A stretch of DNA of 64,000 nt from Rhizobium sp. BT04. Its GTDB lineage: Bacteria; Pseudomonadota; Alphaproteobacteria; Rhizobiales; Rhizobiaceae. Within the stretch, counting starts at the first letter, position 1; each line of letters begins with the position of its first letter. The notes under the pieces are model-generated. The model was not told the origin of the DNA. It ran no database searches and saw nothing but the letters and a program-made list of their open reading frames with translations. A program made the position numbers and the translations under genes. This document shows, in pieces, positions 1 through 64,000 of the stretch. The stretch is taken from contig NZ_CP125652.1 in NCBI RefSeq assembly GCF_030053135.1, positions 4,582,501-4,646,500 of the forward strand, written 5' to 3'.

Positions 1-34
1 GCTGCCGTCTTTAAGCCAGATACCGGGAATTGAG

Positions 35-1828
35 ATGATGCATCGCTATCGCAGCCACACATGTGCAGCCCTCCGCAAGTCGGACGTCGGCGCCAATGTC
101 CGGATTTCCGGTTGGGTCCACCGCGTTCGCGACCATGGCGGCGTTCTCTTCATCGACCTGCGCGACCATTACGGCATCACCCAGGTCGTTGCCGATCCGG
201 ATTCGCCCGCCTTCAAGCAGGCCGAACAGGTTCGCGGCGAGTGGGTCATCCGCATCGACGGCCTCGTCAAGGCCCGCACCGAAGACACCGTCAACAAGAA
301 CATGGCAACCGGCGAGATCGAACTCTACGCGCAGGAGATCGAAGTGCTCTCGGCTGCCAAGGAATTGCCGCTGCCGGTCTTCGGCGAACCCGACTATCCG
401 GAAGACGTTCGCCTGAAGTACCGCTTCCTCGATCTGCGCCGCGAAACGCTACACAAGAACATCGTCAAGCGCACCCAGGTCATCTCCGCCATGCGCCGCG
501 AAATGGGCAATGTCGGCTTCACCGAGTATACGACACCGATTCTGACTGCATCCTCGCCGGAAGGCGCGCGCGACTTCCTCGTGCCGTCCCGCATCCATCC
601 CGGCACCTTCTATGCGCTGCCGCAGGCACCGCAGCAGTACAAGCAGCTGTTGATGGTCGCAGGCTTCGACCGCTATTTCCAGATCGCCCCGTGCTTCCGT
701 GACGAAGACCCGCGAGCCGACCGCCTGCCGGGTGAATTCTACCAGCTCGACCTCGAAATGAGCTTCGTGACCCAGGAAGACGTCTGGGACACGATGGGCC
801 CGATGATGACCTCGATTTTCGAGGAATTCGCCGAAGGCAAGCCGGTCACCAAGGAATGGCCGCGTATCCCCTACGACGAGGCGATCCGCAAATACGGTTC
901 GGACAAGCCCGACCTGCGTAACCCGATCGTCATGGAAGCCGTGACCGAGCATTTCGCCGGCTCCGGCTTCAAGGTCTTCGCGGGCATGATTGCCTCCAAC
1001 CCGAAGGTTGAGATCTGGGCGATCCCGGCCAAGACGGGTGGCTCGCGCGCATTCTGCGACCGTATGAACGCCTGGGCGCAGTCGACTGGTCAGCCTGGCC
1101 TCGGCTACATCTTCTGGCGCAAGGAAGGTGACAAGCTCGAGGGCGCCGGCCCGCTTGCAAAGAACATCGGTGAGGAGCGCACCGACGCGATCCGCACCCA
1201 GCTCGGCCTCGATGACGGTGACGCCTGCTTCTTCGTTGCCGGCGATCCGGCGAAGTTCTACAAGTTTGCCGGTGAAGCCCGCACCAAGGCCGGCGAAGAG
1301 CTGAACCTTGTAGATCGCGACCGGTTCGAACTCTGCTGGATCGTCGACTTCCCGTTCTTCGAATGGAGCGAGGAAGACAAGAAGGTCGATTTCGCGCACA
1401 ACCCGTTCTCGATGCCGCAGGGCGGCCTCGATGCGCTGCAGAACCAGGATCCACTGACCATCAAGGCTTTCCAGTACGACGCCGTCTGCAACGGTTTCGA
1501 AATCGCCTCGGGCTCGATCCGCAACCAGTCGCCGGAAACCATGGTCGCCGCCTTCGAGAAGGTCGGCCTCAGCCAGCAGGATGTCGAAGACCGTTTTGGC
1601 GGCCTCTACCGCGCCTTCCAGTACGGCGCGCCGCCGCATGGCGGCGCTGCCTTCGGCATCGACCGTATCGTCATGCTGCTCGTCGGCGCCAAGAACCTGC
1701 GTGAAATCTCGCTGTTCCCGATGAACCAGCAGGCCCAGGACCTGCTGATGGGCGCGCCGACCCCGGCAACCCCGACGCAGCTGCGCGAACTCTCGATCCG
1801 GCCGATCCCGCCGGTCAAGAAGGACTGA
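35..1828 (+). CDS. aspS: Aspartyl-tRNA synthetase
   Basis: Charges tRNA(Asp) with aspartate in the cytoplasm. The 597-residue length is normal for bacterial AspRS. Residues 1-110 form the OB-fold anticodon-binding domain. Class II motif 2 reads [10 protein letters not shown] at 221-230 and is followed by GEFYQLD. Motif 3 contains GIDR at about 541-544. Two adjacent ATGs (35 and 38) could both start the protein; the second gives the usual [10 protein letters not shown]-terminus. Many alphaproteobacterial AspRS are non-discriminating (Asp/Asn), but that cannot be settled by eye. A strong hairpin follows at 1997-2030. Confidence 0.97.
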
Positions 1829-1885
1829 TATAGCAGGCTGCAGAGCACGCCGATCGGCTTCCTTACCGCACGGCATCTGGATCAG

Positions 1886-1935
1886 CCCTCATCCTGAGGC
1901 GCGCGGGCCAGAGGCCGAAGCCTCGAAGGACGGGC
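1886..1935. repeat. Rhizobial palindromic intergenic repeat
   Basis: Contains CCTCATCCTGAGG (1887-1899) followed by a GC-rich spacer and CCTCGAAGGACGGG. This layout recurs in intergenic DNA of many Rhizobiales. It lies just downstream of aspS and does not overlap coding sequence. Confidence 0.55.
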
Positions 1936-1996
1936 GCGGGTGGCTTGGCCCAACTTCGGGAACCTCGCGATGAGGCCGGAGAGAACTCAGAAAGAC

Positions 1997-2030
1997 AAAA
2001 GGGCCCGGCAGCGGAACTGCCGGGCCTTTT
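1997..2030. terminator. Bidirectional terminator between aspS and the convergent secreted-protein gene
   Basis: A-rich arm plus GGGCCCGGCAG, a short loop, then CTGCCGGGCC and a T-run. The stem is at least 14 bp with one bulge, with A/T tracts on both sides. It sits between convergent gene ends at 1828 and 2049, so it can serve both. Confidence 0.85.
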
Positions 2031-2048
2031 ATCGTAAGGTCGAAGTGG

Positions 2049-3236
2049 TCAGTCGTTGGCCGAAACCTTGACGCCGAGCACCTGCGGCAGGGTGGTCGGT
2101 GCGCCCATGGCGGCACCGACGATCGTCGGGAACGGCACCGGCTTTTCGGGAGCGGCCTTGACGGTCAGGCTCTTCGGGTCGTCGAGGAAGGTGTTGACCG
2201 CTGCCGAAACGGCATTCTGCAGTTCCGGGATATTGAGCTGCGCCAGCATGATCGGCGTCATCGCCTTCAGCGAATCCGCCATTTGCTTGCCCGACATGTT
2301 CTGCTGCGAACCGGCATAATCGAGCGCACGCTTGGTGATCGAGGCATCTTCGAAACGCACTTGCGCCGCCTCGAAGGAAAGCTGCTGCATCAGGCCGAGC
2401 ATGGCAAGGCCGAGCGCCTGCTGCGACTGTTCCTTGTTCGGATTGGCTTCGGATTCCTTCATCGCATCCTGCATCGATTTCATGAAGGCCATCGTGTAGC
2501 CCGAGATCTTGAACCCGAGGTTCAGCTTGCCGATGTTGGTGAAGTCGAAGGCAAATTCAGAAATGTCGATCGTGCCGGGGGCGAGTTCCCAGGCGCCCTT
2601 CATGGTGATGTCGCCCTGGACGTGCTGCAGGGCGAGCTTCTCGATCGCGTCCTTGCTCTGCGGATCCTCGGCCTTGCTGAGATCGGCTTTCATGCTTTTG
2701 AAGGCGCCGTCGAAATCGAAGCCGGATTCATCCTCGCGCAGCGTCAGGTTCATGTCGCTTTCGAGCAGCGAGAACACTTCCGCGCCGTCCTTGACCACCT
2801 TCAGCGGGCCGGTATGGGCGGTTTCGTAAAGCATCATGGTATCGAGCGTATCGCCGCCCGCCGTTGCCGGGACCGAGATGCCGCCAAGCGTCAGTCCCTC
2901 CGCCGTCACCGTGACGCCGTCTTGCGTCTTGTTGATGTCGGGGAAGGCGGCTTCTTCGATGTAATAGCCGCCATCCTCGTCTTCTTCGACGCCGGAAAGG
3001 GTGACTTCGCCGATGGGCAGGCTTTCGCCGGCGGTCGGTTTGACGGTGACGTTCTTCAAGGTCACGGTCGTGCCGTCGATATCGACGGCTTCAGCCGAAA
3101 TCGTTCCGCCCTGCGCCGCGTAGGCCGCATTGATCTTCTTCAGCAACTCGGTGCCATCGAGAGCGAAAGCCGAGCCGGCGAGTGAGAAAAAGGCTGCGCC
3201 CGACAGCATCAGCCGCGTTGTCCGGTAAAAGTTCAT
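2049..3236 (-). CDS. Exported protein of unknown function
   Basis: 395 residues. The N-terminus is a Sec signal peptide (LMLSGAAFFSLAGSAFALDG, cleavage likely after SAFA at about residue 25). The mature part alternates beta-rich stretches with acidic, amphipathic segments and has no recognisable catalytic motif. The repeated pattern of a term such as VTVTAEGLTLGGISV followed by amphipathic helices suggests a periplasmic beta-rich scaffold. I do not recognise the family; similar proteins occur in Rhizobiaceae. It is divergent from parC across a 235-bp gap and convergent with aspS. ATG start at 3236. Confidence 0.8.
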   Translation of the reverse strand: MNFYRTTRLMLSGAAFFSLAGSAFALDGTELLKKINAAYAAQGGTISAEAVDIDGTTVTLKNVTVKPTAGESLPIGEVTLSGVEEDEDGGYYIEEAAFPDINKTQDGVTVTAEGLTLGGISVPATAGGDTLDTMMLYETAHTGPLKVVKDGAEVFSLLESDMNLTLREDESGFDFDGAFKSMKADLSKAEDPQSKDAIEKLALQHVQGDITMKGAWELAPGTIDISEFAFDFTNIGKLNLGFKISGYTMAFMKSMQDAMKESEANPNKEQSQQALGLAMLGLMQQLSFEAAQVRFEDASITKRALDYAGSQQNMSGKQMADSLKAMTPIMLAQLNIPELQNAVSAAVNTFLDDPKSLTVKAAPEKPVPFPTIVGAAMGAPTTLPQVLGVKVSAND

Positions 3237-3471
3237 GGGGGTGATTCCTCTGGTGGCGTGTGGCGGTTTTGAATCTGCAGTTACGCTACTACGGATTAGG
3301 CCCGCTTTATATTTGCGGACTTCTAAATTTCCGTTGAAAGGAACGGCAAACGAAGTCCAAATTGCGGCGGAACGTTTGTCACATCCTTTGATGTCAGTCG
3401 GAAGACTTCATCCACAGCTGCTATGACCCGGATTCCTTGCCCAGCGGGCTCTTCTGAGCTAGTCAAGACCC

Positions 3472-5727
3472 ATGGGACAAGAGATTTTGCCGCCTTCCGG
3501 CGGAGACGACGACAACATCCAGCCGGTCGACCTGAAGGCGGCGCTCGAGCAGCGCTATCTCGCCTATGCGCTGTCGACCATCATGCACCGCGCTTTGCCT
3601 GACGTGCGCGACGGGCTGAAGCCCGTTCACCGCCGCATCGTCTATGCGATGAACGAGATGGGGCTGAGGCCGAATACAGCCTTCAGGAAATGCGCCAAGA
3701 TCGTCGGCGAAGTGATGGGTAACTACCATCCGCACGGCGACCAGTCTATCTACGATGCGCTTGCTCGTCTCGCCCAGGATTTCTCGCAGCGCTACACGCT
3801 GGTCAACGGCCAGGGCAATTTCGGCAATATCGACGGCGACAGCCCTGCCGCCATGCGTTACACGGAATCGAAGATGACGGCGGTCTCGGAACTGCTGCTC
3901 GAAGGCATCGATCAGGATGCCGTCGATTTCCGTGATACTTACGACGAATCGAATACCGAGCCGGTCGTCCTTCCCGGCGCCTTCCCGAACCTGCTCGCCA
4001 ACGGCTCCTCCGGCATCGCCGTCGGCATGGCAACCTCGATCCCGTCGCACAATGCCCACGAGCTTTGCGATGCCGCCCTGCATCTGATCAAGCATCCCGA
4101 TGCGACGGTCGAAAAGCTGGTTGAATTCATTCCCGGCCCGGATTTCCCCACAGGCGGCATCATCATCGACAGCCGCGACAGCATCATCGAGAGCTATCGC
4201 ACCGGTCGCGGTGGTTTCCGCGTGCGGGCGAAATGGCAGACCGAAGATCTCGGCCGCGGCGGCTACCAGATCGTCATTACCGAAATTCCCTTCCAGGTGC
4301 AGAAGTCGCGGCTGATCGAGAAGATTGCCGAGTTGCTGATCGCCCGCAAGCTGCCGTTGCTCGAAGATATCCGCGACGAATCGGCTGAGGACATCCGCGT
4401 CGTTCTGGTGCCGAAGACGCGCAGCGTCGATCCGACCATCCTGATGGAATCGATGTTCAAGCTGACGGAGCTGGAAAGCCGCTTCCCGCTCAACATGAAC
4501 GTGCTGTCCATGGGCCGCATCCCGCGGGTGATGGCGCTGAACGAGGTGCTGAAGGAGTGGCTGGATCACCGCCGCGAGGTCCTGCAGCGCCGCTCGCGCT
4601 TCCGCCTGGCGGCGATCGACAGACGCCTCGAAATCCTCGGCGGTCTTCTGGTCGCCTACCTCAACATCGATGAGGTCATCCGCATCATCCGCGAGGAAGA
4701 CGAGCCGAAGCCGGTCATGATGGCGCGCTGGGATCTGACCGACAATCAGGTCGAGGCGATCCTCAACATGCGGCTGCGCGCCTTGCGCAAGCTGGAAGAG
4801 TTCGAGATCCGCAAGGAGTTCGACGAACTCACCAAGGAAAAGGGCGAGATCGAGGCGCTGCTTTCCTCCGACGACAAGCAGTGGCAGACGGTCGCCTGGG
4901 AAATCGGCGAAGTGAAGAAGAAATTCGCCAAGGCGACCGAGGTCGGCCGCCGCCGCACCCAGTTTGCCGATGCGCCCGAAGCCGACGAGGAAGCGATCCA
5001 GCAGGCGATGATCGAGAAGGAGCCGATCACCGTCGTCATTTCCGAAAAGGGCTGGATCCGCGCCCTGAAGGGGCATATCGCCGATACGGCGACGCTGACC
5101 TTCAAGGAGGGCGACGGCTTGAAGCTGGCCTTCCCGGCGCAGACGACGGACAAGATGCTGATCGTCACGACAGGCGGCAAGGCCTTCACGCTCGGTGGCG
5201 ACAAGCTGCCGGGCGGTCGCGGCCATGGCGAACCGTTGCGCATCATGGTCGACATGGACAACGACCAGGCGGTGCTGACCGCATTCGTCCACGATCCCGC
5301 GCGTAAGCAGTTGATCGTTTCCACTGCCGGCAACGGCTTCGTCGTTGCTGAGGCCGAACTGGTCGCCAATACGCGCAAGGGCAAGCAGATCATGAATGTG
5401 GCGCTGCCCGAGGAAACCCAACTGCTCGTGCCGGTCGGTGGCGATCATGTCGCCGTCGTCGGTGAAAACCGCAAGCTGCTGGTCTTCCCCTTGGCGCAGG
5501 TGCCGGAAATGTCGCGCGGCAAGGGCGTGCGTCTGCAGCGCTACAAGGATGGCGGCATTTCCGACGTCCGCTGCTTCGCGATATCAGACGGCCTCTTCTG
5601 GGAAGACAGCGCCGGCCGCACCTTTACCAAGAACAAGGACGAGCTTGCCGAGTGGCTGTCCGACCGCGCCACCGCCGGCCGCACCGTGCCGAAGGGTTTC
5701 CCGCGCAGCGGCAAATTCGCCGGCTGA
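3472..5727 (+). CDS. parC: DNA topoisomerase IV subunit A
   Basis: Topoisomerase IV breaks and passes duplex DNA to decatenate daughter chromosomes; ParC provides the cleavage subunit. At 751 residues it is ParC-sized rather than GyrA-sized. The quinolone-region helix ([15 protein letters not shown], about 83-97) and the catalytic tyrosine Y130 in AAMRYTE are intact. The C-terminal half has beta-pinwheel repeats without a clear GyrA box, which favours ParC over GyrA. Residues 1-20 form a short acidic extension. It is the only gene in its transcription unit; parE is not in the window. Confidence 0.95.
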
Positions 5728-5882
5728 GGCACAAATTCCGCGCTCGGCCCTTGGCGGGCGCGGGAACTCCTCTATTTCATTATTGTTACCAAAAATAGGA
5801 GAAGGCCGCTTCCGAGGCTGGCGGAATGGCCGGAGTTTACGTTCGCCTGGGAGAGGCGCACGCCGTTACCGGAGGAAAATCG

Positions 5883-6341
5883 ATGCCCGCCAGCACCATC
5901 AAATTGCATGTCAGCCACACCTACAGGGTGCCGCCCGCGGTCGTCTACGATGCCTGGCTCAACCCCGAAATCGCCCGCCGCTTCCTGTTTGCCACCGATG
6001 ACGGTCACGTCATCCGCGCCGATATCGATCCGCATGTCGGCGGCCGTTTCTTCGTCGTCGACCGCCGCCCGACCGGCGACGCCTTTCACCAGGGTGTATT
6101 CCTGGAACTGAAGCGCCCGCAACGCATGGTCTTCAGCTTCTCCGTCGAGGAGCACGACCACAATTGCGACCGTGTCGAAATCGACATCGAGCCTCTCGGA
6201 GGCGGCAGCCGTCTGACGCTGACCCATGAAATGTGCGCCGAATGGGCCGAACACGAGGAAAAGACCCGGCAAGGCTGGGCGCATGTGGTCGAAGGGCTGG
6301 GCAGGGAACTGGAGCAGCAGCAGTTCAAGGCGACGGGTTGA
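5883..6341 (+). CDS. SRPBCC (AHSA1/START-like) domain protein
   Basis: 152 residues. The pattern HTYRVPPAVVYDAWLNPEIARRF at the start, VGGRFFVVD in the middle and the C-terminal helix QGWAHVVEGLGRELEQQ match the SRPBCC hydrophobic-pocket fold of the AHSA1 type. The ligand is unknown. The start at 5883 has an excellent ribosome site (CCGGAGGAAAATCG) just upstream, preferred over an upstream in-frame ATG at 5826. Its 3' end nearly meets the convergent doc gene at 6325, overlapping by about 17 bases. Confidence 0.85.
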   Translation: MPASTIKLHVSHTYRVPPAVVYDAWLNPEIARRFLFATDDGHVIRADIDPHVGGRFFVVDRRPTGDAFHQGVFLELKRPQRMVFSFSVEEHDHNCDRVEIDIEPLGGGSRLTLTHEMCAEWAEHEEKTRQGWAHVVEGLGRELEQQQFKATG

Positions 6342-6720
6342 GCACTATGCTGAAATCCCGAAGGAAGCGGGTCGCACCCTCTTCGTCGATCTCGCCGGCG
6401 GCGACGGCAAGAACGAAGGCGTAGAGATTGGCATCGGTCGTTTCGATCTCGTAGCCGTTTTCGAGAAGGAACACACCGGCGGTGACGATCGCTATCCGCT
6501 TGTTGCCGTCGACGAATGCGTGGTTGCGGGCAAGGCCGAAAAGATATGCGGCGGCGAGTTCGATGACGTCGTCGCAGCCGCAATTTGCCTTATGCATCGG
6601 CCGGCCGACAGCAGATTCCAGCGCGCCTTCATCACGCAGTCCTGCGAGACCGCCGAACCGCTCGATCTGCATTTTCTGCAGGCTCTCCACCAATGGTCGC
6701 GTCAGGAATTTGAAGGCCAT
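6325..6720 (-). CDS. doc: Doc/Fic family toxin
   Basis: 131 residues with the Doc signature HAFVDGNKR at 67-75. Known Doc proteins phosphorylate elongation factor Tu and arrest translation. Upstream helices (RPLVESLQKMQIERFGG, LRDEGALESAVGRP) match the family N-terminus, and the length is typical. The start codon overlaps the stop of the upstream antitoxin gene by one base (TAATG), implying translational coupling. The active site appears complete, so the toxin is probably functional. Confidence 0.9.
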   Translation of the reverse strand: MAFKFLTRPLVESLQKMQIERFGGLAGLRDEGALESAVGRPMHKANCGCDDVIELAAAYLFGLARNHAFVDGNKRIAIVTAGVFLLENGYEIETTDANLYAFVLAVAAGEIDEEGATRFLRDFSIVLNPSP

Positions 6721-6941
6721 TATTCGGCCAGCTTTTTCAAGGCGACCTTATACTTGTCCATGAAATAACGCGCCGCCTCGAGCTGACGGGACAAATCCTC
6801 ATCGGCGGGTTTCAAGGTGATGCCGCCGTTCTCCAGCTGCAATTCCACTGAGTCGCCTGTCTTCAATCCAAGACGGTCGAGAGCTTCCTTCGGGATGATA
6901 ATGCCCTCGGAATTGCCGATCTTGCGGATTGTGACGTTCAT
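6720..6941 (-). CDS. AbrB/MazE-type antitoxin paired with Doc
   Basis: 73 residues. The N-terminal swapped-hairpin DNA-binding domain reads VTIRKIGNSEGIIIPKEAL, then LGLKTGDSVELQLENGGITLKP. The C-terminal helix (LSRQLEAARYFMDKYKVALKKL) would wrap the toxin. The ATG at 6941 is chosen because homology starts there; the upstream extension is low in similarity. A palindrome at 6959-6971 lies just upstream and is the likely autoregulatory site. Classical Doc partners are Phd-type; here the DNA-binding fold is AbrB-type. Confidence 0.85.
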   Translation of the reverse strand: MNVTIRKIGNSEGIIIPKEALDRLGLKTGDSVELQLENGGITLKPADEDLSRQLEAARYFMDKYKVALKKLAE

Positions 6942-6958
6942 GGCTTTTATCCTCTGTG

Positions 6959-6974
6959 ATAACGGCGTTATAAC
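6959..6974. promoter_or_regulatory. Palindromic operator candidate of the antitoxin-doc operon
   Basis: ATAACGGCGTTAT (6959-6971) is an inverted repeat overlapping the perfect palindrome GTTATAAC (6967-6974). It is 18 bases before the antitoxin start, where autorepression by a toxin-antitoxin complex would act. Inferred from position and symmetry only. Confidence 0.5.
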
Positions 6975-6999
6975 ATGAGGCTGCGCAAGCGACAACGTC

Positions 7000-7884
7000 T
7001 TAGCCTGCCAGTTGCCTGATGTTTTTCCTACGCACCATCCAAGCAGAATGCGCTGCGATTGCAACCACCAGGATGCCGCCGCCGACGAGCGTCATCGTCG
7101 CCGGCGTTTCGGCAAAGATCAGCCAGACCCAGATCGGCGCGAGCACCGTTTCCAAGAGATAGAACATGCCGACTTCAGGCGCCGAGAGATAACGCGGCCC
7201 TGTCGCCAGGCACCAGAAGGCGACCGGCATCATGATGGCGCCATTGAAAAGGATCCAGCCGGGATGGGCGATGGCAAGCCCTGAGGGCAGGGCTTGCGTG
7301 AGGCCGAGTGCCGCCGGCAGGATGGCGGCCAGCAGCGGTACGAAGCCCATTTCCCGGCGCGAGGCACGCCCTACCGTGATGGCTGCGGCAAGAATAAGTG
7401 CGCTGAGAAGCGCCATGGCGTCGCCAAAAACATGACCGCTCGCAAGCCCCTGGCGCACGATCAGCCCGACGCCCGAGATCATGAACAGCATGGCGATCAG
7501 CGTTGCGGGCCGCGGCTTCTCCTTGAGGAAAATCCAGGAAAGAAGCGCAGCGAACATCGGGTTGAAGGCGACGATGAAGACGACATTGGCTGTGGCCGTG
7601 TTGAAGACTGAAAGCACGAAGGTGAGGGACGAGATGCCGTAGAGCAGGCCGGCGATTAGGCCGGCTCGCCCCGGAACGAGGATCGGCCATTTGCCCGAGG
7701 CAACGCGCATTGCTCCCAGGATGACGAATGTGGCGAGAACCGTTGCAGCACTGCGTATTCCCAGGATCGACCAGATGTCGCCATCGCCGAGACGGACGAG
7801 CGGGATATCCATGGAAAGCGCCAGCCCGCCGACCGCCGTCAGCAGCAGACCCTTCCGATGATCGGAAAGAGCGATGGGGAACAT
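7000..7884 (-). CDS. EamA/DMT-superfamily transporter
   Basis: 294 residues with about ten hydrophobic segments in two repeated EamA halves, the inner-membrane drug/metabolite transporter layout. GLTQALPSGLAIAHPGWILF and the preceding helices mark the second half. The substrate is unknown. The ATG at 7882-7884 is 2 bases from a palindromic element at 7887-8239. The likely ribosome site (AGGAAAGG on the minus strand, about 7891-7898) lies inside that element's terminal repeat. Confidence 0.85.
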   Translation of the reverse strand: MFPIALSDHRKGLLLTAVGGLALSMDIPLVRLGDGDIWSILGIRSAATVLATFVILGAMRVASGKWPILVPGRAGLIAGLLYGISSLTFVLSVFNTATANVVFIVAFNPMFAALLSWIFLKEKPRPATLIAMLFMISGVGLIVRQGLASGHVFGDAMALLSALILAAAITVGRASRREMGFVPLLAAILPAALGLTQALPSGLAIAHPGWILFNGAIMMPVAFWCLATGPRYLSAPEVGMFYLLETVLAPIWVWLIFAETPATMTLVGGGILVVAIAAHSAWMVRRKNIRQLAG

Positions 7885-7886
7885 TC

Positions 7887-8239
7887 AGAGCCTTTCCTGG
7901 TCAGATTGAAGCATTCTGCCGGAGCAGGTTTTCGTCAGGGCAAAGGCGATTGGCGAAGGGCATACCCCAAGGTACGTCCGAGCCGATCGCCTTTGCCCTG
8001 ACGGAAAGATGCCCGGCCCACCGGCCGCACCGCTTCGCCATGGCGAAGCGACAAGTGCGTCCGGCGATTTTAAGTCTTGCAGATTTGCCACGCAAATCTG
8101 CAAGAGGGTTGGCTGAAACGGGCCGGCTGATCGACCGGCCGGCTTGGCCGTAGAGCTTGGCTACGACGCGCGCCAGCCGGTCGACCATCCGACTCCGTTT
8201 GAGCCAACAGAATGATTCAATCTGGCCAGGAAAGGCTCT
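7887..8239. repeat. MITE-like palindromic element with 32-bp terminal inverted repeats
   Basis: Terminal repeats at 7887-7918 and 8208-8239 are inverted copies matching 30 of 32 bases. Inside are nested perfect hairpins: CGTCAGGGCAAAGGCGAT at 7933-7950 against 7986-8003, the palindrome CGCTTCGCCATGGCGAAGCG at 8031-8050, and CTTGCAGATTTG pairing across 8076-8104. There is no ORF of its own. It fills the whole gap between the eamA start and the bpt stop, and one end supplies the bpt stop codon. This is the layout of a non-autonomous mobile or mosaic repeat. Confidence 0.7.
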
Positions 8240-9014
8240 AATCGTGGGTGCTTTCGGGCATGGAGGCGGGATCGAAACGTTCCCAGCCACGCGGGGTCAG
8301 ATGTTCCTGTGGCTGGAAGCGTGTCTTGTAGTCCATTTTTCGCGACCCCTGAACCCAGTAGCCGAGGTAGACATGCGGCAGGCCCAGCGCTTTCGTGCGC
8401 CTGATATGGTCGAGAATCATGAAGGTGCCGAGCGAACGCCGCTCGATATCCGGATTGAAATAGGAATAGACCATCGACAGGCCGTCGCTCATCGTGTCGG
8501 TAAGGGCGGCGGCAAGCAGCTCGCCCTTCGGCCGCTGCTCCAGCCCGGAGCCTTCCTCGCGCCGGCGATATTCGACGATTCGCGTGTTCACATGCGTATC
8601 TTCCACCATGATCGCATAGTCGAGAACGGTCATGTCGGACATGCCGCCCTGCTGGTGGCGAGAATCGAGATAACGTCGGAACAGCGAATACTGCTCGCTG
8701 GAGGGCTGGGCGGCGAATTCGGTGGCGATGACGTCGGAATTGGCGGCAAGCACCCGCTTCATCGATTTCGTCGGTTCGAATTCCTGGGCGAGAATGCGCA
8801 CGGAAACGCAGGCGCGACAGGATTCGCAGGCCGGGCGGTAGGCGATATTCTGGGAACGGCGGAAACCGCCCTGGGTCAGGATGTCGTTCATCTCGGCGGC
8901 GCGCGGGCCGACCAGATGGGTGAACACCTTACGCTCCATCTCATGCGGCAGATACGGACACGCAGCCGGAGCCGTCAGATAAAACTGCGGGGATGGCGTC
9001 GTCTGCGTATTCAT
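8238..9014 (-). CDS. bpt: Aspartate/glutamate leucyltransferase (Bpt, R-transferase family)
   Basis: Transfers leucine from Leu-tRNA to proteins with N-terminal Asp or Glu, feeding the N-end rule pathway. From the ATG at 9014 the protein has 258 residues. Hallmarks are CPYLP near the N-terminus, the cysteine cluster [15 protein letters not shown], and the C-terminal block [18 protein letters not shown]. The upstream ORF extension (MLSRNGTV...) is not conserved-looking and lacks a ribosome site. The TAG stop lies in the terminal repeat of the adjacent palindromic element. Confidence 0.92.
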
Positions 9015-9132
9015 CTGTTGCGGAAATTTCCTTGTCGAGACCGTGCCGTTTCTTGACAGCATGACCTAAGAATAGAAAACGTCAACAGCGAGGCGGGCTT
9101 CGCCTTCATTTCAGTCTTCTAATTTTAGATAT

Positions 9133-9188
9133 GGGGCGCTGGCGCCCCCGGGCAAAGAGAAAGCGGAGACTTTATTTCGTCTCCGCTT
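9133..9188. terminator. Two hairpins in the bpt/RDD gap
   Basis: GGGGCGC-TG-GCGCCCC (9133-9148) is followed by AAGCGGAGAC (9161-9170) pairing with GTCTCCGCTT (9179-9188). The second hairpin is a plausible terminator for the RDD gene, which ends at 9219 on the minus strand. Confidence 0.6.
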
Positions 9189-9218
9189 AAGGTTTCAGCG
9201 ATAGCCTCGGTCAGTCGC

Positions 9219-9677
9219 TCAGGATGTACGCACCGTCGCCGTGCCGACCAGGAGGTCGTGGATGAGACGGCTGCGCTCGGTAAACAGGCCGGCAAGCAGG
9301 ATAAGCGGCGTCAGCACCGAGTTGAGGATCCAGAACAGCGCCAGATGCACGATCGCCGTCAGGAAATCCATCGGCCGTCCATCGACGCGCACGATTGCGA
9401 TCCCCATGGCGCGCATGCCGAGAGAGGCCTGGCTCGACCCGCCCACCGTCAGGCCGAAGTAAATGCCGGCGACGATGACGAAGAGGGCAGGGTAGAGCAG
9501 GAAGCCGAGCCCGAGCGTCAGGATCGACAGGAAGAACAGCACGACCGCGGCTGGAATCCAGAGCAGTGCCACGATGACGTAATCGAGGATGAAGGCGAAG
9601 ACGCGGCGGCTCAACACGCCGCTATAGGCGCGCCAGTCCTCCGGTGCGGCATAAAGCGGATTGGGGTTGTAGCTCAT
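9219..9677 (-). CDS. RDD family membrane protein
   Basis: 152 residues. The RDD pattern includes LSRRVFAFILDYVIVALLW at the first transmembrane segment, then two or three more hydrophobic segments, GGSSQASLGMRAMGIAIV, and the C-terminal SRLIHDLLVGTATV. The family is small inner-membrane proteins, some linked to ion exchange. The start is ATG 9677, preceded by GCAGGAGATTGAG. It is transcribed with hemB upstream on the same strand, about 92 bases away. Confidence 0.88.
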   Translation of the reverse strand: MSYNPNPLYAAPEDWRAYSGVLSRRVFAFILDYVIVALLWIPAAVVLFFLSILTLGLGFLLYPALFVIVAGIYFGLTVGGSSQASLGMRAMGIAIVRVDGRPMDFLTAIVHLALFWILNSVLTPLILLAGLFTERSRLIHDLLVGTATVRTS

Positions 9678-9769
9678 CTCAATCTCCTGCGGAAAAGCGA
9701 TGCGGCTGATATGGTATCGGCAGGGCAAAATGCAATAATCTGCCCCTAAATCGCCAATCGCGCTCGAAA

Positions 9770-10783
9770 TCACCGCTTTGCGAGAATTTTCGCCACCTCG
9801 ACAGCGAAATAGGTGAGGACACCATCGCATCCAGCCCGCTTGAACGACAGCAGCGTTTCGAGCATCGCCCGTTCGCCATCGATCCAGCCGTTCATCGCCG
9901 CCGCCTTGATCTGCGAATATTCGCCGGAAACCTGGTAGGCAAAGGTCGGCAGGCCGAAGGCCTCCTTCATCCGCCAGCAGATATCGAGATAGGGCAGGCC
10001 GGGCTTGACCATCAGCATGTCGGCGCCTTCCTCGACGTCGAGGGCGGCATCGCGGATCGCCTCGGTGCCGTTGGCGGGGTCGATATAATAGGTCTTCTTG
10101 TCGCCTTTCAGCAGCCCGCCCGTCGAGATCGCCTCGCGATAGGGGCCGTAGAAGGCGGAGGCGAATTTCGTCGCATAGCTCATAATGCCGACGTTCTGGT
10201 GGCCGGCCGCATCGAGCGCCATGCGGATCGCGCCGATGCGCCCGTCCATCATCTCTGATGGCGCAATGATGTCGGCGCCGGCACCGGCCTGCATCACAGC
10301 GGCGCGCGCCACCTGGTCGACCGTCTCGTCGTTGACGATCTCGTTGCCTCTGAGAATGCCGTCATGGCCGTGGCTGGTGAAGGGATCGAGCGCGACGTCG
10401 GTGATGACGCCGATATTGGGCACTGCCTTCTTGATCGCCGCCGTCGCCTGATTGATCAGGTTGTTGGCTTCGAGACTGTTCGAGCCCGTCTCGTCGCGCA
10501 GTTCCATCTCGATATTCGGAAAGGTGGCGAGTGCGGGAATGCCGAGGCCGGCCGCTTCGCGCGCCGCCTCGACGGCTTTGTCGATGCTCATGCGGTTGAC
10601 GCCGGGCATGGCCGGGATCGGATCGATAATGCCGGAGCCCGGCACGATGAAGATAGGCCAGATCAGGTCGTCGACGGTCAGCCGGTTTTCCTGCACCAGC
10701 CGGCGCGTCCAATCCGCCTTGCGGTTGCGCCGCATGCGGCGATGGCCGGTGATCTCGTCGACGAGATGAGTTCTGTCCTGCAT
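9770..10783 (-). CDS. hemB: Delta-aminolevulinic acid dehydratase (porphobilinogen synthase)
   Basis: Condenses two 5-aminolevulinate molecules to porphobilinogen in haem synthesis. 337 residues from ATG 10783. The two Schiff-base lysines lie in SYATKFASAF (K206) and LMVKPGLPYL (K260). The metal-site region reads DVALDPFTSHGHDG; the zinc cysteines of other bacteria are replaced, as in the magnesium-dependent enzyme of Bradyrhizobium. The longer ORF start at 10924 runs into a repeat and lacks similarity. Confidence 0.96.
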   Translation of the reverse strand: MQDRTHLVDEITGHRRMRRNRKADWTRRLVQENRLTVDDLIWPIFIVPGSGIIDPIPAMPGVNRMSIDKAVEAAREAAGLGIPALATFPNIEMELRDETGSNSLEANNLINQATAAIKKAVPNIGVITDVALDPFTSHGHDGILRGNEIVNDETVDQVARAAVMQAGAGADIIAPSEMMDGRIGAIRMALDAAGHQNVGIMSYATKFASAFYGPYREAISTGGLLKGDKKTYYIDPANGTEAIRDAALDVEEGADMLMVKPGLPYLDICWRMKEAFGLPTFAYQVSGEYSQIKAAAMNGWIDGERAMLETLLSFKRAGCDGVLTYFAVEVAKILAKR

Positions 10784-10880
10784 GATATCTGCCCCCAGCC
10801 CATTCCATTTATCGGAGCGCTCATTATCATGACGCCCGGAAAATCCAAACCGGACGATTGGCCGCGGCGGAAAACCTCTG

Positions 10881-10975
10881 GCGCATAATCCCGAAATCCA
10901 ATCGATTTTCGCGGTTATGCGCATGCTCGATGTGATAGAGCGGCGTCAGCGCGTCTTGTCGGACGCGCTAACGCC
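10881..10975. repeat. Rhizobial two-hairpin repeat, copy A
   Basis: First hairpin arms GCGCATAA (10881-10888) and TTATGCGC (10915-10922), second AGCGCGTC (10948-10955) and GACGCGCT (10962-10969). The layout and much of the sequence match copy B at 17806-17900. It lies between hemB and the membrane-protein gene at 10979. Confidence 0.7.
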
Positions 10976-10978
10976 CTT

Positions 10979-11449
10979 ATGAAGATGCAACCCCGAACCG
11001 ATGTCTGCGCTATGGAAACCGATTCCCCGACGATACCGAAACGCACACTGGCGGATATCCTCTTCATTCTCTTCCTGAGACTGGTCGCCGTCTCCTGCTT
11101 CTGGTTCGGCCTGCAATATTGGGCGATGCTCGTCGGCTATTCGCTGGTCGGCGCCGGCCGCTTCGATCTTTTGAGCCTGCCGTGGAAGGTGGCAAGCACC
11201 AGTCTCGCCGTGCTTTTCCCCGTCGCTTCTCTCGGTCTCTGGCTCACCGTCTCCTGGGGACCGGTCATCTGGGTGCTGGCCGCCGGCGGCCAGATCCTGA
11301 TGTATGGCCTGCTGCCGGATATTTTCGGCCCCAACCAGCTGATCATCCTGCTGCATGTCATGGTCGCCGTCGTTTACTGGATTTTCCGCCTGCTGCTGTG
11401 GCTGGAAAAGCGCCGGCACCGCCGCCAGGTAAGTGTTGATTTACCCTGA
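10979..11449 (+). CDS. Small membrane protein (DUF6163-like)
   Basis: 156 residues with four hydrophobic segments (LADILFILFLRLVAVSCFWF; a second near residue 60-90; VIWVLAAGGQILMYGLLP; LIILLHVMVAVVYWIFRLLL). The basic C-terminus (EKRRHRR) probably faces the cytoplasm. It sits upstream of ldtR, as in related Rhizobiaceae, so a cell-envelope role is possible. The ATG at 10979 abuts a repeat element; the ATG at 11012 (METDSPT) is an alternative start. The DUF number is recalled from gene order and topology, not checked. Confidence 0.7.
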   Translation: MKMQPRTDVCAMETDSPTIPKRTLADILFILFLRLVAVSCFWFGLQYWAMLVGYSLVGAGRFDLLSLPWKVASTSLAVLFPVASLGLWLTVSWGPVIWVLAAGGQILMYGLLPDIFGPNQLIILLHVMVAVVYWIFRLLLWLEKRRHRRQVSVDLP

Positions 11450-11577
11450 GACAACGTGGAGTTACCAGTAAGGCTCCGTTAAGCCTGCGGTTTAAGTCGA
11501 ATTTTATATGTATTCGATAGGGTCTCACTCAAGGCGGGAAGAAAACACACCGCCAACCAAACAGTGAGGCAGTCAAT

Positions 11578-12093
11578 ATGAACACGAAAATCAAGCCGCA
11601 GGCGGTATCGAACTTCCGTGACCAGCAGGACCAGGGCATCCGTGATCTTTACATGGAATCCCTTCATCTTGTTGAACGTCTTCACCGTCGTCTTCTCGAC
11701 GTCATTAAGGACGAGTTCGACCGTCAGGGTCGCAGCGACGTCAACGCCATCCAGGCGCTGCTCCTTTTCAACATCGGCAATTCCGAGCTGACCGCCGGCG
11801 AGTTGCGCTCGCGTGGCTACTATCTCGGCTCCAATGTTTCCTACAACGTCAAGAAGCTGGTCGATCTCGGCTTCATCAACCATCAGCGCTCCCGCATCGA
11901 CCGCCGCTCGGTCCGCATCAGCCTGACCGAAACCGGCCAGGACATCGCCGAAACGGTCGCCAAGCTCTACGAACGCCACATTACCTCGATCGACAAGGTC
12001 GGCGGCATCGGCACAGACGAGTTCACCCAGATGAACAAGCTTCTCCAGCGTCTGGACCGTTTCTGGAACGACAGCATCATGTATCGCCTCTGA
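11578..12093 (+). CDS. ldtR: MarR-family regulator LdtR
   Basis: 171 residues with a winged-helix MarR core: ALLLFNIGNSELTAGELRSR (helix-turn-helix) and KKLVDLGFINHQRSRIDRRSVRISLT (wing, about 110-128). In Sinorhizobium and Liberibacter, LdtR controls L,D-transpeptidase ldtP and stress tolerance. Here ldtP lies directly downstream on the same strand at 12535. The ATG at 11578 follows an AT-rich promoter region. A hairpin terminator follows at 12123. Confidence 0.9.
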   Translation: MNTKIKPQAVSNFRDQQDQGIRDLYMESLHLVERLHRRLLDVIKDEFDRQGRSDVNAIQALLLFNIGNSELTAGELRSRGYYLGSNVSYNVKKLVDLGFINHQRSRIDRRSVRISLTETGQDIAETVAKLYERHITSIDKVGGIGTDEFTQMNKLLQRLDRFWNDSIMYRL

Positions 12094-12122
12094 GACCCCG
12101 GACCTCCTTTCAGGGTTGCAGA

Positions 12123-12153
12123 AAATCGGACGTGTTCCCTGCACGTCCGATTT
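12123..12153 (+). terminator. Terminator of ldtR
   Basis: AAATCGGACGTG (12123-12134) pairs perfectly with CACGTCCGATTT (12142-12153) over a 7-base loop, ending in a short T-run. It is 30 bases past the ldtR stop. Confidence 0.8.
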
Positions 12154-12534
12154 GCCGTTTGATCTGCGTGGCATCTTTGCAACGCATGGCTGACAAGCGC
12201 AAAGCCCGGTATTCAAGCCGTTTTTTAGCCGTTATTAACCGGCACGGTTTACCCCGTCATATGGTTCGTTGCGTCGTGTTCCCGGCAGCCGGCAGTCCTC
12301 TACCGATCCGGCAACACGAATTGGCCATATTGGTGTGGCAGCGAAAGGCTTAACAACCGGCGCTTTCAATGGACCGATCAGGAATGTTCAGCCTGTCGCA
12401 TCGCAATCTTGTGATGGGCAGGCGGAGTTTTTTGATACGCCGGGACAATGAATGGACAGGGATCTGCGTTATAGCGCAGTGATTTCGCAAAGAGCCGCGG
12501 CTTCTTCTGATGGCGGCATTGAGTGGTTGGGACT
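12154..12534 (+). promoter_or_regulatory. Long leader region of ldtP without a gene
   Basis: About 380 bases between the ldtR terminator and ldtP, with no convincing ORF. By analogy with described LdtR systems it should hold the ldtP promoter and LdtR-binding sequence; I could not identify a specific operator by eye. Confidence 0.4.
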
Positions 12535-13836
12535 ATGTCGAAGAAAAACGGAATTGAAGCTCTCTCGCGCCGCGCTTTCCTTGCGTCCGCGGCAACGGTT
12601 GGCGCCAGCGCGATCGCCGCGCCGGCATTTGCGCAATCGGCGATCGATACGCTGATCAACGCGCCACGCCGCGGCAACTGGGACGACCAGTTCGACGCCA
12701 AGGCGGCTTCGCGAACGGCAAGCGCAGTCGTTTCCAACACCCCGATCCTGGGCCCCCAATCGGTTGCGAGCGCCCAGCAGGCGGTCATGCAGTATCAGCA
12801 GATCGCCGCAGCCGGCGGCTGGCCTGAGGTCAATCCCGGTGACCAGCGCCTGCAGCTCGGCGTCAGCCATCCCGCAGTCCAGGCGCTGCGCCAGCGCCTT
12901 GCGATCACTGGCGACCTGCCGCGCGAGGCCGGCATGTCGAGCGCCTTCGATTCCTATGTCGACGGCGCCGTCAAGCGCTTCCAGGCGCGCCACGGCCTGC
13001 CGGCCGACGGCGTTCTCGGCGAATTCACGCTGAAGGCGATGAACATCCCCGCCGATGTCCGCCTGCAGCAGCTGAACACCAATATCGTCCGTCTGCAGAC
13101 CTTCCCGGAAGATCTGGGCCGCCGTCACGTGATGGTCAATATTCCGGCCGCCTATGTCGAGGCTGTCGAAGACGGCAGTGTCGCGACGCGTCACACCGCG
13201 GTTGTCGGCCGCTTGAGCCGCCCGACGCATCTCGTCAACTCGAAGATCTACGAGGTCATCCTCAACCCTTACTGGACCTCGCCGCGCTCGATCGTCGAGA
13301 AGGACATCATGCCGCTGATGCGCAAGGATCCGACCTATCTCGAAAAGAACGCCATCCGCCTGATCGACGGCAAGGGCAACGAAGTCGCCCCCGAGACCAT
13401 CGACTGGAACGGCGAGGCGCCGAACCTGATGTTCCGCCAGGACCCCGGCAAGACCAACGCCATGGCCTCGACCAAGATCAACTTCTACAACAAGAACGGC
13501 GAGTATATGCACGACACGCCGCAGCAGGGCCTGTTCAACAAGCTCATGCGCTTCGAATCCTCGGGCTGTGTCCGCGTCCAGAACGTGCGCGACCTGTCGA
13601 ACTGGCTCTTGCGCGAGACCCCCGGCTGGAACCGCCAGCAGATGGAGCAGGTGATCGCAACCGGCGTCAACACGCCGATCAAGCTCGCCACGGAGGTTCC
13701 GGTTTATTTCGTCTACATCTCTGCCTGGGGCATGCCCGACGGCATCGTCCAGTTCCGCGACGACATCTATCAGATGGACGGCAATGCCGAGCTGGCGCTC
13801 GACACCACGGCCGGCATGGAACAGCCGGTTCAATAA
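12535..13836 (+). CDS. ldtP: L,D-transpeptidase LdtP
   Basis: Forms 3-3 cross-links or attaches proteins to peptidoglycan in the periplasm. 433 residues from ATG 12535. A twin-arginine-like signal (SRRAFLASAATVGASAIAAPAFA) occupies about residues 10-34. A peptidoglycan-binding domain lies at about 105-170 (VQALRQRLAITG; AVKRFQARHGLPADGVLG). The YkuD catalytic site is SSGCVRVQN with the nucleophile near C345. It is downstream of ldtR, the expected regulator. Confidence 0.93.
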   Translation: MSKKNGIEALSRRAFLASAATVGASAIAAPAFAQSAIDTLINAPRRGNWDDQFDAKAASRTASAVVSNTPILGPQSVASAQQAVMQYQQIAAAGGWPEVNPGDQRLQLGVSHPAVQALRQRLAITGDLPREAGMSSAFDSYVDGAVKRFQARHGLPADGVLGEFTLKAMNIPADVRLQQLNTNIVRLQTFPEDLGRRHVMVNIPAAYVEAVEDGSVATRHTAVVGRLSRPTHLVNSKIYEVILNPYWTSPRSIVEKDIMPLMRKDPTYLEKNAIRLIDGKGNEVAPETIDWNGEAPNLMFRQDPGKTNAMASTKINFYNKNGEYMHDTPQQGLFNKLMRFESSGCVRVQNVRDLSNWLLRETPGWNRQQMEQVIATGVNTPIKLATEVPVYFVYISAWGMPDGIVQFRDDIYQMDGNAELALDTTAGMEQPVQ

Positions 13837-13862
13837 GCGGCGACCTCTGCATCGAACCCTCG

Positions 13863-13890
13863 AACCGCGCCTTCCCGGCGCGGTTTTATT
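13863..13890 (+). terminator. Terminator of ldtP
   Basis: AACCGCGCC (13863-13871) pairs with GGCGCGGTT (13877-13885) over a 5-base loop, followed by a T-rich run. Confidence 0.85.
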
Positions 13891-14052
13891 ATGCCGGGGA
13901 GGGCGCGCTATCCCTTGGCCACCATTCATAGCCGCCGCGCTGTCGCAAAATGACCGGAGCGCGCGCTTTGCTCAGCAAATGTCGTTCTTCGTATTGCCCT
14001 TGCCACGGCGGGAGGCTAATACCTCAGCGCATTCCAGTTGAGGAGCCCGCCC

Positions 14053-15351
14053 ATGACCAATGCTTCCACCGAATCCTTCTTCAATCGCTCGCTAGCGGAC
14101 GTCGATCCCGAGATTTTCGGCGCGATCGGAAAGGAACTCGGTCGCCAACGGCACGAGATCGAACTGATCGCTTCCGAGAACATCGTCTCCCGCGCCGTGC
14201 TGGAAGCCCAGGGCTCCATCATGACCAACAAATATGCCGAGGGTTATCCCGGCAAGCGCTATTACGGCGGCTGCCAGTTCGTCGATATCGCCGAGGAACT
14301 GGCGATCGAGCGCGCCAAGAAGCTGTTCGGCGTCAATTTCGCCAACGTCCAGCCGAATTCCGGCTCGCAGATGAACCAGGCCGTGTTCCTGGCGCTCTTG
14401 CAGCCGGGCGATACCTTCATGGGTCTCGACCTGAATTCGGGCGGCCACCTCACGCATGGTTCGCCGGTCAACATGTCCGGCAAGTGGTTCAACGTCGTTT
14501 CCTACGGCGTGCGCGAAGGCGATAACCTGCTCGATATGGATGAAGTCGCCCGCAAGGCCGAAGAAACCAAGCCGAAGCTCATCATCGCCGGCGGCACCGC
14601 CTATTCCCGCATCTGGGACTGGAAGCGTTTCCGCGAGATCGCCGACTCGGTCGGCGCCTATCTGATGGTCGACATGGCCCATATCGCCGGTCTCGTTGCC
14701 GGCGGCCAGCATCCGTCGCCGTTCCCGCACTGCCATGTCGCGACGACGACGACCCACAAGTCGCTGCGCGGCCCGCGCGGCGGCGTCATCCTCACCAATG
14801 ACGAGGATCTGGCGAAGAAGTTCAATTCGGCCGTTTTCCCCGGCCTGCAGGGTGGTCCGCTGATGCACATCATCGCCGCCAAGGCCGTTGCCTTCGGCGA
14901 GGCGCTGCAGCCGGAGTTCAAGGATTATGCCGCCCAGATCGTCAAGAACGCCCGGGCGCTTGCCGAAACGCTGATCGCAGGCGGCCTCGACGTCGTCTCC
15001 GGCGGCACCGACAACCATCTGATGCTCGTCGACCTGCGCAAGAAGAACGCCACCGGCAAGCGCGCCGAGGCAGCGCTCGGCCGCGCCTACGTCACCTGCA
15101 ACAAGAACGGCATTCCCTTCGATCCGGAAAAGCCCTTCGTCACCTCGGGCGTACGCCTCGGTGCCCCGGCCGGCACGACGCGCGGCTTCAAGGAAGCCGA
15201 ATTCCGCGAGATCGGCAATCTCATCGTCGAGGTCCTCGACGGCCTGAAGGTCGCCAATTCCGATGAAGGCAACGCCGCCGTCGAAGCCGCCGTGCGCGGC
15301 AAGGTGGTCAACCTCACCGACCGCTTCCCCATGTATGGCTACATGGGATAA
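14053..15351 (+). CDS. glyA: Serine hydroxymethyltransferase
   Basis: Interconverts serine plus tetrahydrofolate with glycine plus methylene-tetrahydrofolate; PLP-dependent. 432 residues, normal length. The PLP lysine is K236 in [26 protein letters not shown] and [14 protein letters not shown] are typical blocks. The ATG at 14053 follows GAGGAG. The stop is 9 bases before nrdR, so glyA, nrdR, ribD and ribE look like one operon. Confidence 0.97.
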
Positions 15352-15360
15352 GGAGTAGGG

Positions 15361-15837
15361 ATGCGCTGCCCCTATTGCGGTTCGGAAGATACCCAGGTCA
15401 AGGATTCGCGTCCGGCGGAGGATAACACCTCCATCCGCCGGCGGCGTATCTGTCCGGATTGCGGCGGCCGCTTCACCACCTTCGAGCGTGTGCAGCTGCG
15501 CGAGCTGATGGTCACCAAGAAGACCGGCCGCAAGGTGCCATTCGACCGCGACAAGCTGGTGCGCTCCTTCGAAGTGGCGCTGCGCAAGCGCCCGGTTGAG
15601 CGGGATCGCATCGAGCGCGCCGTCTCTGGCATCGTCCGCCGGCTTGAAAGCTCCGGCGAGACCGAGATTTCTTCCGAGCAGATCGGTCTGCAGGTACTGG
15701 AGGCGATGAAGAGCCTCGATGATGTCGGCTTCGTGCGCTATGCCTCGGTCTATCGGGATTTCTCGCTTGCCGAGGATTTCGAGAAGGTCATTTCCGAAAT
15801 CAACGCCAAGATCGCCCGCGACCCGCTGGACAGGTGA
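15361..15837 (+). CDS. nrdR: Transcriptional repressor NrdR
   Basis: Zinc-ribbon/ATP-cone repressor of ribonucleotide reductase genes. 158 residues. The zinc ribbon CPYCG...[14 protein letters not shown] occupies 3-45, with the ATP-cone domain after [23 protein letters not shown] 15361 follows AAGGAGTAGGG. The stop is 3 bases before ribD. Confidence 0.96.
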
Positions 15838-15840
15838 GCC

Positions 15841-17202
15841 ATGAGCATCACGCCGCATGATGAAGGTTTCATGGCGGCGGCGATCCGCCTGTCGCGTTTG
15901 CATCTCGGCCGCACCGCCACCAACCCCTCCGTTGGCTGCCTGATCGTCAAGGACGGCGTCGTCGTCGGCCAGGCGGTGACGGCGATCGGCGGCCGCCCGC
16001 ATGCCGAGCCGCAGGCGCTCGCTGAAGCCGGCGCGGCTGCTCGCGGCGCCACCGCCTACGTGACGCTCGAACCCTGCTCGCATCACGGCAAGACGCCGCC
16101 CTGCGCCGAGGCGCTGATCGCCTACGGCGTTGCCCGCGTCGTCATCAGCGTCACCGATCCCGATCCGCGTGTCTCCGGCCGCGGCATCGCCATGCTGCGC
16201 GACGCCGGCATAGAGGTGGATGCCGGCGTGCTGGAAGCGGAGGGCCGGCATTCCCTGGCCGCATATCTCACCCGCCAGACGAAGAACCGCCCCTATGTGA
16301 CTCTCAAGCTTGCCGTTTCCGCCGATGGCATGATCGGCCGCGAAGGGGAGGGCCAAGTGGCGATAACAGGCCCGGAGGCCCGCACCGAGGTTCAGGTGCT
16401 GCGCGCCGAAACCGATGCGATCCTCGTCGGCATCGGCACGGCAATATCAGACGATCCGCTGCTGACGGTGCGTTTACCGGGGCTCGAGGCGCAGTCCCCC
16501 GTTCGCATCGTGCTCGATCCCACTCTGGCTTTGCCGCTGACCAGCAAGCTCGTTGCGACGGCGCGGGAGGTGCCGGTGATCGTGGTGGCGAGCGAGGACG
16601 TATCATTGTTGGAGGCCGAGGGCTTACCCCCCTCTGCCCTGCCGGCCGTTCGGCGCTCCGATCGATCCACTGGATCGATCGCTCCGGCTTCGCCGGCACA
16701 CGCCTCACCCCCCACAAGGGCGGAGATCGGCAAGGAGCGGGATCCGAATTCCCAAGATGGCTCGTCATCACAAGCAACGGCAGATGTAGGGCAGGGAGCA
16801 AGCTCCCAGCCGATCTCCCCACTTGTGGGGGAGATGCCCGGCAGGGCAGAAGGGGGTGCCTCACCCACCGACGCCACCGACATGGACTCCCGCCGCGCTG
16901 CCCTCGAAGCCGCTGGTGTCGAGGTCGTCTATTGCAATCCCTACCATCCGGAAATCCTGCTGCCGGCGCTCGCAACGCGTGGCATTTCCTCGCTTCTGGT
17001 CGAGGGCGGGGCAAAGACGGCGCGACTTTTTCTCGAAGCAGGCCTCGTCGACCGCATCCAGCTTTATCAGGCGCCTGTCATCATCGGCGAAGGCGGTATT
17101 GAATCCCCGCTACAGACAACCGACATACCATCGGGTTTTGCCCATACGGGCACGCGGATGTTCGGCGAAGATCGCCTGGACGAATACGAAAGAGGGCTTT
17201 GA
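15841..17202 (+). CDS. ribD: Bifunctional riboflavin deaminase/reductase RibD with an in-frame repeat insertion
   Basis: Catalyses the second and third steps of riboflavin synthesis. The zinc deaminase domain has HAEPQALAEAG and PCSHHGKTPPCAEAL (about 57-95). The reductase domain begins at YVTLKLAVSADGMIG (about 153). The protein has 453 residues, about 80 more than expected, because a palindromic repeat (16626-16857) is read through in frame at about residues 262-339. Conserved reductase sequence resumes at RRAALEAAGVEVVYCNP. The stop overlaps the ribE start by one base (TGATG). Confidence 0.93.
   Translation: MSITPHDEGFMAAAIRLSRLHLGRTATNPSVGCLIVKDGVVVGQAVTAIGGRPHAEPQALAEAGAAARGATAYVTLEPCSHHGKTPPCAEALIAYGVARVVISVTDPDPRVSGRGIAMLRDAGIEVDAGVLEAEGRHSLAAYLTRQTKNRPYVTLKLAVSADGMIGREGEGQVAITGPEARTEVQVLRAETDAILVGIGTAISDDPLLTVRLPGLEAQSPVRIVLDPTLALPLTSKLVATAREVPVIVVASEDVSLLEAEGLPPSALPAVRRSDRSTGSIAPASPAHASPPTRAEIGKERDPNSQDGSSSQATADVGQGASSQPISPLVGEMPGRAEGGASPTDATDMDSRRAALEAAGVEVVYCNPYHPEILLPALATRGISSLLVEGGAKTARLFLEAGLVDRIQLYQAPVIIGEGGIESPLQTTDIPSGFAHTGTRMFGEDRLDEYERGL
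16626..16857. repeat. Palindromic repeat element inserted in ribD
   Basis: Terminal arms ACCCCCCTCTGCCCTGCCGG (16626-16645) and CCGGCAGGGCAGAAGGGGGT (16838-16857) are inverted, matching at 19 of 20 positions. A second nested pair involves CACAAGGGCGGAGATCGG and CCGATCTCCCCACTTGTGG. The arm sequence is of a kind I know as frequent intergenic repeats of Rhizobium. No stop codon occurs in the ribD frame. Confidence 0.8.
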
Positions 17203-17813
17203 TGTTCACCGGAATAGTCACCGATGTCGGCACGGTCGAATCCGTTTCCCCGCTGAAGGAAGGTATCCGCTTGCGGGTTGCGACCGCCTATGATCCCAAG
17301 ACGATCGACATGGGCGCCTCGATCTCGCATGCCGGCATCTGCCTGACCGTCACCGCCCTTCCGGCCGAAGGCAGCAACGGCCGCTGGTATGAGGTCGAGG
17401 CCTGGGAAGAGGCGCTGCGGCTGACGACGATCGGCACCTGGCAGCAAGGCAGCCGCATCAATCTCGAACGGTCGCTGAAGATCGGCGATGAACTCGGCGG
17501 CCACATCGTTTCCGGCCATGTCGACGGCAAGGCGGAAATCCTGTCAGTGACATCGGAAGGCGACGCCACGCGTTACCGGCTGCGGGCGCCCGAACATCTG
17601 GCGAAATTCGTCGCCCCCAAGGGCTCGATCGCGCTCGACGGCACCTCGCTGACGGTCAATGCGGTCGACGGCACGGATTTCGACGTCCTCCTCATCCGTC
17701 ACACGCTCGAAGTGACGACGTGGGGCAAGCGCAAGGCCGGCGACTTCGTCAATTTCGAAGTCGACACCATGGCGCGCTACGCCGCCCGGCTGGCGGAATT
17801 TCCCAGCGCATAA
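17202..17813 (+). CDS. ribE: Riboflavin synthase, alpha subunit
   Basis: Dismutates two lumazine molecules to riboflavin in the last step. 203 residues built of two repeated lumazine-binding halves: MFTGIVTDVGTV at the start and GHIVSGHVDGKAEIL near 95, then GTSLTVNAVDG in the second half. ATG 17202 overlaps the ribD stop. The TAA stop (17811-17813) lies within a repeat element arm (GCGCATAA). ribH, the partner, is 2 kb away. Confidence 0.95.
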   Translation: MFTGIVTDVGTVESVSPLKEGIRLRVATAYDPKTIDMGASISHAGICLTVTALPAEGSNGRWYEVEAWEEALRLTTIGTWQQGSRINLERSLKIGDELGGHIVSGHVDGKAEILSVTSEGDATRYRLRAPEHLAKFVAPKGSIALDGTSLTVNAVDGTDFDVLLIRHTLEVTTWGKRKAGDFVNFEVDTMARYAARLAEFPSA

Positions 17814-17900
17814 CCCCGAGAATCGGAATCGATTTTCGGGCTTATGCGCAGATCCAGTAGAGCGTCCTTAGCGCGTCCTGTCGGACGCGCGACGCTCTAA
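17806..17900. repeat. Rhizobial two-hairpin repeat, copy B
   Basis: Hairpin 1: GCGCATAA (17806-17813) with TTATGCGC (17842-17849). Hairpin 2 is nested: AGAGCGTC (17859-17866) with GACGCTCT (17891-17898), inner GCGCGTC with GACGCGC. It shares order and sequence with copy A at 10881-10975. Its ends contain the stop codons of ribE (TAA) and of the convergent GNAT gene (TAG). Confidence 0.75.
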
Positions 17901-18412
17901 CGCGAAAACTGAATGATTTCCCCATTATACTGCGTGCGCGCCGTCTCGCGAAAACCGAGCTTGGCTGCGACCCTGAGCGAGGTCTCATTCTCCGGGCTGA
18001 TGATGCAGCTCATCCGTTTTCCCGGGAAATGCGTTTCCGCCCAGCCGATCAGGACGGTCAGCGCCTCGGTGGCATAACCGCGGCCGTGCGCAGACGGCAT
18101 CAGCGCCCAGCCGACCTCCATCGTCCCCTCAATCGACGGTTCCATTTCGCGCCGGGCTTCCAGGAAGCCCGCTTCGCCGATGAACCGGCCGCTCGCCTTT
18201 TCGACGATCGCGAGAAAGCCGAAGCCCATATGGTGCCACATGCCGGCAACGCGCAGCATGCGGCTCCAGCTCTGCTCACGTGTCGATGGCACGCCGGTGA
18301 TGAAGCGCACGACGTCCTCGTCCGCCCATAATGCTGCATGCGCCTCGAAATCGTCGAGGCGGTGAGGACGAAGCGTCAGCCGCGCCGTTTCGAGGGTCGG
18401 AATATCGGCCAC
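17897..18412 (-). CDS. GNAT acetyltransferase, RimJ/RimL-like
   Basis: 171 residues from a GTG at 18412, which has AAGGATCC just upstream; the longer ORF has no better start. The start LETARLTLRPHRLDDFEA and the acetyl-CoA loop HGRGYATEALTVLIGWA (about 100-115) are typical. Later ENETSLRVAAKLGFRETA is the conserved motif B region. The substrate is unknown. It is 25 bases downstream of the cupin gene and probably co-transcribed. Confidence 0.85.
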   Translation of the reverse strand: MADIPTLETARLTLRPHRLDDFEAHAALWADEDVVRFITGVPSTREQSWSRMLRVAGMWHHMGFGFLAIVEKASGRFIGEAGFLEARREMEPSIEGTMEVGWALMPSAHGRGYATEALTVLIGWAETHFPGKRMSCIISPENETSLRVAAKLGFRETARTQYNGEIIQFSR

Positions 18413-18437
18413 ATCGGATCCTTGTGGAATCGCGCCT

Positions 18438-18941
18438 TCAGGCGCCGGGTTCGCCGTCCCAATAGTCGAGATCGCTTTCCGGCCTGCCGATATGGCGGAA
18501 GCGCCCGGCCTTTGAACCGTCCTTGTTCGTCTTGGCAAGGAATTTTCCGGAATCGGGATATTCGACGATTTCGGTCTTCGCCATCGTCGAGATGCCGAGA
18601 TAGACGAGTGTGGCGGTGCCGGTATTGATGATCTGGTGTGCCGTTTCCGGTCCGCCGGCCGGCGCCCCGAGCACGTCCCCCGCCTTGATCGGATGGCGCT
18701 CGTCGCCGAAACGGTATTCGCCGGCGCCTGATATCACGTAGAAAAGCTCGTCTTCGACATGGTGATTGTGGAAGGGACAGCTCGATTTGCCCGGCGGTAC
18801 TTCGTTATAGCTGACGCCGAGACCGGCGAGGCCAAGAGGCGAGCCGAACGAGGTGTCGGCGCTTTCATATAGCTCGCCCTGTTTCCAGTGCTCGAGCTTG
18901 AGATCGGCGATATTGATCACCGCCTTCGGTTCCGTCGTCAT
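18438..18941 (-). CDS. Cupin-domain protein
   Basis: 167 residues. The metal-binding cupin motif 1 is PFHNHHVEDELFYVISGAGEYRFG, with two histidines and a glutamate; the second part AHQIINTGTATLVYLGIS provides motif 2. The C-terminal tail YPDSGKFLAKTNKDG is shared with proteins annotated as cupins near acetyltransferases. Reaction unknown. ATG at 18941. It precedes the GNAT gene and is probably the first gene of a two-gene unit. Confidence 0.82.
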   Translation of the reverse strand: MTTEPKAVINIADLKLEHWKQGELYESADTSFGSPLGLAGLGVSYNEVPPGKSSCPFHNHHVEDELFYVISGAGEYRFGDERHPIKAGDVLGAPAGGPETAHQIINTGTATLVYLGISTMAKTEIVEYPDSGKFLAKTNKDGSKAGRFRHIGRPESDLDYWDGEPGA

Positions 18942-19155
18942 GCTGTTCTCCTGTTGCAGGAAGAGAAACTATCATCGCGCCGGAAAATTCAATGCCCGTC
19001 TCGGAATTCGCCTATCTCGGAAAACCCCGGCATGGGCGGAGAGGAGACCGCCGCCCATGCTGTGAGCGCCGCGCGTCCAGGACGCCAAGACGCTCGATCA
19101 CGTTCAGCCCGTGCATCCCGGAAGATCGGTTGATTGTCCGGGATGTGCTGAAGCG

Positions 19156-19515
19156 TCAGCGGACGTAGAAGGTCAGGCTTCCGTCGGCCGCCTGCTCGGC
19201 ATTGACGATGTTGCGGACATCGACGCCTTCGTTGTTGAGCCGGCGGGCAAGCGACCTGTTGGCGTCGATCGAGGCCTGGATGCCGTGAACGGCCTGGCCG
19301 GAACGCTCCGGCGCCGAGCGTGGGCCGGTCGTTTCGTCGTCGAGATTGCGCCAGTTGCGGACCTGCTCGACGTTGAAGTCATTGCCCTGGAAGGTCCGGA
19401 GCGTCTGCTCGATGCCCTGGGCCGTGTTCATTCCAAGGCTTTCGGCCCGGCTGACGCCGGCAAATGCGAGGGAGGAGAGGGTGGCTGCGATGGTAATGGT
19501 GACAACGCGGTTCAT
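19156..19515 (-). CDS. Small secreted protein
   Basis: 119 residues with a Sec signal (ITIAATLSSLAFAGVSRAES, cleavage near residue 24). The mature part is polar, rich in Asn/Arg (VRNWRNLDDE, SIDANRSLARRLNNEG) with no known domain. Periplasmic or exported. Unrecognised; a 345-bp gap separates it from ribH on the other strand. Confidence 0.65.
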   Translation of the reverse strand: MNRVVTITIAATLSSLAFAGVSRAESLGMNTAQGIEQTLRTFQGNDFNVEQVRNWRNLDDETTGPRSAPERSGQAVHGIQASIDANRSLARRLNNEGVDVRNIVNAEQAADGSLTFYVR

Positions 19516-19860
19516 GATGGTATCCTTTTATCTGCTTTGACGGTCGACTGTCGTTGCAGGGGATCGTCTGCGTCACGACATGGAATTGGCGTTCTCCTTT
19601 TGACGATTCAATAGGTTAAGCCACTGAAAACCCATTAAGAATTGTTCATGAAATCGGCCTTCGAATTGCCGTTTTCCAGGCATCCGGAAAAGCTGGTTTC
19701 GGAGGCTTGCCCGGTGACGCGGGCGCAGCGCGGCTATCCCCTTGCGGATATTTCGTCTTTGGCGTTGCGGCATCGGGCGAAAGTGCTTGCCATTCTGATG
19801 AAGGCATGTTTTGACCGCGGGCTGCCGAGTGGAAAACGCCCCACAAAACGAAGGTGAACC
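19516..19860. other. Gap upstream of ribH with no gene seen
   Basis: 345 bases between the small secreted-protein gene and ribH. The ORF at 19642-19857 has no signal or family similarity. I looked for an FMN riboswitch core and did not recognise one. It should contain two divergent promoters. Confidence 0.4.
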
Positions 19861-20316
19861 ATGCCGAGAGAGACTGCTCCCCATATTTTGATCGTTGAAG
19901 CCCGCTTCTACGACGACATGGCCGACGCCCTGCTCGAAGGCGCGACCTTTGCATTGCAGGAGGCCGGCGCCACCTTCGAGGTGGTCACCGTTCCCGGCGC
20001 ATTGGAAATTCCGGCGGCGATTGCCATGTCGCTCGATGGAGACGACAATGGCGGCACGCATTATGACGGCTATGTCGCGCTCGGCATGGTCATTCGCGGC
20101 GAGACCTATCACTTCGATATCGTGTCGAACGAATCCTCGCGCGCTTTGATGGATCTTGCGGTCAGCGAGTCCCTTGCCATCGGCAACGGCATCCTGACCG
20201 TCGAAAACGACGAGCAGGCATGGACGCGCGCGCGCCGCTCGGAAAAGGACAAGGGCGGATTTGCCGCTCGCGCAGCTCTGACCATGATCGAGCTGAAGCA
20301 GAAACTGGGTGCATAA
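19861..20316 (+). CDS. ribH: 6,7-dimethyl-8-ribityllumazine synthase
   Basis: Makes lumazine, the substrate of riboflavin synthase. 151 residues. Conserved signatures include [13 protein letters not shown] (about 42-54), [14 protein letters not shown] (82-95, with the catalytic histidine) and [14 protein letters not shown] 19861 follows CGAAGGTGAACC. The stop is 3 bases before nusB, forming the classic ribH-nusB pair. Confidence 0.96.
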
Positions 20317-20319
20317 CGA

Positions 20320-20802
20320 ATGAACGACGACAAGACGGAACGGCCGGTCAAGACTGCGAACCAGCGGGGCGCTGCCCGCCTTGCTGCCGTTCAGGCGCTT
20401 TATCAGATGGATGTCGGCGGCACCGGCGTTCTGGAAATCGTCGCCGAATACGAGGCGCACCGTCTTGGCCAGGAACTCGACGGCGCGACCTATCTGAAGG
20501 CCGATGCCGCATGGTTCCGTTCGATCGTCTCCGGTGTCGTGCGCGATCAGGTCCGTCTCGATCCGCTGATTGCCGCAGCTCTGCAGGATGATTGGGCCTT
20601 GTCGCGTCTCGACAGCACCGTGCGCGCCATCCTGCGCGCCGGCGTCTTCGAAATCACCGACCGCAAGGACGTTCCGGTGGCGGTGATCGTCACCGAATAT
20701 GTCGAGATCGCCCAGGCCTTCTTCGATGACGACGAGCCGAAGCTCGTCAACGCCGTGCTCGACCGCATCGCCAAGCAGGTCCGCGGCGAGGCGAAGAAGT
20801 AA
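20320..20802 (+). CDS. nusB: Transcription antitermination factor NusB
   Basis: 160 residues of helical NusB type, acting in rRNA antitermination with Nus[18 protein letters not shown] (N-terminal RNA-binding helix), [16 protein letters not shown] and [34 protein letters not shown] are conserved. ATG 20320 is 3 bases after ribH. The final basic tail is KQVRGEAKK. Confidence 0.95.
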
Positions 20803-21000
20803 CTCCTTAGCCGCCAAACAGCCTCCCTAAGTCTTTCTTCGCACTGCAGCGGTTTTCGCCCGTTGCGGTCTTGACGCCACGTGATCGACCACGCAATCTC
20901 CGCAACGCTTAGCTGTGGCATTTCTGTGGAGAGGAAAGGCGATTCGGCGGCGTATCTGCCGGAGAAGGAGTGAGCTCCGGCCTATGGAGGAAAGAGCGAA

Positions 21001-23139
21001 ATGACCATCCTTTTATGCGTAATCGCATGCGGTCTGCTCTCGGTGGTCTATGCCGCCTGGGCAACCCGTTCGGTGCTTGCCGCCGATCAGGGCAATAGCC
21101 GTATGCAGGAGATCGCGGGCTATATCCGCGAAGGTGCTCAAGCCTATCTGACGCGCCAATACAGAACCATTGCCCTTGTCGGCGTCGTCGTTTTCATCGC
21201 AGCCTGGCTGCTTCTTTCCGCCGAGGCCGCCATCGGCTTCCTGATCGGCGCCGTGCTATCAGGTGCTGCCGGCTTTATCGGCATGCATGTCTCCGTCCGC
21301 GCCAATGTGCGCACCGCCCAGGCGGCTTCCGCCAGCCTCTCCGCCGGCCTAGACATCGCCTTCAAGTCGGGTGCGATCACCGGCATGCTGGTGGCGGGCC
21401 TCGCGCTGCTCGGCGTCTCCATCTACTATACCATTTTGACCGTCGGCCTCGGTCATGAGAGCGGCTCGCGCGAAGTCATCGATGCGCTGGTGGCGCTCGG
21501 CTTCGGCGCTTCGCTGATTTCGATCTTCGCCCGTCTCGGTGGCGGCATCTTCACCAAAGGCGCCGATGTCGGCGGCGACCTCGTCGGCAAGGTGGAAGCC
21601 GGCATTCCCGAGGACGATCCGCGCAACCCGGCAACGATTGCCGATAACGTCGGCGACAATGTCGGCGACTGCGCCGGCATGGCCGCCGACCTCTTCGAGA
21701 CCTATGCCGTGTCGGTCGTCGCCACCATGGTCCTCGCCGCGATCTTCTTTGCCGGCGCGCCGATCCTCCAGTCTGCGATGGTCTATCCGCTGGCGATCTG
21801 CGGCGCCTGCATCATCACCTCGATCATCGGCACCTTCTTCGTCAAGCTCGGTGCGAACGGCTCGATCATGGGCGCTCTTTACAAGGGCCTCATCGTCACC
21901 GGCCTGCTGTCGATCGTCGGTCTCGGCGCCGCCACTTCGCTCACCATCGGCTGGGGCTCGATCGGCTCCGTCGGCGGCGCCGATATCTCAGGCACGCACC
22001 TCTTCTTCTGCGGCATCATCGGCCTTGTCGTCACCGCGCTGATCGTGGTGATCACCGAATACTATACCGGCACCGGCAAGCGCCCGGTCGTCTCGATCGC
22101 CCAGGCCTCGGTCACCGGTCACGGCACCAACGTCATCCAGGGCCTTGCCGTCTCGCTGGAATCGACGGCACTGCCGGCGATCGTCATCGTCGGCGGCATT
22201 CTCGCCACCTACCAGCTCGGCGGCCTTTTCGGTACCGGCATTGCGGTCACGGCGATGCTGGGTATTGCCGGGATGATCGTCGCGCTCGACGCCTTCGGGC
22301 CGGTGACGGACAATGCCGGCGGTATCGCCGAAATGTCGCATCTGCCGCCGGAAGTGCGCAAATCCACGGATGCGCTCGATGCCGTCGGCAATACGACCAA
22401 AGCCGTCACCAAGGGTTATGCCATCGGTTCGGCCGGCCTCGGCGCACTTGTTCTCTTCGCAGCCTACTCCTACGACCTCAAATATTTTGCGGCGAATGGC
22501 GACAAATTCCCTTATTTCGCCGGGATAGGCGAAATTTCCTTCGATCTTTCCAACCCGTACGTGGTGGCGGGATTGATCTTCGGCGGGCTCGTTCCCTACC
22601 TCTTCGGCGGCATCGCAATGACCGCCGTCGGCCGTGCGGCCGGCGCCATCGTCGAGGAAGTCCGCCGTCAGTTCAAGGAAAAGCCCGGCATCATGCAGGG
22701 CACGGAAAAGCCGGATTACGGCAGGGCCGTCGACCTTCTGACCAAGGCCGCCATCCGCGAGATGATCGTGCCGTCGCTGCTGCCGGTGCTGGCGCCTATT
22801 GTCGTCTATTTCGGCGTGCTTCTCATCTCCGGCTCCAAGGCCTCGGCCTTTGCCGCCCTCGGCGCATCGCTGCTCGGCGTCATCATCAATGGCCTCTTCG
22901 TCGCTATCTCGATGACATCGGGCGGCGGCGCCTGGGACAATGCCAAGAAGAGCTTCGAGGATGGTTTCGTCGACAAGGACGGGGTGCGTCACATGAAGGG
23001 TTCGGATGCGCACAAGGCCTCGGTCACCGGCGATACCGTCGGCGATCCCTACAAGGATACCGCCGGCCCCGCCGTCAACCCGGCGATCAAGATCACCAAT
23101 ATCGTGGCACTTCTGCTGCTCGCGGTTCTTGCTGGTTGA
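21001..23139 (+). CDS. hppA: Membrane-bound proton-pumping pyrophosphatase
   Basis: Couples pyrophosphate hydrolysis to proton export across the inner membrane. 712 residues with about 16 transmembrane segments. The PPi-binding site reads [20 protein letters not shown], then [35 protein letters not shown] carries the lysine of the K+-independent class; K+-dependent enzymes have alanine there. The C-terminus has [20 protein letters not shown] 21001 follows GGAGGAAAGAGCGAA. Confidence 0.96.
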
Positions 23140-23209
23140 TGCATACCGAAAAATTGCGCGGCGGTTGACGACGCGCAATTCGCTACAGCCTCTATCAGCG
23201 ACCACCAAA

Positions 23210-23237
23210 AAACCCGCCGGAGCGATCCGGCGGGTTT
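23210..23237. terminator. Bidirectional terminator between hppA and bamE
   Basis: AAACCCGCCGG (23210-23220) pairs perfectly with CCGGCGGGTTT (23227-23237) over a 6-base loop, with A and T tracts outside. It separates convergent genes. Confidence 0.88.
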
Positions 23238-23255
23238 CGCATGAGGCGTATCCGA

Positions 23256-23789
23256 TCAGCGCAGGCTGCTTGGGTTCTGCGGCGTGCCGCCGGCGCCGCC
23301 GCCGAACAGGCTGCGGGCTGCACTCGCGGCGCTGCCGCCGGAGAGCATCTGTTGCAGGAAGGTGAGTTCCTTGCCGCCGGTCGGCGTGACGCGTCCGATC
23401 GTGTCGAACACCTTGCCGTCCTGCAGCGTATAATTGGCGCGACGGCTGACAACGCTGTCCTTGTCGAAATAGATCGCCAGAACGCTCTGGTCGACGACCT
23501 TCAGCTTCTGGAAGGCGACGGCACGTGTGCGCCGCTGCGAGATATAATAGAAGACTTCGCCGTCGAAGGTCGCCGTCGTCGATGGGGTGCCGAGCGAAAG
23601 TAGCACTTGCTCGCGGCTCGAGCCCTCCGGAACGAGGTTCAGCGACTGCTGGTCGGCGACGTAGCCGCCATTGAGCACGGTGCTGGTCTGGCAACCGGAA
23701 AGAGCTGATGTGGAGGCGATTATGAAGGCAATGGCCGCACTGCTGAAGAATTTCACGTCAGACTTGAAATACCGTTTCTTCAACGACAT
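23256..23789 (-). CDS. bamE: Outer-membrane assembly lipoprotein BamE (SmpA/OmlA)
   Basis: 177 residues. The lipobox SALSGC (C at about 33) follows a hydrophobic segment. The SmpA/OmlA domain contains LNLVPEGSSREQVLLSLGTPS and the strand pattern EVFYYISQRRTR. BamE is a small lipoprotein of the beta-barrel assembly complex at the outer membrane. The C-terminal extension after GGKELTFLQQML is glycine/alanine-rich and longer than in enteric BamE. It diverges from the cytochrome-chaperone gene at 24035. Confidence 0.9.
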   Translation of the reverse strand: MSLKKRYFKSDVKFFSSAAIAFIIASTSALSGCQTSTVLNGGYVADQQSLNLVPEGSSREQVLLSLGTPSTTATFDGEVFYYISQRRTRAVAFQKLKVVDQSVLAIYFDKDSVVSRRANYTLQDGKVFDTIGRVTPTGGKELTFLQQMLSGGSAASAARSLFGGGAGGTPQNPSSLR

Positions 23790-24034
23790 CTACTCCCTTG
23801 AGTGTCGATAGCAGCCATTTGGGGCCTTGCACGCTTTACCTCCTGCAAAACCATTGTGGCCATTCCGGGTCGAATATCCCGAATTCGTTTCGCTGACGCA
23901 TCGAAGGCGTCGTCCCGAAACTGGCCATGATCGGCATTGCAATTCGCGCCTGCTTCGGTAAACCAGCTTTCGAAATCATGCAACAAGGCCAGAGGCCGGC
24001 CAGCGTGAAGAATGAGGCATTTCCGGAAAAAACA

Positions 24035-24583
24035 ATGATCTTCGGGCTCTTCCGTAAGAAAAACAACAATCAAGCGATCGTCGACAGGCAATATGCGGCG
24101 CTGACGGCGGCCGCGCGCATGCCGGAAATCTATGAGCGGCTCAATGTGCCGGATACGGTCATGGGCCGTTTCGAGATGCTGTCGATCACCATGATTCTGT
24201 TTTTTCGCCGCACACGTGCTTCCGCCACCAGCGGCCAGGAGATCGCCCAGGAGATTGTCGACGCCTTCTTCCAGGATATCGACTATTCGATCCGCGAACT
24301 CGGCATCGGCGACAACAGCGTACCGAAGCGCATGAAGAAGCTCGCCGGCATGTTTTATGGCCGGCTCGAAGCCTATTCGAAGGCGATGGACACAGGCGAT
24401 GCCGAAGCGCTCGCTCTCGCGCTCACGCGCAATATCTACCCCGAAACCTCGGCGCCGGCCGATATGTCCGGCCTCGCCGGATGGATGATGGCTGCGGAAT
24501 CGCATCTGTCGGCCCTTGCCGAAGAGGAGATCGCCACCGGCTCGGCAACGCTCCCGCCGGTCGCCTGTCCACCGGTCGCCTGA
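24035..24583 (+). CDS. Ubiquinol-cytochrome c chaperone (CBP3-like)
   Basis: 182 residues. The segment IYERLNVPDTVMGRFEMLSITMILFFRR and the block SIRELGIGDNSVPKRMKKLAGMFYGRLEAY are typical of the family that helps assemble cytochrome b of the bc1 complex. ATG 24035 (MIFGLFRKKNNN) is chosen; the upstream extension shows no similarity. It is 11 bases before the DUF177 gene, so probably co-transcribed. Confidence 0.88.
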   Translation: MIFGLFRKKNNNQAIVDRQYAALTAAARMPEIYERLNVPDTVMGRFEMLSITMILFFRRTRASATSGQEIAQEIVDAFFQDIDYSIRELGIGDNSVPKRMKKLAGMFYGRLEAYSKAMDTGDAEALALALTRNIYPETSAPADMSGLAGWMMAAESHLSALAEEEIATGSATLPPVACPPVA

Positions 24584-24594
24584 AGGAGGAAGTG

Positions 24595-25149
24595 ATGAAG
24601 AACGATCGGGACGATGTTCCCTTCTCCTATCACGTTAAGGTCGGCCATATCTCGGCCAATCCCGTCGAGGTCCATGTCGAGGCCGACGCCAGCGAATTGA
24701 AGGCGCTCGCCGAAACCTGGAATGTCGTCTCCGTCTCCGATCTCAGCGCCGATCTGCAGATTGCCCGCTGGAAGCGCGACGGCGTGCGCATCAAGGGCCG
24801 CGTTCAGGCGAAGATCGTCCAGTCCTGCGTCGTGACGCTGGAACCGGTCGAATCCGCCATCGACGAGAGCTTCGAGCAGATCTTCGTGCCGGAGGGCTCC
24901 AAACTTGCCCGCCAGCCCGGCAATGACGCCGGCGAAATGCTGCTCGATCCCGACGGCCCCGATCTGCCCGAGACTTTTGTCGGCGATACGATCGATGCCG
25001 GCGAGGTGGTTGCCGAATTCGCCGCTCTCGCGATCGATCCCTATCCGCGCAAGGAGGGCATCGAATTCGCAGGCCATATCGAGGATAGCGGCGAGAACGA
25101 CAAAAAGCCCTCGGCTTTTGCTGCCCTCAAGGATTGGAAAAAGGACTGA
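24595..25149 (+). CDS. DUF177/YceD-type protein
   Basis: 184 residues. The pattern CVVTLEPVESAIDESFEQIFVPEG and DTIDAGEVVAEFAALAIDPYPRKEGIEF matches YceD/DUF177, linked to 23S rRNA accumulation and often next to rpmF-plsX. Here rpmF is absent between it and plsX. A strong ribosome site GGAGGAAGTG precedes the ATG at 24595. The C-terminus SAFAALKDWKKD is the usual family ending. Confidence 0.9.
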   Translation: MKNDRDDVPFSYHVKVGHISANPVEVHVEADASELKALAETWNVVSVSDLSADLQIARWKRDGVRIKGRVQAKIVQSCVVTLEPVESAIDESFEQIFVPEGSKLARQPGNDAGEMLLDPDGPDLPETFVGDTIDAGEVVAEFAALAIDPYPRKEGIEFAGHIEDSGENDKKPSAFAALKDWKKD

Positions 25150-25247
25150 AGCCTCTCTGGCATTTGACATAATTCAGTTGTAAGCGACGCCAAAACCGGT
25201 ATTTTGGCCGAAATTTCGCCCTCGGCGAAAAGAAGGATCAGGGACGC

Positions 25248-26294
25248 GTGATCAGAATATCTCTCGACCTCATGGGTGGCGACTTTGGTCCCCAGGTTGT
25301 CATCCCCGGCGCCGCCAAGGCGTTGGATCGGCATCCGGATATTTCCTTCGTTTTCTATGGTCTCAAGGAACAGTGCGATCCGGTTCTCGCCAAGTTTCCG
25401 AAACTTAAGGAAAAATCGCTCTTTCACGACTGCGAACTCGCCGTCGGCATGGATGAGAAGCCGAGCCAGGCGCTGCGCCGCGGCCGCTACATCTCCACCA
25501 TGTGGCGTTCGATCGAGGCGGTGAAGACGGGGGAGGCCGATGTTGCGGTCTCGGCCGGCAATACCGGCGCGCTGATGGCGATGGCGAAGTTCTGTCTGCG
25601 CACCATGGCCAATATCGAGCGCCCAGCGATTGCCGCGATCTGGCCGACACTGAAGGGTGAGAGCATCGTGCTCGATGTCGGCGCGACGATCGGCGCCGAC
25701 GCACAGCAACTGATGGATTTTGCGCTGATGGGCGGCGCCATGGCGCGTGCGCTTTTCGAGGTCGAACGTCCGACGGTCGGCCTTCTCAACGTCGGCGTCG
25801 AGGAGATGAAAGGCCAGGAGGAGGTCAAGGAGGCCGGTCGCCTATTGCGCGAGGCGAACATCGATTCGCTCGAATATTCCGGTTTCGTCGAGGGCAACGA
25901 CCTTGGCAAGGGCACGGTCGACGTCGTCGTCACCGAAGGATTTTCCGGCAATATCGCGCTGAAGACCGCCGAAGGCACCGCCAAGCAGATCGGCGAATAT
26001 CTGCGTGCCGCCATGTCGCGCACGCTGCTGGCCCGCATCGGCTACCTCTTCGCCAAAAGCGCCTTCGATCTGCTTCGCGAGAAGCTCGATCCGAGCAAGG
26101 TCAATGGCGGCGTATTTCTCGGTCTGAACGGCATCGTCATCAAGAGCCATGGCGGTGCGAATGCCGAAGGCATCGCCGCCGCCATCGAAGTCGGCTACGA
26201 CATGGCCAAGAACGGCCTCAATCAGAAAATAGAAAACGATCTTAAGAAATATCATGCCAAGCGGCTGCCCCCGATGGGCCCGGAAGCTGCATGA
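25248..26294 (+). CDS. plsX: Phosphate acyltransferase PlsX
   Basis: Makes acyl-phosphate from acyl-ACP for phospholipid synthesis. 348 residues from a GTG start with AAGGATC upstream. [19 protein letters not shown] begins the conserved N-terminus; [14 protein letters not shown] and [16 protein letters not shown] are core motifs, and [21 protein letters not shown] follows. The TGA stop overlaps the fabH start (ATGA at 26291-26294). Confidence 0.96.
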
Positions 26295-27286
26295 GCTATG
26301 GGGTTCAATCGACTATGATCCGTTCAGTGGTTCGCGGGTTCGGAGCCGCACTTCCGAAGCGCGTGATGACCAATAGTGACATGGAGGCGATCGTCGATAC
26401 ATCCGACGAATGGATCGTCCAGCGCACCGGCATCCGCCAGCGTTATCTCGCCGGCGATGACGAGACGACGGCCTCGCTCGGCGAGGCCGCCGCGCGAGCG
26501 GCCCTTGCCAATGGGGGCCTGACGCCAGCCGATATCGATCTCATCATCTGTGCCACCTCGACGCCTGACAACACCTTTCCGGCAACCTCGGTCAATATTC
26601 AGAGCCGCCTCGGCATGAGCCACGGCTTCGCCTTCGACGTCCAGGCCGTCTGCACCGGTTTCGTCTATGCGGTCACAACGGCCGATGCCTATATCCGCGG
26701 CGGGCTTGCCAAGCGCGTTCTCGTGATCGGCGCCGAAACCTTTTCGCGCATTCTCGACTGGAACGACCGCACCACCTGCGTGCTTTTCGGCGACGGCGCC
26801 GGCGCGATCGTGCTCGAAGCAACCGAGGGCGAGGGCACTGTTGCCGATCGCGGCGTGCTGACCGCGCATCTGCGCTCGGACGGCTCGCACAAGGAAAAAC
26901 TGTATGTCGATGGCGGACCGTCGACGACGGGCACCGTCGGCAAGCTGCGCATGGAAGGTCGCGAGGTCTTCAAATATGCCGTCGGCATGATCACCGACGT
27001 CATTCAGGCGGCTTTCGATGCGACCGGCACCACCGCCGATGACCTCGACTGGCTGGTGCCGCACCAGGCCAATCGACGCATCATCGACGGTTCGGCGAAG
27101 AAGCTGAATATCGATGCGGCGAAAGTCGTCATCACAGTCGATCTGCACGGCAACACGTCGGCGGCCTCGATCCCGCTTGCGCTCGCGACCGCTGCCGGCG
27201 ACGGCCGCATCAAGAAGGGCGACCTGGTGATGCTCGAAGCGATGGGCGGCGGTTTTACCTGGGGCGCCGTTCTGCTGCGCTGGTAG
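26291..27286 (+). CDS. fabH: Beta-ketoacyl-ACP synthase III
   Basis: Starts fatty acid synthesis by condensing acetyl-CoA with malonyl-ACP. 331 residues from ATG 26291, which overlaps the plsX stop; an internal ATG at 26315 gives the more usual [11 protein letters not shown]-terminus. The catalytic Cys is in [10 protein letters not shown] (C121), the His in VPHQANRRI and the Asn in LHGNTSAAS. The C-terminal glycine-rich [13 protein letters not shown] is typical. Confidence 0.97.
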
Positions 27287-27391
27287 GCGTAAATCCTGAA
27301 AAACTGGCGGCGAACAAGAGCTTGACCGTGACGCGCAAGACAAATACTCTTTGCGCGATTTCACAAAATATTTGAAATGGGCGGGGAAATC

Positions 27392-27730
27392 ATGACCGGA
27401 AAAACAGTGACGCGCGCAGACCTGGCGGAATCCGTTTTCCGAAAGGTCGGGCTTTCCCGGACCGAATCCGCGGAACTGGTCGAAACCGTCATCGACGAAG
27501 TGTGTAACGCCATCGTGCGTGGTGAAACCGTCAAGCTTTCCTCCTTCGCTACTTTCCAGGTGCGCGACAAGAACGAGCGGATCGGCCGCAACCCGAAGAC
27601 CGGCGAGGAGGTTCCGATTTCCCCCCGCCGGGTCATGACCTTCAAGGCGTCGAACGTGTTGAAGACGCGCATCCTCAAGGCGCATGTCGCTCGCAAGGTC
27701 AAGCAGAAGCCGCAGAATCCGGCCTCCTGA
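27392..27730 (+). CDS. ihfA: Integration host factor subunit alpha
   Basis: DNA-bending heterodimer subunit. 112 residues from the ATG at 27392 ([16 protein letters not shown]). The signature [23 protein letters not shown] at about 59-81 is the beta-arm that inserts into the minor groove. ATG 27377 is in frame 5 codons upstream but adds MGGEI, unlike relatives. The merR gene follows, as in other alphaproteobacteria. Confidence 0.94.
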
Positions 27731-27880
27731 GCATCGGCTTCCCGTTTCTAAATGGCGTTTTTTTGCTCCGGCACTGTCCATCGTTGTGCGCAACGTCGAG
27801 ACATGACTTGAATTGTCGACGCCAAACCGTTGAAATATGATGAGTCGCCGTTGGATCGAGCCGCGAGGTCGCGTAGCAGT

Positions 27881-28420
27881 ATGACGTTGGACAAGAGCCC
27901 CGATGCCTTTCGCACCATCAGCGAAGTCGCAGACGATCTTGATCTGCCGCAGCATGTGCTGCGCTTCTGGGAGACGCGGTTTCCGCAGATAAAGCCGATG
28001 AAGCGCGGCGGCGGCCGTCGTTATTACCGGCCCGAGGATGTCGATCTCCTTAAGGGCATCCGGCATTTGCTCTATGATCACGGCTATACGATCAAGGGTG
28101 TGCAGAAGCTTCTGAAAACCAACGGCAACAAGTTCGTCATATCGGTCGGCCACGGCGATCTCGCCAGCGTCGAGGCGCTTGCGTCGGGCGTGCAGGAGGC
28201 GAGTGCCGGGGAACCGCGCGTCGGCATGGCTGACGAAGACCAGATCGTCGGCCGCGCTAAGCCGCCGATCACCCGCCGGTTCTTCAATTTCGTCGCGGGA
28301 GAAGACGAACAGGAAGTCTCGATCGGCAAGTCGAGCGTCGGCAAGGAAGACAGGGCATTGCTGCAGGAGGCGCTTTACGACCTGCTGGAATGCAAGCGTC
28401 TGCTCGATCAGGTGCGTTGA
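27881..28420 (+). CDS. MerR-family regulator
   Basis: 179 residues. The winged-helix region [55 protein letters not shown] (about 11-65) is typical of the MerR protein that follows ihfA in alphaproteobacteria. The C-terminal helix [20 protein letters not shown] probably dimerises. The effector is unknown. An alternative TTG start at 27830 exists; neither has a strong ribosome site. Confidence 0.85.
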
Positions 28421-28424
28421 GCAA

Positions 28425-28474
28425 AGAGCATGATGCCGAAAAGTGTGAGCGGTTTTCGGATGACATCATGCTCT
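28425..28474. repeat. Short palindromic repeat downstream of merR
   Basis: AGAGCATGATG (28425-28435) pairs with CATCATGCTCT (28464-28474), with inner CCGAAAA/TTTTCGG. The end motif resembles the TTAGAGC ends of the other repeats in this window. It lies between convergent merR and the receiver gene and could also act as a terminator. Confidence 0.7.
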
Positions 28475-28489
28475 AACTTTTAATCGAAC

Positions 28490-28837
28490 TCAGGCTTCGG
28501 TAAGCCGCTTCATCGCCTGTTCGAGTTCGCTGAGCTGGAAGGGTTTTTGCAGCACGGGCAATGTGCTTGGGCTGCTGCCGTCCGGGGCGGTGCCATATCC
28601 TGTCGCGTAGATATAAGGTTTTCCGCGTTCATCGAGCAGTTTTGCGACCGGCAGCGAACTCTGCCCTGCGAGCGATACGTCGAGAATGGCAGCGTCGAAT
28701 TCCGTGTCTCTGGCGGTCGCCAGCGCCCGTTCCAGGTCGGGCGCGCTGGCGCAGACCCGGTAGCCGAGATCAGCGAGCATGTCCTCGAGCAGCATGGCAA
28801 TCAGCGCGTCGTCTTCGACGATGAATATGTCTTTCAT
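28490..28837 (-). CDS. Stand-alone response-regulator receiver
   Basis: 115 residues, receiver domain only, with no output domain. Acidic pair EDD at 8-10, phospho-acceptor D53 in AAILDVSLAG, and K98 in LQKPFQ. Divergent from the hybrid histidine kinase at 29092, separated by 254 bases, so it is probably a partner of that kinase or a phosphorelay node. The C-terminus lacks DNA-binding helices. Confidence 0.88.
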   Translation of the reverse strand: MKDIFIVEDDALIAMLLEDMLADLGYRVCASAPDLERALATARDTEFDAAILDVSLAGQSSLPVAKLLDERGKPYIYATGYGTAPDGSSPSTLPVLQKPFQLSELEQAMKRLTEA

Positions 28838-29091
28838 GATCCCCGTTCACCCATTCCCCTTGCCAGGCATGGCGATTTATGTGGACTGCTTGCGCTGCTC
28901 GTCAAGACGTCGTCCCGGGCAATGCAAGAAACAGCATATTGCCGGGTGAAATTCGATGTGTAAAAGCTGGGATGCCGTCTTCGCAACGGCTCCTGCATAA
29001 TTCCCGACTCGGAAGGAATTATGCAGCAGTTCAAAGTGTTACGGCGTCCTTTGCGCATCCGAGCGCGCGGCGCGGTATGAAGGGGTCTGGA

Positions 29092-30738
29092 ATGGATTTG
29101 CTGAGTGCCACGGATTGGCTGCGTCAAAGGCCAGCTTATACCTATCCGCTGGCCGTTGCCTTCGTTGGCCTGACGTTTCTTTTCAGGCTTGCCGCCAGCG
29201 ATTATCTCTCCGGCTTTCCCTTTCTGAGCTTCCTTCCGGCAATATTGCTGGCGAGTTTCATCGGCGGCGCGGGGCCTGGCCTTGTCGCCGCGGTGCTTGC
29301 CGCTTTCATTGTCCAGCAGTTTTTCGTCGAGCCGCATGATGTCTTCTGGCCGATGAACGCCGGCCAATGGGTTGGTCTGTCGACCTATGTGATCAATGCG
29401 GCGATCATCATCGGCCTGATGGAGATGATCATCATCGCACATGGCCGGCAGAGCCGCCTTCGCGGTGAGCTCAACAGCTTCAACACGCGCCTCGAACAGA
29501 CGGTGGTCCAGCGCACCGCCGAACTGAGGCACGAGATGGAAGAGAATGCCGCCGCTCAGGCGCAGATACGCCAGTTGCAGAAGATGGAGACGATCGGCCA
29601 GCTCACCGGCGGCGTCGCTCATGATTTCAACAATATGTTGGCGATCATCATCGGCAACCTCGACCTCGCCCAACGGCGCCTGACCGGAAGCGAGGATCCC
29701 CGCCTGCTGCACTCCATCCAGAATGCCAAGGACGGCGCGCAGCGGGCCGCGGTGTTGACCGCGCGCCTTCTCGCCTTCTCGCGCCAGCAGCCGCTCGCCC
29801 CTGAAGTGATCGACCTCAACAAGCTGGTCGGCGGCATGTCGGAGCTGCTGCGCCGTACGCTCGGCGAGCAGATCCGCATCGAGACCGTGCTGGCCGGCGG
29901 CCTCTGGCCGAGCTTTGCCGATCTGAGCCAGCTCGAGAATGCCATCCTGAACCTTGCCGTCAACGCCCGCGACGCCATGCCGGGCGGCGGACATCTGACG
30001 ATCGAGACCGCCAATACCGAACTCGACGAGCGATATTCGCGCATGCATTCCGAGGTCGAGGCCGGCCAATATGTGATGGTCAGCATGACCGATACCGGCA
30101 CCGGCATGTCGCCCGACGTGATCGACCGCGCCTTCGACCCGTTCTACACCACCAAGGGCCCCGGCAAAGGCACCGGTCTCGGCCTCAGCCAGGTTTACGG
30201 CTACATCAAGCAGAGCGGCGGCCACATCAAGATTTATTCAGAGATCGACAGAGGCACGACGGTGAAGATCTATCTTCCCCGTCATGTCGGCGCGACGGAC
30301 GCCCGTTTGAGCGCCGCCGGCGCCCAGCCGCTTCCTCAGGGCAGCGTCAACGATACGATCCTGGTGGTGGAGGACGATGAGAACGTCCGCATCATGACCG
30401 CCGAAAGCTTGCATGAACTGGGTTACACCGTCTTGCAGGCGGCCAGCGGCATGGAGGCGCTTCTGATCCTGGAAGAAAATCGGGAAGTCGACCTGATCTT
30501 CACCGATATCGTCATGCCGCAAATGAGCGGGCGCCAGCTTGCCGATATCGTCCAGGAAAAATGGCCGGCGATCCGGATCCTTTACACGACGGGCTACACC
30601 CGCAATGCCATCGTCCACAATGGTGTGCTCGATCACGGCGTTTCGCTGCTGGCCAAGCCCTTCAGCTTGGAGCAGCTGGCGCACAAGATCCGCGAACTGC
30701 TGAACGTACCGGCGAGAATGGAAGATGAGCGGACGTGA
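29092..30738 (+). CDS. Hybrid sensor histidine kinase with integral membrane input
   Basis: 548 residues from ATG 29092 (AAGGGG precedes). About four transmembrane segments at 17-110 match a DUF4118-like membrane input. A coiled coil spans about 120-165. The phospho-accepting histidine is in GGVAHDFNN (H177), followed by the ATPase domain (LNLAVNARDAMPGG, DTGTGMSPD, GTGLGLSQVYG). A C-terminal receiver starts near TILVVEDDE, with D472 in TDIVMPQMSG and K522 in LAKPF. The signal and output are unknown. Confidence 0.92.
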   Translation: MDLLSATDWLRQRPAYTYPLAVAFVGLTFLFRLAASDYLSGFPFLSFLPAILLASFIGGAGPGLVAAVLAAFIVQQFFVEPHDVFWPMNAGQWVGLSTYVINAAIIIGLMEMIIIAHGRQSRLRGELNSFNTRLEQTVVQRTAELRHEMEENAAAQAQIRQLQKMETIGQLTGGVAHDFNNMLAIIIGNLDLAQRRLTGSEDPRLLHSIQNAKDGAQRAAVLTARLLAFSRQQPLAPEVIDLNKLVGGMSELLRRTLGEQIRIETVLAGGLWPSFADLSQLENAILNLAVNARDAMPGGGHLTIETANTELDERYSRMHSEVEAGQYVMVSMTDTGTGMSPDVIDRAFDPFYTTKGPGKGTGLGLSQVYGYIKQSGGHIKIYSEIDRGTTVKIYLPRHVGATDARLSAAGAQPLPQGSVNDTILVVEDDENVRIMTAESLHELGYTVLQAASGMEALLILEENREVDLIFTDIVMPQMSGRQLADIVQEKWPAIRILYTTGYTRNAIVHNGVLDHGVSLLAKPFSLEQLAHKIRELLNVPARMEDERT

Positions 30739-30773
30739 AGCATTGGGCTGCACGTCCACAGTTCAAGATCACA

Positions 30774-31088
30774 CTATTCCAGGACTTGGATCACGCGATG
30801 CGTCTTCGGTTCGACGATGACGCGCCGTTCATTGACGACGGTATAACCGTAGCCGTCGATATTGGGTACGGTATGCACTTCGACGGTGTCGGGCAGCGTC
30901 GCGCCGACCGCGATATCGCCCTCATAAACGACGGACGGTGTCTGTTGCTCCATCACATAGGTCCGCACCTCGCCGGGCAATACGACGGAGCCGGTCGCTG
31001 CGGGATCGGTGACGATGACGGTGCTCTGCGCGAAGGCGGCGGAGCTGATGGTCAGCATGGCGGCCGCGGCCAGCATGATCTTGCGCAT
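30774..31088 (-). CDS. DUF1236-type exported protein
   Basis: 104 residues with a Sec signal (IMLAAAAMLTISSAAFAQS). The mature part VEVHTVPNIDGYGYTVVNERRVIVEPKTHRVIQVLE is the DUF1236 pattern. Function unknown. Convergent with the hybrid kinase; a 324-bp gap lies upstream. Confidence 0.85.
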   Translation of the reverse strand: MRKIMLAAAAMLTISSAAFAQSTVIVTDPAATGSVVLPGEVRTYVMEQQTPSVVYEGDIAVGATLPDTVEVHTVPNIDGYGYTVVNERRVIVEPKTHRVIQVLE

Positions 31089-31412
31089 GGGATGTTCTCC
31101 TTCTTCAACTTGAGACTTCAGGGCAACGCCGGCCGTGCGGCATAGTTCCCTGGGGCTTTCGTCGGGCCGAAGACACGCGCAATGAGAGCGGCTCGAGTGT
31201 TGCTAAACTGATTTATGCATCATACGGTTGAGCTGTCCGAATAACGTTCAGTGTGATTCCGTCCGGTGACATCAACGGCCGATTCTTTACCCTTCGTTAA
31301 CCATGCTGGCGGCTTATGTCGGATGAACGGCCGGGTGGTCGTTGATTCTAAGGTCCGTCGCGTTTCGGTTGGCGGATGGATATCTGGAAAGACGAATGCG
31401 GCGGCTCGAGAC
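31089..31412. promoter_or_regulatory. Intergenic region before the cellulose operon
   Basis: 324 bases between the divergently transcribed DUF1236 gene and bcsN. The in-frame extension of bcsN from 31266 to 31413 has no similarity to lipoproteins, so I treat it as non-coding. No clear operator was seen. Confidence 0.4.
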
Positions 31413-32393
31413 ATGGGTTTGCGGAAGACGATATCGCTGATGGCCGTGGTGGGCATGATGGCCGGCTGCACGTCGACAGGCGGTGTGCGCCAGCCTTCCG
31501 GGCCGGAAACCGTGGCGCCTGAAAAGGCGCTGGTCCTGCCGCCGCCGGGCGGCCCGTCGATCGTCAGCGTCGTCGAGCACAAGCGTGGCAACGGCGTCGA
31601 GCAGACGGTATCGCTCTTTACCTCATCCTCCGTGCCCGGTCAGAATTTTCTGAAGGTCCAGTTCTTCGGCGCTTCCGGGGCCAATCCCGGGGCGGGCGAT
31701 GCGGGCTTCAGCACGATCAACGAGAGCGGCATTGCCCGAGAGGTGGCTCGTTCGGCCCCCGGCGTGCCGATGGCGACCTCGGCGACCTTCCTGCAGAACG
31801 CTTACGGCCCGTTCGGTTACGCCTCCGGCCGCAGCCGTGCCGGCGACAGCTGCATCTATGCCTGGCAGCAGATCCGCTCGAGCGCCGGCGCCAACAGCCA
31901 GGCGCGCAATTTCGGCATGATCCAGCTACGCCTGCGTCTCTGCGACGCCAGGGCGAACGAGCGCCAGCTGCTCGGCATCGTCTACGGCTATACCATCACC
32001 GGCACCTTCGACGGCGCGATCTGGAATCCGTACGGCAATCCGCCGCCCGCCGACGCCGCACTCGGACGCACCGGTGCGCCGGTCTATCCCGACGAGGGCG
32101 GCTATCGCGCCAGCGCGATGCCGATCGGCTATGAGCCAGCGCCTGCCATTGTCAGCCGGCCGCGGGCAGTTGCGGTTCGCAACGCTCCGGCGCCGCAACC
32201 GGCTGCGGGCGCGGCATCGTTGCCGGCCCCCATCGGTCCGCGCGTACCGCTGCCGGGCGAGGCGCCGCAGACGAGCGTGAAGCCCGCTGCAGCAGCCGAG
32301 CGGGTCGAACAATCCGCAAGGGCCATCGGTGTCACCGTGCCGTCGCCGGACTGCATAGGCGACACGGCCATGACGGCCGCCTGCCGCAGATAG
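31413..32393 (+). CDS. bcsN: Cellulose biosynthesis lipoprotein BcsN
   Basis: 326 residues from ATG 31413. The lipobox VVGMMAGC places the lipidated cysteine near residue 18. The central part ATFLQNAYGPFGYASGRSRAG and QLRLRLCDARANERQLLGIVYGY matches the BcsN family of rhizobial cellulose operons. The tail is proline/alanine-rich (APAPQPAAGAASLPAP). BcsN is thought to sit in the outer envelope. It is 57 bases before bcsA. Confidence 0.85.
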   Translation: MGLRKTISLMAVVGMMAGCTSTGGVRQPSGPETVAPEKALVLPPPGGPSIVSVVEHKRGNGVEQTVSLFTSSSVPGQNFLKVQFFGASGANPGAGDAGFSTINESGIAREVARSAPGVPMATSATFLQNAYGPFGYASGRSRAGDSCIYAWQQIRSSAGANSQARNFGMIQLRLRLCDARANERQLLGIVYGYTITGTFDGAIWNPYGNPPPADAALGRTGAPVYPDEGGYRASAMPIGYEPAPAIVSRPRAVAVRNAPAPQPAAGAASLPAPIGPRVPLPGEAPQTSVKPAAAAERVEQSARAIGVTVPSPDCIGDTAMTAACRR

Positions 32394-32450
32394 TGAGCAT
32401 GCCTGGGGCGCCGGAAGGTGCCCTGATTGAGCAATTTCGAGGGAACGACG

Positions 32451-34643
32451 ATGCGCAAAGCCCGCAGTGTCTTCATATGGGCCGTGGTTTCGCTCTGCAT
32501 GATCGTGCTGATCACGCTGCCGGTTAACTTGCAGACCCAGCTCATCACCAGCATCACTGTCGTGACGGTGATGGCGCTGATCAAGATATTGAAAGGCGAG
32601 GGAACCTGGCGCCTGGTGGCGCTCGCCTTCGGCACGTCGATCGTGCTGCGTTATGTCTATTGGCGCACCACCAATACACTGCCGCCTCTGAACCAGCCTG
32701 AGAATTTCATTCCCGGCCTGCTGCTCTACCTCGCCGAAATGTATAGCGTTGCGATGCTGGCGCTCAGCCTCTTCATCGTCGCCACGCCGCTGCCGCCGCG
32801 GCCTTCACGTGCCGCCAATCCCGGGCGTTTACCTCATGTCGATGTCTTCGTGCCGTCCTACAACGAGGATGCCGGCCTTCTCGGAAATACACTGGCTGCC
32901 GCCAAGGCCATGGATTATCCGGCCGACAAGCTGCATGTCTGGCTGCTCGACGACGGCGGCACCTTGCAGAAGCGTAATTCCGGCAAGCTGCTCGAAGCCC
33001 AGGCGGCAGCCGCCCGCCATCTCGAGCTGAAGCAACTCTGCCAGGACCTCGACGTTGGTTACCTCACGCGCGACCGCAACGAGCACGCCAAGGCCGGCAA
33101 TCTCAACAACGGCATGAAACACTCGACCGGCGAACTCATCGCCGTCTTCGATGCCGACCACGCACCTGCCCGCGATTTCCTGCTCGAGACCGTCGGTTAC
33201 TTCGAAGATGACCCGAAGCTTTTCCTCGTCCAGACGCCGCACTTCTTCATCAATCCCGATCCGCTGGAGCGCAACCTGCGCACCTTCGACAAGATGCCGA
33301 GCGAGAACGAAATGTTCTACGGCATCATCCAGCGCGGCCTCGACAAATGGAACGCCGCCTTCTTCTGCGGCTCGGCAGCGGTTTTGAGCCGCAAGGCGCT
33401 CGAATCCCAGAACGGCTTTTCCGGCATCAGCATCACCGAGGATTGCGAGACGGCGCTGGCGCTGCACGGCAGCGGCTGGAACAGCATCTATGTCGACAAG
33501 CCGCTGATCGCCGGCCTGCAGCCGGCCACCTTCGCAAGCTTCATCGGCCAGCGCAGCCGCTGGGCGCAGGGCATGATGCAGATCCTGCGCTTCCGCTTCC
33601 CGCTGCTGAAGCGCGGCCTGTCGATCCCGCAGCGCCTCTGCTACATGTCCTCCACGCTGTTCTGGCTCTTCCCGTTCCCGCGCACGATCTTCCTGTTTGC
33701 GCCGCTCTTCTATCTGTTCTTCGACCTGGAAATCTTCACCGCCTCCGGCGGCGAGTTCCTTGCCTATACGCTGGCCTATATGCTGGTGAACCTGATGATG
33801 CAGAACTACCTCTACGGGTCGTTCCGCTGGCCCTGGATTTCCGAGCTCTACGAATATGTCCAGACCGTGCATCTGCTGCCGGCTGTCGTCTCCGTCATGC
33901 TCAATCCGCGCAAGCCGACCTTCAAGGTCACCGCCAAGGACGAATCGATCGCCGTCAGCCGCCTGTCGGAGATCAGCCGTCCGTTCTTCGTCATCTTCGC
34001 GGTGCAGATCATCGCGCTGGTCATTACCATCTACAGGATCTACGCCGAGCCCTATAAGGCCGACGTCACGCTCGTCGTCGGCGGCTGGAACCTCATCAAC
34101 CTGATCATGGCCGGCTGCGCGCTCGGCGTCGTCTCGGAGCGCGGCGAACGCGCCTTGTCGCGGCGCGTCCGCGTCAACCGGCGCTGTGAATTCGGCGCCA
34201 ACGGCAAGTGGTACGCGGCCTCGATCGAAGACGTCTCGGTCCATGGCGCCAGGCTTCACATCTTCAACAAGCAGCTTGACGAGATGCTGGTCGGCGCCGT
34301 CGGCGAAATGCGCTTCCGGCCCTATAGCGGCGCCGATCTGGAAACCCTGCCGCTCATCGTCCGCAATATCGAGCCATCGGGCGACATCTCCAATGTCGGC
34401 TGCCAATACGTGCCGAAAAGCGCGCTCGACCATCGCCTGATCGCCGACCTGATGTTTGCCAATTCCGACCAGTGGACCGAGTTTCAGGCCGCGCGTCGCC
34501 GCAATCCGGGCCTGATCCGCGGCACGATCTGGTTCCTCGGCCTGTCGCTCTACCAGACCAGCCGTGGCCTCATTTATTTCTTCCGCAGTATGCGGCCGGA
34601 GCGGGAAGCCCAGCAGCGGGCGGCAAAGGTCAACGCCGGATGA
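32451..34643 (+). CDS. bcsA: Cellulose synthase catalytic subunit
   Basis: Inner-membrane GT2 glucosyltransferase making beta-1,4-glucan from UDP-glucose. 730 residues from ATG 32451 (GAGGGA precedes). Catalytic motifs: DDG at 167-169, FDADH at about 233-237, TED at 329-331 and QRSRW at 367-371. A C-terminal PilZ domain (RRVRVNRR, then EDVSVHGAR) should bind cyclic di-GMP, so activity is likely c-di-GMP controlled. Its stop overlaps the bcsB start (ATGA). This is called celA in older rhizobial literature. Confidence 0.97.
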   Translation: MRKARSVFIWAVVSLCMIVLITLPVNLQTQLITSITVVTVMALIKILKGEGTWRLVALAFGTSIVLRYVYWRTTNTLPPLNQPENFIPGLLLYLAEMYSVAMLALSLFIVATPLPPRPSRAANPGRLPHVDVFVPSYNEDAGLLGNTLAAAKAMDYPADKLHVWLLDDGGTLQKRNSGKLLEAQAAAARHLELKQLCQDLDVGYLTRDRNEHAKAGNLNNGMKHSTGELIAVFDADHAPARDFLLETVGYFEDDPKLFLVQTPHFFINPDPLERNLRTFDKMPSENEMFYGIIQRGLDKWNAAFFCGSAAVLSRKALESQNGFSGISITEDCETALALHGSGWNSIYVDKPLIAGLQPATFASFIGQRSRWAQGMMQILRFRFPLLKRGLSIPQRLCYMSSTLFWLFPFPRTIFLFAPLFYLFFDLEIFTASGGEFLAYTLAYMLVNLMMQNYLYGSFRWPWISELYEYVQTVHLLPAVVSVMLNPRKPTFKVTAKDESIAVSRLSEISRPFFVIFAVQIIALVITIYRIYAEPYKADVTLVVGGWNLINLIMAGCALGVVSERGERALSRRVRVNRRCEFGANGKWYAASIEDVSVHGARLHIFNKQLDEMLVGAVGEMRFRPYSGADLETLPLIVRNIEPSGDISNVGCQYVPKSALDHRLIADLMFANSDQWTEFQAARRRNPGLIRGTIWFLGLSLYQTSRGLIYFFRSMRPEREAQQRAAKVNAG

Positions 34644-37102
34644 AAAGGATCGTCGCTGCCTCGCTTCTCCTGCTGAATGCCTCCGGCTTCGCCCAGGCGC
34701 AGACGGCGCCCTTCGACATGTCCGGCGAGCGGCCGCCCGGGGTATCCGTGACCCCGAGATTGACGCCGCCCACGCCGCCGGCAGCGCCGGCACCGGCTCC
34801 CGTCACGCCTCCGGTTTCCGTCATACCCGCACCTGCAACTCCGGCCGCTCCGGCTCCCGCACCCGTTCCTCCGGCGATCGCCGTCCAGCCGCAGCCGGCG
34901 GCGCCTGTACTCCAGCCAGCCGCGGTGGCAAATGCGGCTGCGCCGCCGCACTCCGGCGATGTCCGCCGCTATGTCGTGCCCTTTTCGAAACTGGGTCTCG
35001 CCGGCGAATATGATCGCCGGTCATGGTCGGTCTATCTGACGCCGGAACAGGCGGCGGCCAAGGCAAGCTTCACCTTCGCCTACCAGAATGCGATCGTCGT
35101 CGCACCTGAGGCCTCGGCGCTGACCGTCTATCTCAACAACCGCCCGATCGGCCAGCAGCGCATCGGTTCGCCGGATGGCCCGTCGGCCGTCACCTTCGCG
35201 GTGCCGCCCGGTCTGCTGCAACCCGGCGCCAATCTCGTCACCTTCGAAGCCGCCCAGCGCCACCGCACCGATTGCAGCATCCAGTCCACCTATGAATTGT
35301 GGTCGAATATCGATCCGGCCGGAACCTATCTGAGTTTCGCCGGCACCGACGCCGCACTACTGGCGGGCGCCGATGCGATCCGCGCCATCGGCGTCGACGG
35401 CGCCGGCAAGACCGAGTTCGACATCGTTGTCCCGGCGCTGGAGCAGCCGGGAACCACCAGGCCGCTGCTTCGGCTGGCGCAGGGCCTGTCGGTGCTGAGC
35501 AGCATGCCGAACCAGATCTTTGCCTTCAGCACCAATTCGCTTCCGGCTGCCGGGCCCGGAAAGCTCAGCGTGCTCGTTGGTACCGCGGCGGAGCTGCGGC
35601 CGCTCTTTCCCGGCCTGCCGCCCGGCGCCGAAAGCGCAGCACTCGCCGCTTTCGTCACCGATCCGCGCAGCGGCTCGCCGGTGCTTCTGATCAGCGGGCC
35701 CTCCTGGCCGGCGGTCTCCTCGGCGATCGATACCATCGTCTCGCCGACGGACAGGTCGTCGGATGTCCGCCGCGACGTGCTGACCACCGAGCGCTGGAGC
35801 GCGCCGAACGCGCCGCTGGTCTTTTCCGATACGAACATCGCTTTGTCGCAGCTTGGCGTGAAGACCACCGAATTCTCCGGCCGGCGGTTGCGGACCAGCT
35901 TCAATATCGCCGTGCCGGCTGACTTTTATGCCAATGCCTATGGCGAGGCGAAGGTGCTGCTCGACGCGGCCTATACCGATAACGTGCTGCCCGGTAGCCA
36001 CATCGATATCTACGTCAACGACAATATTGCCTCCACCGTGCCGATCACCACGACGTCAGGCGGCATTCTCCGCCATCTGCCGATCCGCGTGACGATGCGC
36101 CACTTCAAGCCGGGTCTTAACACGGTGGCGATCGAGGCGATCCTGATGACCAAGGACGATGCGGCTTGCGCGCCGGGCGCAACCGCCGGCGCGACACCGC
36201 GCTTTGCCCTGTTCGATACTTCTGAGCTGCATATTCCGGATTTCGCCCGCGTCGGTCAGCGTCCGAATTTGGCCGCCATGGCCGGCACCGCCTATCCCTA
36301 TGGACGGGCCACGGAGCCGACGCCGCTCTTCATCGACCGCATCGACGCCGACACGCTTTCGGCCGCCGCAACCCTGCTTGGCCAGATGGCGATCACCGCC
36401 GGCCATCCGATCGCCGTCGAAACCGTCGCCTCGCCGAATATGATCGGCGATCGCGATGCCATCTTCATCGGCTCCATCTCGCAGATGCCGGCAACGGCGC
36501 TGTCGCAGACCAATATCGCCACGGCGAGCCAGGCCTCCTGGCGTCCCGTGACGGATGCGCAGGCGGCTGTCGTCGATACCGGTACGGCTTTCGAGGAGTG
36601 GAATTCCAAGGTCAGCGGCGGTGTGTTGCGCAGTCGGATCACGGCTTTCCGCGAGTGGGTGTCGCGTAATTTCGATATCTCCCGCAGTTCGCTGCAGTTC
36701 GTGCCCGGCGCCGAGGAGATCTTTACGCCGCCCAACGCCGCCACGCTGCTGGTTGCCCAGGGCTCCAGCCCTGCGGGAACGGGCTCATGGACGGTGGTGG
36801 CGGCGCCGTCGGCGAAGGATCTGCGTGAAGGGCTCGAGGTTCTGACCGCGCAGCTGAACTGGCCGCAGATATCGGGCCACATCACCACCTATTCGGGCAA
36901 GACCGGCAAGATCGAGGCGGTGCCCGTCACCCGTTTCGATTTCGTGCCGTCCATGCCCTGGTCGATCGCCAACTACCGCCTGATCGCCGCCAACTGGCTG
37001 TCGACGAACATCCTCTCCTATGCCTTCCTGCTGGTCGTCTTCGTGCTTTTGATCGGGGTCACCACATCGACGATGCTCAAAAGGCTGGGCCGGTCGAAAT
37101 GA
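34640..37102 (+). CDS. bcsB: Cellulose synthase regulatory subunit BcsB
   Basis: 820 residues. Signal peptide KRIVAASLLLLNASGFAQAQ, then a proline/alanine-rich linker to about residue 105. Two CBD/flavodoxin-like repeats follow (RRYVVPFSKLGLAGEYDRRS; VVAPEASALTVYLNNRPIG). The C-terminal anchor is ILSYAFLLVVFVLLIGVTT. BcsB is periplasmic, membrane-anchored, and guides the glucan through BcsA. It overlaps bcsA and bcsZ by 4 bases each. Confidence 0.95.
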   Translation: MKRIVAASLLLLNASGFAQAQTAPFDMSGERPPGVSVTPRLTPPTPPAAPAPAPVTPPVSVIPAPATPAAPAPAPVPPAIAVQPQPAAPVLQPAAVANAAAPPHSGDVRRYVVPFSKLGLAGEYDRRSWSVYLTPEQAAAKASFTFAYQNAIVVAPEASALTVYLNNRPIGQQRIGSPDGPSAVTFAVPPGLLQPGANLVTFEAAQRHRTDCSIQSTYELWSNIDPAGTYLSFAGTDAALLAGADAIRAIGVDGAGKTEFDIVVPALEQPGTTRPLLRLAQGLSVLSSMPNQIFAFSTNSLPAAGPGKLSVLVGTAAELRPLFPGLPPGAESAALAAFVTDPRSGSPVLLISGPSWPAVSSAIDTIVSPTDRSSDVRRDVLTTERWSAPNAPLVFSDTNIALSQLGVKTTEFSGRRLRTSFNIAVPADFYANAYGEAKVLLDAAYTDNVLPGSHIDIYVNDNIASTVPITTTSGGILRHLPIRVTMRHFKPGLNTVAIEAILMTKDDAACAPGATAGATPRFALFDTSELHIPDFARVGQRPNLAAMAGTAYPYGRATEPTPLFIDRIDADTLSAAATLLGQMAITAGHPIAVETVASPNMIGDRDAIFIGSISQMPATALSQTNIATASQASWRPVTDAQAAVVDTGTAFEEWNSKVSGGVLRSRITAFREWVSRNFDISRSSLQFVPGAEEIFTPPNAATLLVAQGSSPAGTGSWTVVAAPSAKDLREGLEVLTAQLNWPQISGHITTYSGKTGKIEAVPVTRFDFVPSMPWSIANYRLIAANWLSTNILSYAFLLVVFVLLIGVTTSTMLKRLGRSK

Positions 37103-38145
37103 GGCGGTTGCGCGCACTCCTGCTGGCGGCAACGGTCGCGTTTGCCCCGACGGGCGAGCCCGCCGTCGCGCAGCAGGCGATGATCAATGCCGCTGCATGG
37201 TCGGCCTACAAGGCGAAGTTTCTCGATGCGACCGGCCGCATCGTCGATAACGGCAACGGCAATATCAGCCACAGCGAAGGGCAGGGCTATGGTCTGCTGC
37301 TCGCCTATCTCGCAGCAAGCCCGGCTGATTTCGAGCAGATCTGGTATTTTACCCGCACCGAGCTGCTGCTGCGCGACGATGGCCTGGCCGTTTGGAAATG
37401 GGATCCGAACGTCAGGCCGCACGTCGCCGATACCAACAATGCCACCGATGGCGACATGTTGATCGCTTATGCGCTGGCGCTTGCCGGCACGGCGTGGAAA
37501 CGCGACGACTATATCCTCGCCGCCTCCCGCATGGCGCAGGCTCTGCTTGCCGAAACTGTCGCCAGTTCGGAGGGCCGCACCTTGCTGTTGCCGGGAACCG
37601 AAGGTTTTACCGGCAGCGACCGTGATGACGGTCCCGTCGTCAATCCGTCCTACTGGATTTACGAGGCGATCCCGGTCATGTCGGCGCTCGCTCCGTCGGA
37701 TGCCTGGAAAAAACTCTCGGCTGACGGCGTGGAGCTGTTGAGCAGGATGCAGTTCGGCCCGCGCAAGCTTCCTGCCGAATGGGTGAGCCTGCGTGACAAG
37801 CCGCGGCCGGCAAAGGGGTTCGACGCCGAATTCTCATATAACGCCATCCGCATCCCGCTCTATCTCGCGCGTGGCGGCATCACCGACAAGGCGCTGCTCG
37901 TCCGCCTGCAAAAGGGGATGTCGCAAGACGGCGTGCCCGCCACCATCGATCTGACCACCGGCCGGCCGAAGACCATCCTGTCGGACCCCGGTTATCGAAT
38001 TGTTAACGATGTTGTGGCCTGTGTTGTCGACGGGACCAAGCTGCCGAGCTCGGCCCTGCAATTTGCGCCCGCGCTCTATTATCCGTCCACGCTTCAACTG
38101 CTGGGGCTGGCTTATATCGGGGAGAAGCATCCGGAGTGTCTGTGA
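37099..38145 (+). CDS. bcsZ: Periplasmic endoglucanase BcsZ (GH8)
   Basis: 348 residues with an N-terminal signal (LRALLLAATVAFAPTGEPAVAQ). GH8 acid E60 in HSEGQGYGLLLAYLA and base D117 in NNATDGDMLIAYALAL. It trims glucan in the periplasm; called celC in rhizobia. ATG overlaps the bcsB stop (ATGA). The stop overlaps the next gene's GTG. Confidence 0.95.
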   Translation: MRRLRALLLAATVAFAPTGEPAVAQQAMINAAAWSAYKAKFLDATGRIVDNGNGNISHSEGQGYGLLLAYLAASPADFEQIWYFTRTELLLRDDGLAVWKWDPNVRPHVADTNNATDGDMLIAYALALAGTAWKRDDYILAASRMAQALLAETVASSEGRTLLLPGTEGFTGSDRDDGPVVNPSYWIYEAIPVMSALAPSDAWKKLSADGVELLSRMQFGPRKLPAEWVSLRDKPRPAKGFDAEFSYNAIRIPLYLARGGITDKALLVRLQKGMSQDGVPATIDLTTGRPKTILSDPGYRIVNDVVACVVDGTKLPSSALQFAPALYYPSTLQLLGLAYIGEKHPECL

Positions 38146-40523
38146 AGTCTTCTCTCGTGGCGGTTTCAGCAGCAGTGGTGGTGGCGAGCCTGGTTACCGG
38201 GCTGAAGGACCGTGCCGCTCTGCAGGAAAGGTTCGGCCTGGCGTCTGCCGGCAAGCCGGCGCCGGAGCTGATGATGATGGGCCGCATCAAGCCGACCGAG
38301 GCTGCCGGCAATGCCGAATTCAATGCGCAGCTCGTCGCCGACAAGATCGAGGCGATCACCTCCTCGCCGCCAGCATCACCGGATACATCAGATCCGAATG
38401 CCGCAGCACAGCAGCCTGCAACGCCGCCATCTGCCACGCCGCCATCTGCGCCCCAGACGGCGGCGCCAGCGGCACCGGTTACGCCTCCGATCGTGTCCGA
38501 GCCGCCGGCACCGCAGCAGGCCGCCGCCCCGCCGCCGCCGCCTGCCGTCGATGAAAGCGCGCTTCGTTATTTCGCCAGCCGCGGCGACAAGGTGCGTTTG
38601 CAGGCCGAAATCTCCCGCCTTCAGGCGCTCTATCCGAATTGGGTTCCGCCGGCCGATCCGCTCGCCGTGCCGCAAAACGGCGACAAACAGCTCGAGGCTA
38701 TGTGGCAGCTCTATTCCGATGGCCGTTATGCCGAGCTGCGCAAGGCGATCGCCGACCGCCAGGCAGCGGATGCCAGATGGCAGCCGCCGGCCGATCTGCT
38801 CGACCGGCTCGACGTCGCCGAGGCCCGCGCCCGCCTCATCAACGCTTCCGACCTCAAGCAATATGCGACCGTGGTCGATATCGCCGCCGCCACGCCGAGC
38901 CTGCTCACCTGCAGCGAGGTCGACGTTCTCTGGCGTGTCGCCGAAGCCTTCATCCAGACGGAGAGGGTGCCGCGCGGCCAGGACGCCTATAGCTATATCC
39001 TGAAGAACTGCGCCAATCCGGCCGAACGGCAGGCGACGGTCGAGAAGGCCTCGACGCTGCTTTCCTATCAGCCGATGCAGGCGCTGCTCGCGCTGGACAA
39101 GCCTGCCGCAGACGGCAGCAGGGAATTCGATGCGATCCGCGACAACCTCGCCCGACGCTTCATGGCCGAAGGCAACGACGATCCGAATCTCGGCATCGCG
39201 CCCGAGTATGTCGCCCGCCTCGAAAAGCTCGCCGGCACTGAGGGTCTTGCCTCGGATGCGCTGCTGCTCGGCTGGTATCAGCTTCGCCGCAACAACGATG
39301 CCGAGGCCGAAAAATGGTTCCGCGCCGCCCGCGTCAAGCAGGATACGGCGGCCGCTTCACAGGGGCTGGCGCTGGCGTTGATCGCCCGCAAGGCGCCTGA
39401 GGAGGCCGAGGACGTGATGTTCCGCTGGCGTGCCGATTCCGATGATGCGAGCGCCACCTATCTCGCCGCCACGGCCAATCTGATGGCGCTGCAGCCGCCC
39501 GCCGATCTCGCCGAAAATGTGCTGCATCGCATCGCCTCCGAGGTCATCGCCCGCAAATATGTGCCGACGGCGCAGCAGTTCGGCTGGTATGCCCGCTCCC
39601 TCAACCAGTTTCAGACCGCCGCACGTTGGTTCGAGACCGCACTTGCCTGGAAACCCGATGATGAACCCTCCGCCTATGGTCTTGTCGTCACCCGCGAGCA
39701 GTTGAACGACCGCAAGGCCGTGCTCGCCATCCAGCGCGCCTGGGCCGGCCGGTCGACCCGCATCACCAATCTTGAAGACACTGCTTCGCTGAGCCCGAAC
39801 GGCGCCCCTCTGCCGCCGGAAAAGGGCGCGATTGCCCCGCAGCAGCCGGTTCGGCCGGTGCAGCCGCCGCAAGCTCCCGCCGCCACGGCTGAGCCGCGGG
39901 CTGAGCGCCCCACTGCGCTGCAGCCGGGGCCGGATGCGGCCGTCCGCACGGCAAGGCCGGGGATGCAGACGGTGACCGTCCAGCGCGGTCCGCGCCAGAC
40001 ACGCGGCTGCTCGACGACCATCGATGCGGGGCAGCTTGAGCCGGCCGACGCGCTGTCGCGTGGCTGGTGCCTGATGGATATCAACCGGCCGATGGAAGCG
40101 ATTTCCGCCTTCGAGGCGGCACTGCAGAGCCCGGTCCGCAAGGTCCGAGAAGACGCAGCCTATGGCCAGAGCCTTGCTTATCTCCGCGCCGGCCTTTCCG
40201 GCAATGCCGCCGTCGCCGCCACCAAGGCGCCGCAAAACCGCCAGCGCGCCGCCGAGCTTCAGGTGGCGATCCTCGCCGACCGGGCGCTTTCGGCCTTCGA
40301 CGCCGGGCGTTATCGCGAAACTCTCATCTATCTCGATCAGCGCGCCCAGCTGCAGCAGGAACCTATCGACCTGATGGTCCTGCGCGGCTACAGCTACTTC
40401 AATCTGAAAATGTACGGTGATGCGACCCGTATCTTCGAAGCCGCAGCCGCCACCGGCAATCGCGATGCCACCCGCGGTCTTGCCGATGTTCGTAAGGTCA
40501 CCCATCCCGACGTCAACGACTAG
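38142..40523 (+). CDS. bcsK: TPR-rich cellulose-operon protein (BcsK/BcsC-like, no beta-barrel)
   Basis: 793 residues from a GTG at 38142, with GGAG 5 bases upstream; GTG 38136 is an alternative. N-terminal hydrophobic segment LVAVSAAVVVASLVTG, then a long proline-rich linker to about residue 140, then many TPR-like helices (ALLLGWYQLRRNNDAEAEKWFRAARVKQ; QFGWYARSLNQFQTAARWFETALAW) to the end. No outer-membrane barrel follows, unlike BcsC. The gene name follows the known type III rhizobial bcs operon and is recalled, not checked. Confidence 0.75.
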   Translation: MKSSLVAVSAAVVVASLVTGLKDRAALQERFGLASAGKPAPELMMMGRIKPTEAAGNAEFNAQLVADKIEAITSSPPASPDTSDPNAAAQQPATPPSATPPSAPQTAAPAAPVTPPIVSEPPAPQQAAAPPPPPAVDESALRYFASRGDKVRLQAEISRLQALYPNWVPPADPLAVPQNGDKQLEAMWQLYSDGRYAELRKAIADRQAADARWQPPADLLDRLDVAEARARLINASDLKQYATVVDIAAATPSLLTCSEVDVLWRVAEAFIQTERVPRGQDAYSYILKNCANPAERQATVEKASTLLSYQPMQALLALDKPAADGSREFDAIRDNLARRFMAEGNDDPNLGIAPEYVARLEKLAGTEGLASDALLLGWYQLRRNNDAEAEKWFRAARVKQDTAAASQGLALALIARKAPEEAEDVMFRWRADSDDASATYLAATANLMALQPPADLAENVLHRIASEVIARKYVPTAQQFGWYARSLNQFQTAARWFETALAWKPDDEPSAYGLVVTREQLNDRKAVLAIQRAWAGRSTRITNLEDTASLSPNGAPLPPEKGAIAPQQPVRPVQPPQAPAATAEPRAERPTALQPGPDAAVRTARPGMQTVTVQRGPRQTRGCSTTIDAGQLEPADALSRGWCLMDINRPMEAISAFEAALQSPVRKVREDAAYGQSLAYLRAGLSGNAAVAATKAPQNRQRAAELQVAILADRALSAFDAGRYRETLIYLDQRAQLQQEPIDLMVLRGYSYFNLKMYGDATRIFEAAAATGNRDATRGLADVRKVTHPDVND

Positions 40524-40577
40524 CGTTGACGCCGCCGTCGCCCTCCGCTACTCGCCTGTGTAGCTCAAAATGCTCCG

Positions 40578-40604
40578 GCGTCTTTTGCCTGTCTTAAAAG
40601 ACGC
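40578..40604 (+). terminator. Hairpin downstream of the cellulose operon
   Basis: GCGTCTTTT (40578-40586) pairs with AAAAGACGC (40596-40604) across a 9-base loop. It lies between the TPR gene and the HAD gene and may terminate the former. Confidence 0.6.
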
Positions 40605-40625
40605 GCGGCCCGCAAGGAAACATCT

Positions 40626-41294
40626 GTGCCCGCTCTCCATGATATCCTCGACAAGTCCTACGACGCCTTCCTCTTCGACATGGACGGAACGCTGCTGAAT
40701 TCCATCGCCGTCGTCGAGCGCGTCTGGAGCGACTGGGCAAGGCGCCACGGCTTCGAACCGGAGGTCTTCCTGAAGACGATCCACGGCATCCGCGCTTCCG
40801 ACGTGATCCGCGGGCTCGGCCTGCCAGGCGTCAATCCGGCCCATGAGGCGGACCTGCTGCTCGCCGAGGAGATGGAGGATGTCTCGGGCATCGTCGAAAT
40901 CCCCGGCGCCATCCGCTTCCTCTCCGCCATTGCCGACGGCAAATGGGCAATCGTCACTTCGGCGCCGATCGAGCTCGCCAGGCGTCGCATGGCCGCCGCC
41001 GGCATCCCGATGCCGAAGGTCATCGTCAGCGGCGGGGAGGTCAAATCAGGCAAGCCCAGCCCCGAAGGTTATCTGCTCGGCGCAAGCCGCCTCGGCGTCG
41101 ATCCCTCGAAATGCCTGGTCTTCGAAGATGCCGTCGCCGGCATCCTCGCCGGCGAGGCCGCCGGCGCCGATGTCACCGTCATCACTGAAACTCACGCCAC
41201 CCCCTTCGAAACACCGCATTTTTCGATCGCCAACTACCAGGCATGGCAGCCCGGCCAGACCGCCGAAGGCCGGCTGAAGCTCGCTGCGATCTGA
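40626..41294 (+). CDS. HAD-superfamily phosphatase (YfbT/glycerol-phosphatase-like)
   Basis: 222 residues, GTG start with AAGGAA upstream. HAD motif I FLFDMDGTLLNS (about 14-26), motif II VTSAPIELA, motif III KSGKPSPEGYL, motif IV FEDAVAGILAG. The cap insertion is the small helical type of sugar-phosphate phosphatases. The substrate is uncertain. Confidence 0.88.
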   Translation: MPALHDILDKSYDAFLFDMDGTLLNSIAVVERVWSDWARRHGFEPEVFLKTIHGIRASDVIRGLGLPGVNPAHEADLLLAEEMEDVSGIVEIPGAIRFLSAIADGKWAIVTSAPIELARRRMAAAGIPMPKVIVSGGEVKSGKPSPEGYLLGASRLGVDPSKCLVFEDAVAGILAGEAAGADVTVITETHATPFETPHFSIANYQAWQPGQTAEGRLKLAAI

Positions 41295-41391
41295 ACATTC
41301 CGGCAAACCGCCTCTTTTTGTCGGAGGCAAGGTTTTTCCGCTTGCATTGCACGCGCTGAAAAACTAAACGAAGCAAGCCGTTTCGGCAGGT

Positions 41392-41455
<64 letters not shown>

Positions 41456-41468
<13 letters not shown>

Positions 41469-41497
41469 TTTATCCCCTTGAAATCCCAGTCAAAAAT
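41456..41497. repeat. Left direct repeat (attL-like) at the tRNA-Pro 3' end
   Basis: 42 bases starting in the T-arm and acceptor of tRNA-Pro. The same 42 bases, with five differences, are at 47784-47825 in the same orientation. All five differences are transitions. This is the usual layout of an island integrated at a tRNA 3' end. Confidence 0.7.
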
Positions 41498-41939
41498 GAT
41501 GAATTGGCCGGAAGGCCACTAGCAAAATTAGAACTAAAGCATATAAAATGCTAATCTCGTAACGAAAATCCCCGGATAATCCTCTTATCGTTATGGGTGC
41601 CCAATCAAGTCTCGTTGGGGACATGAGCCCGCTTGGGAACATATCGGAAGCATCGTCCGGGGAAGTGTCTATGGAATGCAGCATCCACAATTGTGGGGTA
41701 GGTTCTGCGGCACCGACATTGCAGTGAGTTTCTCGCAGTTATATTTAGCCTATTGTAGGCGGGAAGGCTTTCTAGCCGGAAGGTGAGATGGCGGTCCTGT
41801 CCAGATCTATAGTTAAGCCATCTAATGAGTGCGTACCCGGCGAGTTGGTACACCTCGGAATTCTCCGGTTAGGAGTGACGTCGCAGCAATAAATGCTCCC
41901 GACGAAAGAAGGCCGCCCTGCAGATCGAGGACGATCGCC
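41498..41939. other. Island left flank without a recognisable gene
   Basis: About 440 bases, AT-richer than the chromosomal DNA around it. No integrase, tRNA or known gene is visible. A weak minus-strand ORF (41490-41690) has no supporting features. Confidence 0.4.
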
Positions 41940-42350
41940 ATGGCTAATTTTTACTATGTGTATTTCAAAAAGCGCGATGACGCTGAGATCAAGAAAGCTT
42001 TTGGCAAGGCCCTTGATTGGTATCGGATAGATACTACTACCTATTTCCTCTATTCCACGAGCGTCGCAGAAAAGCTGTATTCGCGCTTTTCGCCCTTCGT
42101 ACTCGATGAGCGAGGTAAGGAAGGGAACATTTTATTTGCAATTGATGTGAAAGAGCGGCCAGGGTGGGAGTGGCTGAAAAAGATCAATGCCCATTGTTAT
42201 CGTAGCTTCTCCGTCCGCACCAGTTACGACGTCAACCGCGCACTAGATGTTTCCCTGTTGGCCGTCGCTCGTGAGTGCTCTCGACCAGATGCATTGATTT
42301 CTCATGCGAAAAGCTTCCCTTTTCCGAGCCCCATCTTTGCAAGAGCATAA
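41940..42350 (+). CDS. Small orphan protein, possibly Cas2/SinR-like fold
   Basis: 136 residues from the ATG at 41940. The order of strands and helices (NFYYVYF, DDAEIKKAFGKALDWYRI, TTYFLYSTSVAEKLYSRF, NILFAIDV) resembles the ferredoxin-like core of Cas2/SinR/VapD proteins. This is a visual guess. No RBS is obvious. It sits alone at the left of the island; no CRISPR or partner gene is next to it. Confidence 0.5.
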   Translation: MANFYYVYFKKRDDAEIKKAFGKALDWYRIDTTTYFLYSTSVAEKLYSRFSPFVLDERGKEGNILFAIDVKERPGWEWLKKINAHCYRSFSVRTSYDVNRALDVSLLAVARECSRPDALISHAKSFPFPSPIFARA

Positions 42351-42514
42351 ACGCAGGTTGTATCGAAATGATCAACTTGTAGTTATCGCAACCACAGTAT
42401 ATTATGTTCACGTGGGTCGATGAATACGTTAGCAATTCTGCAGTGGCTCGCTTCGGGGTGAGGCGGAGCTTGGTTTATAAGTAAAGGAATTCCACTATTT
42501 TGAGGGGGCGATGG

Positions 42515-44221
42515 ATGTTGCGTGCCTGTAGCGTTTTTCTTTTTGGATATTTGATGGGCGTGACCGCGGCCGCCGCACAAACGACTTGCGTCGACGGAGG
42601 ATCACCTTCCTGGAAGGGTTTGAATCTTATTCAAACGGATTGCCAAAACTGGAAGGACGGCTACGTACCACCGTCCGGACAAATCTACGTGGCCCTGCAA
42701 TTCCATTTCGTTCTCAAAAGCAAACCGGTCGGGTCAGCGGAGAGCAGGAGCGTTCTTGACGCGCTTAAAAGTCTGGTCACCAAGGACGACGCACAAGAGA
42801 TCGCGCTCTCGGTTCTGCCGAAAATCGGCAACTATGACTCGGTTGAAACCCCAATCTATACCTACGTCGCGAGCAAGCCGGAGCGGACCTTTGGAACATC
42901 TGGCCAATTCGAATTCACGACGCCCTATATACGATATGATCAACAACCGCTGAGTTTCGTGCTCAAGGCGCGCGCGACAAGCAAGGCCGATCACGACATC
43001 AAGGGATTGATAGATCGTGTACAGCCGATTATCGCGACGGCATCGCCGAACGCCTGGTTAGTGTCCGAAGCGGCTAAGCCGGCGCTCAACGCTGTCGCGG
43101 ATGTCACTGACACGGTGCTCGATGCCTACTACAATTCCGACGAGTCAACGACCGCCAGCTTTTCACTTGGCGACGAGGCCGCCGACGGCGTGGTCAAGCG
43201 CGTACTCACATTGAAATCGGGGCAGGGTGACGCAGACATCGGAAGCCTGACCGTGTCGCTCAAAATGCGAAGGTCGATCATTGCCGGCAATTCGATATCG
43301 TCCGACAGGAGCCCAAAGGATTTGGTCGTTGACTACTCGACGGTCGGCGGGATCCTTGGATACCAACTCCCGGCGATCGGTGACAAGAAGAATACCATTC
43401 TGGGGAGCTTCGCTTCCGACGATGGCGACCTGAAGATCCTCTCTGCGGTCGCATATGAAAAGACGGCGACGACGGGGCTTTCTGATGCCTGCAGGCAATT
43501 GCGGACAATCGGGCTCAACACGTTCGGATTCAACGATATCGACACCGCCAGGATGATCTACGAACTTCTTTCGAGCGGTGAAAAGTCAGTCGCCTACACC
43601 GAAGAATCATCGGTGTGCTTCAGTAAGAGCGACTGGCAGAGAATCTCGATACATCATATCTTCGAACCGCTGGTCAACCAAACCGTACCGACGAAAGACC
43701 GCATTGAGTATTTCGCGACAGGTCTTCGTCGGGGAATGACGACAATGACGATCTATCAGGACCAGCTCGAGGACGAGATGGAGCAGGTCGAGGACATGAC
43801 GGGCGACAACCTCCTTCCGTCCTGTACGGGTTACAACGTAGCGAAAAGCGATCTGATCACCTGCCTGGATACATTCCATCTCAACCGCTACCAGATCGAA
43901 ACATCGGACGAGTCACCAGTCCAGATCCTGGTTAGCCGTCGCTCTCAGGTTGGCGAGGTAGCCAACGCCGACACGCGCTCCGGTGTGGAAGTGGCGGCGG
44001 TGGGAACGCCGGTTTCGGCATCCACGACAACCAAACTGGATTATGTCTATCGGGTTTCCCTGTTCTACAGCGACACGCAGAAGATCCGACGGATTAAGTT
44101 CGAGAAAGCCACACGTGCCAGTGTCGGCGACGATGTCACCGATAAGCTTTCATATCCTTGCTGGGTTAAAGGCAAGGGGCAGCCGCTTACTTGCCCGGAC
44201 TTGATACCTCCGCCCTCCTGA
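42515..44221 (+). CDS. Island cassette gene 1: exported protein of unknown function
   Basis: 568 residues from ATG 42515, with GAGGGGGCG upstream. Sec signal peptide VFLFGYLMGVTAAAAQT (cleavage about residue 22). The mature part contains four or more cysteines (TTCVDGG, LIQTDCQNW, SVCFSK, LPSCTGYN) consistent with periplasmic disulphides. No known domain. It is the first of three same-strand genes, 57 bases before the lipoprotein gene. Expression context is unknown. Confidence 0.7.
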   Translation: MLRACSVFLFGYLMGVTAAAAQTTCVDGGSPSWKGLNLIQTDCQNWKDGYVPPSGQIYVALQFHFVLKSKPVGSAESRSVLDALKSLVTKDDAQEIALSVLPKIGNYDSVETPIYTYVASKPERTFGTSGQFEFTTPYIRYDQQPLSFVLKARATSKADHDIKGLIDRVQPIIATASPNAWLVSEAAKPALNAVADVTDTVLDAYYNSDESTTASFSLGDEAADGVVKRVLTLKSGQGDADIGSLTVSLKMRRSIIAGNSISSDRSPKDLVVDYSTVGGILGYQLPAIGDKKNTILGSFASDDGDLKILSAVAYEKTATTGLSDACRQLRTIGLNTFGFNDIDTARMIYELLSSGEKSVAYTEESSVCFSKSDWQRISIHHIFEPLVNQTVPTKDRIEYFATGLRRGMTTMTIYQDQLEDEMEQVEDMTGDNLLPSCTGYNVAKSDLITCLDTFHLNRYQIETSDESPVQILVSRRSQVGEVANADTRSGVEVAAVGTPVSASTTTKLDYVYRVSLFYSDTQKIRRIKFEKATRASVGDDVTDKLSYPCWVKGKGQPLTCPDLIPPPS

Positions 44222-44278
44222 CGCGCTCTAGCCATTAACTGCTAATATCGCGTTCGAACTTGGGATTGTGGGGGTCTC

Positions 44279-45523
44279 ATGCGTTTCAAACTGCTTGCTG
44301 TTCTTCTTTGCTGCTCGTTTGTTGTCTCCGCATGCACGCAGGGCGTGGTTGATACATACGGCGGGGGCATCGGTACTGAGCTTTCCTACACTACTATGGG
44401 GCAGCGCAGCGCCGCCGAGGACAATTACGTAGCGTTCATATGCCGGCAATCTGGCTCAGCGCCAGGTATCTGTTCAGTTGATTGGCAAGGCTTTACGCTT
44501 GCCGGGATGAACGACATCGACGCACGTTGCGACGGTTACCTGGCGTGGCTCGACAACCGCCGCCGCACAAATGGTCCCATACAAAAGCAAATCGCGGATA
44601 CCGCCACCACAACAGCCACGATAATGGCAGCCACGGGTGCTACTGGAGCTGCCATAGGGATCGTCGCTGCAGCCTTCGGATTTGCGCGAAATAGCTTTGA
44701 CAACACTCAATCTCGGCTCCTGATGGAAGTGAACCACTCGACGGTCCAGACGATCGTGCTGTCGAATCAGGAGCGTTTCCGGAAGGAGTTTGCACTTGTT
44801 CGCGTCGAGAACCGTCCGACTGCAATCTACGTGCTGCGTCAATATCTGCGCCTTTGCATGCCCTATACGATCGAGAACCAGATCAATACGACGATCACCA
44901 CTTACCAGCTTGGCGGCACGCGAGCCCTGGAAAGCGCAGAAAAAACGCCGCTGATCGATCTGGCGTTTCTGCGGCGGGAGTCGCTCAAACCCGAGAGGGC
45001 GGTCTATCGGCCGCCGAACCCTCCCATCGATAATAACGCAAAGTACGAGCTGGTATCGACGAAGGCGAGCCTGCGTTCGACGAAGCTCATCCAGAGCGCA
45101 CTGACCGCGATTTGCGCTTCCCCAGAGGAGGTCGACAATCCCACGCCGCACACCGTCGTGCTCGTCAAAGTGTTGCAGCAGTATAGGAAGATCAGGAAAT
45201 CCATTCCAGGCAAAGTCCTCGACGGCAAGATGGACGATGGCGATTTAGCCGAGGTTGCCGACCAGCCACCTTGCTCACTTTCAACGGCTCAAAATTTCTA
45301 TGAACAGAAAGCCTACCCGTCTGGGATCATGAGCGCGAGCAACAGTCTGATCGAACTCCTCAATGCACGCCTTGCAGTGGCGGACCGACTGCCGGCCGGA
45401 GCCGACGAGCAGACGATCCGCGCCGGCATCGCGAAGGTGCGCGCCGATCCGAGCCTGAGTCTTGAACTCAATGATCCGGCGCTATCCAAACAATTGACTG
45501 CAGAACTCATCGATAAACTTTAA
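44279..45523 (+). CDS. Island cassette gene 2: lipoprotein with a glycine/alanine-rich membrane segment
   Basis: 414 residues. Signal LLAVLLCCSFVVSACTQG with the lipobox VSAC (C near 19). A hydrophobic stretch ATIMAATGATGAAIGIVAAA lies at about residues 108-127, suggesting a second membrane contact. The rest is polar with several helical blocks (IRKSIPGKVLDGKMDDGDLA). No domain recognised. It lies 10 bases before the hydrolase gene, so co-expression is very likely. Confidence 0.7.
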   Translation: MRFKLLAVLLCCSFVVSACTQGVVDTYGGGIGTELSYTTMGQRSAAEDNYVAFICRQSGSAPGICSVDWQGFTLAGMNDIDARCDGYLAWLDNRRRTNGPIQKQIADTATTTATIMAATGATGAAIGIVAAAFGFARNSFDNTQSRLLMEVNHSTVQTIVLSNQERFRKEFALVRVENRPTAIYVLRQYLRLCMPYTIENQINTTITTYQLGGTRALESAEKTPLIDLAFLRRESLKPERAVYRPPNPPIDNNAKYELVSTKASLRSTKLIQSALTAICASPEEVDNPTPHTVVLVKVLQQYRKIRKSIPGKVLDGKMDDGDLAEVADQPPCSLSTAQNFYEQKAYPSGIMSASNSLIELLNARLAVADRLPAGADEQTIRAGIAKVRADPSLSLELNDPALSKQLTAELIDKL

Positions 45524-45533
45524 GGGGGCTGTG

Positions 45534-47300
45534 ATGGTTTATGCCGCGGATGGTATTAAGCCGGTCAGGGCAATGCCTGAACCGGATGCAGGTCGGCTCG
45601 CGCGCGTGGGGCCGGGCGAAAAGCTTTTCGGCACAGGTAAGACTGTTGCCGGCGCGACGCAGAACGATCCACCCCAGTGGATTGAGGTGTTTCTTCCCGA
45701 CGACAAAACGACCGGGTGGATCCTCGCTGTCGATTTCAAGGAGGAGCCTGACCCAGCTCCCCGTCCCCTCGATGAAGAGTTTTTCATCCGAAGCTGTCTG
45801 ACTGTTGAGCGGGAACTCAACGCCGATACCAAGACCGCACCGTGGTATGTCGCTGCCGATTATCTGATCGCGCGCGCGATCTTTGAAACAGGCCTCTCCG
45901 CAGGTGGCGTGGGCTCGGCCGGGCCGATGGGACCGCTCGCTCTCACTTCGACGGAGTTCAGCGATTTCCTGACGTCGTCTGGTCTAGACCTCGCGAAAGA
46001 ATTCGGTCCGGGTGACAGCCGATTGCTGCTAGCTCAGATATTCGCCTGCGGATACGCCATGAGCAAGACGGCCAAGGACTTCAGCAAGGCGAGCACCGCG
46101 AGGAGCAATCCCGTCAACGATGTCGATGTCCCGAGTTATCTGGATCTCTTTCTCGCTTACCTCATCGATCTAAGCACAGCCGTGGCTCTATCCGATCCAG
46201 TGTTGGACAAGTCGCAAACGTTGGCTCAGTTTGGTCTCACGAGCGCGACTATTTCTGCCCTCTCGGAACGATCGGGTCTCGCTGGAACGAAACCAGACAC
46301 TACGGTTTCCGCGTTCCTTAAGAACGTCTCCGAAGTGCTCGCCCGTCTGCTCGACTCTGCATTCGACCGTATTAAAACCCTGGCGGCTGATGAGTTGCCT
46401 AAGGCCGAGGCGGGCGTTCCTCCATGGTTGATGATCGCGCGATCTGAACTGGCGCGGCCCGTAAGTGAAACGGTGAACGCAGACCGGATTCCGGTATATT
46501 TCGATGCAATCAGATTCGGAAACATCAACGGCAAGGTACCACATTGGTGCGGGGCATTCATCGGCTTCTGCATGAAGACTTCAGGAGCAAGCCTACCTGA
46601 CGGGCCAGCCCGCGCGGCAAACTGGAAGACTTGGGGTAACCGCAGCTTTCCGCTTGGTGCATCGGACATTCCGTTGGGCGCTGTTGTCGTTTTGAAGCCC
46701 CAGGACCCCAAGACAAGTGGGCACGTCGCGTTCTTCGAGAAGTTCGCGGAAAACCGGAAAGTGGAATTGCTCGGAGGCAATCAGGACGATCAGGTCTCGC
46801 AGAAGCCGTTTGCCGTGACGGAAATTTCGGCGATACGAATGCTGGCCGAGGATCTTCCGTTTGGAGCGGCCGATGCCTTCGACATGACGAAGGCTGAGGT
46901 CAGGGCGGAGTTCCAGCGATACGGTGATCTCATCGTTGATAGATTCAAGCGAGCGGGTTTCAATACGCGACATCAACTGGCGGCGGCGTTGGCAAACGGG
47001 ATAAGGGAGTCTGGCTTAAATCCCAGGGCAGTATCCGCTCCTCCGGAAAAGAGCTTCGGACTCTTCCAATGCAATCAGACAGCGGGTCTGGGAAAGGGGT
47101 ACTCTGCTGAGCAACTCATGGACCCGGACCACAACATTGCGTTGATCATTGCCGAGGCCCGGCGGTCTCGTTCGTTCGTTTCAGCATCGACGCTCAAAGA
47201 CGCTGTTGAGGCATTCGTGAGATATGTAGAGCGCCCGAAAGACACGTCGGGAGAGATCGACAAGCGAATGGCCATAGCGGGCCGATTGCTCGGAGCGTGA
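45534..47300 (+). CDS. Island cassette gene 3: multidomain peptidoglycan hydrolase
   Basis: 588 residues from ATG 45534 (AAGGGGG upstream). No signal peptide. Apparent domains: SH3b-like (about 10-70); a lysozyme/transglycosylase-like fold at about 105-210 with ARAIFETGL (E118) and AGPMGPLALTSTEFSDF; a CHAP/TIGR02594-type endopeptidase at about 295-430 with WCGAFIGFC (C339) and SGHVAFFE (H397); and a phage-tail-type lysozyme domain at about 455-588 with GIRESGLNP (E492). Domain calls are by motif and spacing only. It is a phage-like or effector-like enzyme. Confidence 0.75.
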   Translation: MVYAADGIKPVRAMPEPDAGRLARVGPGEKLFGTGKTVAGATQNDPPQWIEVFLPDDKTTGWILAVDFKEEPDPAPRPLDEEFFIRSCLTVERELNADTKTAPWYVAADYLIARAIFETGLSAGGVGSAGPMGPLALTSTEFSDFLTSSGLDLAKEFGPGDSRLLLAQIFACGYAMSKTAKDFSKASTARSNPVNDVDVPSYLDLFLAYLIDLSTAVALSDPVLDKSQTLAQFGLTSATISALSERSGLAGTKPDTTVSAFLKNVSEVLARLLDSAFDRIKTLAADELPKAEAGVPPWLMIARSELARPVSETVNADRIPVYFDAIRFGNINGKVPHWCGAFIGFCMKTSGASLPDGPARAANWKTWGNRSFPLGASDIPLGAVVVLKPQDPKTSGHVAFFEKFAENRKVELLGGNQDDQVSQKPFAVTEISAIRMLAEDLPFGAADAFDMTKAEVRAEFQRYGDLIVDRFKRAGFNTRHQLAAALANGIRESGLNPRAVSAPPEKSFGLFQCNQTAGLGKGYSAEQLMDPDHNIALIIAEARRSRSFVSASTLKDAVEAFVRYVERPKDTSGEIDKRMAIAGRLLGA

Positions 47301-47476
47301 TCAAGGCATGAGGCCGCGGACCGGTGCGCCGAAACCTGCTGGTCGTACAGTTCGATATTTTTGTAACCACGAGCTGCGCACTCTGAAGACGGCCACTAGG
47401 CAGGGACCGCCCAACACAGCGGCTTCCCTCAGTCTCAGGAATATCGCAAGGCGGCCAAACCCGCCAATTTATGAGT

Positions 47477-47772
47477 TTATGGCGGCCAGAGAATGAGTTG
47501 GAGTCGCTCAGTCTGCAGGTCGACCGCATTCTCAAGCGCGGATAGGAGGGTGACGCCCAGCAGGCGGACGTCTTTGCCGTGAAAGACGGGCTTGAGCAGA
47601 AGGTACACAATCTGCTCAAATCGCCCGCTGATGTCAGCGGGCGTTCACTGGTTCTTGTCCATGTAATCTGGGTGAAGTCGACGTATTGCACCGTCAACGT
47701 TACCGTCTTCGCCCTAGTGGCGCTGATCTCACAATAGCGCCAGACCTTGGCAATTAGCGGCCGCAGACTGTC
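47477..47772 (-). pseudogene. dinB (DNA polymerase IV) C-terminal fragment, frameshifted
   Basis: Reading the minus strand from about 47772, residues SLRPLIAKVWRYCEISATRAKTVTL...SERPLTSAG match the little-finger domain of DinB. One frameshift then leads to FEQIVYLLLKPVFHGKDVRLLGVTLLSALENAVDL...LQLILW, the family C-terminus, ending at TAA near 47477-47479. Only about 100 of some 400 residues are present. It lies beside the right direct repeat, so it is an old remnant inside the island. Confidence 0.8.
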
Positions 47773-47783
47773 AGAAGGGTCCT

Positions 47784-47825
47784 GTCGCCTCGACCATTTA
47801 TCCTCTTGAAATTCCAATCAGAAAT
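47784..47825. repeat. Right direct repeat (attR-like)
   Basis: 42 bases matching 37 positions of 41456-41497, in the same orientation. It lies immediately upstream of the dinB fragment's translated part and just before the methyltransferase gene. Confidence 0.7.
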
Positions 47826-47879
47826 ATCACGGTGTTTAGATTCCGCGATCTCTCACGTATGGCTGCAGAGCGGCGGGCG

Positions 47880-48512
47880 TCAGTGCGGTTTCTGAGCGAT
47901 CGCGATCATCGATTTTGCTAGCAGCGGAATCCTGCCGACATATTCGAAGTCGACGTCTTCGAAGCCTGTTTCCAGCAGCAGTGTGCTCAGCGTTCCGGGA
48001 GACCAGAATTTGATGTGGCCATGGTCCTTGAGCGGCATGAAATGGTCGTCCATCTTGCCGCTGACGGCCAAGGCCAGATTTTTCCAGTAACCGTGAAACG
48101 GCGTCGACATCACGGCGATGCCGCCGGGCTTCACCAGATCGTACATGGTGGCCGAGAAAGCCTTGGGGTCATAAACGTGCTCAACCACTTCGAGGCTTAT
48201 CACCGCATCGAAGGTCCCATACCGGCTGGAAAGATCTTCGTAACCGGAGCCGATCTCCAGCGGGAGATCGGGGTGGGCCGTTCTCGCTTTCGCAATGCCG
48301 TCCGCGGACGGGTCGACGCCGACGACATCATAGCCCTTTTCCGCAAGCACGGCTGCGGCGCCGCCGGTACCGCAGCCGAGGTCGAAGACCGCCGTTTCAT
48401 TTGCCGCCTGAAAACTGTTCTCAAGAACATCGACAACGGCCGGCAAAATATAGGAATGGGCGGTCGTCGGTTTGGCATGCACATAGGTCGTCGCGTCTAG
48501 TTCGATAGACAT
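47880..48512 (-). CDS. SAM-dependent methyltransferase, UbiG-like
   Basis: 210 residues. SAM motif I VFDLGCGTGGAAAVLAEKG (about 42-60), motif II-like VVGVDPSADGIAKAR, and the post-motif EVVEHVYDPKAF. C-terminal IPLLAKSMIAIAQ. Substrate unknown. Start ATG 48512. It lies just outside the island. Confidence 0.85.
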   Translation of the reverse strand: MSIELDATTYVHAKPTTAHSYILPAVVDVLENSFQAANETAVFDLGCGTGGAAAVLAEKGYDVVGVDPSADGIAKARTAHPDLPLEIGSGYEDLSSRYGTFDAVISLEVVEHVYDPKAFSATMYDLVKPGGIAVMSTPFHGYWKNLALAVSGKMDDHFMPLKDHGHIKFWSPGTLSTLLLETGFEDVDFEYVGRIPLLAKSMIAIAQKPH

Positions 48513-49100
48513 TTTGCCTCCTGGAGTAGTGAGCCCGCCAACCCAATAATACGCAACACAAGGGTACGGCGGACTTTGACGGCAGTGTGGTGTCCCTGTG
48601 GTATTAAAGTGATTAGCGCCGAAGGCGCTCGCAGCGGCTGGGCGCCGGGTCGTTCGGCTCTACCCGCTGCGCGCAGCATCCTTCAGCCTGATCACTATCC
48701 GAACCACGCTGTCTCAAGGGCGATTGGTACCTGAGGATCGCCTTATGAAAGATCCGAAGTTGATTGACAGTGTGCCGGGAAGGTGCTGAGAACGGGCCGC
48801 AACCCGGATGCACCGCATTTTTGTCGGTCAACGGTCGCTAGGTCGGTGCTGGCGCTTCAACTATTTAAAATAAATAACGCAAGCAAATGCCATTTGAAGG
48901 TGTGGATTAAATAATACTGTAGTTTTTTATGGCGATCCCTCAGTTGAGGGAGGTGGATGTTGTTGGATTTTGTTAAAACTGTACCGTTTTTAGAGTAAAT
49001 AGCCAAATTTTTAACTTAACTAACGTGAAATCTCTTCGCATTCGTGTGGATGCGTTGTAGATTAACATTATCCTTGGTCACGATAGCCTAGTGCGAGCGT
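48513..49100. other. 588-bp region without a confident gene
   Basis: Holds a palindromic segment (48608-48696) and an AT-rich stretch (about 48840-49090) with a CCCTCAGTTGAGGG palindrome at 48937-48950. No ORF here has supporting features. The AT-rich part probably carries the promoter of the gene at 49101. Confidence 0.4.
48608..48696. repeat. Candidate palindromic repeat
   Basis: Ends AGTGATTAG (48608-48616) and CTGATCACT (48688-48696) are inverted with one mismatch. GCAGCGG and CCGCTGC lie inside. Repeated elsewhere is not tested. Confidence 0.4.
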
Positions 49101-49316
49101 ATGGCGGATATGAAGCAAAATCTAACTTGCAAACAGGCCCTCGCCAGTGCGTTCCAGGCTCTGTCGGACGAGGCCGTCAAAGCCGGCTGGTCGGAGGGCG
49201 ATGTCGCCCTCGCGCTTGCTGAACTCGCCGAGGAGCGGGTGATCGAGATTACCGCCAAGGTGATCATGGAAGGCTCCATCCATCCCCAGTTCGCCGCCGG
49301 CGGCCGCAGCAGTTAA
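49101..49316 (+). CDS. Small conserved-looking protein
   Basis: 71 residues, helical: CKQALASAFQALSDEAVKAGWSEGDVALALAELAEERVIEI. No signal or known domain. ATG 49101 is weakly preceded by a purine-rich sequence. Function unknown. Confidence 0.6.
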   Translation: MADMKQNLTCKQALASAFQALSDEAVKAGWSEGDVALALAELAEERVIEITAKVIMEGSIHPQFAAGGRSS

Positions 49317-49338
49317 TCTCAGAGCCACGGTGGAACAA

Positions 49339-49602
49339 CTAGGCTGCTGGTTGAAGAAAGCACCCGCACGGGGAGGGAAGGCGTTTTTCGCTCTCGCCTG
49401 CGCTCACTGCCTCCTGCTGTAAAAGCCGCACCAACGCGCGGGACAGGATTTTGTTCCCCAATTTTGCTTCGGGGAAATCTGCGTAGTTGCTAAAGTTCAA
49501 GCCGTCGCGCATAATCATTTTTGTCGGTTGCGGAGGGCGGCCGGCAATGCAAGCGTGGATGCGTTTGCCCTCGGAGGAAATGCGGCGTGATGTTACGATC
49601 AT
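49339..49602 (-). CDS. Possible small protein
   Basis: About 87 residues from ATG 49602 (MIVTSRRISSEGKRIHACIA...). Partly overlaps the start of the gene at 49590 on the other strand. No domain; could be spurious. Confidence 0.3.
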   Translation of the reverse strand: MIVTSRRISSEGKRIHACIAGRPPQPTKMIMRDGLNFSNYADFPEAKLGNKILSRALVRLLQQEAVSAGESEKRLPSPCGCFLQPAA

Positions 49603-49802
49603 CAATCCATCCGCATGATTTACCGCTGTTTTCGGAAGATCTCGATCTGCTTTCAAAGGTGCTCGACAAGGTCTGCGACGAGCGCGGCCTCGTCAGGACA
49701 ACGCCGGAGGCCGAGCGGATCGGTGCGGTCATCATTCAGCTCTACAGGCAGGGCGTGAAGGACGGCGGCAAACTCGCCGATTTGGCAAAGACCTATCTCT
49801 GA
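49590..49802 (+). CDS. Small helical protein
   Basis: 70 residues from the ATG at 49590. Sequence blocks LPLFSEDLDLLSKVLDKVCDERGLVRTTPEAERIGAVIIQLYRQGVKDGGKL suggest a helical, possibly DNA- or protein-binding fold. No domain recognised. Similar small proteins occur in Rhizobium; this is from general familiarity. Confidence 0.6.
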   Translation: MLRSSIHPHDLPLFSEDLDLLSKVLDKVCDERGLVRTTPEAERIGAVIIQLYRQGVKDGGKLADLAKTYL

Positions 49803-49805
49803 TAT

Positions 49806-49957
49806 TCAGTTCTGCTCGATCGAGACACCGTTCTTGCCGATGCTCATCTCGATCCCCTGCGGCTTGCTCTCCTCTTGGAAGATGTAAGCGCCGAGGCCAA
49901 TGACGGCGGCGACGAGAGCATGCCGATGATGAGATAGAGACCATTGCTGCGGTTCAA
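49806..49957 (-). pseudogene. Frameshifted small membrane protein
   Basis: From TTG 49957 the reading starts MNRSNGLYLIIGML (hydrophobic), then shifts frame. Restoring the frame after ATGCTC gives VAAVIGLGAYIFQEESKPQGIEMSIGKNGVSIEQN, ending at a TGA (49806-49808). A 2-base insertion or a sequencing error is the simplest explanation. Confidence 0.6.
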
Positions 49958-50033
49958 GTGACTGTCCCTGATATGTGATGGGCCCCGATACGTGATGAGA
50001 CAGCGGGAACGCCTAGGTGACCGATTGGTTCCG

Positions 50034-50327
50034 TCAGTCGTCGTTGGCGGCGTTGAGGTTCTCCGGCCGGATACCGTCGTCGCTCGTGGTGCGTGCGCGC
50101 AACCGGATGCCGGGGCCGCCTTCATCCTGATTGCCGCTCGACAGGAAGATGATGCCGTGCGCCTCGAGCGTGTTGCGCACATCGAACAGCGCATGCGGCT
50201 CGCCCGCAAATTCGCCGGTTTCCAGCGCCGCTACGGTCTCGACCGGCAGGCCGCTTGCGGCGGCGAGCTCTTCGATGCTCATCCCGATCATGGCGCGCGC
50301 GCCGCGTATCTGTGTTGCTGTTATCAT
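50034..50327 (-). CDS. XRE-family helix-turn-helix protein
   Basis: 97 residues. The HTH IRGARAMIGMSIEELAAASGLPVETVAALETG (about 8-40) is XRE-like. The rest is short and polar. Target unknown. It lies 49 bases from the ROK gene's 3' end, on the same strand. Confidence 0.75.
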   Translation of the reverse strand: MITATQIRGARAMIGMSIEELAAASGLPVETVAALETGEFAGEPHALFDVRNTLEAHGIIFLSSGNQDEGGPGIRLRARTTSDDGIRPENLNAANDD

Positions 50328-50376
50328 GACGGAAAATCTAGCGCATTCACCGTAGTTCTCAAGTGGCGCGGGCCGA

Positions 50377-51552
50377 TCAAGCGTCCTTCAATTTCACACC
50401 AAACAGATCGTCATGCATGCGCTCGACCGCGATCCCCATGCCTCCCATGAGGGCGGCCCGGTTCCCGAAACGGCTGATCTCGATGCGTGGCGGATAGGGC
50501 GTGCAACGCGGCAGGAAGCCGCGGATGGCGTTGACGAGTTCCGGTCTTGCGCCGATGCTGCCGCCAGTGATCACCAGTTCAGGATCAAGAGTTGCGCCGA
50601 TTGCCGCAATGGCGACCGCCACCAGCCTTGCCGTCTCTTCGATTGCCGCGACGGCGCTTGTTTCTCCTGCATTGAACGCGGCGAAGAGATCGGCGACGGT
50701 GGATGCGTTGCGCCCGCCAAAACCGATATAGCGGCGCAGCATGGCGACGCTGCCGACCGCGGTCTCAAAGGTTCCCAGCGTAAAGCCGCCAGGATCAAAA
50801 GCATCTCCACCGATCGGAAGATAGGCGATCTCGCCGGCCGCGCCACGCGCGCCGCGCAACAGAGCGCCATTGGCGATGATGCCCATACCGACGCCGGTTC
50901 CGAGAGCAATGAAAGCAAAATTGCCGGTCTCGACACCGTGTCCCCGCCATCTCTCGCCCTGCGCGGCCAAATTGACGTCATTTTCGACGATCACCGGTAT
51001 GCCCATCTTGTCGCTGAAGACCTGACGCAGATTGATGGCGTCAATGCCGGGAATGTTTGGCGCCACATTGATATGGCCGGTGGCAGGATCGAGCACGCCG
51101 GGACTGCCCAGAACGACGAGGCGGAGTTTGTCGGCGGTCGTTCCGGCCGCAGAGGCGAGTTCAGCGACAAGATCGCTGAACTGATTGACGAGATGCATTC
51201 CGCCGCGCCGGTCTGTCGGCACTTCGGTTTCGGCAACCACATTTCCCAACAGATCGCAGATAGCCGCGGCAATCTTGGTGCCCCCGAGATCGATGGAGGC
51301 CGCCAATCCTGCCCTGGCATTGATTTCGTAGATGATCGCATTCCGTCCCGGGCGCCCATCGGTCTGCCCGATCGCTTTCAGCCATCCATCATCTTCGAGG
51401 TCGCGCACGACATCGGAAATCGTCTGTTTTGATAGGCCGGTAAGCTTCGCGATATCGGCGCGAGAGATCGACCCGCTCGCCACGACAGTCCGGATCACGG
51501 CATGGGTTGAAATTTTTCGTGCGATTGGAGTCTGTACGACAGAAGAGGTCAT
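50377..51552 (-). CDS. ROK-family transcriptional repressor
   Basis: 391 residues from ATG 51552. N-terminal HTH SISRADIAKLTGLSKQTISDVVRDLE (about 27-52), then the ROK sugar-kinase-like part with SIDLGGTKIAAAICDL, a GIDAINLRQVFS block and LGTGVGMGIIANGALLRGARGAAGEIAYLP. Divergent from the glycosidase gene, so it likely represses that locus and releases when a sugar or sugar-phosphate binds. Confidence 0.88.
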   Translation of the reverse strand: MTSSVVQTPIARKISTHAVIRTVVASGSISRADIAKLTGLSKQTISDVVRDLEDDGWLKAIGQTDGRPGRNAIIYEINARAGLAASIDLGGTKIAAAICDLLGNVVAETEVPTDRRGGMHLVNQFSDLVAELASAAGTTADKLRLVVLGSPGVLDPATGHINVAPNIPGIDAINLRQVFSDKMGIPVIVENDVNLAAQGERWRGHGVETGNFAFIALGTGVGMGIIANGALLRGARGAAGEIAYLPIGGDAFDPGGFTLGTFETAVGSVAMLRRYIGFGGRNASTVADLFAAFNAGETSAVAAIEETARLVAVAIAAIGATLDPELVITGGSIGARPELVNAIRGFLPRCTPYPPRIEISRFGNRAALMGGMGIAVERMHDDLFGVKLKDA

Positions 51553-51573
51553 TGCCATCCAGGCTAGCTCAAT

Positions 51574-51629
51574 CCAATTAGTTCGGTGCGTATACTTAAT
51601 TGGCGCGCTATTGGCTGGCCAATAGCGCG
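51574..51629. promoter_or_regulatory. Palindromic operators between ROK gene and glycosidase
   Basis: CCAATTA (51574-51580) pairs with TAATTGG (51597-51603). Next, a perfect 12-bp inverted repeat with a 2-base spacer fills 51604-51629 (arm CGCGCTATTGGC). TATACT (51591-51596) could be a -10. A strong candidate for the ROK binding site. Confidence 0.7.
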
Positions 51630-51758
51630 ATACGGCGAATTCTGGGCTGTCTCTGATCGCATTTACCGGCTTTTGGTACACCAAGGCCTCCACTTTGTCT
51701 ATGTCCTTGACAAAAGGAGGGCCGCCTGTAGGCTGGGATCAACGTGCGGGGATTGCCG

Positions 51759-53516
51759 ATGATAAAGCCCTCGACTGATGGACAGCTTTCTGCCGAACAA
51801 GGCGTTTTACTGCCTGTCATGGCGCCACGCCTTCAGGCGGATGTTCATCCGGACGGCTATGCTGATCTCGCCCTTTGGGGCGCCGGCAGTCTGGGGCGCG
51901 TGAGATTTTCTGCAATCGGCGGCCCTTATACCTATGCCCCGAACCGAATGATCTCCAAACATGGCGGTGTTTTCGTTGCGCAGTCGCTGCCGGTGATGTT
52001 GATCCGCGGTGTGGGCCTTCGGGGCGTGTATCCCGCGCGTCGTTGCGCCTGGTGGCACGAGCCGGATGGGCAAAGCGCAAGCGCGAAGTTCACTCGGACC
52101 CATCATCGGAAGACTTTCGAAATGGCCTGGGGCGTACTCATTGTGGACGCTCTCGGGTCGGATCTGCGGATTGCCGTCGGCGCATCGAGAGACGAAGGCG
52201 AGAAAGCGCTCGACCTCACCAGTCAAGCGATCATTGCCGAAGCTGCCGAATATGTGGTGCGCTGTGATCTGACGCCCGACGCCGACCCGCTGATGCGCAG
52301 CATGGTCAGCCAGGGGATCCACGCCGCCCTTTCCAGCATCAGGCGGGATGAAAACGGCGCCTTCGCCGGCCTTGCCGCGGGGCAGGCCTATAGCGCTCCG
52401 GCGCGGACCTATTACCGCGATGGTTACTGGACGATGCAGCCGCTTCTGATGCTGGCACCGGAGGCGGTGCGCGACGAGATCCGGATTCTCGCCAAGGGAG
52501 TGCAGCCGGATGGAGAAGCGCCAAGCGGTGTGATCTTGACGGGGCCTGCGCAATCGCAGGCGTGGCAGCACTTTGTCGCCGACAGCAAGGCCAATCCCAA
52601 AACCCACAAAAGAGCCGTTCCGGAGTACCATAACCGACCGCAGGATTGGTGGAGCGACCATTTCGACAGCCCGCTTTTCTTCGTTCTTTTCCTGAACGAC
52701 TATGTCAGCGCAACCAAAGACTTTGCGGAGGTGGAGCGACACTGGACGGTCGTGAAGGCGATCACGGACCGCTATCTCAGCCTGGCTGGTCCTGACAGCG
52801 TTCTCCCGCTGAAGCCGCGCAACGACCGGGATTGGGCCGACAACGTCTATCGCGAGGGGCTGGTCTCCTATGATCTGGGTCTTTTCGTCGGCGCCATGGA
52901 CGCGGTGGCCAGGCTTGGCGAGGATCTCGATCCCAAGCTTGCCGAACGCGCACGCAAGACAGCAAATCTTGCCCGCGAAGAGATCGAGGCCAAGCTCTTT
53001 GTGCCGGCGACGGGAGGATATGTCGACTATGGAACGCCTGGCGCTTTTGTCGAAGATCATTTGGTGCTCGACAGCCTGACCTTGTCGCGGTTCGCTGCGA
53101 TTTCGGGGCAGAAGGCCGTAGGCTTGCTGAGCGCTTTTGAAAGCAAACTCGAAACGCGTCACAATCAGGAACAGCCCTATGGCAGTTGGGGTGTGATGTG
53201 CGCCTATCCGCCCTTCAAGCGGCAAAGCGATCTGCGATCCAAGACCGCTTTTCCCTACCGCTACCATAATGGCTCGGACTGGCCCTATTGGGACGGCGCC
53301 TATGCCGAAGAACGCCTTCGCCACGGACTTGGAGGTGCGCGCTACGCGTTGACGCGCTGGTGGCAAACCTGTCTCGACAATGGCTGGATCGGTGCGGTGG
53401 AATATTTCTCGCCGCCATACGGGCGCGGCTCCCTGCTTCAGGGCTGGAGTACCATGCCGGCAGCGGTTGTTTTAAAATACGGACTTGACGCGGCAAATTC
53501 GGAGCCAATGTCATGA
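51759..53516 (+). CDS. Glycoside hydrolase with (alpha/alpha)6 barrel
   Basis: 585 residues from ATG 51759 (GGGGATTGCCG upstream). PARTYYRDGYWTMQPLLML and RDWADNVYREGLVSYDLGL, plus a C-terminal NGSDWPYWDGAYAEERLRHG, resemble GH63/glycogen-debranching-like barrels with acidic catalytic residues. No signal peptide, so probably cytoplasmic, acting on an imported oligosaccharide. The substrate and family number are uncertain. It precedes the ABC genes with a GNAT gene between on the opposite strand. Confidence 0.78.
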   Translation: MIKPSTDGQLSAEQGVLLPVMAPRLQADVHPDGYADLALWGAGSLGRVRFSAIGGPYTYAPNRMISKHGGVFVAQSLPVMLIRGVGLRGVYPARRCAWWHEPDGQSASAKFTRTHHRKTFEMAWGVLIVDALGSDLRIAVGASRDEGEKALDLTSQAIIAEAAEYVVRCDLTPDADPLMRSMVSQGIHAALSSIRRDENGAFAGLAAGQAYSAPARTYYRDGYWTMQPLLMLAPEAVRDEIRILAKGVQPDGEAPSGVILTGPAQSQAWQHFVADSKANPKTHKRAVPEYHNRPQDWWSDHFDSPLFFVLFLNDYVSATKDFAEVERHWTVVKAITDRYLSLAGPDSVLPLKPRNDRDWADNVYREGLVSYDLGLFVGAMDAVARLGEDLDPKLAERARKTANLAREEIEAKLFVPATGGYVDYGTPGAFVEDHLVLDSLTLSRFAAISGQKAVGLLSAFESKLETRHNQEQPYGSWGVMCAYPPFKRQSDLRSKTAFPYRYHNGSDWPYWDGAYAEERLRHGLGGARYALTRWWQTCLDNGWIGAVEYFSPPYGRGSLLQGWSTMPAAVVLKYGLDAANSEPMS

Positions 53517-53530
53517 GCACGCTATCGGCT

Positions 53531-54145
53531 TCAGCCGGGTTCCCCATCGATGCGCATGGCAAAGGCGACGGAACCATCCCGCTCGAATTCGGAAAAGCCA
53601 AGGTGACGGTAGAAACCTTTGGCGCGTTCGTTGTTTGGATCGACACCGAGATGCACAGCTTTGACCCCATGCTTTCGAAGCGCCTGAAGCTCGGTGCCGA
53701 TCATCCTGCGCCCCCAGCCGCCGGCCTGAAGCCCGGGAAGAATGTTGATGTGAAGATGCGCCGGGTAATCGTCTTGAAGCCACGTCGTTCCGCTGCGCGG
53801 ATTTTGAATGCGTTCGATCACGTCGGCATCGCGCGGACGGCTGGGCGTCAGTCCGGCGGTCTGCTGGCGCACGAACGGCCACCAGTTTGCTTCCAGCTCT
53901 TTGTCGAATCCGCTGGTATCGGACACCCCGACGACATAGCCGACCGGCCGGTTGTCATGCACGAGAACAAAGGCAAAGTCTCTGGCAAACTTGAGATAGG
54001 GGACCGACCAGATGTAACCGGGCAGATGCGGATCGCTATAAAGCGCGCCGGCATCCTCGCCGCCATTGGCGGTTTTCAGGCAGATGTCGAAAAGCGCTTC
54101 GGTATCGGCTTCAATCGCCGGGCGGATGAAGCAACTGGTGTCCAT
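53531..54145 (-). CDS. GNAT acetyltransferase
   Basis: 204 residues from ATG 54145. IRPAIEADTEALFDICLKTA begins the fold. HLHINILPGLQAGGWGRRMIGTELQALRKHG contains the acetyl-CoA loop, and GVDPNNERAKGFYRHLGFSEFE is the motif B. Substrate unknown. It lies on the strand opposite to its neighbours, between the glycosidase and the binding-protein gene. Confidence 0.82.
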   Translation of the reverse strand: MDTSCFIRPAIEADTEALFDICLKTANGGEDAGALYSDPHLPGYIWSVPYLKFARDFAFVLVHDNRPVGYVVGVSDTSGFDKELEANWWPFVRQQTAGLTPSRPRDADVIERIQNPRSGTTWLQDDYPAHLHINILPGLQAGGWGRRMIGTELQALRKHGVKAVHLGVDPNNERAKGFYRHLGFSEFERDGSVAFAMRIDGEPG

Positions 54146-54311
54146 CGCTTTGCCACCTCCTGCGTGGCGCTTTGTCATCATCGGTCGCGAGAGAGACTCA
54201 TGCGTTGACGATTACCTCAGATTCGCAGGCCTGGGGAAGGAAACGTTCGGCCGGTGCCCGGCGCCAAGGCTCGGACGGGGAGTGGAGAATAAACCAAATG
54301 AGGTGGAGCAG

Positions 54312-55646
54312 ATGAAAAGAACCGTGAAATCGATCAGCATACTGCCGGCATACCGATTGAAAGCAGCTGTCGCGCTTGCCGGCGCGGCGCTTGTGAGTTT
54401 CGGCCTTTCCGCCGCCCGCGCCGACGATCTGGCCGTGTGGGATGACCAGACCTTCGAAGGCCAGAGCGCGGTCATCGAGCAACTGAATAAGGAGTTCGAA
54501 GCCGCACATCCCGGTGTCACGATCAAACGCACCGCCCGCACCTTCGATGACATGAAATTGACGCTGAAGCTTGCGGTTTCGGCAGGCGATGGCCCTGTCG
54601 TCACCAAGGTCAACCAGGGCGCCGGCGACATGGGCGCGATGGTCAAGGAAGGTTTGCTCCTGCCGGTCGACGACTACATCAAGACCTATGGGTGGGATAA
54701 GCGGCAGTCGGATTCCGTGCTGGCGCGAGACCGCTGGGATGGGCCGAAGTTTGGGGTCGGCAAGACCTACGGCATATCAGGCCTCGCCGAAATCGTCGGC
54801 CTCTATTACAACAAGAAGATCCTCGACGACGCGGGCGTGGCGCTGCCGCAGACCTTCGAAGAGCTTTTGGCCGATCTCGACAAGCTGAAGGAAAAAGGCG
54901 TCGCGCCCTTCATGATGGGCTCGGCCAAGCAGCATCTTGCCCTGCACATGATCGGTGCCATCGATCAGGCACATATCGACGCGGCCAATCGCGCCGAACT
55001 TGACGACCTGATCTACGGCAAAGGCGGCTCCTGGAACACCAAGGGGAACATCGAATCGGCCAAACTCGTGCAGCAATGGGCGCAGGGCGGCTATTTCTAC
55101 CCAGGCTTCGAAGGCATCTCGGGTGACGACGCCGTCCAGCTTTTCATATCAGGGCAGGGCGCTTTCCTGATCTCCGGGACCTGGTACTTCGGTGACATGC
55201 AAAATAATCCGGATATCGGCTTCATGGCCATTCCCGCTCCGAAGGGTATTTCCAAGCCCATGAGTGTCGGCGGCGTGGATCTTGCCTGGGCGATAACGAG
55301 CCTTGCCAAAGACAAGGCAAAGCAGGACCTGGCCGGCGAGTACATCGACTATATGGTTTCGGAAAAGGCCGCTGAGAGCTGGGCCGCTGCCGGCTATCTT
55401 CCGGCAACATCGCTCCCGGCGGATGCAAAGCCCAAGCTCACGCCGCTCCTGACCTCCGGCATCGAGATGTGGAAGACACTCAACGCCAATGATGCGCTCG
55501 GCCATTACCCCGATTGGTCCAGCCCGACGATGCTGAAGACGATCGACGACAACACCCCGCTTCTCCTGTCGGGCAAGATCACGCCCGAAGCCTTTGTCGA
55601 TGCCATGGACAAGGATTATCAGGCCTATCTGAAGGACAAGAAGTAA
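54312..55646 (+). CDS. Sugar ABC transporter, periplasmic binding protein
   Basis: 444 residues from ATG 54312. Signal LKAAVALAGAALVSFGLSAARA. The family-1 extracellular binding fold shows VWDDQTFEGQSAVIEQLNKEF and VGLYYNKKILDDAGVALPQTFEELLADLDKLKEKGV. Probably binds an oligosaccharide. ATG preceded by GAGGTGGAGCAG. First of the ABC genes. Confidence 0.9.
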   Translation: MKRTVKSISILPAYRLKAAVALAGAALVSFGLSAARADDLAVWDDQTFEGQSAVIEQLNKEFEAAHPGVTIKRTARTFDDMKLTLKLAVSAGDGPVVTKVNQGAGDMGAMVKEGLLLPVDDYIKTYGWDKRQSDSVLARDRWDGPKFGVGKTYGISGLAEIVGLYYNKKILDDAGVALPQTFEELLADLDKLKEKGVAPFMMGSAKQHLALHMIGAIDQAHIDAANRAELDDLIYGKGGSWNTKGNIESAKLVQQWAQGGYFYPGFEGISGDDAVQLFISGQGAFLISGTWYFGDMQNNPDIGFMAIPAPKGISKPMSVGGVDLAWAITSLAKDKAKQDLAGEYIDYMVSEKAAESWAAAGYLPATSLPADAKPKLTPLLTSGIEMWKTLNANDALGHYPDWSSPTMLKTIDDNTPLLLSGKITPEAFVDAMDKDYQAYLKDKK

Positions 55647-55715
55647 TAGCACGGGCGCGGGTCACGGCCGTCTGCCCGGCGGTCGTGGCCTGTGTCTCGT
55701 CGATCCTGAGTTGAA

Positions 55716-56672
55716 ATGAGCGCCGGGAGCTGTGGCTTGCTGCGCGATGACCAGAGCTTTGGCTTCATGGGGTCCTGGATGAAACGCTCCGCACTTGATG
55801 GCTCGCAACATACCAATTTTATCTATTTATTGCCTGGATTGCTGCTCTACGCGGCTTTTGTCTTTGGACCGATTGTCGCGGCTTTGGGTTTGAGCCTGAC
55901 CAGCTGGGACGGCTTGACCATGCCCAGATGGGTTGGCCTGGGCAATTACGCCGATCTCTTTTCAGACAGTCGATTTTATATTGCCTTGCGCAACAATGCC
56001 GAGCTCATGATCTTCTACTGCGTCCTGCCGCTCGTGCTCGGCATAACGCTTGCTGCCTGCGTCTGGAATTTGAAGCAACGCGAACAACTCGCCCTGCGGA
56101 CGTTCCTGTTCCTGCCTTACATCATGCCGACCGCCGTGCTGGGCATCATCTGGGCCTGGCTCTACAATCCTGCATTCGGCCCGTTCAACCAGTTTTTGAG
56201 AGCCGTAGGATTGGGCAGGTTCGCATTACCCTGGCTCGGAGATTTCAATTTCGTGCTTCCCGCCGTTGGGATCGTTGCCACATGGTATTTCTTCGGTTTT
56301 TGCATGGTCATCTTCCTCACCGGAATTCAGCGCATCGACCCGTCTCTTTTCGACGCTGCCAAGGTCGACGGCGCTTCGGCGCGAAAGACCTTTTTCTGGA
56401 TAACGCTGCCGCTTCTCATGCCTGAAATAAGGGTGGTTTTGCTGTTGACGGTCATAGCGTCAATCAAGAGCTTCGACCTCATTTTTACCATGACCCGCGG
56501 CGGGCCTGCCAATGCTACGCTGGTGCCGAATATCTACATGTATCAGCTCGGCTTCGAGCTCAATCGGTTCGGCGCCGCAGCCGCCATCGCCATTGTCGGC
56601 GCGTTGCTGACATTCGCAATCAACTATGCAATTCACCGGCTGGTGGGCTCAAAAAGTAAAGGATTGGCTTGA
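55716..56672 (+). CDS. Sugar ABC transporter permease 1
   Basis: 318 residues with about six transmembrane segments of the MalF/UgpA type. The conserved EAA-like loop is about FDAAKVDGASARKTFFWITLPLL. A shorter start at 55779 (MKRSALDG) fits homologues better. It overlaps the next gene by one base (TGATG). Confidence 0.9.
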   Translation: MSAGSCGLLRDDQSFGFMGSWMKRSALDGSQHTNFIYLLPGLLLYAAFVFGPIVAALGLSLTSWDGLTMPRWVGLGNYADLFSDSRFYIALRNNAELMIFYCVLPLVLGITLAACVWNLKQREQLALRTFLFLPYIMPTAVLGIIWAWLYNPAFGPFNQFLRAVGLGRFALPWLGDFNFVLPAVGIVATWYFFGFCMVIFLTGIQRIDPSLFDAAKVDGASARKTFFWITLPLLMPEIRVVLLLTVIASIKSFDLIFTMTRGGPANATLVPNIYMYQLGFELNRFGAAAAIAIVGALLTFAINYAIHRLVGSKSKGLA

Positions 56673-57505
56673 TGAGCCGTTCGTCCAACATCCCCGCCGC
56701 CACGCTGTTCCTCCGCCTTGTCCTCTGGCTTCTCGCTTTCGTAACGATCACGCCGTTCCTGCTTCTGCTGCTGACATCGATAAAGAGCAAGGCTGATGTT
56801 CTCAGGGGCGCATTCGCTTTGCCGGCCTATCCGCATTTCGAAAACTACGTCGATGCTTGGAATGCCGGGCATTTCAACATCTACTTCTGGAATTCGATCA
56901 TCGTTGTCATCCCCGTCGTTGCAGCCAGCGTTTTTCTCGGCCTGCTCACGGGCTTTGCCTTCGCCTACCTGTCGTTTCCGCTCCGGCGCACGCTGTTCGC
57001 GATCCTGACGCTCGGCATGATGGTGCCGGCGGAGGCCTTCATCATCCCGCTTTATTATGAAATGCGGTATCTCGGGCTGATCAATACCTATGCGGCTCTC
57101 ATCGTGCCGCAGATCGCGATGTCGATCCCGTTCTCGACGATCTTCCTCGCCAGCGCGATGCAGCAATTGCCGGAGGAGGTTCTCGAAGCGGCGGTCCTCG
57201 ATGGCGCCGGGCGTTTCTATATCCTTCGCAAGATCGTTGTCCCGCTGATGATACCGGCAATGTCGACACTGGCGCTGTTCCTGTTCATCTGGACCTGGAA
57301 CGAGTTTCTCATTCCGTTCATTCTGGTCAATGACGACGCCTATCGGACGCTGCCCCTCGGCATGTTGTTTTTCCAGGGGCGCTACACCGTCAACACGCCG
57401 GTCCTGACCGCCGGCGCGGTGATTGTCATTGCCCCGCTCATCCTGACCTATCTGGTTTTCCAGCGGCGATTTATTGCCGGCTTGACGGCAGGCGCGACGA
57501 AGTGA
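56672..57505 (+). CDS. Sugar ABC transporter permease 2
   Basis: 277 residues, MalG/UgpE type with six segments. EAA-loop: EEVLEAAVLDGAGRFYILRKIVVPLM. A TTG-ATG junction; the ATG at 56672 is used. No ATPase gene follows; the next gene is on the opposite strand. Confidence 0.9.
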   Translation: MSRSSNIPAATLFLRLVLWLLAFVTITPFLLLLLTSIKSKADVLRGAFALPAYPHFENYVDAWNAGHFNIYFWNSIIVVIPVVAASVFLGLLTGFAFAYLSFPLRRTLFAILTLGMMVPAEAFIIPLYYEMRYLGLINTYAALIVPQIAMSIPFSTIFLASAMQQLPEEVLEAAVLDGAGRFYILRKIVVPLMIPAMSTLALFLFIWTWNEFLIPFILVNDDAYRTLPLGMLFFQGRYTVNTPVLTAGAVIVIAPLILTYLVFQRRFIAGLTAGATK

Positions 57506-57518
57506 AAGGCCGCGTGGA

Positions 57519-57613
57519 GCTATGACCTGCGGCCACGCTTGTGGCACACTTCAAGCGCCGCAGGCGCTATGGCCTGAGGCCTCGCTTGTGACGCACTTCC
57601 AGCGCCGCGCAGC
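57519..57613. repeat. Imperfect 47-bp tandem duplication at a gene end
   Basis: The 3' end of the ligase gene on the minus strand (about 57566-57613) recurs at 57519-57563, offset by 47 bases. On the minus strand both code for ALEV.HKRG.R. It lies between convergent gene ends. Confidence 0.55.
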
Positions 57614-58799
57614 CCCAGACCGTGCCGAGCAGCAGATAGACGTGGCGCCAGTGGTCGATGTCGATGACGTTGCCGATCGCCGCGTGGCCGAGGACCGAGA
57701 TCCAGGCGATCATCAGGAAGGGCTGCCACGGCCGGTCGAGCAGCAAGTATCGGAAGCCGAGCGCCAGCGTCCAGATTAGCATGCCGACATAGGTGACGAA
57801 GCCGAGCCAGCCATAGGTGGTGAGCGATTTCAGCCAGATATTATGCTCGTCCTCGGGAAACATCGTGCCGAACACCAGCGGGCCGATGCCGAGCGGGCGC
57901 TCCATCATCATGGTGAAACCGATCCGGTGGCGCTCGAAGCGGCCGAGATGCTCGCCGTCATATTGCTGCACCAGCTGGGCGCGCGCCGAAAACAGTTCGG
58001 CGACCTTGGGGATCTGCAGCGCCACCAGCAGCGAGGCGACCAGCATGATGATTGCCGCCAGCGACAGGACGAGCACGCGCAGGCGAAAGGCGCCGCTGCG
58101 CTGCTTCAGCAGCATGATGAAAATCAGCAGCCCCACGCCGAGGGCGAAGAGCCCCCAGGCGGCGCGGGAAAAGGACAGGAAGATGCCGAGTGCCAGCACG
58201 AGCAGGGCGGCAGCCTTCAGCGGCGATTTCTTCAGGTCGCCCACCAGGATGCCGTGGACGAGATAGAGCGATGGCGGCACCAGGAAGGGGCCGAAGACGT
58301 TCGGGTCCTGGAAGGCGCCCTTGGCGCGGTCATAGAGCGTGAATATCTCAGCGCCGGGAAAGGCGTGGAAATAACCGAATATGCCGAGCGCCGATGTGGC
58401 GACGGCAGCGAAAACCCAGGCGTTGAAGATCAGCGGCAGCCGCTTGTGGCTGTCCTCGATGATCGCTGCGTAGAACACCGCCGTCAGCGCCAGGAAGGTC
58501 GAGACCGCAATATACATCGGCCCGGTTGCCAGATCCTTCATCTGCGTCAGCGACAGCATGCCGCCGATATTGAAGGTCAGCAGCAGGGCCAGCAACGGCG
58601 CCACGCCGCGGGAAATTTTGAGACCCAGGATGAACCAGAGGCCGATCAGCCCCGCCATCCAGAGTTCGTAGGGCGCCGGCTCGTCGATCACGAAACCGGA
58701 GAGGAAGACGCCGAAGGCGACGAAGGCCGAGCCGATCAGGCGCAGCGTCATCCGCTGCGGTTGGGCGACACGGGGATATGTCGCCTCGATCGCGGTCAA
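57567..58799 (-). CDS. O-antigen ligase/polymerase-like membrane protein
   Basis: 410 residues with about ten hydrophobic segments; RHRIGFTMMMERPLGIGPLVFG and EDEHNIWLKSLTTYGWLGFVTYVGML match the Wzy/O-antigen ligase signature. The TTG start at 58799 overlaps the upstream stop; ATG at 58751 is an alternative. Likely polymerises or ligates polysaccharide in the inner membrane. Confidence 0.85.
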   Translation of the reverse strand: MTAIEATYPRVAQPQRMTLRLIGSAFVAFGVFLSGFVIDEPAPYELWMAGLIGLWFILGLKISRGVAPLLALLLTFNIGGMLSLTQMKDLATGPMYIAVSTFLALTAVFYAAIIEDSHKRLPLIFNAWVFAAVATSALGIFGYFHAFPGAEIFTLYDRAKGAFQDPNVFGPFLVPPSLYLVHGILVGDLKKSPLKAAALLVLALGIFLSFSRAAWGLFALGVGLLIFIMLLKQRSGAFRLRVLVLSLAAIIMLVASLLVALQIPKVAELFSARAQLVQQYDGEHLGRFERHRIGFTMMMERPLGIGPLVFGTMFPEDEHNIWLKSLTTYGWLGFVTYVGMLIWTLALGFRYLLLDRPWQPFLMIAWISVLGHAAIGNVIDIDHWRHVYLLLGTVWGCAALEVRHKRGLRP

Positions 58800-60358
58800 T
58801 AGGCGTTTTCCGTATTGAGCAGCCGGATCGGCGTCAGGATCAGGATCTTGAGATCGAACCAGAGCGACCAGTTTTCGATGTAGTAAAGGTCGTAGGCCGT
58901 GCGGAACTTGATCTTCTCGTCATTGTCCACCTCGCCGCGCCAGCCGTTGATCTGTGCCCAGCCGGTGACACCGGGCTTGACGCGGTGGCGGGCGAAATAG
59001 CCCTCGACGACATCGCCAAAGGCGCGATCGCGGGCCTGGGCGAGAACGGCATGCGGGCGTGGGCCGACCAGCGAGAGTTCACCTCTCAGTACGTTGAAAA
59101 GCTGCGGCAATTCGTCGATCGAGGTCTTGCGGATGAAGCGGCCGACGCGGGTGACGCGCGGATCGCCCTTGGTCACCGCGGCCTTGCCCGTGGGGTCGGC
59201 CATGTTGGTGTACATCGAGCGGAATTTGAAGACGTTGATGACTTCGTTGTTGAAGCCATGGCGCTTCTGCATGAAGAAAACAGGGCCTTCGGAGGTTACC
59301 TTGATGGCGATCGCCGTCGCGACCATCAGCGGCCAGAGCAGTATAAGTGCGGCCAGCGCGAAGAAGATATCGAAGCCGCGCTTGGCGACGGAATCCCAGT
59401 CACGGATCGGCTTCTTGAAAATGTCGAGCATCGGCACCGAGCCGACATGCGAATAGGCCCGCGGCCGGAAGCGTAGCCGGTTGGCATGCGCGGCAAGGCG
59501 GATATCGACCGGCAAAACCCAGAGCTTCTTTAAAAGGTCGTAGATACGCGCCTCGGCCGACAGCGGCAGAGCGATGATCAGCATGTCGATGCGCGTCAGC
59601 CGCACGAATTCGACGAGTTCGGTCACGGTGCCGAGCTTCGGATAACCGGCGACCATGATCGGCGATCGCTTTTCCCCGCGATCGTCGAAGATGCCGCAGA
59701 TGCGGATGTCGTTGTCGTCCTGCTGCTCAAGGATGCGGATCAGCTCCTTGGCCGGCTCGCCACCGCCGACAATGACGGCGCGTCGCTCCATGATGCCGTT
59801 GCGCGCCCAGTTGCGGATGCCGTAGGCGACGAGGAAGCGTTCGGCCGCAAGGAAGAGTGCAGCCGCGACGAACCATGGGATATAGGCATCGACCATTGCC
59901 CAGGTGGTGCCGCGAACCAGAGCGAACAGGCCGACGGTCAGGAGAAGCGCGATCGTCCACGACGCCAGAATGCGCGGCATCAGCCGCAGCTTTGCCCGAA
60001 GCGCGGGAATGGTGTAGGTATCGGCAAGCTGCAAGCCGATGACGGTCAAGGCCGAAGCGATCGCCGCCATGCCGGTCCGCACTAGCGAGGAATCGTTGCC
60101 GTCGCCGGGCCAGAAAAAGTGGACGATCAAGGCGATCGCGAAGAGCGCGAGGAATTCCAGCAGCCGCAATTGCCCGATAATGATGACAGGCGAATTGGTT
60201 CCATCGCGGAACTGTTCGGCGATCTGGCGGGCATAGGGGTTGATTTCGGTCGGGTCGGAAGGCTTTTGCTGACCCGCGTCGCCGCGCGCCTCGATGTCGG
60301 AGACCTGCTTGCGCAGGGCTTCCACGTCGAATTGATCGCCTTTTTCCAGCTTGTTCAT
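58796..60358 (-). CDS. Polyprenyl-phosphate glycosyl-1-phosphate transferase (initiating)
   Basis: 520 residues. Four or more N-terminal transmembrane segments (about 70-190), a Rossmann-like middle domain (ERRAVIVGGGEPAKELIRIL), then the transferase core KRGFDIFFALAALILLWPL, FKFRSMYT and DELPQLFNVLRGELSLVGPRPHA. Attaches the first sugar to undecaprenyl phosphate. Related to UppE/PssY/WcaJ. First gene of a minus-strand group with the ligase, which it overlaps. Confidence 0.92.
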   Translation of the reverse strand: MNKLEKGDQFDVEALRKQVSDIEARGDAGQQKPSDPTEINPYARQIAEQFRDGTNSPVIIIGQLRLLEFLALFAIALIVHFFWPGDGNDSSLVRTGMAAIASALTVIGLQLADTYTIPALRAKLRLMPRILASWTIALLLTVGLFALVRGTTWAMVDAYIPWFVAAALFLAAERFLVAYGIRNWARNGIMERRAVIVGGGEPAKELIRILEQQDDNDIRICGIFDDRGEKRSPIMVAGYPKLGTVTELVEFVRLTRIDMLIIALPLSAEARIYDLLKKLWVLPVDIRLAAHANRLRFRPRAYSHVGSVPMLDIFKKPIRDWDSVAKRGFDIFFALAALILLWPLMVATAIAIKVTSEGPVFFMQKRHGFNNEVINVFKFRSMYTNMADPTGKAAVTKGDPRVTRVGRFIRKTSIDELPQLFNVLRGELSLVGPRPHAVLAQARDRAFGDVVEGYFARHRVKPGVTGWAQINGWRGEVDNDEKIKFRTAYDLYYIENWSLWFDLKILILTPIRLLNTENAY

Positions 60359-60413
60359 GGGGGCTTTTCGCTCGTTGACACCAAGCGATTACCAGAAAGC
60401 CCCTAAGAAACAT

Positions 60414-61583
60414 TTACGAGGCGGCGGGCATTGTCTTGCCGGCGGCTGGATCGACGAGCTCATGGTACAATTTCAGGACATCGCGTGCCATGACGGCGGA
60501 GGAGAACACCGCTTTCACCGCCTCGGGCTTCGGCATCGTCTTGGCGTGCCAGCCGGGTGTGCTCAGCGTTTCCGCCATGACGCGGGCGAGATCGTCGGAA
60601 TTGCCGGCCTCGACAAGTGCTGCGCTGTCTGCGCCGAGCACCTCGGGAATGCCGCCGACACGGCTGGCGATGATCGTCTTGCCGGCGCCGAGCCCCTCGA
60701 GCACGATGTAGGGCATGGCTTCGGCGCGCGAGGGAACGACGAGGTTCTGCGCCATGGAGAAAGCTTCATGGACCCGCATTGCCGGCAGCATGCCGATGCG
60801 CTTGCCGAGGCCGCGCTCGACCATCATCTCGCGGTAGCGGTCGCGATCCGGCCCGTCGCCGATCATCAGCGCCGACAGCGGCCTGCCGAGCAGCCGCTCG
60901 GTCTTGGCGAAGGCATCGACAAACAGATCGGGACCCTTGAGGTCCCGGAGCATTCCCACATAGATGAAATGCACGGCATCCGAGCGGGTGGGGATCGGCT
61001 CGAAATCGCGCTCGCTGATACCGTTATAGATCAGTCTCGTCTTCGTCCGCGGCTTGCCCACCTTGCGTGTATAGGTGTCGCGCTCATATTCACAGATGAA
61101 AACAAGCGCATCGGTGAAATATTCCTGCAGGCGCTCCATCCTGAGGACGAACTGTCCACCGAGCGAGGAGCGCGAATAATGCAGGCTTCCGCCGTGCGCG
61201 GTATAGAGGCGGGCTACGCGATACCTGTTCACCCGCAACGCTGAGCCGGCAAGCCGCGCGAGCACGCCGCCCTTGGCGCCGTGTCCGTGCAGCACATCCG
61301 GCCGCAAACTTTTGATTTTCTTATATGTATCCCACATCGTCGCAATGTCGGACGGGCTGATCGAACGCCGGATCGGCACACGTGTCAGGCCAAGCGAGAG
61401 ATAGGGTCTTATATCGTCGAACAGGCTGTCCTCGTACTCGCCGCCGGTCGAGCTGTCGCAGAGGATGCCGATGTCATGACCGGCCTTGCTGTGTTCCTCG
61501 ACGAGATCGCGGACATGGCGGAAAATTCCGCCGACCGGCGACCTGAAGCAATGGAGGATGCGGAGCGGCTGCTGTTCTGCCAT
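60414..61583 (-). CDS. Glycosyltransferase family 1/4
   Basis: 389 residues, GT-B. N-terminal ILHCFRSPVGGIFRHVRDLVEEH, C-terminal LVVPSRAEAMPYIVLEGLGAGKTIIASRVGGIPEVLG with the EX7E-like motif. Probably adds a sugar in the polar polysaccharide. Start ATG 61583, 3 bases after the Wza-like gene's stop. Confidence 0.88.
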   Translation of the reverse strand: MAEQQPLRILHCFRSPVGGIFRHVRDLVEEHSKAGHDIGILCDSSTGGEYEDSLFDDIRPYLSLGLTRVPIRRSISPSDIATMWDTYKKIKSLRPDVLHGHGAKGGVLARLAGSALRVNRYRVARLYTAHGGSLHYSRSSLGGQFVLRMERLQEYFTDALVFICEYERDTYTRKVGKPRTKTRLIYNGISERDFEPIPTRSDAVHFIYVGMLRDLKGPDLFVDAFAKTERLLGRPLSALMIGDGPDRDRYREMMVERGLGKRIGMLPAMRVHEAFSMAQNLVVPSRAEAMPYIVLEGLGAGKTIIASRVGGIPEVLGADSAALVEAGNSDDLARVMAETLSTPGWHAKTMPKPEAVKAVFSSAVMARDVLKLYHELVDPAAGKTMPAAS

Positions 61584-61586
61584 CGC

Positions 61587-62162
61587 TCAGAAAAGCCGTT
61601 CGCGAACGTAGATCGTGTCGCCGGCGACGATCGGCCCCGATATGTTGATGCGGCCGGTCAGCACCTGTCCATTGATCTTGCGGGTGACGTCGACCATGCT
61701 CTGGTTGGCGCGGCTGGTAAAGCCGCCGGCGACCGCGATGGCATTCTGCACGGTCATGCCGGGGACATAGGCATACTGGCCGGGCTGGCCGACTTCACCC
61801 ATGAGGAAGATCGAACGGTAGCGATCGACATCGATGGTGACGTCGGGATCGCGAAGATAGCCCTGCTGCAGTTTCTGGGCGATCTGCCCCGAGAGTTGCT
61901 GCAGGGTCCGGCCACGGGCAGGGACCTGGCCGATGAGCGGGAAGGCGATATAGCCTGCCTGATCCACCGTATAGGTGTTGGTCAGGCTCTGCTGGTCGAA
62001 AACGGTAACACGCAGCCGATCGCCGCTGTCGAGCGTATAGGGCTGGATGGTCGCCTCGTTGAAGGCCTTCGGAGCTGGCTTGTACGTCGTGCAGCTGCCC
62101 AATGCCGCCGTCATGGCTGCAAGGCTCAGGGCAAGAAGAATCTTGGGCTGGACGACAGACAT
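61587..62162 (-). CDS. Polysaccharide export lipoprotein (Wza/GumB-like)
   Basis: 191 residues. Lipobox ALGSC (C near 24). The poly_export domain reads YTLDSGDRLRVTVFDQQSLTNTYTVDQAGYIAFPLIGQVPARG. A short SLBB-like region follows. Works as an outer-membrane export component with the Wzc-like protein, which is divergent at 62354. Confidence 0.9.
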   Translation of the reverse strand: MSVVQPKILLALSLAAMTAALGSCTTYKPAPKAFNEATIQPYTLDSGDRLRVTVFDQQSLTNTYTVDQAGYIAFPLIGQVPARGRTLQQLSGQIAQKLQQGYLRDPDVTIDVDRYRSIFLMGEVGQPGQYAYVPGMTVQNAIAVAGGFTSRANQSMVDVTRKINGQVLTGRINISGPIVAGDTIYVRERLF

Positions 62163-62353
62163 CCGCTTGTGCTCACAGAAAATGAACTTGGTAGAGCCGT
62201 TATCGATCCGTTAGGGTTAATGCCCGGTAAAGGCCGCTTGCAATTTCCCGCGTTCCTTCACCGGCTGTTGGTCATGACCCGGCAGGATTGCCATTAACCG
62301 TTGAGTTACCATGGTCGTTTACGCTTGCGGCACCTTTGTTGTGGAGTAAGAGC

Positions 62354-64000
62354 ATGTCCGGCGTAGCGCGTGATCAGGATGTGGACATCGACCTCGGCCA
62401 GTTGGTCCGCGCCGTCTGGGCGCGCCGGCTCAGGATTTTGGCGATTACCCTTGTGGGGGCGGGCGTCGCCTTTGCCGGCGCCAAAATCATGTCGCCGCAA
62501 TACCGCAGCGAAACACGCATTCTCATCGAACCTCGCGCGCCGGCCTTTGCCAGCACACAGCAGGTCAATGACGCCAGCGCCGGTCCGCTGATGGATGAAC
62601 TGAACATCGCCAGCCAGGTGCAGCTGCTGCAATCGGCCGATCTCCTCAAGAAGGTCATCAACGACCTGAAGCTTTATAACCTGCCGGAATTCGACGACGC
62701 CGCCAACGGCTCGGCGATGAGCAGTATCCTGGTGAAGCTGCACCTGAAGAAAAACCCGCTGGAGAACCCGCCGGAAGAGCGGGTGATCGACGCCTTCGTC
62801 GAACGCCTGCAGGTTTACCAGGTGCCGGGTTCGCGCGTCATCGGCATCAGTTTCACCTCGAAGGACCCGAAGCTCGCCGCCGCCATTCCGAACGCCATGG
62901 CGAATGTCTATCTTTCGACCCAGAGCGGCGCCAAGCTCGATTCCAATTCCGAAGCGACGCGTTGGCTGGAGCCGGAGATCGAGGGCCTGCGTCGCAAGGT
63001 CAGCGAGGCCGAGAAGAAGGTCGCCGAATACCGCACCTTGCACGGGCTGCTGCAAACGAACGGCACGACCACCTTTCCGGCCCAGCAGCTGAACGATATT
63101 TCCGCCGAGTTGACCCGCGTGCGCGGCGACAAGGCCAATGCCGAGGCGAGGGCGCAGGCTGTGCGCAATGCGCTGTCTTCAGGCGAGGCCTCCGACACGC
63201 TGCCTGACATCATGTCCTCCCAGGCGATCCAGCGGCTGAAGGCGACGGAATCCGGCCTGCAGTCGCAAATATCAGATCTGCAGACCAGCCTTCTCAACAG
63301 TCATCCCAGGCTGAAAAGCCTGCGCGCCCAGCTTTCCGATATCCGGAGCCAGATCCGCCAGGAGACGCAGAAGATCCTGGCGAGCATCGAAAACGAGTCC
63401 AAGGTCGCCGATTTAAGAGCAAGCGAGCTCGAGCGCCAGTCGGACACGGTGCAGGCCAACAGCGCCCGCGCCGGTGAAGACGAGGTCGGTCTCAACGCGC
63501 TGGAGCGCGAGGCCACCGCCCAGCGCCAGCTGCTCGAAACCTATCTGGTGCGCTACCGCGAGGCCGCTTCCCGCGCCGACAGCAATTCGAGCCCGGCGGA
63601 TGCCCGGATCGTTTCCAGGGCTGTCGAGCCGGTCGATCCCTATTTCCCGAAGGTGGTGCCGATCGTCGTCGTCGCTGCCGTCGCGACGCTGATCATGAGC
63701 GCCATCATCACCATGCTGGCCGAACTTTTCAGCGGTCGGGCGCTCCGCCCCGTGGATGCATCCCCTGAAGCAATCGAACCGGAGGCAGCCGTCGAGGAGA
63801 AGCATGTGCCGCAGGCCGCGCCGATCGCCGCTGCCGCCAGAAAGCCCGTCCAGCCGAGCATGCTCGCCGTTGTCGCGGCGGAAGAGGAGGCGATCGAGGA
63901 CGTGAAGGCGGCCGAGGAGGCGCCGCAGGACGACAACGAATTCTCCGTCGCCTCCGTTGCGGACTATCTCACCGGCAGCCGCGCGCCGCTGGCCATTGCG
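62354..64000 (+). CDS. Wzc/ExoP-like polysaccharide co-polymerase, truncated by the window
   Basis: At least 549 residues, open at the edge. N-terminal Wzz region: RRLRILAITLVGAGVAFAGAKIM, a long coiled-coil periplasmic domain, and a second membrane segment near 437-458 (VVPIVVVAAVATLIMSAIITML). The acidic linker leads towards a likely kinase domain that is not in view. Divergent from the Wza gene with a 191-bp gap. Confidence 0.88.
   Translation, partial: MSGVARDQDVDIDLGQLVRAVWARRLRILAITLVGAGVAFAGAKIMSPQYRSETRILIEPRAPAFASTQQVNDASAGPLMDELNIASQVQLLQSADLLKKVINDLKLYNLPEFDDAANGSAMSSILVKLHLKKNPLENPPEERVIDAFVERLQVYQVPGSRVIGISFTSKDPKLAAAIPNAMANVYLSTQSGAKLDSNSEATRWLEPEIEGLRRKVSEAEKKVAEYRTLHGLLQTNGTTTFPAQQLNDISAELTRVRGDKANAEARAQAVRNALSSGEASDTLPDIMSSQAIQRLKATESGLQSQISDLQTSLLNSHPRLKSLRAQLSDIRSQIRQETQKILASIENESKVADLRASELERQSDTVQANSARAGEDEVGLNALEREATAQRQLLETYLVRYREAASRADSNSSPADARIVSRAVEPVDPYFPKVVPIVVVAAVATLIMSAIITMLAELFSGRALRPVDASPEAIEPEAAVEEKHVPQAAPIAAAARKPVQPSMLAVVAAEEEAIEDVKAAEEAPQDDNEFSVASVADYLTGSRAPLAIA

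Follow-up and report, generated by a model that had tools for sequence, protein, structure and literature searches.

A tRNA-Pro island of Rhizobium sp. BT04 carries a lipoprotein gene paired with a signal-less peptidoglycan hydrolase, a possible effector and its partner

Why should a bacterium encode a multidomain peptidoglycan hydrolase without an export signal directly behind an exported lipoprotein, and is this arrangement kept in other genomes? The locus lies in the window, i.e., the whole stretch of 64,000 nucleotides of Rhizobium sp. BT04 analyzed here. The three genes, g1, g2 and g3, are located on the same strand with gaps of 57 and 10 bases, confirming the sequence-only reading of this DNA, and the cassette is carried on a 6.3-kb island inserted in a tRNA-Pro gene of the chromosome. 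The features are as follows.

41392..41468, + strand: tRNA-Pro (ggg), the island integration site (ARAGORN; the same tRNA lies at the site in relatives)
41451..41497, + strand: left copy of the 47-bp flanking direct repeat (spanning the 3' end of the tRNA and the bases behind it; 41 of 47 bases equal to the right copy)
41829..42350, + strand: small ORF encoding 173 aa, or about 136 aa if the ATG at 41940 is the start, without Pfam or PADLOC match
42515..44221, + strand: g1, Sec-exported protein of 568 aa, no known family, rare accessory
44279..45523, + strand: g2, lipoprotein of 414 aa
44621..44677, + strand: hydrophobic Gly/Ala-rich segment of g2, residues 115-133 (in the model, a turn between two long helices)
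45534..47300, + strand: g3, signal-less multidomain peptidoglycan hydrolase of 588 aa
45534..45749, + strand: SH3b-like beta domain of g3, residues 1-72 (seven strands in the model; weak SH3_3/SH3_4 matches in related proteins)
45768..46355, + strand: transglycosylase-like domain of g3, residues 79-274, with candidate catalytic Glu118
46401..46847, + strand: NlpC/P60-CHAP (TIGR02594-like) domain of g3, residues 290-438, with Cys339/His397/Asn416
46884..47297, + strand: Phage_lysozyme2-like muramidase domain of g3, residues 451-588, with Glu492
47197..47817, - strand: dinB-like relic at the right island end, a fragment similar to a Y-family polymerase in its C-terminal region (PF11799 IMS_C, E = 4.3e-5)
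47779..47825, + strand: right copy of the 47-bp flanking direct repeat

The insertion has the marks of a tRNA-integrated element, namely a direct repeat that flanks it from the tRNA 3' end and relatives in which the site is empty, as in five (G005, G007, G012, G017, and G023) of 40 other genomes searched. No integrase was matched among the ORFs tested between the two repeats, no phage structural genes were found in the island, and PADLOC matched none of ten tested proteins.

Profiles, the AlphaFold model and structure matches all support the SH3b, transglycosylase-like, NlpC/P60-CHAP and lysozyme-like domains that the sequence-only reading had assigned to g3. Single domains fold like phiKZ gp144 and the phi29 tail enzyme (3csq/3csr), the lysozyme-like domain reaches the last residue in the model, and no further Pfam family, PAAR and Rhs included, was detected at E up to 1. 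The earlier claim that g3 lacks a signal peptide holds as well, a start-proximal hydrophobic segment being absent from 50 of 51 homologues. Cys339, His397, and Asn416 are present in all 51, Glu118 in 50 (the remaining one has a gap) and Glu492 in 41. Among 11 other partner enzymes aligned, Glu118 is retained in those of L133, L010, and L015 and replaced in eight (R in L131, L135, L144, L145, and L146; Q in L137; S in L031; L in L028), and the SH3b/transglycosylase-like half is probably not catalytic in some members. The third module is Phage_lysozyme2, Hydrolase_2 or a part without Pfam name, while the SLT-like and CHAP domains are kept, which is the constant part plus variable cutter of polymorphic toxins. 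Relatives of g3 are annotated inconsistently, as "TIGR02594 family", "cell wall hydrolase" or "phage tail tip lysozyme", among others.

The synteny study showed that the unit is the pair g2-g3 and not the trio, as had been supposed from the sequence. Specifically, g1 occurs only in its own genome and one other (200 genomes searched) and is absent from all 26 full-length g3 loci, ruling out the trio as a conserved system; in the other genome the gene after g1 encodes a signal-less C1 peptidase, and g2-g3 is absent from the 19 kb examined. It is a rare add-on. A search with g3 returned 35 genome loci, 26 of which match beyond the CHAP region, and g2 is established immediately upstream in every one of the 26 (in none of the nine that match the CHAP region only). 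Lack of adjacency, which the sequence-only reading had named as the outcome that would speak against it, was thus found largely for g1 and not for g2-g3. Another 16 loci were found via g2 alone, five of them (L012, L015, L017, L020, and L024) also present among the 26. A wall-related or g3-type domain gene lies directly downstream in 12 and is the second gene downstream in L132, behind one encoding ankyrin repeats with a weak DUF5675 match; three have no partner. Altogether, 38 of 42 distinct loci (the window, L108, L111, L172-L174, L009-L034, L131-L137, and L144-L146, excluding near-duplicate and refetched loci) bear a same-strand gene with a g3-type, SH3b or peptidoglycan-related domain directly downstream of g2, the exceptions besides L132 being L136 (a trigger factor gene 236 bases on), L173 (the contig ends) and L174 (none). 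Some of these genes are split (g2 of L017, g3 of L030 and g3 of L032, the last in two pieces and with an opposite-strand ORF named as the next gene in one listing), and L172 displays only the first 105 residues of g3. The pair is often located beside clpB in Bradyrhizobium-type loci and beside uvrB in Roseibium-type loci, and its adjacency persists across differing neighborhoods in several genera. Its spread is sporadic: among 397 genomes of the order 13 contain g2, and among 385 of the class three do, with the genome studied here included in both counts.

The g2 protein comprises a conserved helical core (residues 20-215) that includes the hydrophobic segment (115-133), and a helical C-terminal domain (251-413). 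A lipobox-like motif was detected with a loose pattern in 114 of 120 relatives. Two of 88 relatives matched PG_binding_1 and one PG_binding_3 (E up to 0.1), so the C-terminal domain may bind the wall. No structure match of g2 was significant, and its hydrophobic segment gave no holin or spanin match. Over 26 pairs that include near-duplicates, distances in the C-terminal part of g2 follow those of the transglycosylase-like domain (r = 0.87) and of CHAP (r = 0.80) more closely than those of the third module (r = 0.55), and joint inheritance also yields correlated divergence (26 of 29 loci were used; L017, L031, and L032 lacked exactly one g2 and one SLT-like plus CHAP gene call). For the g2 core, the correlation is slightly higher with CHAP (0.69) than with the transglycosylase-like domain (0.64). 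By these distances, g2 diverges with the constant part of g3 while the last cutter is swapped.

We give about an even chance to the hypothesis that g2-g3 encodes a peptidoglycan-hydrolase effector, mobile and polymorphic, together with a lipoprotein partner that protects the periplasm of the producer. In this scenario g3 would be made in the cytoplasm, with SH3b and transglycosylase-like domains followed by a cysteine peptidase/amidase (NlpC/P60-CHAP) and an exchangeable third cutter (a muramidase here), and would be harmful only upon reaching a periplasm, through contact-dependent delivery, release by lysis or leakage into the producer's own. Exported g2 would protect that periplasm by binding the constant part of g3, its C-terminal domain possibly binding the wall too, and g1 would be an optional exported accessory, perhaps a second partner. 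The layout of effector and exported partner proposed from the sequence alone stands, with a signal-less g3 and an upstream lipoprotein across distant genomes. A signal-less lysozyme-like effector with a lipoprotein inhibitor preventing self-intoxication is described in the available parts of two reports on X-Tfe/X-Tfi (PMC10933484, PMC6536674), in which the immunity gene usually lies directly upstream, is probably co-transcribed and encodes a periplasmic lipoprotein. The layout of g2-g3 resembles that of X-TfeXAC2609/X-TfiXAC2610 of the bacteria-killing T4SS of Xanthomonas, and g2 probably gives immunity. Unlike X-Tfe, g3 unites several cutters and ends in its lysozyme-like domain, leaving no room for a C-terminal XVIPCD secretion tag, the island holds no T4SS locus, and g2, unlike X-Tfi, is helical in its model. 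Polymorphic toxin systems, as far as outlined in the accessible text of PMC3482391, share a conserved part, an exchangeable cutter and a neighboring partner gene, whereas g3 carries two or three cutters, its partner lies upstream and a known trafficking domain is missing.

Several findings weigh against the effector hypothesis. The pair was not seen to be accompanied by a delivery system, and VipA, the T6SS sheath gene, is absent from 13 and present in seven of 20 g2 carriers (21 genomes were searched, one being the g1-only genome). Immunity proteins usually diverge along with their toxin, but the core of g2 is retained next to enzymes as different as those of L131, L134, and L137 and follows CHAP slightly more than the transglycosylase-like domain. 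One lipoprotein would have to neutralize up to three catalytic domains, the covariation also follows from joint inheritance, near-duplicates are included in the 26 pairs, and three of the 16 loci found via g2 have no partner.

The same retention of the g2 core beside different hydrolases would suit an envelope maintenance pair, with g2 as a lipoprotein of the outer membrane by which g3 would be anchored, timed or activated in the wall of its own cell, for instance in growth, division or the passage of large structures. We consider this unlikely. The PG_binding matches, the divergence of g2 with the constant part of g3 and the positions beside clpB or uvrB, as a stably kept gene might have, are consistent with it, but no export signal was discerned in g3 and the pair resides on an island here. 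Moreover, a housekeeping enzyme would be widespread, so the rarity of g2-g3 counts against maintenance. A more speculative reading, and a rather doubtful one, makes the g2 family a new envelope adaptor, lipidated and with a long helical hairpin and hydrophobic tip, that would receive or hold signal-less SH3b/transglycosylase-like enzymes or carry them across the envelope. Such a pair could attack walls by itself, without any known secretion system, and would spread on islands by an integrase acting in trans.

An improbable third possibility is a domesticated phage lysis or self-sacrifice module, in which g3 would act as an endolysin from within and g2 would disrupt or bridge membranes, so that infected or chosen cells lyse. 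It could account for the phage-like folds of g3, for the second hydrophobic segment that the g2 model places between two long helices, and for the proximity of some pairs to defense genes (the R. etli pair has McrBC-type genes at a distance of about 3.5-7 kb, and the pRlX3 pair a SIR2 gene at about 8 kb). In L028 the genes directly upstream of g2 match a serine integrase in one case (PHROG 95, E = 4.9e-82) and a terminase-like protein in the other (PHROG 2666, E = 1.9e-7), so at least one pair lies inside a phage-like or integrative element, which counts against the effector hypothesis. However, no holin or spanin was recognized beside the pair among the 25 commonest families of 130 neighbors (125 of 132 picked ORFs plus five more from L028), a scan in which a single gene could be missed, and the lysis module finds no backing in the PADLOC result or in the structure matches of g2. 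The pRlX3 pair is also located near traA and a T4SS coupling-type gene; such families are absent from the 25 commonest elsewhere, which argues against a conjugation reading.

Quite improbable, too, is delivery by the strain's own T6SS, with g3 as an orphan cargo effector and g2 as its immunity lipoprotein. The genome has two VipA and three VgrG-like genes, TIGR02594 domains occur in Stenotrophomonas T6SS effectors (PMC13340143, PMC13055248) and effectors with two peptidoglycan-cutting domains are known (PMC12135965), according to the accessible portions of these sources. T6SS peptidoglycan effectors (Stenotrophomonas TIGR02594; the WHIX "double-blade") likewise have a TIGR02594 module or at least two wall-cutting domains and a partner gene next to them, as far as those portions go. 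On the other hand, most carriers have no VipA, VgrG-like genes occur in seven of 20 genomes, are absent from 13 and never share a contig with the pair (most assemblies being fragmented), and g3 bears no PAAR or Rhs domain. That g3 belongs to a proper phage tail or tail-like particle is very improbable. It matches PHROG 1259 and Phage_lysozyme2, and the annotation of the copy in R. ruizarguesonis reads "phage tail tip lysozyme"; nevertheless, 39 viral-contig loci match only within residues 263-456 (the scan patterns lie in CHAP), none of 321 matching phage records covers over 80% of g3, and no structural gene was evident, by eye, among the ORF starts of the one viral-collection contig carrying g2. 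PHROG tail and endolysin families have three members each among the 130 neighbors, which the three M23 peptidases found there would explain. Neither phage tail genes nor VgrG genes were seen next to the pair, and the neighbors of 34 loci showed no tail cluster. The tail-derived structure considered by the sequence-only reading was therefore not borne out, and the phi29 and phiKZ gp144 enzymes resemble single g3 domains while differing in the extra domains, dedicated lipoprotein partner and tail-free setting of g3. It is likewise hardly credible that g2 and g3 are functionally unlinked and their adjacency merely inherited, since adjacency persists in differing neighborhoods of several genera and g2 also occurs beside different hydrolases, even if joint inheritance predicts correlated distances as well.

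These data define an unnamed lipoprotein family (g2) tied to multi-cutter peptidoglycan hydrolases of Alphaproteobacteria, mostly Hyphomicrobiales, and the 6.3-kb island with its known empty sites offers a natural comparison of chromosomes with and without it. Returning to the effector hypothesis, the pair appears to represent an unrecognized family of wall-attacking proteins with their partners, probably used against other bacteria. If they are effectors, g3-type enzymes would be weapons without a visible launcher, and the route by which signal-less wall hydrolases reach a periplasm, a question that also stands for X-TfeXAC2609 in the part of PMC10933484 available to us, would become testable in easily grown rhizobia.

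The window comes from a Rhizobium which, judged by its nearest named proteins, belongs to the leguminosarum/ruizarguesonis group. It holds three neighbouring genes on one strand, and the features around them are as follows.

Features of the gene trio and its surroundings (window positions)
tRNA-Pro (ggg), ending at 41468
41451-41497, 47-bp repeat, left copy, spanning the tRNA 3' end and the bases that follow
41829-42350, small ORF
g1, + strand, 568 aa, exported protein with an N-terminal signal-like segment
g2, + strand, 414 aa, lipoprotein with a lipobox and a second hydrophobic segment
g3, + strand, 588 aa, multidomain peptidoglycan hydrolase without a hydrophobic or signal-like segment near its start
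47779-47825, 47-bp repeat, right copy, 41/47 identical to the left one

The sequence-only reading had described a three-gene envelope cassette, and its gene order, common strand, gaps (57 bases for g1-g2, 10 bases for g2-g3) and export features were all confirmed. The trio was not borne out as a unit. The g3 alignment was scanned against 84,980 species, each represented by a single genome, with patterns lying within the CHAP domain, to which CHAP-less relatives are invisible, and led to 35 loci. In 26 of them (Bradyrhizobium, Rhizobium, Mesorhizobium, Labrenzia/Roseibium, Pseudolabrys, Tateyamaria and others) the match extends past the CHAP region, and all 26 carry a g2 homologue immediately upstream of g3 in the same orientation; g2 is absent at the nine loci matching in the CHAP region only. 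Concerning g1, a protein search gave 10 relatives, and a search of 200 genomes found it in its own genome and in one other, on a Sinorhizobium sp. B11 replicon. The conserved unit is the g2-g3 pair, not the trio. Its neighbours vary by clade, with clpB, uvrB and M23 peptidase genes recurrent within clades and the rest mixed.

A search with g2 only gave 13 carriers among 397 genomes of the order and 3 among 385 of the class, own genome included in each. It led to 16 loci, and at 12 of them the next gene downstream encodes a wall-related or g3-type domain. The partner is a g3-type enzyme at several loci, Phage_lysozyme2 with a weak CHAP match at L131, Hydrolase_2 plus DUF2272 at L137, CHAP at L133, an SH3/PG-binding protein with an uncertain cutter at L134 and a long protein containing the g3 N-terminal part at L135. 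At L132 (L132:6171-8398), tandem g2-type lipoprotein genes (4-base overlap) are followed by an ankyrin-repeat protein and then, as second gene down, by a PG_binding_1 protein. Partnerless exceptions are an internal-stop copy beside trigger factor, a copy at a contig end and a distant relative. A further g2-g3 type pair, with a g3 lacking the CHAP module, lies elsewhere on the contig of the window (C6:142,023-144,365). Closely packed behind it (L144:8024-13506; C6 about 142,000-147,500), 1 to 2 bases apart or slightly overlapping, are genes for a Sec-type protein of 184 aa and for two proteins of 450 and 409 aa with membrane-like segments and no Pfam match over cut-off; genes of similar size lie downstream at L146. 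On a plasmid of R. ruizarguesonis TA1 typed conjugative (L113:5517-18351), hydrolase genes are clustered: a lipoprotein-like ORF and a CHAP-less g3 precede another protein with a lysozyme-like match and a C25 peptidase, with an L,D-transpeptidase-like protein, a chitosanase and a caspase family protein on the opposite strand; both lysozyme-like genes are also present on the R. leguminosarum Gr 12/7 plasmid (L130).

Alignments revealed strongly conserved motifs in the g2 core (NDIDxRCDxYxxWLD and an RxYLRLCMPxTIE-like one). In the predicted g2 model (pLDDT 84, pTM 0.49), which is almost all-helical, a helix of 50 residues turns inside the hydrophobic segment and is followed by a returning helix, and the C-terminal domain is helical and confidently modelled. 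Structure searches with this model gave no significant matches. Among 88 relatives, two match PG_binding_1 and one PG_binding_3, a slight hint that the C-terminal domain may bind peptidoglycan. In the CHAP-bearing g3 family, the third module, after CHAP, can be Phage_lysozyme2, Hydrolase_2 or one of several others without a Pfam name. Over 26 pairs, near-duplicate loci included, distances of the g2 C-terminal part correlate with those of the transglycosylase-like domain (r 0.87, or 0.60 as a partial r controlling for CHAP and g2 core) and of CHAP (r 0.80) more closely than with those of the third module (r 0.55, or 0.23 as a partial r controlling for g2 core and CHAP); the g2 core gives 0.69 for CHAP, 0.64 for the transglycosylase-like domain and, lowest, 0.43 for the third module. 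These values fit a g2 that would match the constant part of g3, and shared ancestry alone would raise them too.

The R. ruizarguesonis plasmid pRlX3 carries a g2-g3 stretch with 84% DNA identity over 3.1 kb, a g1 remnant (beginning and last bases) ahead of it and a different g1 (46% identity) beside g3, convergent. In two metagenomic contigs (lengths 8786 and 6033), judged only by hits on equal-sized contigs, g1, g2 and g3 probably occur together. g1 is therefore an accessory, somewhat attached to the pair. At the B11 type locus (L143:8669-12536), the g1 homologue precedes a signal-less protein that matches Peptidase_C1 and, below threshold, an alpha/beta-hydrolase, repeating the layout of an exported protein ahead of a signal-less hydrolase. 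Two adjacent giant genes (7,470 and 7,710 bases; NZ_CP140843.1:60826-76029) lie about 10 kb from the pRlX3 pair.

The 6.3 kb between the repeats contain a dinB-like fragment besides g1-g3 and the small ORF. G+C is 55.1% in this stretch, and the 10-kb flanks have 64.9% and 58.5%. Among 40 other genomes, an empty site with adjoining flanks and a single repeat copy was found in G005, G007, G012, G017 and G023 (checked in detail for G007 and G017), and no integrase was found among the genes between the repeats. Therefore, the island was probably gained by tRNA-targeted integration, with an integrase acting in trans or since lost. In another Rhizobium (G011, L161:2943-8763), the same tRNA-Pro is followed by about 6 kb of other inserted DNA, which includes sulfatase and FGE-type genes, and the site looks like an insertion hotspot. 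The small ORF, which would encode about 136 aa if read from the ATG at 41940, has no Pfam match and may resemble small ferredoxin-like proteins.

For the wall effectors of the Xanthomonas T4SS, two reports describe a signal-less enzyme with an immunity lipoprotein gene directly upstream as the usual layout (PMC6536674), and X-TfeXAC2609 as entering its own periplasm without a signal and damaging the cell unless the lipoprotein is present (PMC10933484). The present pair is alike, g3 being a signal-less wall enzyme with the lipoprotein gene g2 directly upstream. Unlike those effectors, g3 leaves no room for an XVIPCD tag, and for this reason it was not placed in their family. By analogy, g3 would be a signal-less wall effector of the X-TfeXAC2609 kind, with g2 as its partner in the periplasm, in the simplest case conferring immunity; we consider an effector-partner pair with g2 giving immunity to have an even chance of being right. 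That the g2 core stays constant next to different cutters is the main objection to plain immunity, and it would fit an adaptor or anchor role equally.

As for delivery of g3, the sequence-only reading had also proposed a tail-derived structure. A search for VipA covered 20 g2 carriers and the g1-only genome, 21 genomes in all, and 7 of the carriers have it. VgrG-like genes, looked for in 19 g2 carriers and the g1-only genome, occur in 7 of these 20 and never share a contig with the pair. Both kinds of gene are present in the own genome, on contigs other than that of the pair. Matches to g3 in viral contigs and phage records are confined to the CHAP region and what adjoins it. Neither a T6SS nor a tail-like particle built on a VgrG-type hub is therefore a general route. 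No tail cluster was found among 130 scanned neighbours of the pairs, and the PHROG tail and endolysin families among the 25 commonest listed there have 3 members each, the same as M23 peptidases, which we take to be the cause of these matches. One pair, in Tateyamaria (L028:5024-7853), lies within an integrative or phage-like element: a large serine integrase and a terminase-like gene are directly upstream and transposase fragments downstream.

No description of the g2-g3 pair was recognised in the literature searched, and g2 matched no family model over cut-off in Pfam (searched also for the 88 relatives), PHROGs or NCBIfam. The layout of the g2-g3 pair follows an already known kind.
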